Source: Panorpa germanica (taxonomy: Eukaryota > Arthropoda > Insecta > Mecoptera > Panorpidae). Taken from it: a stretch of 64,000 nucleotides of DNA. The translations under genes and the position numbers were made by a program. Shown here one piece after another: positions 1 to 64,000 of the stretch. The notes under the pieces were generated by a model. The model ran no database searches. It was not told the origin of the DNA and saw only the letters and a list, made by a program, of their open reading frames with translations. Where the stretch lies: the NCBI GenBank assembly GCA_963678705.1, contig OY783203.1, positions 1,054,001-1,118,000 of the forward strand. The letters run 5' to 3'. Numbering within the stretch: the stretch's first letter is position 1; each line of letters begins with the position of its first letter.

Positions 1-220
1 TTAATATAAGATAAACACGTGTCACTTTCAAGGCCACGGCAAACGTACTGTAGATCTCTTTTACCAAAGTGAATTCATTATTTACTGACATGAAGTTCAC
101 TAAATACAAAATTCTGATTGACAGAAACATATCCGAGTACTAACCCATGGACTTATGTTACACAATTATAATTTTGTATAATTATATTATTATTTGATTA
201 CTTTGTGTTATATTTCAGTC

Positions 221-269
221 ATGCTGTTTTCTTGGTTAAGTTTTTCAATCGCCGATCTTTGTTTTCCCA
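221..269 (+). CDS. Possible signal-peptide exon of the Ly6/uPAR gene
   Basis: A TTTCAG acceptor ends at 218, an ATG follows at 221, and a GTAAGT donor begins at 270. The 49 coding bases give a short hydrophobic peptide starting MLFSWLSFS and end in phase 1. The first clear Ly6 exon, at 9818, needs exactly one base from upstream and has an in-frame stop just before its acceptor, so an upstream start exon must exist. The phase match and the signal-like composition support the link. The 9.5 kb intron and the lack of any other test keep this tentative. A short exon of this kind can also arise by chance. Confidence 0.4.
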
Positions 270-1201
270 GTAAGTTATTTTTTTAATATTTATTTTATTA
301 ATATTTTTATTTTAATAATTATTATTTTCAACAATTTATGTTTTTAACGAAATATTATACTGCTTTTTAATCATTCTTTTATTTTGCTTTCAAACGTCTG
401 ACATGAAAATTTGACACGTATTCAGATTTACCATTAAACCTGAGGAATCCTTCTAGATAAAAATATATTAAAAATAAGTATTTTCAGAAAAAGTTAATTG
501 TTTTATATAAAATGATTTAATACCTGTAATAATAATAATCTTTTGTTCATTTCTATCAAAAACTTTTTTTTAAATAAAATTAAAATTAAAAACTATTTCA
601 TATACACTCTAGGAGGATACAGTTTTAGTATTTCCTCAGCGTCTCTCACCCGTAGTTCAGAAAGTTGACAACCCTGCTTTTACTACTAAAGAACACAAAA
701 CATTTTACACTGTATTGTACAAGGAAATCAAAGAGATCTGAAACCTTAAACTCCCCCCGTCTATTTCAACCTGTTTTGTTGACATACCGCTTTAAATTAA
801 ATAAACAATGTAGCACAAAAATGTTCTGTTCGCTCGTTCACTGCGCCCTGTTCGTGTGATCATTAGTTAAACACTTCGTACACAATTTAACCCTTATACT
901 ATTACGCCTAAATACGCGCAAACAGTAAATAAGGAAGAGGGTAAACTCAGATATGTATATGTAACTATATTATGTTACTAATGATAAGTAATGTTAAACT
1001 CATTAATAGTTTATCCCGCTAACGGATTCAGCTACCCTACGTCACATGCATGAATCGATTGCAGAGACCGTCTAAATACATATTGGGAAGCTATGTATTT
1101 CAAATTAATAATTAATATAAAAGTAAAAAATGGGTATTTTGTTCGTAAACAATTAATACTGATTCATTCATGATACAGTGGCCAGCTATGTTTCTAAGGT
1201 T

Positions 1202-1255
1202 GATCTCTGGATCAGCGCTATATTTTCTGGGTTTGGACGTTTTTAAGTTTATTGA
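1202..1255 (+). repeat. SINE fragment
   Basis: The stretch reads TCTGGATCAGCGCTATATTT and continues with TCTGGGTTTGG and a TTTTTAAGTTT tail. The same order, just after a tRNA-like box B, is seen on the minus strand at 48361-48590 and in part at 38800-39010. It is a short truncated copy of that family. Confidence 0.5.
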
Positions 1256-4200
1256 AAATGTGTACACATAATTCGGGCATGTTAATTATCCTTTTTTTTT
1301 AGCTTCCTCTCTTCCAACTTCCCTTCGGCAAAGTGAATTGTATGTGCGTTTCAGTTGCCTTTTTAGCGAAATTAATTAATTGTATGTAGCTACAATTTCA
1401 CTTTGGAGAAATGAATTCTAACCTGTTACAATTGCCATTCGACGAAATCAATTGTATACAGTCACAATAAAGTCGAGGGGTGGGTCATAAAGCCGAGGAA
1501 AACCGACGTGCGACGAGTGGACGCTGTAATAGTATCTCCAACATTTAGATTCGTGCGTGAACGTTTGTTCTACGCGCTAGTTGAGATGCCTGCATAGAAA
1601 CGCGATTCATGCGCAAAAATATTATCGCGACACCTCTTGTAGCGTAGATATTGCAAAGATATTTACCGATATATGTAAAACGATGAGAATGCCTGGTCTT
1701 AGCACGGGCTTGAGATATTACTCGTATTTAAATATTTGAGCCCAGCTACATGTAAATATTTATATAAAAGAACCGCATGTACGAGTATTTATAAAAATAA
1801 AGTTCTGAAACATGAATATTATGAACTATTTCGTCAGGAAAGTCCAGATTCATGGATCGACTTATACATCTTATGAGAGTGACGTCAAATCGTTAATGTA
1901 AACAGAATCGATGAGTTCATTTTATTTTGCAATTTTATTTATTTTAGTTATGTGTTAATATGGATGAGGAGTACTCAAACTTTAGACCTAAAATCGGATT
2001 ATGAAGATACTTTATAACTTTTTATAACCTAAAAAGGTTATAAACCTTTTCATAAAATGTTTCATAATGTAATAAGTGAGGTTATACGTTATGTGCTACA
2101 TATAACATACGAGTATTTCCTCTAGTTCTGAAATAATAAACAAAAATGATTTTAATTGATATGGGACTAACGTCATTGAACAGAATCCGCTATCAGTAAA
2201 GCCGGGGTCAAGAGGTTTAAGCTCCGGGATTAAGTACACGGCATCGGGCACTCACGTGAGCATGTTAATCATTATTCGTTATCATTACCGTCATCGTGTC
2301 ATGCGCACTGGCATGGCGGTAAGAAGACGCCTCTGTTATTAAATATCATTTAATAAAAATATACACAATTACTAATATTTGTGTATTTACTATCTTTTAC
2401 ATATACTCGTATATAAAATATAATTGTGTGTGTAAAATATAAGTGTGTGTGTTTTAAGTATATTTTTAATGTTTCTTATCCGTCCTATATGTTAGTTTCT
2501 TTTCCCAAGCCGCCTTTTCTGTTTTTTTATTGCATTTATTTATCATTTTCATGTGTTTTATATACCTAAAACATCTTCCAAGTAATGTACATTATTTATA
2601 ACTGCTTTATTTTCTTCCTAATAAATTTTTAGGCTTATATCAATGGTGATCCTTGTGTACAGGATCGTACGCATAGAGCAATAAAATCATTGCTTACTTT
2701 GACGATGATTTCTCTTCCAGTTCTTCCAGTTTTTTAGAAGTAACACTGAAGAATTAAAGTCATTTCTAATATTATAAGAAATGTTTGTTTGTTATGACAA
2801 TAATTAGCATAGCTTACTTATCAGACGGTTTTTAAAGATGAAGAAATCAATTAATCAATCAAGTCCAGTTATGGGTCAAAGAACTCCAGGTCTATGATAA
2901 CTATGAGTCCAACAACCGGCTTTTAGTATTTGATTTTAGAAAAGACAGAACAATATATGTAAAGTAAAAAAGCTTGTCTCAAACATGTATGAAATAGAAG
3001 CTTATTACATATTTTGACTTTCATTTCTTCCAAGGTGCAGTGTAGGGTGCCCTCACAACTTTCTTGCTTCTGCGTACGGTCCTGGAATTGCGTATTATAC
3101 CCGATATTACATAACAAACTGTTTGCTATAAACGAACAGTGTTAACATATGTGATATGGAGTGTAATCAATCAAATAATGCTATTCTTCTGTAACAAAGT
3201 GCTCCCGTGTAAAAACTGTCACAGTTGCTAAAACTGCTATAGTAACAAATTAGATTTATAACCAATCAATGGATCGACAAAAGCCATTGGCTGTACTATG
3301 AACACAATCAAATCTGTTCTAATCGGGATCCAGATCATATTTATAATAGTACTAATTCAGACAGGCCACAATAAGATATGTCCAATTGGCCTTGTTATAA
3401 TAAAAACTACAAAATATTAGAAGACATAACTATTAGAAGACATAAACTATTTGCTTTTTTAAGATAACTTGCAGAAAAATATTCGTCAAACGTTTTTGTG
3501 CTTAAACGCAGAATTCTTAAACTACGTTGCCACTAAAAAAGTACCGCAATGTGCAGAGTCTGTAACACTCGTCAACCTATTTACACTTACTACGCGCCCG
3601 CCCGCTTTATAGGAATTGCGCTGTAACAGTTTTCGCACGGCTCGGTCCATCGTTGCTCTATTTTCTGTGTCTAATTTGTTGTACCTTTCAGCGTGCCTGC
3701 TACTAACTACGCCTCTACTAATCAACGCAGAATGCCAAAGTAAGATATTATTTTCCTTTATTATTCCAGTGTCGTTGTATTGTTTAATGTATTAATTAAT
3801 GTTCTTTTTTTATAAATGTGGTAAGTTTAAAAGCTGTTAGCCGCACAATGTCAGCTAGTGGTGTTTATTTAATGTAAGGCCTACTTAGGCGATCATATTT
3901 ATGTACATAGTCGTAATTAGGCGACGTGTCTACTATATTAATATTGTTAATGGAAATGATGCAATCAACACAACTCTGATGCAATTCGTAACAATGTTTA
4001 CTGTCGTAAATGTTTATCAAGGCTAAATATTGAGCCCCTAAACTGATAAAATAATTATTTAATAAGACATTTCCACAATATCAATAAGGAGAACACAGAA
4101 CGCAAAGAAGTAAAATATGATCGTCTGCAAGTGTTTTTAAATGTAAACTATGAATGTAATTTGTAACGCTAAATATTGGTAGCTTTCTATTGATAATAAA

Positions 4201-7200
4201 TGGGTAGAAAATGTAACGCAATGTAATACTTGAATTAGCTTGAAGTAAGCTAATATTATTATTCTGTAATAATATATTTCTATAATATATGTATGTAAAT
4301 TACTTAACTTTGAACATTGCCACCCTTTTGAATTATTTGTTTTAATAATTATCGGTAATAACAGTATACCTCTTTAGCAAGAAATTGAGTTATAGGAACA
4401 CAAAGAGCTTAAAAGAGTTTAAAATTTAAACAATCGCAGTTTTCTCTCATCCCTGTCTACACAATAAATATGAAATAAAAGTGGGTGTCTAAAATTTTAT
4501 TCTAAACTGTTAAATATTATTATGTTAATATACTAATTAATATTTTAGAAGTATTTAAGGTAATATCCTGCAGTGTCTATTTATTTTACGACACACAAAC
4601 TTAACTAGATGTCTGAACTTTCATGACAGATTATAATAGTTCTGGAGAAATTTACTTTTGCATAGCAAGGTATTAAATAAGTGTTATTTAAAAATCAATA
4701 AAACCGTATGAAAGATTTTACAGTTTGAAAATAGGACCACGTGAGTTGTATGTATCCACATACTCGTACATACGTGAGGTTTTGGGTTTTAGGTACTAGG
4801 CTCCGAACTTTTAGCTTCCTGTTAGGTTATTCGGGCTTATCGGATCGCCTTCCACGCACGACACGATACCACTCCTACTTGATTTATTACATTTCGTGAT
4901 GTTGTATGCTGAAGCTAAATACTCTCAAGCTAAGAGCAATAATGAGTCAGTATTGACTGACAAATAAAAGCTTATCATTAAGTTACATTTCATTACAATT
5001 ATAGTTGCCAATATGAACAAACAAATGAATAACATAATAGTTCAATCACGTCAGAGAAAAAGTATTAGTAGAATTACTCTTCTTACACATTGTAAATGTA
5101 ATCAACGTATTAGGGACAAGTACCTCTTTGAATAAAATATCAAAATAATTGTATGTGGTTTTCGACATCAAATTTTCATTATAGTAAAGTAAATAAATGT
5201 GAAGTATTTTCCAATCTTATCTTGCTACCACAAAACCTCCATTAAGCAAACCCCTGGAGAAACATTTATTAACGTAAGTCAAGAAGAATAGGGAGACAAA
5301 ATGGTACAAGTTGCACAACCCTAAATCCCTAACCAGCTACGCAGGCAGACTTGCCAGATTACTGCAAGGATTTTATTCAAGCAGCAATTTGTATTCATCG
5401 AGAACGACAAAGAGCTGTACAATACAATGGTATGTAACTTGGTTGTACGAGTACAAGCGTTTTAGAATATCATGTCTTTGTTTAGAACTTAGTTGTTAAC
5501 AAACTGCTGAGCATGACAGTCATAAGGCAAGTCTTGTACGGGTTAAGGGCAGAGTTTAATATATTGGTAGCAACTGAGTTTCAGCGGCAAAAGGACACCA
5601 GTTCATCCTGCAAAATTATTTTATCAACTATAAATGTAAGGGAATGCTAAAAGGAGCACTTTTTCTAGTTTCTTTCCTGTTTTATCGTATGCCTGTATTT
5701 AGCAAAAGTGTTGTCTTTCATAGAAATTATAGTTAAGTTAAAATACATGGTCTGTTGTTAGCTATAACTTATAGAAGGAGGTACTTTTCATTCTATTTTT
5801 TAACTCAGAGCACTTCCATTTCTGAATTTTGTATCATTAGTGTATCTAATTTTGAGCTCTGAGCAACACAACATCAATTCCAAATATTTCATTAAATTTT
5901 TGTTAATTAAAATTCTCACTTCTCTTGTTTAACAGCGATGGTAGTGCAGTTGAGAAGAAGGTAAATAAGGATCATTAACAACTTCTACAATATTGCAAAT
6001 GAAATATTTAAGATTTTGATAGCCATCTTTATCAATTGACATTGTAGTTTTATATAAAATCAGTCACGGTTCACAGCCTAATTAAATCTGTACATGTTAT
6101 ATAACGATGATAAGTGATAGTAATTAGGTCAAGTGTCAATAAAGCTAATCTAATATCGATTCAAGTAAATGTCATTGATTATACCATAAGCGTGTCTCGT
6201 GAGAAACGTCTGGTTTGATCCACCAACGTCAGAGATAAGCGATAAATCGTGAGCTCGTAAACAATAATCCATAACTAGACTTCACCTTTTAACTTCCTCA
6301 TAACTGCTGACACTGCCACAATAAAAATAGACATAACGTCAACAGGGTCACTTATTGGGTTCAAATATATTTGTATTCAAGTAAACACAACTTAACATGC
6401 ATGTGTATGTTATCAGTTAACAAACACAGAAATATCGTGTTATGAATAACAGGAATTAACAGGTTTCTTCCATCTTTAATGTTTTTAAATTTCAATCGAA
6501 ATTCAAATTTTTCCACTGATAATTTGGCTCGTATAAAAATTAATAGTAATTTCTCGTACCATAGGCTAATAGCTTAATAATAGCGTACGTTAATAATAAA
6601 TAACAGAATAATTTAAATATTATAACCTGTTATCAATTTCAAAATACAATATAACAAATTTAAGAAAATATTTAACAGTGTACAAAAGAATATTTGGCTA
6701 CACCTACTCATATTTCTTATTTATTATAACCCGAGCACTGTTGCTGTTTCTTTACGGACTTCTTATGTAGTCGTATTACATGTCTTCAATTAGCAAAAGC
6801 GTTGCCTACCTACCAGTGTACAGAGCACCAAACCGTTGCCTAATGCCAAAAACTAAAGATTATATATTTTTAGTTTTTAAATCAATCAAATAGTAATTTT
6901 CTTTTTTTTTATTACCATTTTGAGTAACAATTATAACATACAAAATTGACAGACGGCACAGTGACCGATAGCATTTATGTTTGACGTGGGGCTACTATAT
7001 TTTGTGAGGTTAGTTATTATCAAATTAAGTTGATCATGTGTTCATAATCATGAAACTTATGAGGCAGCGATTTCGTACATGTATATAAGGCTAAGATACT
7101 ATAATCCATGATCTCAGGATCGGAAATAGGCCGACGTTAAATTTAAAAAAAAGTGAAAATAACAAAACTGTTATTACCATAACAATATTTATGATTCTAG

Positions 7201-9338
7201 ATAACAAAATTACTAAATTCGTTTCTCACTTACATTTCCCTTATGTTTTATATAGTACATATGTATACTTATACATATAGTTTTCTACATCAAGCTAAAA
7301 GACTAACGCTCCCTTAAAGATTTCTACTACTAGGGGTTATTTATTACCCCTATAATCTGGACTTTCTGTAAATACAACATCATTTAGTATAAGGCACATT
7401 TATCCAACACGCTACGCTGCCATAGTATATAATTTACTTCCAAATCCTTAAGGAACTTTAGTGTGACACAGGACACTGGAACATATACTCTTCGTTAAAG
7501 GCTTCGGTAAGTTTCAAACTGCCCCCAACTACAGACCACTCATTAGCTCGTTTTACAAATGTACTTTACTAACTACATATATAACTTTGAAAGAACGTAG
7601 AGGGAAAGTAGTTGTAACTGCAAGGAAACTCCTGGTTTACACAACACAAAAACACACACATATAAACACAACAGCTGTCTAGTCGGACCATGGATCTTCG
7701 AGCATTGAGCATTGTGCGCTTCTGCGCACAACTGATGTTGTACCGAAGCTGAGTTCATGGTCACTCGTATGCAGTTTTTAGTACAGATGCATAAAAAAGT
7801 AACACACAAAGTGCGCAAAAAGAAATTGTTTCATTTTATTTTGTTAAAAAAAATTCTATTTAGAAGAAATGAAATAATAGACCCTGTTAGTTTCTTTGAC
7901 TTTAATTTTTTTAACAAATTCGGTTTAAAAGAATCGTAGATGCGGTACTGACATTTTTAAATATATGAATTTGGTACTCATTGCCCTAATGATAATAAAA
8001 CCACAATGCGTACAGAACCGTTTTTTCGGTTAACCTTGTAAAAAGTTTTTAATTGCCCAGGTAACCAGTTAACTGTTGTCACTGTAGTTTTCGGGAAGAG
8101 AAGGGAAAACAGATTTTGTAACTGGTCGATCGAAGGATGAAGTGGGGTAGGTTCCCCCTTAGATAAGCTGGAATAATGTTGTAAAAATACAGGAGCCCCT
8201 TCATAACCTGCTACCCCTGTGGTAGTATGAGTGCGCAAGCGTGAACTATCCGGGATCGACCAGGGGGTGTCCGGGTGACTGAGGGCTGCGGTTTTCCTAT
8301 GGGTGAAGTTCGCCTACAAACTGCAGCAATGTATCTATTTATAATTGATTAGCTTTCTTAAGTTGTATATTTATTTTTTAATTTATTACAATATCATAAA
8401 AAGTAATACAGGTTGCGCGAGTGAAACGGAATGTTTTCAAGTAGGTGGCAGTAACTGACGTCATTACAAAACTTTGACACCATCTTAAATATATGTCTTG
8501 TCACACATTGCGGACAATCTCTCTCTCCCTTCCCTCCTGTGTTAATCTTATTTTTTTATTTTTGATCTTTTAAGTCGAATGTTATATTAGACCCTTTGAA
8601 TGTGACGCAATTAATTAATTAAACATTCTAAAAAAAATTAAATATTGAATTAAAATTTGATTTAGCGTTTTCGTGTAATTCTTTGCATATTTGAAAGGTT
8701 AAAGAAATATAGTGTTGTATTTTTAATATTGTTTAATGACTTGCTTTAGTATTTTGGACACATTGGTTCGATTTCACTTGTAGTGTAGTGATAAAGATGT
8801 GCACAAATTATAAGTAAAAGCAAACCAGCACTCGAAGCACTCTGATTCGCACTTATACAGTTATTACCTGCAAGTATTTAGAATGACCGAACACTGGAGA
8901 CACGACTGTGTAAAAAGTAAACAATATTGAAGTTCAGTTCATGCACAGCGACAGCGCACACTTAAACCGTATACTACTAAACAAATGACAACAAATTTGA
9001 CAGATGTCATTTCAACAACATGGCTGCTATAACCTCAAAATTTCGAGCGTTCCTATTAAAAGACCATTTAAAAGTTATATTTCGAGTATACGCATATAAG
9101 TAACTGGTAAAAATTGTTATTTATTTTAAATTACAGCACAATAAAACACACACCACTTGCAACTTTGAGTAAGTTATATAGCATATACGAAATAACATTA
9201 AAATATTTGATTACGGTGGGTCGCACCTTAGAATTGAAATCTAATAAGGCATGACTAGAACGTAATATAGTTCATAATCTTTATCAGTTTTTTGTTAATG
9301 AAGAAAATGTATTCATTTCTGAAGTTAAATTAGCTATC

Positions 9339-9457
9339 ACGAATAGGGTGTTGGTGCATCGGTGACAATATTTCTTTTGACTTAAGAAATGCTGCCATCT
9401 TGAAAACCGAGACACAGCATAAAAATGAACACCGATGTATCAACACCTTGTATACGT
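9339..9457. mobile_element. Short hairpin MITE
   Basis: The left end ACGAATAGGGTGTTGGTGCA and the right end read in reverse (ACGTATACAAGGTGTTGATA) share a core GGTGTTGRTRCATCGGTG. They form imperfect inverted ends of about 26 bases around a core of about 65 bases. This is the shape of a non-autonomous DNA transposon. The family is not identified. Confidence 0.55.
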
Positions 9458-9817
9458 AATGCTCTAAAACATAAAACACTAGCTTTGTTAACTAGTAGCA
9501 TCCCAACGGCCGATTTTTGAACTTATTTTAATTAACTTAATTAATTTTGACAGAAAAGAGAAACTAAATTTCTGAGTTGAAAAAATTTTCAAAAACCGGC
9601 CCTAACTTTTTCTTATTTATGTTATCCTAGAGCATTTGACATGCGATAGTTTCCATTCAGTCAGTAGAAAACCCTTCAAGATCGTCAACTTGGTGCAATT
9701 CGGCGTTCTCTGAATTTGCCTGCTGCCAACGCCAACAACTTTGATGGATTACTCGTAGAGTTTTATTATTATATTGTTATTGATGTCTAATACAATCCTA
9801 ATCATTTTGGTGCATAG

Positions 9818-10479
9818 CGCGCTCCATCTATTGCTACGAGTGCGACAGCTGGACGGACCTCAGATGTCGTGACCCTTTTAACTACACCGCCTTACCCAGA
9901 GATCAACCGCCTCTCATGACCTGCAATGGATGCTGCGTAAAGATGGTGCGACACTCGAAATCACGTAAGTAGACCTGTCCACGCAAATATTCACCCCAAA
10001 TTCGGCTAAAGGTTTGACACATTCGTTTAGGGCAATACACGCTCTGATAGCTTTCATACTGAGCATGCAGGATATGTGAACACCGTATTGCCTTGGTGTA
10101 CTCTTCTTTTCATGCCACTTTCTTGGCGGTAGTACTAGTAAATAACCTGATAAAAACTATAGCAAATAAAATAGTATAACGTATTAGAAAGAATTAGTAT
10201 TTGCATCTATTAGCAATCTAACCTGAAGTCTAACAAGTGTTTCTCTTTGTTGCAGCGTACGAAGTCGTCAGGCGAACGTGCACATCACAGCTGCAGATAA
10301 ATTTATTTATGGTAGATCATGTGTGCATGATGGAAAGTTCGGGGTCCGGCCACATGTGTTTCTGTGAGGAAGACATGTGTAACAACGCTGACTCTGTCTC
10401 TTATTCATCCTCCCTTTCCAGAGCCATCCTGCTATCCTCTTCTATCCTTTTAGGGCTTGTATGCTTTGCTTTTAGGTAG
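9818..10479 (+). CDS. Ly6/uPAR-domain GPI-anchored protein, last two exons
   Basis: Exons 9818-9964 and 10256-10479 join in phase (split codon CCG). They encode a three-finger Ly6/uPAR domain. It starts IYCYECDSW, contains TCNGCCVKM, and ends with the family signature [11 protein letters not shown] serine-rich and strongly hydrophobic tail follows ([17 protein letters not shown]), typical of a GPI-anchor signal. With the possible first exon at 221-269 the protein would be 139 residues, a normal size. Insect relatives (the quiver/sleepless and CG6329-like group) are small extracellular membrane-tethered proteins acting on channels, receptors or septate junctions. The exact member is not assigned. 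The acceptor before 9818 has a weak pyrimidine tract, but the ten or so conserved cysteines leave little doubt that it is coding. The stop codon is at 10477-10479. Confidence 0.88.
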
Positions 10480-13400
10480 ATTCATTTCAATGATTTTTAG
10501 CTGTTTTCGTAATAACTAATTAACATATTATTTCAAATGTATCTCTTTATTCTTCGACTTCATAGATAATAATAGTAATGAATTATGAATTCTTCAACTC
10601 TGCAAGTTCAAGTTCAAGATCAGGTATGACAGTTTCCGCACGTGTATTTTACGAGAACAGCTCTCTTCTAGTTGTAATCAATCTTATCAATCTGACATTA
10701 TCATTTCTTATTTAGTTCTTAAGGGTTACTTGTATGATGTTTGGTTTTTTGCTAGTTATGCAGTAAGTAATTAATTACAAATATAACAATCTTCCATTCT
10801 ACTTGAACTACTGTTGTATGCCTTAACTACAATATTTAACTTAAAAGACAAGTGCAGCAAGAACAATGGCATCACTAACTCCTGTGGTGTCCTGTTTTAG
10901 TGGTAACACAAAGCTACCAATATTTATTACCAGTGGCTGATCTGATCCATTGTTCTTGAGGTAATGTAGGTGAAGATCAGGATATAAAAGTAATTAATAC
11001 TAATAAAGCTAATAATATTCACGACACTATTACTATTGCAGCACAAATGAAGTGCGTTCTCAAAGTATGATAAGTAATACTCCTTAGAACGAATCTATTG
11101 ATTCCGTATCCGTAGGATTACCCACGGTGCACGTGGATATTATTAGCAGAGACAAAGTCCAAAAGTCGAAAGTTTATTTATTGCATATCTAAGTAAAATA
11201 ACAAGTAGTGATAATTTGCTCATAATATAACAAATAATCTAACATTTGCAATGAAAGAATTTAGTGTGCCTTTACTTAGGGTCTTGATGGATCTAGTAGT
11301 TTCTGTATGACGTATGAAGCATGACTTAGCTGCAATGAAAAGAATCAATTTACGAGTAGATGTTTGATAAATAAAATAGTTATGCGATGTATTTGTAACA
11401 CTTATTGATTTCAGTTTGTTTCTGTTTCATTTTTGTGTTAGTGGTTGAATGTAGCTTATTAGTTTTGGATTGGAGTTGGAGAGGTTTGTTTCACTCGTGC
11501 TTCCACTAATATATGATCATTTGAAACCAATTGATAGCTTATGGTAGATATGGTAGAAATGCCCCGTTGAACACTACGCAGGCAATATAAAAAATGATAA
11601 AAACTGATCACCTTGTATTTTCTCAAAAATTTTAACATGGACCAAAACACGTATAGCCAATTAAAATATGTTATATTTATGATTAATGATTATTACTAAT
11701 TAAGTGTTATAAAATTGTTCCTTACACATACTGCTAACAAGAGCATACGATTATGCATAATACTCCTATAGTGAAAAAGTATTCATTTGTTAAACTATTT
11801 TAATATTTAAATAAATATCAAGCGTTCCAAATTAGCATGTCCGCAAAACACAAAACATGAATCTTAAGCATCATTAATCCTTAAAAGGATGGTTTTAAGA
11901 TTCTATGATCTATTTCTATGACTACTTGAATAGTCCAAAAGGGAAACTTATTTTCCAAAAAGCCGAAGAATAGGTAGATGAAATTGTTTATGTAGCATAA
12001 GAACATAATTTTTACGTAACTTGACTAGCGAATGATCTTGTTACCTGCATTACATTACAACACATTTTAACAAGGATAAGTAGATACTTACGAGTACTTT
12101 ATGTGCGCTTTTTCATGACTAATCTAAAATGAATTAGAAAAAAAAGTTGAGAATTTAGTAAGTTAGGTATTTCTCTAAATATTTCAACACCTACTACTGA
12201 AATGATTATTTTTATGTTAATTTGGAATTCTAGATACGTTGTTGATTGAAATAATCAAAATATTTAGCAAATGAATCACTGCACATCATTTTGTAGGAGT
12301 TTAAAACTGGATCTGTCGAAATCGAAGTGATATCTCCAGTCCATCTATTGTAAATACAAGTTGGGGTGCAAAGACAGTTTTTAAGTTTGATTTGAATTGA
12401 AGTATTAGGGCGTTAAAGCATGGCAATATGTTGATAATTCCGAGATAATTATTTGGCTGCATGATTATTAAACACTGTTCCACGTATTTAGGTTGCTTGA
12501 AACATATCATAAAAACAACATCAACAACAAATACACCAACTCAGCTACATCAGACACTCCACCAACGTGCTAAGTCAATTTGCTGATTTCGCCAACTTTC
12601 GTCATTTCGTCGCATCGTCGATTGTTGGTCAAATTAGTTCATTTCAATGATGTAAAGAAACTTTCATCAATTAATCGATAAATGAAATAACAACAAAATG
12701 TTAAATTATATAATTATGAAATGTTAAAATTTTGAAGTCAATAATAATTTGTTATTGACGTAAAAATAGGCAGATTTGTAAATAACGTAATTAGGCACAG
12801 GAACCACGAGCTAGGTTTAACGATTATCACCTTTCTTACATTTGTTAATAAAATTATTATAATTTAAATCAAAGCAATAACATTTTTAATAAAAATAAAA
12901 AATATAAAATTTAAAAAAATTTATATTAACATAAAATTATGGCTACAAATATCGCTATTAATAAATAAAATATATAAAATAGATTGGTAATTGAAACTTC
13001 AAAATTGCTTGTGTAAATAAGTTATTCCTCTTTCTTCAAAGTTTCCAATCAAAGTGGAAGCAATTATCATAGTTGGACATTATCATAAACAGACGTAAAT
13101 CCCAAAGTTACCGGAAAAGAATAAAGAAAGAAAAAAAATGTGACGTCATGAAGATAAGCGTAACACTGTTACGACCATAGATAATGCTTCTCTTCCCAAA
13201 CAGAATCTATTTAGTTTTTTTATCTTTTCTGTGCTTTTGAATTTCGTTAGATATTCGATTAATTACTCTACTTTAATTAAGACACACCTTGTACCACACC
13301 TTTAAGTTAATAAAAAGACTGAGTAATGTCAACCGAGTTAAATTAATTTAAATTCGGAGTCGAATTGAATCAAATATAGAATTTGAACAAATTGCAACAA

Positions 13401-16400
13401 ATAGTTTGAAATTAAAAAAAGCAATTAAGGTAAACGTTCACATACCCCTTGACCATATGACTCGCAAGAAACGCATTTGATCTATCGTAGCAAACGTTAA
13501 AGAGAACGGGGAGGAGAGAGAGAGGGGGAGGTGAATAGCCTACGCAGCGCGATACATTGTGTCTCCGCTCACAATCTCAATCTAGCCCTCAATCTCAATC
13601 CCAAAGCAAAGTTATTTTTAAATGGTGTCATACTTTTGATGTAGTTTCTTTTATTACGAAATTTGACTCGAACCTCTCGAACCAGAACCTGTTGCGACAG
13701 ATCGTTTAGTTTTCGAAATGCAGTAGTTCAAAAATAACTGTCGGATTGATTTAGACAGCTTCGACATTAGGAAATATTAAAAAAGAGATAATGCGATCTG
13801 TTCATGATACATCAAGCTATTTTAATTTCTTCGCCCAGCATTGATCCTTACAGTTTCAAGCATTCCATTGGAGTACTTAAATAAGCCTACTACAAAAAAC
13901 TACTCTAAATAAATTAATAGTTTTAAATTCTAAAATAATTTATAGAACAGTTACAAGATCAATTGCACAAAGTCTTCAAAAAAGAATAAATAATTAGTTG
14001 TAAGCTTTCTAATGAATATACTCGTATATAGTAATAATAATTTACGCTGTGCAATTGATTATTAATTTTAAAATATTTAATACCATACACCATATCAAAG
14101 AAAGTACTATACATTAAATAAGATGATAAATACACAATTAATTGATCGTTTTTATAATTAATTATTTCATCTTCAAGTCATCTAGACTAAACATTAAATA
14201 TTCGTTTAAGAAGTCTAATACATATTGTACTTCTACAAACAACAATACACTTTAAATATTATTGTAAATGAACAACAAGTACAATCGAATTAGACATTTT
14301 AACCGAGTATTGCCAACCACTACACTTTATACGATTCTTACAAGTCTAACTCTAACCTAGACATAGATCAAATTTTAGCTACAATCATTACTAGAAATAC
14401 TTAGATAATTAGACATTTCGGGTAAGCCCCGTTTCACAAGCATTGCAAGATACATACTCGTACTTGTTTCCTAGTTTAATGTCAATGAATTCTGTGCTTC
14501 GGGGATGACAGACTCATGGCCATGACACTCCGCAGAATGGACAATCGGGAGCATAAATTTTAAATGAAACAATAAACAAAATAACCAAATACTAACATTG
14601 TAGTACAACGCGTACTAGGTGTACTGAAGGCTGTGTGTGTGCTAAGTTCAGCAGCAATAATGTGTGTGTCATGCGCGCTGGCCTGTAGTATGGTTTGCAA
14701 CCTAACAAGGACACATTTCGAGGTTAGGTTTTCGTTTGCATCCTAATTATAAGTAAAAAAAAACCGAACTTAACCCTTCTTTGTTATGTTAAGAACACTG
14801 ACACTCCCTGAAACACATGGTCAAAACACAAATCAAATAATTTTCAAGTTTTCTATTAGATTATTACTAATTATAAGTATTAGTACAATTAAAAGTGAAC
14901 CAACATAGTTTCACACTATATTTGCTTTTTCGCAATAAAAGATATTCTAAACTAATTATTGATACGTATAAGAAATTATTTGATTTATTTGTCATAACTG
15001 ACATAATGGCATAATGACATTATACATGTCGATTGTCGAGCATGTAACTGTACCGTACTGATACCGTACATACTGTGTTTTATAGTTCAAATTTGTTTTG
15101 GAAACTAAATTTAAGCATGGTGCATGAAATAATAAACGCATTATAGAAAATGTTTGTGATTTCATTAAAAAAACGTTTTATTTTTAATTTAAGAGTGATA
15201 CATTTATAATTACTTTTTTAGTATAAACATTATGTCCGAGATAAGTTTACGAGGCGTTAAATGACATTTATTACTAATATATTGTATTTACACTCTATCT
15301 CTTTTCTACGCTAATATTAACAGTGTGAAAAACAGAGATACTATTTTCCTTTCATCAGTGAACCGTCTATTCTATTTTTATAGATGTAAGTCTTATTTTA
15401 AACCGCCAATTAAACTTGTATCGAATAATACACGGGCTTCTTAATTAATTTATCATTTACAAAATACTTGAGTGCAAATATAATATTTACAGTTGACATA
15501 ACCTTTAAAAGATTCATTTATTCATGTCGAGAAGTCGTTAAATTATTACTTCAACCTATTAGGACTGACAATAGGAAATTATTGACATTGCATAACACCT
15601 GTAACTGAAGGAGTGAACGCAATAGAGTTTTGAACTAATTTTATCTCTTCGATAAATTGAATTTTACTGAATATGTTTTTACAGTTCTGAAGAAATCAAA
15701 AAATTGACAGAGATCTAATTTTCCGCTCAAAGTCACGCATTATACCCTAATAAATAACTTATTTTAGTTATTGTTGTTGTTTATCAATTTCATAATATCA
15801 AATCTTAATGTGTTGCTCGAGATATCTGTAAATTTTCAAACGATCAATGCAGAGAATATATATTTAGTTAAAGACGTGTGGCATATCATGTGACCATCTA
15901 AGAATACTAAGTAATTGTCCTACTAATAATCGTATGTTTGTTTCTTCATGAGGTTGTAAATATTATACATGCACCAATACAATTTCTTGACATCTGAAAT
16001 AACAGATTAACACACACCTGTCAATGCACACTGTGCACCTGTGGCACGAGAAGCATTTAACACTTGCATTTCAGTCTTTGACTCATCAACTGCACCGTTT
16101 TAGGACGTATTTTTAGTGTTATTATTCCTATACAATTTTTAAACAGGACAATACTTTTAAACATTTTTTTTTGTTTAAATATATTTTGTATCCAACGAAT
16201 TCTTCAAATCATATGGATAATCACGTGGTAAATAAGATTAACACATTTAAAGTTTGTATAAGGATAATATGAGTTTGTCACGTCCATCCGAATGTTTTCA
16301 CATTCATTGTTGAGATTTTATGTTTGTCTATTTTTTGTTCTTTTTCTTCTTTTTATTATTTTTCTAAATATAATGTTTTTTTTTACATTTTTATACTTCT

Positions 16401-17108
16401 TGTCATACTCGTATATTATAAGGGATAGAGCACTACGTCCTCACAGAAACGTTTGCCGTAACGTTTAACGTTATCATGTACTGTACTGTATATTTTCACC
16501 GCTTAATGTGGCTGGCCTTGATTTTTTTATCGTGTACACAAAATAAACCATGTGGTGTGCACGGATCGCAATTTGTACGAATTGATTTGTCTTCATTCGA
16601 TGCTCTTTTTTTATGCTGGATTTCTATGTGCATTTGTAAATACATTGAGTGAATAGAAAAGACTGCAAAACTTTCAAAATTTATTTCAATTTAAATGTAT
16701 TCATGAAGAAGACTCTTTTTGCGAAGAGCAAAATTATGAATTAAAATTTTGCAATGTGTTGTACTTATGTGTAGCGATCATCCTCATCTGCCTCATCGTC
16801 AGACGAATCCTGATCAACTGATTAACTGATTAACTGATCAACAAACAATATATTACATGGTCAATCTTATGAGAGATCAACCAAACCAAAGATAAAAATT
16901 GTGAAAAGCAAAAATTAGAAAAATTTGTTAATAGTCGCTAAAATACTAAAATTTAAATTAGTAAATAAGAACCTTAACCTGTGTTCACTTAGTTAAATTA
17001 CGATTAGCTAGGCAAACCTTAAATAATCTTAGTTACCATACATATTTATAAGTAGGAAATATTTTTCTATTATTTATAGATCTGTTTTAGTTATATACAT
17101 ATATACAA

Positions 17109-17109
<1 letters not shown>

Positions 17110-17148
<39 letters not shown>
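17110..17148. repeat. (AT)n microsatellite
   Basis: An uninterrupted alternation of A and T, followed by a short TGTGTG run. Confidence 0.95.
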
Positions 17149-17152
<4 letters not shown>

Positions 17153-18238
17153 GTGTGTGTCTATTAGTATTTAGAGATTAGAAAATGTAAAATATAAGAG
17201 TGTTAACTTTTGACGGCGCCTCCGTAAATACGGCGCCTTTTTTATAATTTTGAAGTGACACTTTGTTGGATAGTTAATAAAAAGAAAATTTCACATGCAA
17301 TAATGTTCATATGTGATAAATTTGTAATAAATTTGATCGTTTTGAGTACCTTTGATGAAATGCACCTACATTAAGTACATACTTCCCAGTTAGAAAGCCT
17401 CGAAATAAATATGATATATACATATATAAAATAATTCATAACTACTATTCTATTCTTGTTCCAGAATAATATTTAAAATGTTTATTACACTGTAGAAGCA
17501 TTTTATTTGTATTGGTTTATATTCTTTAATACACTAATTAAAAATCAACTATGACTTTGGTGAAATTTATATATTGCTGTTGGTTATTATCGGTGTTATC
17601 TCATTCTATTATCTAACGACTACTGCAGGTCTTTAATTTCGTTCTTACAGATTTCCTGTCTTCCTGCTAGTTGTTAACATTAAAAAATTAGTAATGTTTC
17701 CATATATTACAAACATTAATTTGGTCGTGACACAAATTTATTAAATTCATAGCTGCTGAATACATAAAGACTTTATATAAATATTTTGTAGCATTATTAA
17801 AAAACATTCTTCTACATACTTGCTCGTATTTGCATAACTAAATATTTGTCATGTTACTGATATATAAGATGTATATATAAATAAATATACGAGTACATTA
17901 CATTCTCTGCATTATTTTATTTGTGAACAACCATGACACATTTGCATTGAAAATTAGACTTATATTATTATTACATCTTGGAATGTAGCAAAATTTTTTT
18001 AGCCCTCCATTAATCACAGAATCACACAAAAGATTACATATAACACATACATAGTAGAATCTATCAGGCATCTCTAGACACTGAAAAAGTCAAAAGTTTC
18101 ACCTAATTGCAAGGAGAAGTTTTGCGTAAGAAGAATGCGAAATTTTGCTTTAAGAAAAAAAATTTCTAAAGTGTAATAAAATTTTAACTGGAAAATAATA
18201 GAAACTCAGTTTGAATTTTTTTTATATATTATATGAAC

Positions 18239-18241
<3 letters not shown>

Positions 18242-18317
<76 letters not shown>
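18242..18317. repeat. (AT)n microsatellite, long
   Basis: About 76 bases of uninterrupted AT dinucleotides. Confidence 0.95.
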
Positions 18318-18322
<5 letters not shown>

Positions 18323-18999
18323 TAATGAAGTTCGTGCACACTGCCTTCAGGAGTACCAGAAACTTGCTAAAATAAGTTGTAATATAGATTTACATTTTCT
18401 GCTGAGACCGACGTCAATGATCCAGCAGTGTGATCCAAAAACCAGCTGCTCCATGTTTTTTAATTTATAAATTCTTTTATTTGTTGCGTCTTATTTTGTA
18501 AATAAATTATTGATTATTAGTTCCAAGTTTTCACAAACAAAATCTTGAGTCTTATTTCTATTTAATTATTTTCTAATTCATAAGTAAGAAAAACCCAATT
18601 TTTTACAATTGGGCTAAGTTAGTAATAAGATATATATATATACTATAAATATATATTATACACCTTTGACTTTTAACTGAATATCAATCACCATTATATT
18701 TTCGAAACACCATTAAAAGGAAACAAATTTTAACTATATAAAAATATACCAATTATTTTATTCAATAATTTATAAGACCGAAAAATATAGAATGTTACTT
18801 TTAGTATAATTTACTTGTGAATTCGTCGTTGCATGTTATTTGTATTATGTTATTGTATAATTAACTGTTTACAATGTACTTTTTATTTGTTAAATTTATT
18901 ATCTTTTATAAATATTTGTTGTATATTTTAAGAAAAATAAATGCTCAAACTTCACCTTTAAAATATTTAATAAAAATTGTAACAATTATTGAACACTTG

Positions 19000-19100
19000 T
19001 TTTATTTCTATTTCATAAACTATGACAGAGAAGCATTGACGCTTTGTCTTCGGGTTCGATTCCCGGACCAACGGTGATTATTGTATTGTTTTCATAATCA
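19000..19100 (+). mobile_element. tRNA-derived SINE remnant
   Basis: Contains TTCGGGTTCGATTCCCGGAC, which has the tRNA box B / T-loop consensus GGTTCGATTCC. It is preceded by an A-box-like stretch and followed by unrelated AT-rich sequence. There is no cloverleaf with paired stems, so it is not a tRNA gene. A close copy of the box B part lies at 51459-51485. Confidence 0.5.
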
Positions 19101-19366
19101 TAAACGTATTAGGTATGTAGTACACACGTATAAAACCGCGACTTCATAAAAACTAAAAACATAGTATGAGGTCGACGGCGATAAGACTTGTCATTGGAAA
19201 TATAAGAGCATCGGACAAGAAATTACCTTCTAAGAAGATTATATTTATCCGCAAAAAGGTAAGTTTATTTTTCAAGAAACAGAAAAAAAGACAAAACGGT
19301 GTCAAGAATTAATCATACTTACCATATTAAAACTGCTCCAATGTCCTATTAAATCCTGAATCCTGA

Positions 19367-19632
19367 TCCTGATAACCTACAATTTATCTGCTAGATTATG
19401 TGAACATGAGTACCCGGGATGTTCTCCAGATACTTCTGGGTGGTATTTCTGCTGATTCTGGGGCAATTCATGGACTCTTGGGTCAGTAAGATGCCGGTTG
19501 CCAGTTTATAGTCGTCTGTAAACGATAATGTGGTATTAATGACGTTCCAATTGACATAGATAATCGTACAACAACAACCAGACACAACGGCTACTAGATG
19601 GGTTGTGAATTGATATAGGTGGTTATCAGGAT
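19367..19632. mobile_element. Segment bounded by 11-base inverted ends
   Basis: TCCTGATAACC at 19367-19377 and GGTTATCAGGA near 19621-19632 are perfect inverted repeats around about 245 bases. The interior is less AT-rich than its surroundings and keeps a 64-codon minus-strand ORF. This looks like a remnant of a DNA element or a captured fragment. The family is unknown. Confidence 0.3.
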
Positions 19633-19771
19633 TTCAAATTTGCACTTAATTAATAATATTAGTAATATTATAGATGATCATTCATAATGATAAAACGCTA
19701 AGATAGATTGAAAAATATTTACCATCATGTCCGTAATCATGACGTAAAAATAAAATAAATTTTAAATCACT

Positions 19772-19880
19772 ACGAGGGCAATCCCGAAAGTACCCGACCT
19801 CACACATAGATGGCGGCTGTATTAAAAGAATACTATTGGTAGAAAATATCAACTTTAAAAAGTTTAAATTTGATTAGATT
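19772..19880 (+). mobile_element. Possible mariner-like end fragment
   Basis: The sequence TACGAGGGCAATCCCGAAAG, followed by TACCCGACCTCACACATAG, begins at a TA dinucleotide and resembles the terminal inverted repeats of mariner elements, which often start with a CGAGGG-type end. No transposase ORF and no second end was found. The assignment is by resemblance only. Confidence 0.35.
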
Positions 19881-20637
19881 AGCAACAATAGTAAATGTTG
19901 TTAGCGAATTTATAAACGTGAAAAAAATTGTTCTGCGTTATGTGATAGACCTGGACCACATAAGTGTGTTCGCGTACGAATGCTCAATATTAATGGTATG
20001 AATACGCATAGTTGCACATGTAGTTCGTGTTCACAGAGCAAAGAATCATGTACCCGTACACGAACGTGAACCTTTTTTGCTCTAATAGCCGTAAATAAAA
20101 CATGTCATACGTATAAAAATCTGACATCTGTAAAGAGCACGAAAACTCGAATACGCATATTATTAAATGGTTAGAACGCATTGTAATTGTTCTTCTTTTC
20201 TTTTATATCATTTTTTTCCATACCTATTCTAAAGTATAACGACAATACTTACAAAATTTTAGAGTGCCTAAAATACCGACTTAAAATTCGTCACGAGCTC
20301 TTGTACTTCAGGCTATCATTCGAAGATTTCATTTTATATCTCTCTTCTTAAGCAGCGAAACTAATGGTTTGTATCTAAGAGTATTTATTCTATATAAATG
20401 CAGAGGACTCTGAAGAGCTTCCAATTTTAATTAGATGCAAAAGAGATGACGCTACAGATGCCACGTTTGAAAAAAGAATAATATTTTGAACATGTGGATA
20501 AATCAAAGTAAGCCGTAAATGTCAAAAACATCTATAATCTAATCGGCATGTAGTAGTCAGTGTAGTGTAGGAGGTGTTGTGTGGCAATCCAATTTTATAA
20601 TTTTAATAGGCTATACAGAATAAAGACTCTGATAATA

Positions 20638-23216
20638 ATGTTAATTCGTTTTGTAAGTGTACGTAAAACGTTTTATGTGAAAGCTTTAGCAATCTTATTG
20701 TTAGTATTTCTAGTAATAGTGTACTACAATAAAACCAATGTCAAACAGTTTGTCACTTCGGCAGAAAAATTAGCTGCACCTTTAGGAAGTATTTCTAGAG
20801 TGGATTTTGATGTAGAACATCTTAGTTTTGAAGAGCAAATTCGACATGATGAACGAAAAGTTATCAAAGGGCTTGGTGATAATGGAGTTCCTACAGTTCT
20901 GTCAGGCAAAGAGAAAGAGTTAGGTGATAAAGATCTTAGAAAATATGCTCTCAACATTTACTTAAGTGAGAAGCTGAGCTATAATCGTACAACACCTGAC
21001 GTTAGAAGTGAAAAGTGCAAGGAATATGTTTACAACAAAGATCTTCCTAGTGCTAGCATTGTTATTATTTTTTATAACGAACCATTTTCTGTTTTGATTC
21101 GGACAGTTTGGAGCAGCATTAATACTGCTCCCCCAAATACACTAAAAGAAATTATTTTAGTTGATGACTGCAGTACAAATACAGAGCTTCGTGGCAAACT
21201 TGATCATTACATATCTACAAGACTTCCAACTGACATTGTGAAACTTATAAGACTGCCAAGCAGGTATTTTTTTTATTCACTTCATCATTTTTCACAAGTA
21301 ATTTTATAACAGTTCCAACTAATGCAGACTTTTTACAGAATGGGTCTAATTCGAGCACGTCTTGCTGGAGCCCGTGAAAGTCATGGTGATGTGTTAGTCT
21401 TTTTGGATGCACATTGCGAAGCCGTTGTAGGCTGGATGGAACCTCTACTACATCGAATTCAAGAATCTCCAAAAAGCGTCTTAGTCCCAATTATAGATGT
21501 TATTTCAGCCGACACATTTAAATATAGTAACAATGGAGATTTATTTCAGGTATGCTTTTATAAACAACATGCAAAGAGAGATTAAAATTTAACAAATACA
21601 TTTTTGTTAAATTTAAATATTACGTTACATGTAAGGAGTTGTAAATGTAATTTATGTCTAGATTGGAGGATTTACTTGGTCAGGACATTTCACTTGGGAT
21701 GATATTCCTCTTTCTGAAGTACGAAGAATTCATGCTGAAGAGGCTAAGAAATTCGGTCTAGATTATGACGAAGCGGTTAAAGATGTTTCTCGTCGGGGGA
21801 TCACATTACCCACACATTCCCCCACCATGGCTGGAGGTCTTTTTGCAATCAACAGAAAATACTTCTGGGATGTAGGCTCTTACGACGAACAGGTACAAAT
21901 AATATATATAATCTACTCTACTCTAATATAATCTACATCTATAATCTAATCGGCATCTGTAACGCCATATATGCTAATAATATAATACCAATTAAATAAA
22001 TGTTTACAGATGGATGGATGGGGAGGCGAAAATTTGGAAATGTCATTCAGAATTTGGCAATGTAAGGAAAAGTTTTCAATAACTATGTTGCACAATAAAA
22101 TATAATTTTATGATGTTTTTAAAATAAAGCTTATTTTTCATTTTTGCTATTTGAATTTTTTGCAGGCGGTGGTTCGATAGAAACTATTCCATGTTCTCGT
22201 GTTGGACACATCTTTCGAGATTTTCATCCATACAAGTAATGTTTTTTTTTTTTAAGAATCTAATAATACTATCAATAATTATTGAATTAACAATGAATAT
22301 TTATCTAGATTTCCAAATGATAAAGATACTCATGCAATTAATACTGCACGTCTTGCCAGAGTTTGGATGGATGAATTTGCAGATTTGTTTTTCTTAAATC
22401 GTCCTGAAATGGAGGTTTGTTAATTTTCTAACGATTTTAAAGGTAATGTAAATACGACACACAAATAAAATACGTACGTTTTCAGAATTATCCGGGTATT
22501 GGCGACCTTACCCATAGAAAAGTTCTTCGGGAGAAACTGAAGTGCAAACCATTCAGATGGTATTTAGAAAATATATATTCATCCAAGTTCGTACCTAATG
22601 AAAATGTTGAGGCTTTCGGAATGTAAGTTATTATTTCACATAATGAATAATGACCATTGTTTGGTTTCTACTTTGTATTAATTGATATTTTGATTCCACA
22701 CAGGTTGTCTTCTAAAGTCAACAACCTTTGCTTAGACAATCTGCAACGCAATCCTGATGAGCCCTATGCATTAGGAGTTTATGTGTGCCATAAAAGACTT
22801 GTTAGCAGCCAATTAATATCTCTAACATTAGAAGGAGTCTTAAGAACCGAGACCAGCTGTGCTGATGTGCAAGTGAGGTAAATATAATATCATTGTAACC
22901 TTCAAATTAAATATCATATATTACTGGGCAATATTTTCAAAACAAGTTTTGTTTCAGTCCCGATGAATCTGAACATAGAATTACCATGGTGCCATGTACA
23001 GGAGATGGTAAAGACCAAACGTGGGAAATAACGGATGAGGACCAAATTAAAAATGTGAATACTGGTTTATGCCTAGATGCTAAAGATCTTTCTACTGGTG
23101 ATAATGCATACGTGACTTATTGCGAAGATTCCATTACTCAACAATGGTCTTTTGTTCTAAAAGGCTGGCCTAAATCTAAATACGATACACCAAAAGAATC
23201 CGAAAATGAGATTTAA
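20638..23216 (+). CDS. Polypeptide N-acetylgalactosaminyltransferase, complete
   Basis: Nine exons join in frame: 20638-21263, 21339-21549, 21662-21892, 22010-22061, 22166-22235, 22309-22414, 22486-22622, 22704-22877 and 22958-23216, giving 621 residues. The enzyme moves GalNAc from UDP-GalNAc to Ser/Thr of secretory proteins in the Golgi, starting mucin-type O-glycans. It is a type II membrane protein with a hydrophobic segment at about residues 15-30. The GT-A catalytic part has VDDCS, the metal-binding D231-A-H233 (in LDAHCE), and the Gal/GalNAc-T motif WGGENLEM from W360. A C-terminal ricin-type lectin domain (about 480-610) shows two CLD motifs and QTW and QQW repeats. The ATG at 20638 is the first in an open frame that runs back to a GTG at 20581. 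Length and domain order are normal for the family. The exact Pgant/GALNT member cannot be assigned by eye. Confidence 0.96.
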
Positions 23217-26200
23217 TATATATTTGATTACTTCCTCAGTTTGATACTACTTTTTTCCAAAATTATTTTTTCAGTAAGTTGATAAAAGTATTATCAAATT
23301 ATATTAACGTATCAGGTTTTAAATTTTTGATGATTATCTTTAGACCATATGTAAGTAATATAAACTTACTTCAATTTAACTTAATACGGAAAATATTCCT
23401 AACTATTTACACAAAAAGATACTAAGACTGTTGTGGTATTTAAAAAGTTATTGTGACAATACAATAATAGGTTGTAAATCGTAATGAGTACACAATTATG
23501 TAAAATATTTTTCTGCCATTAGTGTCTCTTTTTAGTTGCTGCTCTTGAGTATTTGTCATAACTGATATTTTATGACACTCTTTCGAAAACACGCGTTATC
23601 GAATTAATAATGTAAAAATATGATGTCAGTTATAAAAATGGATCTGTGTGATTATCATAATAAGATAGGACTATATTTATTTATATTAAATAAATGTGAG
23701 CGTAATATTTGGAAACATTGAATTTATAAAAACTTGAAGTAAATACAACTAAAGAATTTATATAATTTTAGTTCTCTAGATTATTAAATAGTTACTGTTG
23801 CTTTTTAACACATCAAGGTGATTAATCACCAAACTTTTTACTATCTGATTATATTAAGCAGGACTCATGTACCAGTTTTCTGCTAATATTTTACTTTTGT
23901 GATAAGGAGAGTTTTCTAGGCCATAGTTAGAAATAATGTTTTATTTAACAATATTTGTAAATTTATTTTGAGTATTACACATGGGAATTATATTTATTTA
24001 TTTTAGAATGGTGGTTTATGAATATTTAGTGCATATGACATTTTTACCTCAATTTTAGAAATCGTAGATGTTAAATTTAAAAAAATTATTATTTTGTTCT
24101 ACCTTTATTACTACTATTAATAATATATAGTGGAAAATGTGCCAATGGTTAAAATCTCTAAATCCTGAAATTGATTTTCTTTTGCATCATCGTTGAAGTT
24201 CGTTCTTCAATTTGTGACAAATAATATTAAAATATTATATTTATTTAGGGTGTCCGAATTATTGAAGTTCTGTTCGTATGTATTCATTTAGAAAAATATG
24301 TCGTTTTTAGAAATGGACAGATAGACTTTAAACTAACAAGAGTATTATTTTTATTAAAGAAATTCGTCCAATATATTTGAAACTAATAAACAGTTCAATA
24401 TAATAATTGTTAATACAATCAATCAAAAGGTTTATGGTTTATGAAATTTTATACTTGTAAGTAAATTATAAATATAAAATATATTTCAGGATAAATATAT
24501 TACATAGAATATTAAATAACAAAGCGACCATATTTTTATGAATTATTTTTTATATTACATAAATATATTTATATATATATTTATATTGTTAGGTTGATAT
24601 TGAAGTAGACTTAATTTACCCTAGTTTTAACTAATAACAAAAAAAAAATACTTGACGGTTTAAATATTGACATAATTTAGTTTCAACAGTATTTACAACA
24701 CTCTTTGTGTTATTCTGTTATTGTTTTTCTTTGTAAACCACTGTGTTTTATATTTAATATTATACTAATTAATACTAATTAGTACTAAATTATTACTAAT
24801 TATATTTGGTATAGAAAAAATATATTTATACACAAAATAAGTGTAACCAGCAACCATTTAGTTAATCAAGTTTATGTGTCATGTAATTAGCAATAAAAGT
24901 TTTTATATATTTATAGATAAACTTCGAAACAAATAGAAAAACATTAATTTGGTAAAACATTGTTAAACATTAAAACGGTGTCTTATTAATTCATTGATTT
25001 TTATAATCAAATTTAATGGCAGCTAATATAATGACTTTATTTAATATACAGTATTAATTGATTTTTACTTAAAAAACATTGTAACAAAATTGTACAATTT
25101 TTATTATTTTATTATTGCTTTATTACTATAAAGTTTTTCCTTCACACATTTATCTCTTTGTCGCTACTTTATATGTGTGCCTCCCTCAACCTGACTTCGG
25201 TACAGTTGATTCTATTGCACTCCTGACACTACTCCTTTTATGTCATTACTTAAACAAATAATTAAAGTATTAAAAAAATGCGGAGGTTGTATAAGTAAAG
25301 CGATCAATTTATTATTTCTGTTGCTATAGGATCAAATACATTTAATATATCTATAGAATGATTTTTCATTAAAAAGCTAAAATTTTTGTATGCTATAAGA
25401 GTTATGTATATAATAAATATGTATTAAGTTACATTACCAATTATGTTAGAAAAAAGCAAAAAAAGACGTCATTGAAATGCCGTAATAAAGTCAAATTTTG
25501 GCAACAATTCAGTAACTTATACAGTGATGTAACTGTCAATTGTAAATTGAAATATTTAGCAAGTTAATGATTATTTTATTATTGTAACTTAAATAAAATA
25601 AATATCTCAATTATTCAAAAATAGATGAATGAAGATTTTTAGTCTTATTTTTTACCACTGAGTCAATCGTCTTATAAAAGAACACCTTACACTAAGTATA
25701 GCATATATAACAATAAATAAAATAATAAAGATAAACTTATAAACAGTATTCATTCGCTAAAAGTATTATGTGGTAATTGAATTTATTACGTTTTCCAAGA
25801 CTACGGCGAAAGGGCTATTTATATAATTCCGAATTTTTAATAGGTATTATAGAATAGATTTTGGAAAATTAATGATTAAGTTGCACTCGTTTTAATTTGT
25901 ATTTTATAAGTAATCTATTAATCATTGTAATGATAAATTATTAATCTAGTCCACCAACATATCGTAAATAGTCAAATCGAATAGTTATGCTGAGCCTTCA
26001 CGATGGTAATTTGCTGAGAGATTCAACATAATTACAATTTCATATTAAAATTTGTATTGTATGTTCTTCGGTACATTTTGCACTGAAGGTAGTAGGGATT
26101 TTTTTTACGAGACGATCACCCAATATTATTAAAAAATGCAAAATATTATATGGTTTTTAAGATATTGAAAAATTACTAAATAACACTGTTAGAAGCATAT

Positions 26201-26752
26201 TGTTAAAATAAATAGTATGTAAAAAATAAAACTCATTTTTGTAAAATAACTTCCGCAATTTTAGTCTAAAATAAGTCAACGGAGTCGCAATAAAGAAAAT
26301 GTTAAATTTAAAATATAATTAATTACTAAATTTAATAAATTGATTTTAGTCCACTGTATTTTTTATATATTATGTAACCCCTATGTAACATAAATAAAGT
26401 TTGTTAATGAAATGGAAATATCTCGTTTTGATCTTTTTTTTTAAAAGTTTATTTTTATTAATATTTATGTTGGTTTCGTAAAGGTCTTTATCATTTATGG
26501 ATAGAAGAAATTTGTGTTCTTTAAGTTAGTCTTCATATACACTTGGTTTAGAGGCATGCAAAACTTAGATTATATCGTACTCATATGAGTAGCCAAAACA
26601 AAAACCAAAAATATTTTATTATACTGGTCAAACTTATCACATACAATGTAAAGTTAAATTCTCACCTTAGTCTACCTTCATTTATCTGATTTAATAATCA
26701 TGCGTTGAATATAGTACTCAATTTACGAAATTAGTTAATTAATAATAAATCG
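23217..26752. other. 3' region of the GalNAc-transferase and spacer
   Basis: Very AT-rich, with no coding exon seen. It probably contains the 3' untranslated region of the upstream gene. AATAAA signals occur several times, for example near 23688 and 26391, so the true end is not decided by sequence alone. Confidence 0.5.
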
Positions 26753-27908
26753 TTATTGGGATATATAATGCTTATGTCTCTTCTGTTCTTGATTCGGTCG
26801 ACGGATACGGTGATAATTTGGTAAAACTTTTGTTAAAAAATCTAATTGCATATTTTGTGACTGCAACAAAACAAAATATATGATTAACTATTTTCAGTTT
26901 CAGATCTACCTATACATGAAGTTAAATTACCGGTTGCTTGTCTAGAGATTCCTTCATACAGCATTTTTTTCCATAAACAACTGTATTGTCAGAGAGTGTA
27001 AGAGGACCTTTTAGTTCGCACGATGCACCTTGAAAGATAGATTTAAGATTATGTTTCGTTTGAAACTGTTTCATATTTCAGTCCAATAAATGAATCCTTT
27101 ATTACTTACCAATCACACATCCGTTTCCAATTTTTACATCGGCTGGAACAACACATTTAGGTTCAAAAACATTATTATCCCCTAGACTTGTTGTGACGAT
27201 TGTACATCCAACTTCAAATACATTATTACTACCAATAATTAAACCGTTGGGTGAGGGGTCCTCATTTTCTGGGATTCTGAAATAATGTATATATTGCCTT
27301 ATTAAAAAAATCACTTTCAAAGTAGTACGATGAATAAAAGTTTATCACACTTACCGATATATAATTTGTGCGTATTCTTCTACAATACAGCTTTCACCAA
27401 GCACTATTGGCCCGGCCTCTGCATTTATAAAAGCTTTCGGATGTATTACACAGCCTGCGCCTATAATAAATATATTAATGTAATAAAAATAATACATTTT
27501 TTGTATATTATTTCTTCTTTTAAATAAATTGGGAACTTGGATGTAAAATGTTGGATGTAGTTAAGACCTACATTTGTAGAAAATTATATTGTATAACGTC
27601 ATCCTGAACATAAATTAATACACTGATTTTGAGATTCAAAGCAAACAAGCACCTTAATAATAATAATATAATGCATTAATAATAACTAATGAGTTCGTGT
27701 TGCAGTAAACAACAAAATATGTTATAAGTGAGTAAGCAATTCTTACCAATTGTTATATCCCCCTTTAAAATACATTCCTCACAAGCTACAGCTCCTGGGA
27801 ATACTTTTACCCTAAAAACAATTAATCATATTATTTTTTTAACTAAAAATCAGAATTTTATTTTTGTAGGTAATGGTAAAACAATAAAACTTACTCTGAT
27901 TTAGACAT
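26753..27908 (-). CDS. DCTN6: Dynactin subunit 6 (p27), complete
   Basis: Six minus-strand exons: 27895-27908, 27747-27811, 27355-27460, 27110-27276, 26931-27028 and 26753-26860. Phases join throughout to give 185 residues, close to the roughly 190 usual for the family. DCTN6 with DCTN5 sits in the pointed-end complex of dynactin, the dynein cofactor for microtubule transport. The protein is mostly a left-handed beta-helix of hexapeptide repeats. Visible hallmarks are [54 protein letters not shown] and the C-terminal [18 protein letters not shown]. The first coding exon holds only 14 bases (ATGTCTAAATCAGA). The basic tail ([12 protein letters not shown]) is as expected. The gene is divergent from the cysteine-rich microprotein gene whose ATG is 784 bases away. 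Confidence 0.96.
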
Positions 27909-28691
27909 TTTACACAATTAAGACTAAGCTCTTTAACAATTACATAAAAATAAATAAAATATTTAATGTTTACTTTATTCTATTAAATAAATAACAATGA
28001 AATAGATTACTATTCAGTAAAAATTAATACAAATGAACAAACCAGCTGTCAACTTTGCATGTCAGTCGTGAACGTCCGTAAAACCGACAGACTGGTTTGT
28101 AAAAATACAACTGTTACCCACCGAAATATAAGTGGCGCTTCAGTTCATTTAGGCCATTTAATTGAAATTTAAAATTTAAAATAGTCGTGCGTGACTGATA
28201 TTGTTTACCATGTTTACAAACAATGTTATCAACGCTTGACCACAGTTTACTGGCATCTTTTTTAGTTTAAGTTTCTGAGTTTCTAAGCTATATTAACGTA
28301 GGGAACGTAAGTCATTCGAGGAAACTTTACCTTGCAATATTTATACATTTAAATTTTCTTGACTGACTTCCGTTTCATACGTTGATATAGCATAACGCAC
28401 TACTCCTATGTCCTCCTTTTTCTTTCAACGTGTTCGCCATTTTTATTTAAAGTATCTTTATTCATTGAGGTAGATATTTTTCGAAGTATTAATATTAATA
28501 TTAAGTTTTGACATATTATAGAGATCAATCATAAGCATACTTTGATTAAGTTAGAAAATTCGATCTGTTCGAATATTTTGCTGCTCTACGTAAAGGTTAG
28601 TTGGATTTATAGGTTATATATATGTAAGATAAATTAATTCCTAATATTTATAATTTATAATTTTTTCACAGATAGTTATTTCTTATCCACA
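27909..28691. promoter_or_regulatory. Shared 5' region of DCTN6 and microprotein gene 1
   Basis: About 780 bases separate two divergent start codons. On the plus side a 5' untranslated exon appears to end at 28595 (AAAG followed by GTTAGT), and an acceptor lies at 28671. This leaves roughly 600 bases that could act as a bidirectional promoter. No specific motif is claimed. Confidence 0.4.
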
Positions 28692-29615
28692 ATGGAAGCA
28701 CATTTTCAACATGAGGACAACGCCAGCGAAGTATCTCTCTGCATTTGTTTTCGCGAAAAATGCAACGTAATTTGTAAGAAATGCGGATATATGTTTTACG
28801 GCCGTATGCGCGTGCGGTGTCCAGAACATGTTCGGGTAATTTAAAATTTCATTTCAATTTCTGGTGTCACGCGGTAAGGAATCTATCCTACTGAACGTTG
28901 GTTGTCAATGGGCTTGTGTCCTATGTCTTAATTTCTATAAGAGTGTACTATATATTGATAAAGTGGGTTACTAGAACCTCAAATGTTCAATTATTTTTTA
29001 ATAACTCCTTATATGTTAAGAGATATTAACAATTAAAAAAATCATTTTGTCTCTTTAATTATTAAAGTGATTCAACGTTGAACACATTTCAAATGCATGT
29101 AACATCACAACCGCAGCCAACCTTACAGCTCATAAATCTCTGCTTTTTGTATTTATATATCAAAATATCAAATATTATTTACAGCTATTTCAAGGAACAA
29201 TAAAATTTCAATATTATGTTTGCTGTAACAGAGTTAAATAAAATAAAAACTTATTATTCTTTGACTTGACTTGATTATTTCGACTACCAAGAGCTACAAA
29301 ACATTACCACAGCACTGACCTACTCAACAAATAACTGACGTTAAAATGCATTTCACGTCATACAAATATGGTCGACCATTTCTAGCGCTAAAACTACAAT
29401 TCAAATTTATAATTGCTATATCTCCGTCAACATTTAGATATTTAATAATTTATTAAACATTATTTTAACATAGTTATATATATATATATTTTGTTGTTAT
29501 ATTTATATAACAAGTTATATTAACATTTATTAACTTCAATTTCAATCAACAATTGAAAAATCAACCACTAAAATTAGATACCACTCGATATACCTGTAAA
29601 TAATACTTGACATAG

Positions 29616-29676
<61 letters not shown>

Positions 29677-30321
29677 CTTTTAAATATATATATAACTTGC
29701 ATTTTACTAATGCAAGTACATTTACCATATAAATAAAATCTATGAAAAATAAATAAATCTGTCTATTACAAATATAATACATTTAACAATTTTGTTATTT
29801 TGCAAATATATTATCGAGGACAATAAAACTTATGACCGGATGTGGATATTTATGAAGTATTCTTAAAGATTTGTACAGAGTCGTAAAATCTGGGTGCACA
29901 TTTTAGGACAAGCGTCGGTAAATATAGACTAGGATTTTTTATGGTCAAATTATACTACGTCTATGCCTATGTCTATGAATGTGCCACTAATACTGTTTAG
30001 TGTAATACCTAATAATTTATACAATAAAAAAATCGAAACCTCGTCTCGCCACTGTAAAACGACAGATGGTTAGATGAATGCATGGATAGTTTGTTTGATA
30101 TTATATACATATAAGGAAATAAAAAGATTTTATTATTAATTATAAGTAATATTTAAGAAAATGTATTTTCTTAAAATATTTTTAATGTTTTCAACAGTCT
30201 ATTTAATTGTTAAGCTAATATTTAAAAATGATTTTAGATATGGTTTCTCCCGGACATGAACAAATGCCCTAAATGTAAAGCCATAATGTACCACATGAGG
30301 GAACTCAGAGAAAACCAATAG
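28692..30321 (+). CDS. Cysteine-rich putative zinc-binding microprotein 1
   Basis: Two coding exons, 28692-28835 and 30238-30321, join in phase 0 and give 75 residues. The protein has eight regularly spaced cysteines: C17-x-C19, C24, C28, C31, C43, C58 and C61, plus H46. Key strings are CICFREKC, CKKCG, CPEH and NKCPKC. The paired CxxC knuckles suggest two zinc sites, so a small zinc-ribbon or treble-clef-like fold is inferred. I do not recognise a named family. A 76-base intron (28596-28671) interrupts the 5' untranslated region, and its acceptor TTTTTTCACAG is strong. The paralogue at 32944-34471 has the same motif layout and an intron at the same codon, which shows both are real genes. An AATAAA lies near 30470. 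Confidence 0.82.
29617..29673. repeat. (AT)n microsatellite
   Basis: A long AT dinucleotide run within the intron of microprotein gene 1. A 73-codon minus ORF over it is an artefact of the repeat. Confidence 0.95.
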
Positions 30322-32943
30322 ACCAAGATTATTTAGGAAAATCGGAGTACCATAAGTGCCAACATCTGTTCAGACGTATACTTGTATTATACTACGGAAG
30401 ATTTTTCTTTGTAATTTTGCGCACTGTTTCAAAAATTTTGAAATTAAAAATATAAAAATGTAAAAAAAATAAATAAAATTTATCGTATCTTACGTTATTA
30501 CATGTTTTATTATTTGAAACGTAATTTAACGTCATTTTGCAAAAATGGGGTTGTACCAATAGTTTAGTTGTGGCCATCGCCGAGTAGACGTTAAGAAATA
30601 TACATATAAATTTAGGATACAATCGAAGAAATTTAATGCGTTTGAACATAATGCCGCAGGACATATCTTGCTGTATTACTTTGATCTTTTATTCTTGCTT
30701 GCAATCCGCAATATTTCAGGCATATTTGCAACAAGCGAATCTAGAATAGACTTAAACGCTGTTGGAAAAACCTCTGCTTCAATCTATGAAAAGAGAAAGC
30801 TTATTTATGTAAGATCATAGCTATTAGCACTATTTATTTTCAATAGGATAAAATTAGTAAAAGGATCTTAAAATGGAGATACATATTCCTCAATAAAAAT
30901 AAATATTTAAATATATCAATGTATATCAAGATGAATTTTTGTCTGAATTAGTTATGAAAATGCACTGTATATATGGGGGGAGAGGGTTTAGGCGGTACTC
31001 AGTGACAAATTAGCCATATAAAACAAGTAGCAAATGCTACAGGCCCCGTGCCTGGAACAGAAAATGTTCACATTGTAAAATTTTTGTTTTTAAATTTTTT
31101 CTTCAGATGGGTCAATCATTCTGGGTTTCACAATCACATCCGGTTTTTTACTTACTTTTAAAACTTATTATTACCATATGACATTTGCGTTATTTCAATA
31201 AAAACTTTAAACTAAAATATACCTATGTACATTGTGAAAATACAATGCGGTTCTGAGAAATTTTATGAGTATAAACTGCAATTGTATAAGTTGTAAAATG
31301 AATGCTCAAGCACTCGCTGTAGTAAGACAGATACGACTACAAATATAATGAAAATACATGAATCTTATTACTAGAGAGTCTGCGCTGGATATTATTTAAT
31401 ATTTGCTATAGCCTACAGGTCCCGTGCTAGTTTAATTCGGCACTGCAATAGCTATTAATTTTTAGATTAGCGGTTGACCAAATTATAATTTTTTAAAACG
31501 AACAAATATTATATTTATTGGTTTTACGCCTACAATTTGCTTGACCCAACCATTCAGTTTTTAATATATTTTTGAAAACTAATAAAACTTTATTGCCGAC
31601 GTAGTTTTATTCTTAAAATCTAGGAAATAATATATTTTAAAACCGAAACTAATAAATTACGCTTCATATATTTTCTAATTAGCGGATTCAAGCGTTTAAT
31701 TTTAAACAGTTGCGGCACATAAAAATGCAATAGTTATGACCTATAAGAAAATCTTAATATTCTATTTGCTTTGTTTGTTTAATTATGTAATTGATTTTTT
31801 TTAAATTAACGTCGGGCTATTTCCGATGTGAACCCGAAGTGACAACAGTCTGGCGTCACGTATAAATCGTCCGGCCGCTGTGATATACACAACGGTCTAT
31901 ATAACTGATTTCAAGTATGAATAATTAATCAAAATATCTATAAAATTATGAATTAATCAACCCCATTCAAATGAATCTATCGTTCGTATGTTTTCGTAGA
32001 ATTCGTCTTTTGTCTCACTCGCACTAATTGGTTTATGGTGCGACGTATCATTCAATAAGAAAGAACGATATGAACAAACGTATTTGCACACTGTAAAAAA
32101 ACTGCTTTAAGTAATATTCAACATTTGATGAACAAAATATTACCTTCACGCTATAGATTGAATCGTGTGTAGAAGGATAATCAAATTAATTTTAATTACC
32201 TACTAGACCGTAAAAAATATAATGCTAGTCCGGAAATCGAACTCGAAGATGCAGCAGTGTGGCATAAAGCATACCCCCACAAACCACACAATATTTAGTG
32301 GTTTGTGCATACCCCCTAGGTCACTGTGTTGACAACAGTTATCAATATAATAGAAATGAGATTCGGATATATTCTGCAATAAAAATGCTGAAGTGTATGA
32401 GGATGCGCATGGGCTTCATTAGTAGCAACTCAGGACCAGGACACGAACAGCTTTCGTTTATATCGTTTCAGCTGTGGTGTTGCCCGAGTTGTCTGCATGC
32501 ACACACACTAAGGTTTTCTTTGGTAACAGCCGACACCGTTGGAATTGCATTATTCGAATCCTGTGAATAGACCAGAAGTCCTTAAATATTGCAAAAAGAA
32601 CATGTACGTATTTATTTACTTCTTATATTTTTTAAAATCATATTAGAACTATCCTAACTATTTAGAACAAATCACTCTTTTAAAAGTCTTTATATTTTAA
32701 ATACTAAAATCTGTGTATATAACTTATTGTGTTATAAAACAAAACATAAACAAAACAAATGATAGTCGTATTATTAGTTGTTTCAGTTAGTGCGTAGTTG
32801 TATATTCGAACAAATAATATTTTAATACGGTGTGTTATATTTGGGTTTATTTTCTGGAAGTTACTGCAGATATATCAAGTGAGATTTGTGACTTTTTATT
32901 AGTGGTAATCGTCTTGTTACTGACAAATAATTTGTTTAACAGA
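30322..32943. other. Spacer between the two microprotein genes
   Basis: AT-rich sequence with no coding exon found, and no third copy of the cysteine motif. It holds a repeat at 31794-31834 shared with 7110-7158, and a minus-strand SINE-like box B near 32231-32250. The last part (about 32790-32878) probably carries the 5' untranslated exon of microprotein gene 2, with donor CAA/GTGAGA at 32879. Confidence 0.5.
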
Positions 32944-34471
32944 ATGGATAGCCGTAGCTTCATGAAAATCAAACCTGTGGAACAGATAAAGAAGCCCGAA
33001 GGCCCCACAGAGCCCAAGTGCATTTGTTTCCGTCCGAAATGCCCCATCATGTGCCGTAATTGCGGAACCCTATCTCACGGACGACTGCGCCTGAGTTGCC
33101 CCATGCATTCAAAGGTATTTGTTTGTTTATGTTTCTTTATTTTGTGACCTTGGAACTTAGATATATCAACCTTTGAGTTTAGGTATTGAACATATTTTTA
33201 AATGTAAATAAAAAAAATATTTTTGTTTTTGTTAGTAAATTATTTCTGCAATCATTTTAATATTTGTATTAGTTTGGGTTTTGCATTTTTAATGATAATG
33301 TGTAAACATTACTTCAAACAGATGTGTACAGCCAATCAGAATTCGTTTAAAGCCACGTGATTAAATATAATTTGTTTTACATTAATTATTATTGTTTTAT
33401 GTTCAATAATCTTCCAATTCTAAGGTAAATTTGTTCCCCATTCGCTGTCTTATTTTGATTCTCCTAATCAGATCTATTTCTGTTTACGTAGATTTAAAAT
33501 GATCTTAATTACATTCATATTACATTAAATTCTTTCCTGAAATAAAAGTAGTTATTTTTATATTATAGCCAACTTTTTATAATAATTTTATGTCAAAATA
33601 TTTAGTACAGATCTCTTTCTTAAACTAGATAAAATGGGGTCTTATTATTTTTATCTTATTAATAAGGTATATTCTCCATAACAAACACTCGCATCGTGAT
33701 TATATGTTGACCATATAGTTGTTACATGCTGCAATTTTCTTTTCTTATTTCTGTAATATTGATATCACATTTTAGCCACTTTCGTTCTTTTTTAAATTTA
33801 TTTTTTAAGATATAATAATATTTACAAAAATCATTTATCCTAGTTTCTTATACATACAACTTTTTTCCATAGTTTTTGACATATTGCTTATCGTAATATG
33901 TAAACATAAACTAATATAAAAAATATATTTTCAAAAAATAATTAGTCATTAGAACTAAACAGAAGATACGGTATATATCTTCGAAATTATAATGTTAAAA
34001 TGCAGAGTAGAATCTCTCTCAAGCAATACACGGCATCTCGACAGTCAATGTCACAACAAAACTACATTGTCAACCAGTTTGGGACTCGCGTTGCAAACTG
34101 GTCGACGCGTGTGCGGACGGGCTTATGGCGCTGTGCGACCTAACCATAAGCATATGTTACTAGTAATTGTGTACGCAGAAAACTGGTAGTAAGGGCTACT
34201 GAAAGTAAAGCCCAAATTACTTGTGTACGCACTTTTCCATGACTGCAATTTGCCGAAGTACCATTTTGCATGTTTTTCTTGTAGGCAGTTTGGTTGTTGG
34301 CAATTTTCTGGGTATCAATTTGGGGAAATACCTAAGCTAGTTTTCAATAAATTTATATGTAAATATGAATATATTTAATATAAAATATTCTTTCAGGTGA
34401 TGTTTCTGATGGATGTCAACAAGTGCCCCAAGTGCTTCGTGTCCTGCTCCAACATGTCGGAACTGCGATAA
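32944..34471 (+). CDS. Cysteine-rich putative zinc-binding microprotein 2
   Basis: Exons 32944-33114 and 34397-34471 join in phase 0 and give 81 residues. The layout matches the upstream paralogue: CICFRPKC, CRNCG, GRLRLSCPMH, then FLMDVNKCPKC and a final MSELR (cysteines 26, 28, 33, 37, 40, 52, 67, 70). The N-terminal extension is lysine- and proline-rich and differs from gene 1. The start at 32944 is chosen because an acceptor (TTTAACAG) lies directly before it. The open frame reaching back to 32830 runs through a likely 64-base intron of the 5' untranslated region. The role is unknown; the pattern implies zinc binding. The two genes look like an old tandem duplication: the core is conserved but the ends are not. 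Confidence 0.82.
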
Positions 34472-35293
34472 ATGCAATCCGAAAAATGGAGACGTTCAAA
34501 GGAGACATTCTTATTCTATAAGAGAAAAATATATTCCACATATCTATCTATCAAATAAGACATGAATTATTTTAATTTAATCATTGTGGGGTATATAAAA
34601 GTATGGACTGTACTTTTCAAGTTTTATTTAAAATTAATTATGTTACTTTAAAAGTTGTTTAAAATAGTTATTGTTAAAGTTAAGTTTTCCTGTTAAATTT
34701 AATTTAGTGAGGAATATAGTAATGAAATTTAATTCTGTGTTTATTTTAGTCATAAATTATGAAATTTTATATGAATAAAAAATTAGAAAACTAAAACTTA
34801 TTGTTAAGTTATTAACATTTAGTATTAACAATTAAAAAGAAAGCCACAGTCTCTCGCTGAAATAAAAATTCAAAATTTCTATATTCTATTTCTAATTTCT
34901 ATATATTATAAACCTTAAATTCAGAACTTTAGTTTTAATAAGTTTAGTAAAAATAAAAAAAAATTCCATTAAAAAAAGTAAAAGCACCCACTACGATTAG
35001 TGATATTCCTTTTTATAAAGTGGATTAAGAGACTATTTCAAGAAATGAATAGCAGTATAGTTTAAACAAAACAAACCTTGTTTCCTGGTATGTTATCAAA
35101 GTAAGTCAGTAAGTAAGGAAACAAGTGAGTCCCGGAGCAGTAATTTTCTGGAAGCCACGCACAAGATCTCGTCCGTGTAATTTGAGGTAAATAAATTAGG
35201 ACCTAATATTATATGATCATATATTACATTTTAATATATTTTTACATCTTTAATAGTGATAATATTATTCTGCAGCATATAAGAGGCCTAGAA
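34472..35293. other. Spacer and 5' region of the SMYD-like gene
   Basis: AT-rich to about 35030. A less AT-rich stretch at about 35090-35186 ends in GAG/GTAAAT and looks like a 5' untranslated exon. Its partner acceptor ATTCTGCAG ends at 35275, shortly before the start codon. Confidence 0.45.
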
Positions 35294-37100
35294 ATGTATC
35301 AAGCGGGCACGTCGTCTGAAATGGTGAAGCCTCACATTGACACAATTAAGAACATGGCAGCCAGGCTGTTGCCAATTATTCCAGAGGGATTTGGTGACGT
35401 GAGTTGCACTGATATCCACAAAATAACCTATACGCTTAATTTGTTAAAGGAACGTCGAATGATTTCCAACATCATAGTAAAAAATGACAAAAATGATACA
35501 ACATCCACCATGTACCGGACTCAAGGTAACGACATGTTCAAATGCAAGAACTACTACGGGGCCCTAGTGCTCTACAACAAGAGCTTAGCCTTTGCTGTCA
35601 CTGATTCGGAAACTCTAGGCCTAGGCTTCGGTAATCGGTCAGCTGCACTATACGAATTAAAAAAGTACGCAGAATGCGTTGATCAAATCCAGAAAGCCGA
35701 GGAGTGTAAATACCCAGCTGATCGTTTGGTGAAATTGAAAGTCAGGGAAGATAAATGCCTAAAGTTAATGAAAATACGACATAATCTTAAAGCAGGCCCC
35801 CATGGAAAACACATGTTGGAACATTATGCTGCCATGCAAGGCATTTCGAGAGCTGTCCGTATCGTTCACGACAACGCTGGCCACAGACTGGTATCAGAGA
35901 ACGCTATACGAGCAGGCGAAGTTCTTGCAGTGGAGAAGCCTTATTGCATGCTTCTTGATGATGATAAGCGCTACACTCACTGCACTTTCTGTCTCCAGAA
36001 TCCAGCCACGCTAATTCCCTGCAAACATTGCCCCAACGTAATGTTTTGCAATGCTAGATGCAGTCAACAAGCATGGGAGACGTTCCACAAAATGGAATGC
36101 CCTTTGTTCGCAACATTTATGGCTTTGGATTTCGGTGATATGTTTAAGGCTGTTCGTGTTGCTGCTGTTGCCATCAGCACTTGTACCGCTAATGAACTCA
36201 GGACAGTGTTGAGCCGCGGAGATGCCAATGCCAGCCTCTTCACAGGATCGTTGCAGTCTGAACAAGGAAAGTATACCTACAACAGCGCTGACTACGCTGC
36301 TGTTCATATGCTACTCACCCAAAAGGGCAGAGCTGCTGTTCATGGTGGATTAGAAATCTTAGTGGCAGCGGCAGTTACTTTGCATTTGATAACGAAGGAT
36401 TCAGAATTTGCAGAATCTACGGCTAACAATGATATATTTGCACTGTGTGCAAATGTTATTCTGCAAAACATAATGAACGCAGGATCCATCATGCACTCTG
36501 TCAGCTACATGGAACACATCAGGAAGATTCCAGAATTCAAACTAGCGGGTCTAGGTGTTCTTCCTTTCCACAGTTTGTATAGTCACAGCTGTGTTCCCAA
36601 TATTGGTCAGGTTTACCGCTACATAGGCGGAGAACTTTCATGCGTCTCTGTGGCTGTGGCTCCGATAAAGAAAGACGATCTCCTGACCATTGCCAACAAG
36701 TAAGACTTCCTTCACTTTATCCTGCTATTAATAACCTTGTGAGACGTTATTACAGATTCATTTTTCTTGCAGCTATCATCATTGTATTTATCCAAGATTT
36801 GTTCGCCAAGAAGCATTGTTCCAGAGATTTGGCTTCCGGTGTCACTGCGATGCTTGCAGAAATGATTTTCCTTTGGAGAGAGACTTGCCAGTGATTCCCA
36901 CCATACCGCAGAGTCTTGTGGACATTGAGAAGTTGAGTTTAGTCGAAGCTCTGGATGAGATGCCTGAGTACATCTATGATTTAAACATTTTGGCTGAGGA
37001 TTATCCAGATCCAAACAAGCAGGTTTTTCAACTACAGAATTTTATGCTTATATGCCTTTGTATTCAGGGCTACCAGGAAATCCTGTTTAATACTCCATAG
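35294..37100 (+). CDS. SMYD4-like SET and MYND domain protein
   Basis: Exons 35294-36699 and 36773-37100 join in phase 2 and give 577 residues. The order is a TPR-like region (about 72-140, from MYRTQGNDMF), a MYND zinc finger (230-270, with CTFC, CKHC, CNARC and HKMEC), and a split SET domain with SHSCVPN at 430-436. An NNY motif at the exon junction and a post-SET CHCDAC cluster (492-497) follow. A short helical C-terminus ends the protein. SMYD proteins are protein-lysine methyltransferases or catalytically weak relatives, and insects have many SMYD4-like copies. The usual NHSC is SHSC here, which occurs in family members but may affect activity. The ATG at 35294 follows an acceptor at 35275, so the longer in-frame N-terminus from 35213 would be intronic. 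The intron is only 73 bases. The C-terminal TPR half of vertebrate SMYD4 is much reduced. Confidence 0.92.
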
Positions 37101-38799
37101 ATGCAGAGCAACCAAATATTATTTACATTGCTGGGTTAACTGTGCCCTTAACAGTTTGGGCACAGTTAACAATTTGGCTTTGTCATTAAATACTTACAGC
37201 TTTTATAGTGACCTATAAAACGTTCCATTTTTAACTTCAATTAACTTAAATACGTAAAAATATGATATTTATTAAGTTCTACTTAAATATCCTTTTATAT
37301 TGAATTATGGTGTGCCTAATGAGTTAGTTTAAATTGTTAGTACTCCAAATTTAAACTAACTCCAAAATAAATTTAAGAATAAATATGTTATTTAACGTTT
37401 TAAGAAAATATAATATTCTCAATACTACATTATAATTCTATTATTTTCTTTACAATTTAATATTTACTTTGTTTGTGGTTTATAATCTCATTTCATACCT
37501 TTGACGATATATTATAAAAAGGCGCTTTAAAATGTTTGGCAATAATCATGAATGACATCACAACTTTATACCAGATCAAATTAGACAAGAATTAAACTTA
37601 GAAAGGTGGCCCGTTGTACTTTAGACTCATCCCAGTATTGAATTAGATAGAAAATACACTTTAACATATAATTTCAAATTCAACTCAAATTTTTATTTTT
37701 TTTGAAATGTCTCACTAATGAACTACACTGATCGATGATAAATATAAGAAAAAAAACCACTTCACAAAGTTTTCAAATTACCATAAGGTTCAGCTTCAGT
37801 TCTTATATTACCGCAGTTTATAATTAATAATACTTAATGCAGTGGTACCGATTATCTTGTTTATAATTAATCTGAACACAACATGACGATAAGCAGCAAC
37901 TTTAAAGTAAATAAAACTTCAGTTAATATTGCGTAATGTGTATTTAATTACGAGGTAGTTAGTTGTTTGAATTAATTATTGTATTACTGAAGGTTTTGTT
38001 ATCTGGAGTATTTATTTCTATTGTTATTTAACGCAGTTGCCCGCTTTGCATTATCATTACAGATGTATGATGTGCAAGTGCTACTCATACACATTGCATA
38101 ATTTACCATATTGTATGTTATAAACAGTCATCATACAAATTATCAAATAGCAGTCTTAAAATCGCAGACTATCTTCAAGTATTCAGTAGTGCACATAACC
38201 TTAAAATGTCATTTTATGTTTCGCAACATTTTTAAACTATTAGAGTTGTAGAGATGGATTTTATTACTAAAGTAAACATCCACATCCATATTTCTTGTAG
38301 TTAGTAGGACAAATAACTTCGAAAACAAATCAATATCTATTTTGAGAGATTTCATTGAAACGGAAATGGTACGAAGTAAAATTTTGAGTGATGTATTACA
38401 CTCTACTCAAAAAGTGGGTTTGGCAAATAATCGGATGCAGTGTGAGGTCGGTTTTAACCACACGATCCTGATGGCTTTACTATCCCCTATGTAGGATTTT
38501 TTCCGCTGACGCTATTTGGCACACGTGCGATAATTATCGCCAAAATTAGTAGATAAACACACTTATTATTTATGATGCTTATTATCTATGACTATATCTG
38601 CGTTTAATAAATTAAGCAAAAATAGCACTCAGTGTGAAATATAGGTCCAAGTTTAACTTCCGAGTATCACAGCAATGAGCTCACTTTTTGTTGAGTGACG
38701 TAGCAACAGGCTTGTAAGCATTGAGCATGTGGAGCATTTACAATTCGCCTAGTTACTTAAAAATATGTATTTCATATATCAATTTCAACAATGTACTAT

Positions 38800-39010
38800 G
38801 TATTTATATTTTTTTCATTCAATTTATTCAACGTCCGTTTATTTCCAATGCCGAGTCTTATTTTACAGGACCTTCTACTATGTTGGCAGTATTTATGTTG
38901 TCGTAGTTTTATGTATGTGAACCACAGCGCTGTCTAATAAGTTAATATGCATAAATGATAACAACCAAACTCAGAAAATACAATGCTGGTCCGAAGAACT
39001 TACCTGAAAA
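38800..39010 (-). mobile_element. SINE copy, minus strand
   Basis: Read on the minus strand it runs TTCGGACCAGCATTGTATTT, then TCTGAGTTTGG, GTTCACATACAT and AATAAACGGACG. The same blocks in the same order occur at 48361-48590 on the minus strand. The box B is damaged by a small deletion, so this copy is probably inactive. Confidence 0.6.
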
Positions 39011-40020
39011 CTAACAGTCATAAATATCATAGATTCTATTTATTATATGTAATTTACATTAACTATATTTTTATATAAATTAATATTTCACTTTTTGTCT
39101 TGGAACGCCTCTGATTTTATGGATAATGATAACAATCTTTTAAATTTGTTATTTAAATATTAAGATAATTTTATCTTTGCTATATTTAGTTTTAAATGTA
39201 ATCTCGCTCAGAAATTTTCAACTAGTTTTAAAAACAATTAAATTTGATTGTGAAAAGTGACAGTACAGGTTCGCCTGAGTTAAACGCCGATGTAAGTTTC
39301 ATCTTCATGAATTAATAGATTTAGAATTAGTAAAAATAGACCTTGTTTCATTCATAATATAATTATCATTCTTTAGATACCTAAACAATAAACGATAAAC
39401 GAGTTTAGGTACTTTTTCTTGTATTTTTTTGTGATTGTTCTAAGAAGCATAAATAATTATTAATTGTTAAATAAAATCTTATTTATCAGTAATAATTAAT
39501 ACTGTTAATTACTTGCTAAATATAATTATTTAAGAATATACAATGCAATATGTAATAATTATGTAAAAAAAAACGTTAAAATTGAACCGCATGTACAAAT
39601 GTTACAAAAATATTGCATAATATATTAGTATATTTAGAGACACACAATTTTATGGTTATTTTGTATAATATTTCCGTTTTCACTGCCTTCTATACTGAGG
39701 ATACTGAGGACTCGGTTGCAGTCAAACTCTTAGCCCGTCTGCACGGTTGGGTCGGAATTTTAATTTAAGTTCGAAAACCCTTTGGAAATAATTATTTAAT
39801 TAGGTTATATTTCTTTATTAAACTTATCAAATACCGTGCACGCTCTGCTGGCTTTAAAGCAGCACTGATAATTATATTTACTTGGTATTTTTCGTTCAAG
39901 ATCGACTTACATTGAGCGTGAAGTATAGCACACCGAAAGAAAGTGCCAAACTGCCACCCAACGTGTAATAATTATAGACACAATAATTTGGTCTTGTCAC
40001 AAGTACCACACAGCAGTGTT

Positions 40021-40069
40021 CCAGGCCCAGGCCCCAGGCCCCAGGCCCCAGGCTCCAGGCTCCAGGCCT
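40021..40069. repeat. CCCCAGG minisatellite
   Basis: Six or seven copies of an approximately 8-base unit (CCAGGCCC, later CCAGGCTC), strikingly GC-rich for this AT-rich window. Confidence 0.9.
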
Positions 40070-41702
40070 AGTTAATCTCAGGCATAGGTTGATTATTCAA
40101 TAGTCCTAGTTATTCGCCAGTGTTGCACACATGGAGATTGTCTTTTGTGACACAGCAAAATTCCGGTCAATGGCTGCGGCAGCGGTAGCTAATGATCTAA
40201 CAAATGAAATTTACGCTTGAACTATTTTATATACAATACAATAAACTTATAGTTATAAAAAGTAATAGATTTAAGTAATAAGTTTCATAACTTTGTTAAT
40301 AAACACATTTGCATATTTTGCTAGTTCATTTATGTGCGCATATCACCATCAGGTAACAATTTTTATTATTCGGCGGCCGCACTTTCAGAATGATACTTTA
40401 GCTAAAACTGTCTTAGTAATACATAACTACTCTTGTGTTTCATTGTTTATCAATAAGATCGTGCGCTCTTCTCGTCCACTGCATCATCATTACTAACCTA
40501 ACCTTACAAAAAACATTAAGCTACGCCCTTTCGAATGCGTACAACTCCATTCTCCAATGATTAATGGCCGCTGTGTGGCGTGCGTTTCAAATAAGGAAGT
40601 TGCCGCATCACACATATCGAACAATTTCAACATTGTTTTAAAATATTAAATAAAAAAATTAAATTAAAGAAACTACATTCTTTGGAAAATTTACACCAAA
40701 ACTAAATTATAAAAAAAATATTTTACTTACATAAAGATCTTAAGCCACAGCCGATTCCAAGACGTATGTAATTTAATAGATTTTTAATTGACACAAAAGT
40801 GTAGCAATTACTGGAATTGTTTTTTGTGATGAAATCAAATTGTATCATAAAATCAAATCTAACACCATAGAAGGAACTAGATACAATTGAGTTTAATTCG
40901 CTAAGACAATTGTGACTAGAAACAATTGATTTTTGGCGAGAGAACTGTCCAATAACTTGTCCCTTTTTGTTAAATAACATCTAATTTAGGACGTGTTTTA
41001 TTCTTAATATTACATATTATTGTCTTTCTTAGGTGTATGCATTGTACCTAAGCTTATTAAGTTCATATCACATAGACAAACTTCTTGGACAAATAATTTC
41101 CTTTATGCACAAGGTCGTTATTACGTGTTTTTACGATAGTATAGATAGTTTACAGGTTTCGTAGCACATGGTAATTGTAATATTCATATGAAGTTAATGT
41201 GACAAAAGCTTACTGCTTGCGTTGTCCTCATCGTAACTATCGACGTATCGACGTATTGATACGATACGAATAAGGAGAGATTTGCTTGATTTGTTATTTG
41301 TTAAACCTCAGTTAGTACTGATCCTTCAAATTGATTACAGGTTAGTGTTTGTGCATATATTATAAACTGTTATTATTTTTTAAATAATTAGTTCCAATAT
41401 TTTTCACTCATTGACGCCTTTATTTTTAAATACAAAAATTCTTTAGTTTATTTAATAAAAGAAAAATAAATAAATAAACAAAAAGAATTTCTTGAAATTC
41501 TACGTAAATAAAACATATTTTTGTTTTGTTATCAGATTATTATTATAACAATTAAGTCATAATTATAACTTGAGGTTTAAAATTAAGTGTATGTTTTGAT
41601 CAATATTAAACAATTTAAAGCAAATATCGGTTTTGTTTGATATATTCAATAACAGTGACAGTTTGAACGAAAGGAACATTTGAATAACAAAAGATGTAAA
41701 TT

Positions 41703-41780
41703 CCCGCTAAACACAAAACGTGGATTTTACTTCAATACATAATGTTTAATGTATTTAATTATTAACATAATTTTATTACA
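41703..41780 (+). mobile_element. End of a TIR element (CCCGCTAAACACAAAACG family)
   Basis: CCCGCTAAACACAAAACGTG begins the stretch. Related ends are seen at 45449, 49672 and 50735. A matching opposite arm (GGTAAACTT...TATGTTAAATAAAC) lies at 42907-42950, so this may be one end of a roughly 1.25 kb copy or a solo end. Confidence 0.4.
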
Positions 41781-43368
41781 TAGTCATAAAAGAAGTGCAA
41801 ACTTTTAAAGTTTAACTTGTAATGTACCGTACAGACTGGTGCGGCATAAACATGCGACATTCAATATTTTTTCATTCATAGATTGACATTATTTAGACAT
41901 GAGAGCCACATAAATATGCGACACTAATAAAACCCTTATTTATGCTCTTTTTAAAAATTCTAGATAGTATTTTTATGAAACAAAAATGTTTCAATCCTAA
42001 GTCGTCCCAAAGTCTCAGTTAAACTTCAGTTATTGCATAATTGAAATTGGCACGTGCTAAGAGTCGCACGCTGCTCTCTCAGCACCTACACATCTTTTGC
42101 GCTAAGTTTATAACATTAAGAAATACATATATATTAATATTATTTTTTCAATTACAAGTACTGATATTATTATTTGAAATTCCAATTTAATTGCTTCATT
42201 TTATGTTTGCATTTATTTTAATTGCAATTTATTATTATTTTTTATTGACATTTTTTATAATTATACAACAAGGTTAAGTAAATATATGTTGTACTATTAC
42301 TTGTTTTATGAACGATTATGTTAGATTTAGATAATGAAACTAATTTGAGCATGTGCACACTTAATTACTATTTCCATTTCCATTACGGCGTACTTGTAAA
42401 ATTAGTTCCTCGGACTTGATGGAATTCATTGATTTATGTACTGGTAAACCTCCAATATAAAATCACTTGGACTAATTCTGGTAAGACGCTAGCAGGATTG
42501 ACAAGACGGAGAGGAAGAAGATGATAAAGATAGAATTGTGCGTTTGGTATATTGAAATATCTAATAAATCTGTTATACTAAATAAGATGGGATCTGTAAC
42601 AAATTTACACTGGGTAGAACAGAATTTCAGATTTTATAAAAAGTCACCTCTTGAAAATTATAAATATTTACACTGGATAAATTAGAATCTGTGACAGAGT
42701 TGAATCTGTTATAAATTAAGAACTGAAACGAACGGATAACATTTAAATTTACAATGGAATACAATGGAATCTGATTTTGTTGCCCCTGCGATAAACCGGT
42801 ATGTGAACTATTTAACACCAGTCCCAAGAAATCATATTTACAATACTGCAATATTTTGTACCAATAACTTTTCTTATGTAAACTTTACATTTTATGTAAG
42901 GTTATGTAACAGGTAAACTTTCTTATGTTAAATAAACCTAAAATATATGTAAGTAAGTAAGTATGTAAACTAAGAATCAAAATTTAAAAAATAAATCCAC
43001 TGATTGTAGTTTTTCCATTCAAAAATTCAATTTTATCTAATGTTAATTTATATAAGATCAAATTTATTCCAGTGTAAATTTTTGTGGTTCAAGTGATGAC
43101 CCGCCTGCACAATTCTTATATAAATACAATTTTGTCAATCAGCAATTTTGAATTTGTTTTGTGAATTTAATTTGCAAGTATGTTTTTATATCATTTTGGA
43201 GACCACTGTAAAATGAACCGCTTATTTGTTTGTTTGTAATTATTTAAGTTATGAATGTCAAAAGCCTTTTGAGCACCAAGTGATAGCTCCTTCTATATTG
43301 ACAAATATGTTATTTTTATTTGTAATTATATTTAACTTTTCAGAACTTTTACAGAATAGTTATAAAGA

Positions 43369-46300
43369 ATGTATGACAAAACAGATAAATATGGCGACCC
43401 ACCATCTCAACCTAATTCACCAAAGAATGTCAGGGACAATAATAACATTTCAAGAATTGATATAATCCGCGGGTCCTTAAGGGTGGAGAGGCCCCACTAC
43501 CAACAGAACCAGCTGAACGATATGCTCAATTATGTGAAGCCGAATAATAATAGTAAGGAATCCCACCAATGAAAACAGATTTCTATTCCTAAATCCTCAA
43601 TGAGATTCAAAGACAAGTAGTGCTCGCTGCAATGGAACCTTTTTTGTTTATAGCGACATAAATCTTTCTGCCGTTTTCCGTTAAATTTAGACATTTTATA
43701 ATCAGTTTTAAAAATACGTTAATCTGGATTTAGAGTTCAGAATTCGACAATTCTGTCTTTGCTAATTTCATTCTTTTCCATCGACATAATTTTCGATAAT
43801 TGAATTTATAGTTTGCAGAAAAGTGAAATCGTATTGCAAATCCATTGAACCAGTGAAATGCATTGTACGATCGGTGCCTGTCCTGGACTGGTTGCCCCGG
43901 TATCAACTCAAGAACTGGATTGTTGGTGACATCATATCCGGAATGACGGTGGCCATTATGCATATTCCACAAGGTACGATTCGTTTAGAGAACACCCTGA
44001 TTACATTATAATCATCATCACTTATATTACAACAAGTCTATTATTTTCAGGAATGGGCTATGCTCTTCTAAGCAATGTTCCCCCAGTCGTGGGCATTTAT
44101 ACCGCCTTCTTTCCTGTCTTAACTTACTTCTTATTAGGGACAGCCAGACATAATTCTATGGGTAAGAATATCTATTTCTCAGCAAACATTAAAGAAAGAA
44201 AATTACTAAAGTCTGTCGGCCATTACAAATATTCGACAGAGAACAACAAAATATTTCTACATTATTTATTTTAGGTAGCTTTGCGTTGATTAGCTTGATG
44301 ACTGGGAAAATAGTAATGACTTACAGCAATATGGATTACAGTTCCGGAAATAGTTTCAATGCCACTGATGGTACCATAATGGAAACAGGAACTGATCCGC
44401 CGGACTCGTACAGTCCAGTGGAAGTTGCTACTGCAGTTTCATTGATGGTTGGAATATTCCAGGTAAAACACATTCAGTCGTTAGTTGCTTTTGTAATAAA
44501 CATAAAGTGTGCATCTCGTGAATACTGGTATAAATGGTTGGTATGTTGCCATAAATATATCCTTTAGGAAAATGCACTCTACTGAAACATCTACAAAGAT
44601 CTATGAGGCCTCAGCCCATTAAAACTGTTAACATAATAGAGGCATAATTGATCCATTAGAATTTACTCGTTTTACAGATTCTCATGTATGTGATGCGTCT
44701 TGGTATTTTAAGTTCTTTGTTGTCGGAGACTTTGATCTCCGGGTTCACGACAGCTGCTGCCTTCCATGTTCTAACTTCACAAGTTAAAGATGTATTCGGG
44801 CTAAATTTACCACCAGTTAAAGAATCTATGTTTAAGTTAATATACGTAAGAAAATCACACGTGTACTTATTATTATCATTATGTTATTTTCAATAAAACG
44901 TATTTTCTGTTTATTCACAGACTTATATTGCAATATTTAAAGGATTGGATCAAGTAAACTACGCTGCGATGATTACATCCGCTGTAACTATATTCGTTTT
45001 ATTTTTTAACAACGAAGTTCTAAGGGTTAGTATTAGTTAGTAACTTACAATTACGTTGGTGACGTATTTTTTTATGCACTGATTGCAAACCTTAGCCCGA
45101 ATCTACCCGAAGCGAATGTGATTACTACTGTTGTTAGAGAGAGACAGTGAGAGATCGAACACGAGGAAAGGCACAATAGTCGGCTGATTGCAAACTAAAC
45201 GCGAAACGAAGTTTTCAACAAAAACGAGCACGAGCCATGTCGAGCCGTGTATCGTGACTATAGAATTTTTAGCAATAGAAAAACAGAGGATTCTATTGTG
45301 TTATATTTGATTGTATGTATGTATTTAAATATTTTTCAATAGTATTCGTAAACATCTCTGTTGATGAAATCAACAATCCCCTGCGACCGAGAAATATAGT
45401 CGGTATGATATATGCCGATACGGTGTGTATACAAATCTATAAAACTTGCCGCTAAACACAAAATGTGTTGGAGAATTGCCCACCTACCCGAGTCACCGAA
45501 TATGTAATATGTATGTCAATTTTACAGACAATTAAACTATTTTTTTAATATTCTAGATATGGGTAGCTAAAAGATGTCATTTTCCAATTCCAATTGAGCT
45601 AATTGCTGTAATTAGTGGAACTTTGGTTTCACGATTTGGAAATTTGGAAGAACTCTACGGAATTCCCACTGTCGGCCATATTCCAACAGGGTGAGTACTG
45701 CGAAATGACCAACGAATAAAATTACTTATTATATTTTAATCAGTTTGTACCATCATCAACTACTGTAATAACAACCGGAATATTACGCAGTAAAACAAAA
45801 TTCAGTCAATTTTTGGATATTTAATAAAATAGAAACGCCAATAAACGTTTAATAAAAAATCGACATCTAAAAAGTAAATTCACAATGCAATTATCTGTTA
45901 GTCTGTTTGCATACAATCAGGCGTACAGTACAACCTCATACATTATACATAGGTTTATTTAAATTTCAATTAATATATGATAAGTTGCACATGAGAATTA
46001 TAGTCTTGTTATAAAATGTTTCAGATTTCCAGAGCCTACAGTACCTCGAGGTTCTTTATTGGCCACTGTAGCTGTTGAGAGTTTCCCGATTGCAATGGTT
46101 TCCTTCACAGTGGCTATGTCAATGGCTCTAATATTTGCGCAGAAATTAGGTTACAGTATTGACTCTAATCAAGAACTCTTAGCACAGGTTGGTTTAACTG
46201 AAGTAAATAGATTCCATTGTAAAAGAACTGCTGTCATTAAATATATTAGGAGCTAGATTCACAAACAAAGAGTCATATCGTATTGTAATCATAACTAATT

Positions 46301-49300
46301 GTATAGGATTTTCCAGGGTAGTGGAAATATTGTCGGATCCTTCTTCAGTTGTATACCGTTCTCAGCTTCCATTTCAAGATCTATGATTCAGGAGAAAGTT
46401 GGAGGAAAAACCCAGTTAGCTTCTGTTATTTCTTGTGCATTATTAGCAGTCGTTCTTCTGTGGGTTGGACCGTTCTTTGAACCTTTACCTAAGGTAACCA
46501 AAAGAGTTCTCGTTACAAACTAATAAAAACAAAAGAGTATGATTTTTAAAACTTTTGTTAAAAGTGTGTTTTAGCCAGTATTATTATCGTTGCTCTTAAA
46601 GGAATGTTGGTGCAAGTTGTAATGGTGAAGAAATTTGCGAAATTAAACAAATTTGATGCCCTGGTGTGGATTGTCACTTTTTGTTCCGTCATCATAATAA
46701 GTATAGATATAGGTGAGTGAAATTATCTAGGTAGACCTGCTTAAGACGCATCAAATAAGCTAACATAACCTTAGTAGAATATTCAATCTTCTGACTTATT
46801 ACATTATGAAAGTTCTGAATTTTTTTTTAAGGGCTCCTGATTGGCGTGATCTTATCTTTAGCAAGTCTCATCATTCAGGCAATGAAGCCATACACTTGCC
46901 TTCTGGGTAATATGCCAAATACAGATCTATATCTGGATACTAAGCGATATAAAGGGGTAAGGGCCAATAATATGTAGAACTCATGACATAATATAAACTG
47001 CCTGCTAAACCCAGTTAGTAATCATCCGTCACACGCAAGTTGGACAATGACAATGTGTGATCCTTATCGCTCTTGCCAGAGTCGCGAGGCAGAGTTTCTC
47101 AGCATGATGTAAATCATAAAAATGCCACCTCTTAAATATGTGTCTTCGAAAGGCAAGTGCTTGAAATGCCACCTGGAAATTATAAATCGTATACGTAAAT
47201 ATAGGAATAGCATATTGTTTAAATTGTACCACTCAGTATAAAGTTTTTCGTACCATGTCAAGTAGCTTTTCAACGCCTCACATCTACTCCCTGACTCTAT
47301 GAGCGTATGTAGCTCCATCTCTGTTGTAAATGTTCAACTGTGAAGTAAAATTATTCAGCGACATATTATTTTAGTAGTTTTCTTTTTCATTAAATTGTTA
47401 TAAATATAAAAAAAATATACTAAAATAACTCATAAACTGATATAAACTGTTTAAAGACACAACAAATTAATAAAAAAGAAAACTTACAATTCTCAACGTA
47501 AAATACAATTTATCCTAACATCCATTTTAAGACAAGCGTCCACAGGTCCGTATGGTTCCAGACTTCAATTTTCGTTGTATAACTCGCACTGTTATCAGTC
47601 AGTCTAAATGGTTTAATTATTAGATAATGAGAGATAGTTATTACATGAAGTCTAAAATAAATTTGTTTTCCTTTGACCTTATCTCTGTTTGCAGACCGTC
47701 GAAATTCCGCACGTGAAAATATTCCACTACTGCGGTGGTTTGAACTTTGCGTCTCGAACTCATTTCAATTCTGAATTATATCGGTTGGTGCACTGGGATA
47801 CGGAAAAAAAACTGCAGGTTAGTTATGTATAAATTACTTCTCATTTAATTACTAAAAAAGAAGTTTTATTATTAAGGCATTGTATATTATATAGCTAAAA
47901 TATTTTCTTATAATAAAATCAGTCTTCATAGCGTCCTCACTGGTACAACATTTCTTATATTTCACTCACACTCCTGGATGAGTGTGAGTGAGATATAAAC
48001 ATGTGTAGAGAAAAGTTGCTCCAGTAAGGGCAAGTAAGGGCTTCATACTTACGCTGAACAGTAGGTTTACGAGGATAAAGTGTATCAATATACATTAAAC
48101 ATGTATACATATTTTACAATATTAATTGTAATACATTTTTAGATAAAGATTTCATGTTTCATTTTCATACAGAAAACCTTTCAGACTATATTAAAAAATA
48201 TAACTCATCACTCAACAAGTTCGTAAGATTTTTTCAATTATGTCATTACACTCGTCACACATATTGAGTGATGGTTATTTTATTAACACAAAGTAACATA
48301 CGTAATTAATACATAACATTGATTTATGTAATATTTATGTTTCGTATTTCGTGTACTTAATTTATTAGTTTTTTTTTTAAATTTATTTCACATCTGTTTA
48401 TTCCCGATGCTAAGTTTTATCATCGACGACCACCTACTATTTTGTAAGTTTTTATGGTGTCAAGGTTTCATATATGTGAACTATATTGCTGCCTCATAAA
48501 TGTATGATTCGTAAATAATTAAACTTAAAAACATCAAACCCAGAAAATATCCGGGAATCAAACCCGAAGACAGCAATCGCTAACTCATTGTATAATCTAA
48601 TTATTATAAATAATATTTTAATGAAACTGATGATAGACTACTAAAACATATAGGGAACGAAAGAAACGATCCCTAGTTTAAAGTGAATATTAAAAATTAT
48701 TTTAGTAAGCGAGGTTCAAGCAAATATGGAAAATAAATTTTCTAGTTTATTTTTTAATTGATTATATGCAATGTATAATCGGTTTAATAATTGAAATCGG
48801 GAATCGGGAAATTATAATAAGGAACCGGTAAAATAACGCAACATAACATAAATAACGATTCAAATTATATTTTTTCAATAACTTAACGGTACTTTACACC
48901 TACGGAATATAATGCTTATAAGTCTAAAAAATTGTTATAGCAGCATTATATTTGAATCGTTATTTTTCCGGTGCCTGGTTAAAATAGTAGGTCGATGATA
49001 AGACTAGTAACAGAAATATTTATTAGCATTTTATCATATACAATATAATTTCTTAAATCTACTCTTAATAATTGTGCGTAATTGTTTCTGCCTTAAGCTT
49101 TACTGCTATAAAATTGTACTATATTTATTCTATCAATATTTGTTTTCTTTTCTCATTTGTATATAATTCTACGATAGTGCTAATGAACCATATTAATTTG
49201 ACAAAGTTACCAATTACTTTTGAACGTATGCCAAGCCAAATTTCTTCATAAAATCAGTGTTATTTATAATATTGCTTCAAAATATCACAATTGTAGTACT

Positions 49301-52300
49301 TAACTTAAATTATTTTTTGTATTACATTATTTTCATAACACTTATACAATTCGCTATTAATTTGCCTGTTATTATCTAATTGGGAACAAAGTTGTAAAAA
49401 TAAAAACTAAAAACGTAGGCAACATTATGTCAAAACATTTATTTATAAAGCAATTAAAGGCAATTTATGACACACTTATTTGATAATACTATATTGTAAA
49501 AATCCATTGCCAACTATTTAAGCGTTATTATCATAATATCACTAAAATTATAGTTATCATAAATAATTAAGCTCTATGATTTATTGCTCTTGAAATATAA
49601 CTCCTCTTCTATCTTACTTTATTAAAAGAAATAGAAAATTCATTGACAAGGCACTAATTTATTTTAAACTACTCACTAAACACAAAACGTAAACTCTTGT
49701 ATTATTTAACATAATATTATTTACCTAACGTTACGTTTTAATATTTACATAATTAAGTTTAACATGATTCTTCGACATACTACATTAAAAATATTTAACT
49801 AACATATTAATTTAACATATTTAAAAATTTATTAACGTTTGAAAATATAAATTTATGTCAACAGAATAATTTTATTATATAACTTTACCATATACTAACC
49901 TAAAAAATATGATGTAACGGGTAAACTTATGTTAAATAAACATTTAATATACGTAACTGTTTTAGCGGGTACTTATACAGTTTTACTCTAGGTCATGTTA
50001 GTATATTTATAGTTTGTACATACATTTTTTTCTAAATTTGATTTTTAAAGATTTTGTTTAATGAAAATTTTACATAATATTTACATACTTATTTCTTTAT
50101 CTTAACTATAGAATTCGTATGTAAATGTAAAATATACTTAACTCTGTTGAGTGAGTAGATGGATTAAATTCGAACGAATGCTTGAAAAAGACCTCTCTGA
50201 TTAACACAAATATAAGTAACTTACAAAGTGGAATCAGAAAAGTTTGTTCATTTGTAAGCGCTTTTGTAATTTTTTCACTAAACATTTTCAAATAGTAAAT
50301 TTATGATTACTTAGTACTTTTTAAAAATTTATAATGCTTAGTATAGGGTACAGTAATTTAAATACAGTTTTCTTAAATCATGCATTCTTCATAGATATTT
50401 AGCTTAAGATCTTTTAATAAAAAATTTCTAAATCGTAATATAAATATAACTGTACTAGTTTATTCACGACTTGTACCTTATCTCTCATATGTTTTGTATA
50501 CTAATAAACGTAATTGTTTCAGGAACCATCGAATATTAAATGTGTCATTTTAGATTTCTCTGCTGTAAGTTATATCGATCCATCCGGAGTCGGTTCTTTA
50601 AGAGACCTTGTTATTGATTTCCAAAAACTTAATATTTATATATATTTGGCATGTTGTTCATGTAAGTATAAAATTAACTAATTGTGGAAATTATTTAAAA
50701 TATTTAGTAAATTTCTTTTCTATCTCTTATTCTCTAAACACAAAACATAAATATTACATACTCAATAGTGTTCAATGATATGTAAAATTTACATAAGATG
50801 TTCGCTAATTAACATAGTAATATGGTTTTTTATATAAAAATGTTCTACATAAAATTTATATATATTTAAAAAAAGAATATGTTAATCTAAACACAATAAA
50901 TTACTTAAGAAAAATACATATCTGTAAAGATGAATTTTCAAACGCAGAAAAAGAATTCCCCTGACGATATTTAATATCTAAAAGTTCTCTCCATTTTGTC
51001 TATGATATTCATAGTGAATTAGTTTTAGCATCTTCTCAAAGAAAAACTGAATTCAATTTTTTAAAATCTCAGGAGTTTTAAAAAGTTCTATCTTTTCTAA
51101 TTGGTCAGCGAATTTCTTTCTAAACATTGTCAACTTTTGTCGTAACGAGAATTTACGTTTGGAAAATCCATATTAACGTTTTATAATTATGAGTTTCCAA
51201 TGTGATATAGTAATATTATTAATTTATTTTAAAGTTAAATGAAAAATAAATCTAAATGCATTTCCTAGAAACAGTTTATATTTGAAAATTAAACCTAACC
51301 TAAAATTTTGCAACATTCGTTTTATTTCATGAGCAGATTTCAATAAGTAAACAGAATAATTTTAAATTAACATTGTGATACTTGCCCACAAAGTACGTAT
51401 TATCAAATATTAAATAAATAAACTGTCTCACTGAGAGTATGAGATAAACTATCAAGTTTTCGGGTTCGGTTTCCGGACCAGCGTCATACTTATACATAAG
51501 TAATAAAAACAAAAACGTAAATGCATTACGCTCAAAAGAAAGTTTGTTCAATTACTCACAATTGATATCAGATACGTCAAATAAGTAAAACACTAATTTA
51601 GTATTTGTTATTAATTAATTGTTCATTAATTAATTCAAAATTCCAGTATATGAACATTAATAAACGAGTCGGACGTTAGAGCAAAAATTAAACTATAAAG
51701 TATCAACAAAATAATTCCAAACAGTTCTGCAAGAAATAAACAAACTATTTGAGGCATTGCCGAGGCAAGCCGAGATCGGTTCGTTACAATGATCGTATGC
51801 AGCAATCTATTACTTTCAACTAATTTTTTCAGTATTAGTGATATTATTTTATAAATAGGTAACATGAAAGTTAAAAAAAGATATAAAGGTAAAATAGTAA
51901 AAATGTCTCACATAATATGAAATTATCATAACTTCAATCAAAATTCTTTGAATTTCGTTGTGGCGAAACCTTCACCTAGATAATGCTTCATATTGAATAA
52001 TCTGATATCAAAATAAGAAGACAGAAGAAAATAAGACGTATCCTAATTTTCTGAACTGTCTCCACAAACTCTGTATGATCTTTATCACATTGCAAACTCG
52101 ATTCTTAAATAAGCTTTCATCCTAAGTAATTTCTTGTGTTCAGATACTATTAACATACAAACCAACTGTGGATTCACTGCGAAAATTTCCCAATTTTCAC
52201 AAATGCTCAGTTGAGAACAGGTGGCTTGCTCTATTAAATATGTCCACATGGAAATCATCCGCACAGATCACTGTAATAAAAATAATTTCATCAAACATAA

Positions 52301-52445
52301 TTTAAAAAAAACAAAATTTATTTTAGGTCCAGTGTATGAAACCCTTCAAAAATGCGACATTTATGAAAAAATCGAATCAGTTTTTACAACTTTTCCAACT
52401 ATTCATGATGCTGTCCATTCCGCAAATAAACTAAGCAAGATATAA
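43369..52445 (+). CDS. SLC26 (sulfate/anion transporter) family protein, complete
   Basis: Fourteen exons: 43369-43552, 43812-43973, 44051-44161, 44275-44462, 44678-44845, 44921-45025, 45557-45690, 46025-46187, 46317-46493, 46565-46712, 46832-46956, 47695-47817, 50523-50661 and 52327-52445. All phases join, giving 681 residues, a normal SLC26 length. The family moves sulfate, chloride, bicarbonate or related anions across membranes. Visible features are the N-terminal VERPHYQQNQL and the signature region IPQGMGYALLSNVPPVVGIY. The later membrane core includes GSGNIVGSFFSCIPFSASIS and CVLASIIIVALKGM. A cytoplasmic STAS domain follows from exon 12 (VEIPHVKIFHYCGGLNF, then VSYIDPSGVGSL). A loop carries an NAT glycosylation site. 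Two acceptors are not the obvious ones: exon 2 uses TATAG before 43812, and exon 10 uses TTAAAAG before 46565. Only these keep the frame and the conserved residues. Substrate is not predictable. AATAAA lies at 52450. Confidence 0.96.
47338..47530. mobile_element. Decayed copy of the 60.5-kb hairpin MITE
   Basis: The arm at 47338-47400 (TTTTCTTTTTCATTAAATTG) matches the left arm of the element at 60538. A degraded opposite arm (AATTAATAAAAAAGAAAAC) follows near 47466-47485. It lies in an SLC26 intron. Confidence 0.5.
48361..48590 (-). mobile_element. tRNA-derived SINE, minus strand, best copy
   Basis: On the minus strand a box B (TCTTCGGGTTTGATTCCCGG) leads into ATATTTTCTGGGTTTGATG, then GAGGCAGCAATATAGTTCAC, and ends near GGGAATAAACAG before a T-rich end. 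It shares its body with 38800-39010 and its head with 1202-1255. It lies in the long SLC26 intron 47818-50522. Confidence 0.6.
49672..49970. mobile_element. TIR element, about 300 bases
   Basis: The left end CACTAAACACAAAACGTAAA and the right end, read in reverse (ACCCGCTAAAACAGTTACGT), are imperfect inverted repeats. The inner arms share TTTAACATAA and TTTACC. This is a non-autonomous DNA element in an SLC26 intron. The family is not identified. Confidence 0.5.
51459..51485 (+). repeat. SINE box B fragment
   Basis: TTCGGGTTCGGTTTCCGGAC matches the box B region at 19054-19075 at all but a few positions. The rest of the element is not recognisable. Confidence 0.4.
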
Positions 52446-52830
52446 TTTAAATAAAATAGGAGAAACTGTGGGAGCAACTAATAGATAATTTAGTTATTTT
52501 TAATGTAATAGTATCAATCTAATACTTACTAAAAGAAGTAAAATGTATAAAAAAAAACAAAGATTGTAATTTACTTATCAAATACTGTAATGCAAAAAAA
52601 TTCATATAATAATTTAAATTTTGGTGTGTATGAAATACTAATGTATCATTGTAGTTAATACTCGTATAAATAAACCACACATTCATATAATATTTACTTA
52701 GCAAAAATGTTACTTCTTTCTTCACATCTAATAATATAATAAACAGTTCTAAATTACATAATCTAAATAAAATTTTAAATAAATAACATTGTTTTTATAA
52801 ATAAACATAAGCATAAGAAGCAATCCACAA

Positions 52831-52981
52831 TTATAAATTATTGGCCTCTTCCTCCATAGTTCTGTAAACATATAATGGTGCAACTGCAATGATTATTCTA
52901 CATAACATAAAAGAATTTGATTAATAATCAAATATTTACAGTATATCTTCAATCGCCAAATCATGTAAACTAACTGCAGAC
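52831..52981 (-). other. Last two mini-exons of the array gene
   Basis: Exon 52940-52981 (42 bases, phase 2 to phase 2) encodes SAVSLHDLAIEDI. The terminal exon 52861-52831 begins with the third base of a codon, encodes TMEEEANNL and ends in TAA. Acceptors TTTTTCTAG and TTTACAG are both good. Confidence 0.75.
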
Positions 52982-55900
52982 CTAGAAAAACACTACTTGT
53001 TAGTTACTCATACTTAGTTTTAAATTAAATAATCAAATAAAAATTATAATTTTAAGTATCATAATTACATAGCTTCTGCAATCTGCGCGTTTCCTCTGCG
53101 AACATTTTATAAACAGATATTATTTAATTTAAAAATATATTATAAATAATTGAAAATTAATGTTTTAATTATCATAATTACATTTCTTCTGCGAGCCGCC
53201 TGTTTTCTCTGTGAAAATTTGAATAATAAATATTATTCATTTTGGTTTAAATGTTTAATCAAAAATTATTATTTTAAATATCATAATTACATTTCTTGTG
53301 CAAGTCGCCTCTGTTTTATGCGAAATCTAGATTAACAGATATTATTTATTTTGGTTTAAATGTTTAATCAAAAATTATTATTTCGATTATCATAATTACA
53401 TTTTTTCTGCGAGCCGCCTCCTTTCTCTGTGAAAATTTGAATAACAGATATTATTCATTTTGGCTTAAATGTTTAATCAAAAATTATTATTTTAAGCATC
53501 ATAATTACATTTGTGTTGCAAGCATTATGTGTTCTCTGTGAAAATTTGAATAACAAATATTATTTATTTAGGTTTAAATGTTTGATAAAAAAATATTATT
53601 TTAAGTATCATAATTACATTTCATCTGCAAGCATCGCGTTTTCTCTGTGAAAATTTGAATAACAGATATTATTTGTTTTGCTTTAAATGTTTAATCGAAA
53701 ATTATTATTTTAAGCATCATAATTACAGTTGTTCTGCAAGCAGCACGTCTGTTCTGTGAAAATTTTAGAAATAGATATTAATTATTTTGGTTTAAATATC
53801 TAATCGAAAATTATTATTTTAATTATCATAATTACATTGCTTCTGCAAGCCGCTTCTTTTTTCTGTGAAAATTTGAATAACAGATATTATTTATTTTGGT
53901 TTAAATGTTTAATAGAAAATTATTATTTTAAGTATCATAATTACCTTTGTTCTACAAGCTGCGCGATTCTTCTGTAAAAATTTTATAAACAGGTATTACT
54001 TATTTTGATTTAAATATTTAATCGAAAATTAATATTTTAAGTATCATAATTACATTTGGTCTGCAACCTGCGCGTTTTTACTGTGAAAATTTTATAAATA
54101 GATATTATTTATTTTGATTTAAATATTTAATCGAAAATTATTATTAAGTATCATAATTACATTTCTTCTGGAAGCTTTAAGTTTTCTCTGTAAAAATTAA
54201 TTAATAACAGATATTATTTGTTTTATTTTAGTAAAGTGTAAAGCTACTCTTAAAGTCAGTGTGGCATATAAACATAATTTAATATGTTTAAAGTACACTA
54301 AAAATTAAGAATAAAAACTCTTAAGACTATTGTTACATTTCTGAATCATCTCCATCGGCTGCTATCCTGTAAAAAATTGAACAAAATTTATTATTTCTTA
54401 TAAATTAAAAACCAAATGAAAATAATAATTTAAAATGACATAATTACAAATCATTTTTAGATCTCTCAGCTTCCCTAATATAAGTGTTCCTAAAATGTTA
54501 AAATAAATGTAATATTTCCATGATAGATATTTCATTTACAGTTATTATTTGAATTATATAATTACAATACGTCTTGAGGATTCCATGTAGCCCTGTAAGA
54601 ATTTTTATAAACGTAATTAGTTGTAAATTAAATAATCAAATAAAAAGTATTATTTTAAGTATCATAATTACATTTCTTCTGCAGACATATTATATATATA
54701 TATATATATATATAAAATAAGCCACAAAAAGTTAAACGTTAAATATATTCAATCATTGTATATAGCGGAAAGAAGAGTTATTTATTAAAAAAAATTATAA
54801 TTCCTTGTACTCGCTTGCTCAATAACACAGTATCAAGTGATGTGCCTTATCGGTCAAACTAAGAAACGGTCCTATTGTACAATCGCTCATGCAAACTATC
54901 ATACAGTAATAGGAAATAAATAAAAGTATAATTAGTTAATTCCTTGCTAAAGTAATTATTCCAAATAATTCTAAACAATGACATCATTTATCTAAATTGT
55001 ACTGTATAATAAAAAGTTCTCTGTCAACAACTAAACTATTCTCCTGAACAGGTATTATTAACTAAATTTAATTTTTTTCAGATAAAACCTAATATTACAT
55101 TGCATTACTTTTACTGATATCTGCTGATTCCTGTCCTGTGCGCTATGTCCAACTATAATATAAATACTGTCCAATTCTAATAGAAATATCTGACTGCTAT
55201 CCTAACTATTGTTTACATGGACTTATTCACTTCATTCATCAATTGCTTTCTGTGAAAAATTTATATATTGTTAGCGACTATATAAGCACTTATTAATATT
55301 TCTAAACGATATTACGAGATTTACATGAATCTATCAAACTCTTCTTGCCCATCACTAAACGGAATCCTAAGAATGACAACAAGCAATTATCATACTACGT
55401 CATTGGTATCATTTTAAAACCATATATATTTACTCTTCAAAATCTAACTGGTTTAATATATCATCGTCATTTTCCTGTCTGTAAGAAATTGTAATCATTT
55501 ATATTTAAACAACTTTGAAAAATGTTTTAAATTAAAACGCTTACCGTACAGCTTCAGTCGCTATTTCATCAATTTCCCTGCAAAAAATTTAGCTATTAGA
55601 GAAGAAATTGTAATAGTTTAATAATCATACTTAATGTTCAAAGACAATAGTAATGTCTCAGATAATTTACATGAAGTAATTATGTACAGCATTGTATAAG
55701 TTATAAAAATAATTTAGAATAAAACACTAACCGTGCAGCGTCACTTATTGTTTCAATGTCATCATTTTGCCTGCAAAAAATTATAGGAATTAGATGAACT
55801 CATCTTTATTGTATTAATTTAATACTCGCACTTAATGCTAAGTGATAATAGTAATGCTTAACATATTTATATGAATCTAAAACGATCTATAATTTAAAAT

Positions 55901-58900
55901 AAAAAAAATTACCGTGTAACTTCACCCGGTATTTCATCATCATCTTCTCTGCAAACAATTATAGCAATTAGAGATGAAGTAATACATATTGTAGTATATA
56001 TCAATAATAGAAGAGATAGACTACACGAATATATGATTATTTCTAAAACGCTTTATAATCTATTAATAAAATTTCAAATTAAACACTTACAGTACAAGTT
56101 GAGGCGATATTTCAGCATCTGGCCTGCAAATAATTATAAGCAATTAATGATTAATTCATACCCATTATGTGGCCCCATAATCTGAATAATCTCACTTATT
56201 GCTGAGTGGCAATAGTAATGTTTGAGTTATTTACATACCGCTGAACAATTTATTTATAAAAATATTTTAAAATAGGAAACTCACTCTGCTTCTGCTTCAT
56301 CTTCAGCAGCTATAATATCGTCCCTACAAAAAATTATAACAATTAGAGATGTACTCAAACGCATAGTAGTACAATCATTTTACTTATCAACAATGATTGA
56401 CTTTTTGATTGTACTTTGTAACAATAATAACATTGCTAAATATAGATATGTACAAAAATAGTTTGCAAAATACAAAATACTTTTTTAAATTGAAAATACA
56501 ATTTTATTTTAAATTTCACGTCCCGGGTTAAGTAATTAGTGTTATGTGAATGAGATATGTTAAATTATGTTGAATTTTTTATTTGAAATTGAAAAATTAA
56601 AAAAAAGTATTTTATATTTTGAAAACTATTTTTGTACATCTCTAGTTAAATATATAAATGAGCTGATCAACAAAAGCGCTTTATACTGTTATTAATATCA
56701 TTTATAAGAAAGTTACACTAACACGTTAAAGTAACACTTACCATGCAGCTTCAGCCGCTGTTTCATTATCTTCCCTGCAAAAAAAAAAACAGAAATTAGA
56801 GATGAGCTTATATTTACTATAGTAGGTAGCTCAATAACTGTATTAACTGTAAAGTGCTTCACACTTTATAAATACCGTTTAAAATAAAACACTTACCATG
56901 CATCTTCAGATAATAATTCTTCATCTTCCCTACAAAAAAAAAATATAATCTTTATTATCATTGACAGTAATTAATTCTTTAAACCGCTTTATAATTTATA
57001 AACATTATTTAAAACTTAAAAAAAACTCACTCTGCAATTTCAACCATTAAATCATCGTCATCTTCCCTGCAAAAAATATATCAATTACAAATAAAGTTCT
57101 AGTCATTGTAGTAGCTTAATAATCTCACTTTTCTGACTCACAAATATCATTACAAAGTAATATTTCAAAAATAAAACTCTCAATCCACTTAATAATTAAT
57201 AAATATAATTTAAAATAAAACACTCACCGTGCAGGTTCAACCGCTATTTGATCATTATCTTGTCTGAAACAAATTGTAGAGATTTAGAATAATACTCATT
57301 GTAGTAACTAAATAATTTTACTTATTGTTAAGTGCAATGTAATGTTTAAGATATTTACTTGAATGGATCCTTTAAAGAGTCTCTCACGAATCTGAAAAAA
57401 TGAATATCAATTAATCTCTGAATTTACCCGTAAACATTTGTTGGAATTGACCTTTTGGAGACACTTGAAATTCTACATTTCTTAATTTTCTTTGCAAATT
57501 TAATTACCCTATTTCACAGCAAAACTAAAATCCCAAAATAAAGAATTCCTTCCTTGACTGTTTAAAAGTGATTTACAAAAAATGTACATGTATAATATTT
57601 ACCTTAAAGTTGCAGCCAAAGTATTCTCAATAAACAATGACCTGAAAATAAATAATGTTAATAGCGATCAATATAAATAAATTATATATATTTAAAAAAA
57701 AATTACTAACGTGATTTCATTTGATTCATCTTCGTTGCGAATTCTGTGAAAAAAATTATTATTTTCAATTATTTACAATAATTTCAATTTATACTATTAT
57801 TATAAAGATGTATTATAAAAATATTTACGAGATACTTGATTCCATACTGTTCCTATAAGCACACAATAGTTAGTTACTTAATTAAATTTAAAAGATTGAT
57901 ACATTTATTGAAGAAAAATGATAATTACGGGCTTAAAGTGAGGTCTTCTATTGGCGTTTCCTCCTCAACTTCTCCTTCTTCCCCCTCCATCGTCATTTCA
58001 ACATCTTCCAAATCGTACATTTCAAACTCTTGATTTTCTACCAGTGTGGCCTCTTCAACGTTTTCTAACGCATCCATCTCTACAAGCTCTTCGAACTCTA
58101 ACTCTTCTTCCTCAACTATTTCATTGGTTTCGTCCATTTCTAGTAGCATGTCTTCAACCTCTTCATACTCTTCATCTATTTCACAGTCTTCATCCTCGTC
58201 ATACTCTCCAAAATCTTCCTCTTCCTCTTCCTCCAACAACTCTGGATCTGTTGTGTTGTTTCCCGATAGAAAATCCAATAGCCGTACCACCTCTCCTTCC
58301 TCCTCCTCTTCCAGCACATCCTCGGCTTCAGAACTATGGAAAACTTATTAGTTATTAATATATTGAATATATTAGTTATGACTTAATTTTAAAGTAAATT
58401 ACGTTTCTGAACAGTCCAAAATGTCCCCTTCTGTCCCCTGATTTCGATCTCTTAATCTTGATCCTCTGTAAAAAGTTATTAGTTATTCATGTCTTCATTT
58501 TACACGGCAATTTTATTGTTTCAAAATAAATAAATTATAATTTTTTAAAAGTAGTAAACTAGAAAATAAGTTCAGCAACAAAACCGACCATATCATTTAT
58601 GTATTGTATATATATATATAATATTATTTATTATATATTTATATATATATTTCCAACAGTTATATTTTTATTTAGCAAAATTTAAACATAGAAACCAATT
58701 ATAATTATTCACTTGATATACATGCCGAAAATAGGACGGAGATTCAGACTTTGGTAAATTGAATGTTTCCACAAGTTGAAGCACATCGTTATATTCCAAA
58801 ACACATTGATCTTCAGTCTAAACAGAATAAAAGTTATAAGTTCTGGAATTTATATTATTACTGATTAATAGAAACATACAATATTTTTACAAATAATTTC

Positions 58901-59740
58901 TACAATTACCTTATTCGAAGCAATTTGTTCAAGCTCGTTGGCCCATGTATACAACGTCCTTTCGAACATTTTTGTAACACCACGTAGCCTGTAATAAAAG
59001 AAAATTTGAATAGAAACAAGTCAATTTTCACATTAGCAATTAATAATATTATTAAAGCACATCACGTAGATTAAGAACACTCGGTAGTCAACATTGCCTG
59101 AATGCATGTTTTCCTTTTAACATTAAAATCAACGTCTACCTAATCTCAAAATAACGAAAGAAAAAACTTCACGATTTCGAACCAAGAATCTCTTGTATTA
59201 TTAATCGTTTGAACTCGATTCTTTTTCAATATTGGTGGATATTGTAATTTCGAGCGTGATGTATGAGTACAAAGGTTAAAAATTCTCGTTCCACTTCAAA
59301 TATCTAGCTTGCAAGAAATATATTTTATCTCAAATTTGACAATCTACTTAAATACATATATGTAAATTTTAAATAAGAATCTTAATAAGAATTACAAAAC
59401 TACATCAAATGGTCATAAGAGATAGCTCTATAAACACTTATATATAATTATAAATATTCCATTCTACGATGCATAATTTATACAATAATGTTTACTTACA
59501 TTATCCTATCAAAAGCAACCCCTTCTTTTCCAAGAACGTGCTTAGTAACTTCGTCAGGTACCTAAAAATTAAATTACAACTTTTCAGATGCCATTTGTCT
59601 GTTCTGTATAATACTATTATATTAACTGTGCATCTTTAATTATAAAACGTAATAGTTACTAGCATATTTTCCTCTGCTAATAAACGTGCCACATCTTCAG
59701 TTCCACTTTCTTCAGGAGCCTTCGGTTTAAAACTGAACAT
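52831..59740 (-). CDS. Unrecognised acidic protein built from an array of phase-2 mini-exons
   Basis: Six leading exons (59660-59740, 59500-59561, 58910-58988, 58726-58817, 58403-58465, 57929-58333) are followed by about 30 mini-exons and a terminal exon 52831-52861 with a TAA stop. The joined frame is open for 1,767 bases, 588 residues. The N-terminal 105 or so residues look globular (starts MFSFKPKAPEES, later MFERTLYTWANELEQI). Residues about 126-260 are a Glu/Asp-rich exon (for example EEEEEGEV). The rest is a chain of 9-15 residue modules, first acidic and then charged (for example ENRRLAEEM). No signal peptide or membrane segment is seen. The family and function are unknown. Exon 4 joins in frame only with a GC donor (TCG/GCATGT at 58725). 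The gene is convergent with SLC26. What supports it is the coherence of dozens of splice sites and phases, not similarity to anything known. Confidence 0.8.
53033..54190 (-). repeat. Tandem array of 109-base exon-intron units
   Basis: Eleven copies. Donor-side exon ends lie at 53069, 53182, 53291, 53400, 53509, 53618, 53727, 53836, 53945, 54054 and 54161, so spacing is exactly 109 for eight consecutive steps, and 113 and 107 at the edges. Each unit carries a 27-base exon after TTCACAG-type acceptors and before GTAATTATGAT donors. Peptides vary: GNAQIAEA, ENRRLAEE, ERRRLAEK, EHIMLATQ, ENAMLADE, TDVLLAEQ, KKKRLAEA, RIAQLVEQ, KNAQVADQ, ENLKLPEE. The intron part (AATTTGAATAACAGATATTA on the plus strand, with variants) is at least as conserved as the exon. 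The unit at 53291-53317 has lost its acceptor AG. Confidence 0.9.
54337..54698 (-). other. Mini-exons between the two arrays
   Basis: Phase-2 exons at 54337-54366 (30 bases, IAADGDDSE), 54448-54489 (42 bases, NTYIREAERSKND) and 54566-54592 (27 bases, ATWNPQDV). A further unit with donor end at 54672 keeps its 3' half (SAEE, then GTAATTATG), but its 5' half and acceptor are replaced by an AT microsatellite. It is either a dead exon or, since it now reads ATGTCTGCAGAAGAAAT, a possible alternative first exon. Confidence 0.7.
54690..54714. repeat. (AT)n microsatellite inside a mini-exon unit
   Basis: An AT run that overwrites the expected acceptor and exon start of the unit ending at 54672. Confidence 0.9.
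55115..55135 (-). other. Doubtful 21-base mini-exon
   Basis: GACAGGAATCAGCAGATATC plus A lies between a GCACAG acceptor and a GTAAAAG donor. It starts and ends in phase 2, as its neighbours do. It lacks a pyrimidine tract and its peptide (TGISRY) is unlike the acidic modules, so it may be chance. It is not counted in the 588-residue protein. Confidence 0.25.
55217..57743 (-). other. Array of 15 acidic phase-2 mini-exons
   Basis: Exons, in transcript order: 57711-57743, 57603-57641, 57359-57391, 57228-57263, 57031-57066, 56897-56929, 56742-56774, 56285-56323, 56091-56123, 55913-55948, 55732-55770, 55545-55577, 55434-55478, 55325-55366 and 55217-55249. Lengths are 33, 39, 33, 36, 36, 33, 33, 39, 33, 36, 39, 33, 45, 42 and 33, all multiples of three. 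Peptides are mostly acidic and related, such as EDDDDLMVEIA, EDNETAAEAA, DDIIAAEDEAEA and EIDEIATEAV. Acceptors are TTTTTGCAG-like and donors are GTAAGT, GTGAGT or close. Shared intron text (AATTAGAGATGA) shows that units were copied, but spacing (108 to 457) is looser than in the 109-base array. In exon 55434-55478 a TAA follows directly after the GTAAAT donor start, so reading through would stop there. Confidence 0.85.
56445..56642. mobile_element. Mariner-type MITE in a mini-exon intron
   Basis: GATATGTACAAAAATAGTTT on the left and GAGATGTACAAAAATAGTTT read inward from the right form inverted arms of about 50 bases. Both ends are flanked by TA (56443-56444 and 56643-56644), the target duplication of Tc1/mariner elements. 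It accounts for most of the extra length of the interval between exons 56285-56323 and 56742-56774. Confidence 0.65.
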
Positions 59741-60537
59741 TATTTGTATCTAGATAAAATATATATGTTGCATAAAACAAAAAATATATCGTATTGTTGA
59801 AAACTATTTTAGAGTATAAAGGTTTAAACAATAATTAAAAAGTAATTAATAACAGTATTAATATTTTAAGTAATAATTACAAAGTATAGTGCACGCCGGT
59901 TATTGTGCTCAAATCGGGCAAAGATCAAAATGTTAACAATAAACGATTGGAACAATAGCCGAATATTTTCTATGATCGGCACTAAAGTGTTAACATTATG
60001 TGATTATAATAACGTGCATTTTATGCGACAGTAAATTGTTAAAGAAAAATTAGAAGAACTTACTGATTAATGTTCCTTTGATATCCAATTGAAACGTTGT
60101 AATAGAATGGAACTAGGTTTAAGTTATTGTATTTTGTGGAACGTCCTATCTGGTTATATAAATACTTACTCAGGCAAATATGACTAAAATGGACTACAGT
60201 TTCCTAATTGACATTTCTCTTATCATTCATAAATGATTGAAATAGTACATTAATTACTATTCAGTATTTAAGTCACAACACAGAAAAAAAACAACTGATT
60301 TTATTTTATAGAACTTATAAAAGGATGGTCTGATTAATGTAACAAACAATCAGAAGTAGACTTAAGGTATAAATTATCTCAAACACACCTTAAAAATAAT
60401 TAATATACCCCAATTAGATTTAATTAGCCAGTGAAAACACTACACTAAAACTAACGATTAAAATTGTTGAAATGTCAGATGTGGTTGTTGTTGTTTCACA
60501 CGTGCTTTTGCAAATTGTCATTGATATGAAGGGATCC
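59741..60537. other. 5' flank of the mini-exon gene
   Basis: AT-rich; presumably holds the 5' untranslated region and promoter of the minus-strand gene. No specific element can be supported. Confidence 0.4.
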
Positions 60538-60720
60538 TGTGAACTAAAATTACTCGACGACATGTTATTTTAGAATTTTTCTTTTTCATTAAATTGTTGT
60601 GTTTTTTTTAAATAGTTAACATCAGTGTAGGAGTTATATTCATTATTTTTAATGAATAACAATTTAATGAAAAAGAAAAATACTAAAAATAACATTTCGC
60701 CGAGTAATTTTAGTTCATAG
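60538..60720. mobile_element. Hairpin MITE with 60-base inverted ends
   Basis: The left arm starts GTGAACTAAAATTACTCGAC and contains TTTTTCTTTTTCATTAAATT. The right arm is nearly its exact reverse complement (AATTTAATGAAAAAGAAAAA ... GAGTAATTTTAGTTCATAG). A related decayed copy is at 47338-47530. A 73-codon minus ORF here is only the arm itself. Confidence 0.75.
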
Positions 60721-60836
60721 TTGAACTTTAAAATAAAGATGGCGTTACCTATACCCATACATGTGTTGGCGGGCAGTAAAATTAAATTCAAAAAATAAAC
60801 ATGCTTCTTTTTGCTTTCTTTTCTTTATTGTGATGG

Positions 60837-61052
60837 ATGGAAACTACAGATTTCTCTATTTCAATAGTGGATGCCAAGGGCGCATATCAGATAAAGTCTT
60901 TGAGTATTCGTAACACACTGTTACGAATACTCACTATTAATGGTTCGTGTTCACAGTGCAAAGGTGGTGATGATTTGTATAGCCTTTTGATTGAATTGAA
61001 ACCAGAAAAACAAGCCGTTATTATTGATTACAACAATAATTCGTTCTTTTAA
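60837..61052 (+). CDS. Orphan 71-codon ORF containing a palindrome
   Basis: An ATG-started frame (METTDFSISIVDAKG...) with no recognised domain. It reads through a perfect 15-base inverted repeat at 60901-60933. One CxxC is present (GSCSQCKGG). It could be a fragment of a mobile element or simply chance. There is no splice or homology support. Confidence 0.15.
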   Translation: METTDFSISIVDAKGAYQIKSLSIRNTLLRILTINGSCSQCKGGDDLYSLLIELKPEKQAVIIDYNNNSFF

Positions 61053-61836
61053 TATATATATTTTAATTGCGTGCCGCTAGGCTTTACATTCTTCCTTATA
61101 ATCATTAGTTACAATTCATACCTTCTAGATTAAACTTAAAAACTAATTATATCTCTTTACATTCTTTGTTCTTAAATCCTTTATTCTTTCCCTATTCTTT
61201 TCTCTCTTCTTCTTTCCTCACTGTATCTCCGTCATCTACCTTCTTCCTTCTCTTGCTCCTCTATTCAGTTTTCCCTCCTGATTGATCCATATCTAATTAA
61301 TAATAACAATGCAATTGGTATAGTAGATTATGAAAAATAAAAAACATTTACTTTAACAATTAGGACCGACACCAGCGTACGCTGCGGATAAATTAAACAT
61401 TAAAGGAGGATGTTTGGTACCTTGGTATATTATAATATTATGGGCCTAATTTTATAACAGTTTTAGCTGTTTCTTTATTGTACTTATTTTTTTCACCTTA
61501 TCCAAAAAAGCAATCATCACTTAATATATTTACAAAAAATTTAAATAAATAATAAAAATCTTTATTAATAAAATTACAGCGTTTCTCTGCATCAGGCTTT
61601 ATTTGTGTTTTGTGTTTGATACAGAATGAGGCATACGTGTTGCTTCCTATCAGGCGCATCTGATGATATTCATTCTAAACAAGCGCGCGTTTTAAAATAA
61701 ACTTTTTAAATATATTAGACTTGAAACTGAAGAAGTTCATATCATATATCCATTTTATTACTTTACATATTTAATCCAGAAGCAGTTGATGATTGTTAAT
61801 TTTCAGTTACTTTTATTCAATTTGTGGCCAGGATCA
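61053..61836. other. Spacer with pyrimidine-rich tract
   Basis: A CT-rich low-complexity stretch lies at about 61155-61280. Nothing else is recognised. Confidence 0.5.
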
Positions 61837-62080
61837 TTAAGCAACGATATTTATATGCTTGAGTGCGGTTTCTTGGAGTTTGTGTTGAAGTCTTCTTAAT
61901 TCTGTATCCTGTTGAACATTGGATCGTACATAAAGAGAGCAACTCCATGACAGTGTTTCTAATAATACTGTCGACGGATAGCTCTCTTCATTTACGAATC
62001 CTGCCGCCCTTTCTTGTACAATACTTTTCAATATCTTAGGTTGATAGCTGCTCAGAAAATCAGTTTGCTTTTAAATTCCA
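61837..62080 (-). other. Orphan exon-like open region
   Basis: The minus frame is open from about 62080 to a TAA at 61837. It is less AT-rich than its flanks and has a helical, charged look (ILKSIVQERAAGFV, ELRRLQHKLQETALKH). There is no ATG; AG acceptors are available near 62041-62054. It could be the last exon of a gene or retroelement whose rest lies outside this window, or a pseudogene piece. No family is recognised. Confidence 0.25.
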
Positions 62081-64000
62081 AGTAAATTGCTGAAAGTTAA
62101 GAAAGACATATGAAAAAAGATAACAATAAAAATGTTTGCAAGTGTTTCTTTATTTTTTTACACAAATGAAAGAGGAAATGCCAGTGTCAAATTCCTCAAA
62201 CGCCTCTGTCAGTTCCTTCAAATAACTAACCTGCAATTGTTTCCATTATTTTATTTATAAACAATAGTTATGGCGTGACTGTACTATTGGCTATTCGAAC
62301 GCAAGTGCTTCCAGTTTCAGCTTTCCATTCGCCATTCGGTTGTAAACGCAGAGGCCTATTCATTCGTTCATTGAATGAATACATTTTGCTATTAGAATAG
62401 CTTTTGTTCGGCATTAATGTCTTTTACTTCAAGAACTGTGTCATAGAACGGAAAAATCCAATTTTAATTGTTGTAGAAATATGCATTTACATATGAAATA
62501 AATATATAAACATTAAACACACATTAAATGTATATGTTATGCAGCTTTCGTGTCCCCAAGGATAGTATATAAGTACTTTTTAAAGATTATATGACTTAGA
62601 TTTTCCAGCACGTCACTGACGTACAGGAGCTAGAAGTTAGAGATAGTTAGGAGGTTGTCCAAGAAAGTACTAAGTGTTAAAATAAACACAACTAGAAATA
62701 CAATGTCTGTCAGTCTAGTGATAATTTGTTAAAAACGAAACAGAATTTCTAAACTAGTAAACGGGCATCCGCGTAACAACATTCTAAACCCAGCATCTGC
62801 ATACTGACAGATTGCTTTAGAACAGGTAGGGTGAACCTAAGTCGATTGAATGCAATGGAATTTAGCATGAGACCTAATGGTCAGTGTATTAACTCCTCAA
62901 TGTAGGCAATAAGCTTGTGAACTCATTTTTTAGGGGTTGTTTTATTATTTTTTGAATGAAATAAAGGTTATGTATATTGACAGTAATTTTAGTTTTGCCG
63001 CTTGTTTTATAAGAAATAAGAAATTGAGATTATATATAACCTTCGTTATATAATACTTTATGGGATGCACAATCCAACTGTTAGTAATGAACAACGCATC
63101 ACACGCATACTCGTCTCTGTTGTATAAAAGAGACGCCATATTTACTACATGTGACGTAACATATATATTGTAATTTTATATACGTACCATTCTCTGCGAC
63201 TTGGTTTAAAATGAAATATTATATACTTAAATATACGTCCTCGTATTTCCAAACAATTATAAATGTCCTTATGTATGTAATATTATTTTTATTGCATGTT
63301 TATTACATGTAGAGAGATAAAATATAAAAAATTCCCGTGTTATCAGTAGGCTAGTTAGCCAATCTTTACAAAGATAGGCTTCGTGTGTCTGCCATACTGC
63401 TTCAAACATTTGTTTTATTTATTTTGTACTAATAAAACTATTATGTGTTTAATAAGAGTAATTTACTATGTTTACAAAACTATACAAATGAGTTCTCTAT
63501 TGCGCTCGTTGGTTGGTGTCAGTTGGTGTGCTAAGCCACGGTACGTGGTACATAGATGATAACGCGGAACGTCTTTACCAGTAGCGGGTACACACTGATG
63601 GGGGCCAAATTACTGTATAGTCACGTGTCAAACTTTGAAAAATTTGATTTTTGGAGATTATTACAATCTGTCCTGTTTAGAGAATATTCAGTGATAAGTA
63701 TGTAAAGAGTATGTGTTTTGCAGTGCTGAATCTAGGGGGGGGGGGGGGGTTGGTGTTGCACGGAGATTGTCAGGAACAAATACTTGACTCAACCCCACTT
63801 TGAATGCAATGAATTTCCTCTACTGAAAAAGAAATATCAAAAAAAAGGTCGGCACCTGAACCCTAGTATCCAGTTCTTGTCCCGCTTCGAAAAAATCGTA
63901 GATGCGGTACTGGTGTCTTGCGCGGGGTGTGCCCATCGACTCAATCTTCAATTGCAAAACGTCCTAGAATCTTATTAGTTGGTAAATATGTCCTGCGCTA
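62081..64000. other. Right-hand spacer
   Basis: No gene seen. It includes a poly-G run near 63737-63750 and, at 63894-63912, a 19-base string identical to 7932-7950, which suggests an interspersed repeat at the right edge. Confidence 0.5.

Follow-up and report, generated by a model that had tools for sequence, protein, structure and literature searches.

A mini-exon gene lies on the minus strand of the 64,000-nucleotide stretch of Panorpa germanica DNA analysed here (the window), running from an ATG at 59740 to a TAA at 52831, where it had originally been predicted. At the sequence level its presence is confirmed, with splicing predicted. Our model comprises 38 exons and 608 codons, with six larger exons followed by 31 internal mini-exons (exons 7-37) and a short terminal exon. 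Exons 1-4 have the appearance of a TAF10 paralogue that has diverged strongly, and features of the sequence support expansion of the tail by tandem duplication of exon-intron units. We consider it fairly probable that this is a single protein-coding gene derived from a DNA-level duplication of TAF10, with a later-grown mini-exon tail and a TFIID/SAGA-type role. The overall interpretation in the original prediction is partly supported.

Gene model and the phase-2 mini-exon chain

All exons of the model are on the minus strand. Exon 1 (59660..59740, 81 nt) begins with the ATG, 12 nt downstream of an in-frame TAG, and ends in phase 0. Exon 2 (59500..59561, 62 nt) carries the TAF10-like VPDEVTKHVLGKEGVAFDRI and ends in phase 2, exon 3 (58910..58988, 79 nt) covers a TAF10-like helix region and runs from phase 2 to phase 0, and exon 4 (58726..58817, 92 nt) encodes a TAF10-like C-terminus ending in SPSYFR. 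Exons 5 (58403..58465, 63 nt) and 6 (57929..58333, 405 nt), both phase 2 at either end, code for a strongly acidic region (D+E 45%, net charge -66 over 156 aa). The short charged modules expected after this acidic domain are borne out. They are encoded by mini-exons 7-10 (57359..57852; 24, 33, 39 and 33 nt), mini-exons 11-19 (55545..57263; 33-39 nt), which form a degenerate tandem array (array 1), mini-exons 20-22 (55217..55478; 45, 42 and 33 nt), mini-exons 23-25 (54337..54592; 27, 42 or 27, and 30 nt), mini-exons 26-36 (53069..54187; ten of 27 nt and one of 36 nt), which form a second tandem array (array 2), and mini-exon 37 (52940..52981, 42 nt). Exon 38 (52831..52861, 31 nt) ends with the TAA stop.

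This architecture is the one originally described, although our counts exceed the approximately 36 exons and 30 mini-exons given there. The earlier size range of 27-45 nt was slightly narrow because exon 7 measures 24 nt, making the range 24-45 nt. As had been claimed, every internal mini-exon has a length divisible by three and phase 2 at both ends, which holds for all 31, and each is stop-free. Together they account for 1014 of 1827 coding nucleotides (55%), including 726 nt in the 24 exons of 36 nt or less. Within them, phase 2 has no stop among 307 codons, whereas phase 1 has 18 (of 307) and phase 0 has 47 (of 338).

Random sequence does not give such a chain, as the original prediction had asserted. 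Automatic chaining over the gene region returned 33 mini-exons, namely the 31 of our model (exon 20 ending at another position) and two doubtful extras at 57508-57452 and 54946-54905. By contrast, the same procedure yielded at most 8 (mean 3.3) in 60 first-order Markov sequences, at most 13 in stretches of the window clear of the gene (240 tests in all), and at most 13 (mean 3.6) when 20 further 10-kb stretches of the genome, eight of which flank the window, were put through 360 tests. A frame-free measure asked how often the interval between each strong acceptor and the first strong donor after it is a multiple of three. Within the gene this held for 27 of 28 intervals. On the minus strand outside it, most of which was covered, the count was 23 of 79, and for the plus strand (positions 1-60360, which take in the opposite strand of the gene) it was 26 of 83. 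At the loosest thresholds the corresponding counts were 40/71 for the gene versus 136/438 and 153/497 for the controls. Another mini-exon cluster, 13 exons chained on the minus strand at about 15.1-11.7 kb, looks like chance; its sites are weak and no repeat was seen.

TAF10 likeness of the N-terminus and the exon 4/5 junction

The original account of the protein was incomplete, in that the first ~105 residues, N-terminal to the acidic domain, resemble a diverged TAF10. This subunit of TFIID and SAGA exists in Drosophila as TAF10 and TAF10b, according to the excerpted text of PMC4640578. Of the Pfam families, TAF10 (PF03540) alone was listed for the N-terminus at E up to 10, and the match was weak, with E 0.062 and 13.9 bits where the curated cut-off is 28 bits; a shorter N-terminal stretch gave no Pfam match. 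None of 200 shuffles, and one of 1500 in a larger set, came up to the TAF10 profile score, and under plain HMMER scoring the top shuffle of 400 tied with the real sequence (3.9 bits). Comparison of the N-terminus with the TAF10 profile gave a probability of just 14%, and when the genome's own TAF10 was added the score fell to 19.9 (5%), a value reached by 2 of 1000 shuffles. The N-terminus is about 22% identical to TAF10, and BLASTP against the genome's own TAF10 found no match. A PDB search with the N-terminus returned weak hits only, seemingly unrelated (Csm2, E 0.7), no second copy of the N-terminus was found elsewhere in the genome, and a scan of viral contigs confirmed no relatives of it.

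The genome's own TAF10 has three introns in phases 0, 2 and 0, and the same phases recur in exons 1-4. In a MAFFT alignment, two of the three share both column and phase with their counterparts (chance 7.2e-5 for two exact matches), and the third has an equal phase but sits 5 columns off, within a gap; in hhalign alignments, intron 2 is shifted by one residue, beside a gap. The start and end phases of exon 2 (62 nt) also equal those of exon 2 of the genome's own TAF10 (65 nt). Judged by these common introns, the gene appears to descend from a TAF10 gene, an origin that is supported but not certain.

The junction between exons 4 and 5 requires a non-standard or very weak donor, the best being a GC donor at 58726 (TTTCG/gcatgta, the slash marking the exon end). 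With this donor, or with lower-scoring GT options, the joined frame stays open as the original prediction held, whereas with the GT donor at 58722 it breaks in exon 6. The GC donor scores -3.2, the lowest of the model's 37 donors, the remaining ones scoring 4.6-11.2. We regard the GC junction as supported but not certain.

Two other readings bear on this region. The N-terminus could be some other small helical domain whose TAF10 likeness is convergent or due to chance, so that only the micro-exon tail is meaningful. All the TAF10 scores are indeed weak, but the alignment extends through to the TAF10 C-terminal motif and intron positions and phases are held in common with the genome's own TAF10, and we find this reading rather improbable. 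Alternatively, two adjacent genes might be present, a short TAF10-like gene in which reading continues past exon 4 to a stop (..SPSYFRHVYQVNNYNWFLCLNFAK), and a second, micro-exon gene whose first exon is still to be found upstream of exon 5. The frame break from donor 58722 fits this arrangement, as do the frame-keeping exon-4 donors, which all score poorly or require a poor acceptor, the end of exon 4, which matches the place where canonical TAF10 stops, and the read-through stop with an AATAAA at 58667-58672 just past exon 4, which suits two transcripts. Against it, the GC donor is correctly placed, lies two mismatches from the GC-donor consensus and joins a strong acceptor; no in-frame start leading via a donor into exon 5 was seen by eye in intron 4; and a search of intron 4 for an additional GT-AG exon restoring the frame gave 0 options. 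We judge a two-gene arrangement unlikely, if worth keeping in mind, and favour a single gene.

Tandem arrays and growth of the tail

Array 2 consists of units of 100-118 bp, with six of its ten spacings equal to 109, and its modules are 9 residues long (e.g. ENRRLAEEI). Donors are identical across units (1.0) and acceptors nearly so (0.92), while exon identity is 0.67. In the true frame, amino-acid-changing differences exceed silent ones (pN 0.39, pS 0.17, the latter resting on few sites and on units that are not independent). No pN excess appears in the two shifted frames, and nine intron pseudo-frames give pN of 0.22-0.28, with pN above pS in two of the nine, less strongly. The dN/dS ratio is 2.87 without exon 34 and 2.53 with it. 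This exon, which differs in length and was excluded from the column counts and pN/pS, no longer has the usual acceptor, its CAG having become CAT; the model takes an AG 9 nt upstream that keeps the frame. Between mini-exons 22 and 23 lies a partial array-2 unit (54614..54683, minus strand; 91% over 70 bp) whose acceptor side adjoins a TA run; it is probably an exon unit that was truncated or is no longer functional. Apart from this partial unit within the gene, array 2 had a single further match in the genome, a weak one of 72 bp.

Array 1, with acidic modules such as EDNETAAEAAW, shows no contrast between exons (identity 0.62) and flanks (0.63 and 0.66), so the diversifying signal comes solely from array 2. 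The 25 further rows of matches of array 1 in the genome all fall inside query positions 643-872 and reflect not the exon units but an inverted-repeat element of intron 14 that is dispersed in the genome. Pfam matches of the tail (TCTP 0.056, CFAP300 0.085, SNaCT7 about 0.2) were taken as low-complexity noise. Gloverin (PF10793), looked for as a lepidopteran marker, gave no match, and no control responded either.

A 109-bp tandem repeat with one truncated unit and one lost acceptor could also be expected of a decaying pseudogene or satellite-like repeat in which exon-like units are fortuitous. The absence of stops from phase 2 alone, the nearly fixed splice sites beside varying exons in array 2 and the frame specificity of the substitution pattern make this highly improbable; exon structure, coding frame and the pN excess in array 2 are all supported by the sequence. 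Nor do we think it at all likely that the gene is a divergent secreted effector of the bicycle type, sharing ancestry with the families of aphids, phylloxerids and coccids. Its many small one-phase internal exons and rapid amino-acid change recall those described in the excerpted text of PMC9168663, and some published members also lack CYC motifs, as the part of PMC13041983 seen indicates. However, the bicycle classifier gave p = 0.35 (phase taken as codon position) or about 0 (GFF phase), below its cut-off of 0.72, reading by eye showed no hydrophobic N-terminal signal (MFSFKPKAPEESGTEDVARLL is charged and preceded by an in-frame stop, although a spliced exon might still lie upstream), and the predicted protein has 3 cysteines in 608 residues and shows no CYC motif. 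Its TAF10-like start with TAF10 introns and the lack of a second N-terminus copy in the genome likewise speak against such kinship.

Proposed origin and comparison with known systems

Under the single-gene reading, a TAF10 gene would have been duplicated at the DNA level with its three introns retained; the copy would have changed until it was barely recognisable, and its last exon would have lost the ancestral stop codon. A new splice donor, apparently GC, at the former TAF10 end could then have linked this exon with an acidic exon further downstream and, beyond that, the mini-exon series. The tail appears to have been enlarged in at least two rounds, with exon-plus-intron units duplicated in tandem, probably via unequal crossing-over; as exons 5-37 all have phase 2 at both ends, gain, loss or skipping of a unit leaves the frame intact. 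We infer the duplication mechanism, and equally the location, helical state, partners, tissue and role of the product. It is probably intracellular and nuclear, its TAF10-like histone fold would pair with a TAF8- or SPT7-type partner, and its ~500-residue tail would be strongly acidic first and then built of helix-prone 9-residue modules. It might serve as an accessory or competing TFIID or SAGA subunit in a restricted tissue. More tentatively, we can envisage a TAF10 paralogue that acts as a micro-exon gene, with a combinatorial, frame-neutral tail of >30 mini-exons under diversifying selection, possibly sex-chromosomal and germline-restricted, so that TFIID/SAGA would bear an acidic tail whose length and charge are tuned both by splicing and by unequal crossing-over.

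If true, micro-exon architecture extends beyond the secreted effectors of parasites and sap feeders and can arise on a nuclear protein of housekeeping-gene origin. The locus would then offer a single case of array formation, with a gene recognisable by its introns, a new donor and frame-neutral duplicating units, and would let one test whether symmetric mini-exons are favoured for free change of tail length.

Relative to TAF10, the gene shares the order of the matching region, the C-terminal motif and three introns of phases 0, 2 and 0, but the conserved core LAAQKFISD is largely gone and a ~500-residue tail has been added. Arrays of small one-phase exons grown by exon duplication also occur in titin PEVK and collagen, large structural proteins that are not known to be related in sequence to this gene. 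As regards architecture, the originally proposed comparison with schistosome MEGs and aphid bicycle genes is a fitting one, though no signal or CYC motif was seen here. With MEGs the gene shares short symmetric exons that keep the frame on skipping. According to the excerpted text of PMC5825161, MEGs carry about 80% of their coding sequence in 6-36 bp exons and their products are secreted or membrane-anchored almost without exception; here the share is 55% in exons of 24-45 nt, short of that figure, and no signal was seen by eye. Bicycle proteins are secreted and mostly carry CYC motifs (PMC9168663, in part), with saposin-like folds (preprint PMC13041983, in part), from which the strongly acidic, TAF10-like product predicted here differs. 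Genes with many small phase-2 exons have already been published in aphids, phylloxerids and coccids (excerpt of PMC9168663), which makes the architecture by itself less unprecedented than the original prediction implied. What the gene does have in common with bicycle and megacycle genes is a long one-phase mini-exon series and fast-changing proteins, and megacycle genes, in the same excerpt, also show internal tandem duplication, as here.

A predicted minus-strand gene built of phase-2 mini-exons

Positions 59740 to 52831 were read directly on the minus strand and then scanned for acceptor-donor pairs. The resulting predicted model has 38 exons with a joined length of 1827 nt (608 codons plus stop) and introns of median length 85 nt (range 66-624 nt). 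The original prediction of about 36 exons, 30 of them mini-exons of 27-45 bases, was right as to architecture and off in its exact counts and sizes: the model has 31 mini-exons (exons 7-37), each 24-45 nt long. All 31 have, as had been claimed, a length divisible by three and phase 2 at both ends (the intron falls after the second codon base), and exons 5 and 6 are in phase 2 too. The description of short charged modules behind an acidic domain also holds, with the addition that the start resembles TAF10. Net charge is -66 over the 156 residues (45% D+E) encoded by exons 5-6, -51 over the 189 residues of the first module set and -7 over the final 125 residues of the tail, which include 9-residue modules such as ENRRLAEEI.

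That random sequence would not give such a chain is borne out by our controls. Chained automatically, open phase-2 mini-exons run to 33 at the longest (57900-52871), compared with a maximum of 8 (mean 3.3) in 60 Markov sequences and 13 in 360 tests on 20 further 10-kb stretches taken from this genome. The best stretch of the window without overlap to the gene reached 13 (240 tests in all); this chain, considered as a second real cluster, resembled chance on inspection. A test blind to frame measured the distance between each strong acceptor and the strong donor that follows it: at the gene it is a multiple of three in 27 of 28 cases, elsewhere in 23 of 79 and in 26 of 83, a contrast that is weaker but still present under looser splice-site settings. 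Within mini-exon codons, stops number 0/307 in phase 2, 18/307 in phase 1 and 47/338 in phase 0.

A mir-46/mir-47/mir-281 family microRNA precursor (61920-62002, minus strand; Rfam RF00249, 83.4 bits) sits about 2.2 kb upstream of the gene on the same strand. Pfam matches on the plus strand, with gene extents judged by eye from open frames, comprise a sulfate permease with a STAS domain (43.2-50.7 kb), a MYND-finger protein that also has a sub-cut-off SET match (35.2-37.1 kb), a GALNT-like (by eye) glycosyltransferase 2 family member (20.5-23.2 kb) and a Quiver/Ly-6-like match below cut-off (9.8-10.5 kb); a hexapeptide-repeat match below cut-off lies on the minus strand (27.35-27.56 kb). The heptamer CCAGGCC occurs seven times at 40021-40068. 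The contig carrying the window, C21, measures 48 Mb, while contigs C1-C12 of the assembly descend from 30.6 to 16.6 Mb; this size would fit a sex chromosome placed last in the list.

The TAF10-like start

In a Pfam search of the N-terminus, TAF10 was the sole family listed, with a weak match (E 0.062) of 13.9 bits that does not reach the family cut-off of 28. A profile built from four TAF10 sequences could be aligned to it across most of the fold, with a score of 22.3 (P 0.0019, probability 14%); 0/200 and 1/1500 shuffles scored as high. Adding the genome's own TAF10 to the profile lowered the score to 19.9, equalled by 2/1000 shuffles, and under plain HMMER scoring the real N-terminus only ties the best of 400 shuffles.

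Intron positions provide further evidence. The genome's own TAF10 (contig C18) has four exons with introns of phases 0, 2 and 0, as do the first three introns of the mini-exon gene, which lie immediately 5′ of (I/V)PD, within the codon paired by MAFFT with the split codon of TAF10, and in the loop preceding the C-terminal motif. Two of these three coincide exactly in the MAFFT alignment (chance of two exact matches, 7.2e-5), and the third has the same phase five columns off; in hhalign alignments intron 2 is displaced by one residue, beside a gap. The kept introns indicate a DNA copy rather than a retrocopy. Searching the genome with TAF10 returned only the C18 gene (4 matches), and no second copy of the N-terminus was found at E up to 10, which returned only its own exons (4 matches). 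We call the gene TAF10-derived, without classing it as a TAF10 itself.

Mini-exon arrays and possible selection in the tail

Mini-exons 26-36 form a tandem array (array 2) with a period of mostly 109 bp; since this is not a multiple of three, its frame is held by splicing only. Mini-exon 34 (53326-53291, minus strand, 36 nt) has lost its regular acceptor (CAG to CAT); in the model an AG 9 nt upstream takes its place and preserves the frame. Match counts in genome searches with the arrays are lower bounds. Among the matches listed, array 2 found itself, a 70-bp partial unit in the same gene and one weak place on contig C14 (L031, G000:C14:13003551-13003622; 72 bp, 80%). The partial unit (54614-54683, minus strand), adjoining a TA microsatellite, is probably a truncated, dead mini-exon. 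Array 1 (mini-exons 11-19) matched other places, among those listed, only within query 643-872. This segment corresponds to a dispersed, MITE-like inverted-repeat element of about 200 bp in intron 14 (about 56658-56429), whose arms match each other. It gave at least 25 further rows, two of them its own arms, and similar stretches occur in at least 16 other places on many contigs.

Across ten exons of array 2 (exon 34 left out), the true frame gave pN 0.39 and pS 0.17; the two shifted frames gave 0.34/0.37 and 0.32/0.36. For nine intron pseudo-frames, pN was 0.22-0.28 and pS 0.17-0.45; pN exceeded pS in two of the nine, less strongly than in the true frame. Identity between units is 0.67 in exons and 0.70-0.74 in introns, with splice sites nearly fixed. 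These values, from few sites in related units, suggest that protein-level changes were favoured in array 2. No such exon/intron contrast was found in array 1.

One gene or two, and comparison with known micro-exon genes

The claimed open frame holds throughout the 38-exon model but breaks in exon 6 if exon 4 uses its GT donor at 58722. Of 19 frame-keeping joins between exons 4 and 5, the best pairs a GC donor at 58726 with a strong acceptor at 58465 (sum 7.9), ahead of GT donors at 58750 (5.1) and 58738 (3.3). Inserting an additional exon between exons 4 and 5 to rescue the frame gave no solutions. On a matrix built without GC donors, the GC site at 58726 scores -3.2, compared with 4.6-11.2 for the other 36 model donors, and read-through past exon 4 meets a stop overlapping AATAAA at 58672-58667. 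Given this weak joint and the read-through stop, it is possible that exons 1-4 form a separate short transcript, or that two genes are present. We lean towards a single gene, a diverged DNA-level duplicate of TAF10 joined through the GC donor to an acidic tail with duplicated mini-exons, a reading weakened by the low-scoring donor and by the two intron pseudo-frames in which pN exceeds pS.

In such a gene, frame-neutral exon units could be duplicated, lost or skipped without cost to the frame. The product is probably intracellular, since by eye it has no hydrophobic start. In Drosophila, TAF10 is a TFIID subunit and TAF10b a SAGA subunit, according to excerpts of PMC4640578. As a derivative of TAF10, the protein might form a histone-fold pair with a TAF8- or SPT7-type partner, and histones or basal factors are possible contacts of its acidic tail.

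No TAF10-derived micro-exon gene is described in the titles and abstract openings of open-licence literature on micro-exon, bicycle and TAF10 genes, among the matches listed. Excerpts of PMC9168663 describe the bicycle genes of aphids, phylloxerids and coccids as fast-evolving, with many small phase-2 exons, the latter as seen here. Their gene-structure classifier, applied with the published coefficients and the cut-off of 0.72, gave p = 0.35 or about 0 depending on whether "phase", ambiguously worded in those excerpts, is taken as codon position or GFF phase, both below the cut-off. Bicycle proteins are also secreted, with saposin-like folds (excerpts of PMC13041983), unlike a product that by eye lacks a hydrophobic start. 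In schistosome MEGs, symmetric exons of 6-36 bp make up about 80% of the coding region (excerpts of PMC5825161). From the classifier, secretion and MEG coding share, we file the gene as a member of neither the bicycle nor the MEG family, yet one that behaves like a micro-exon gene.
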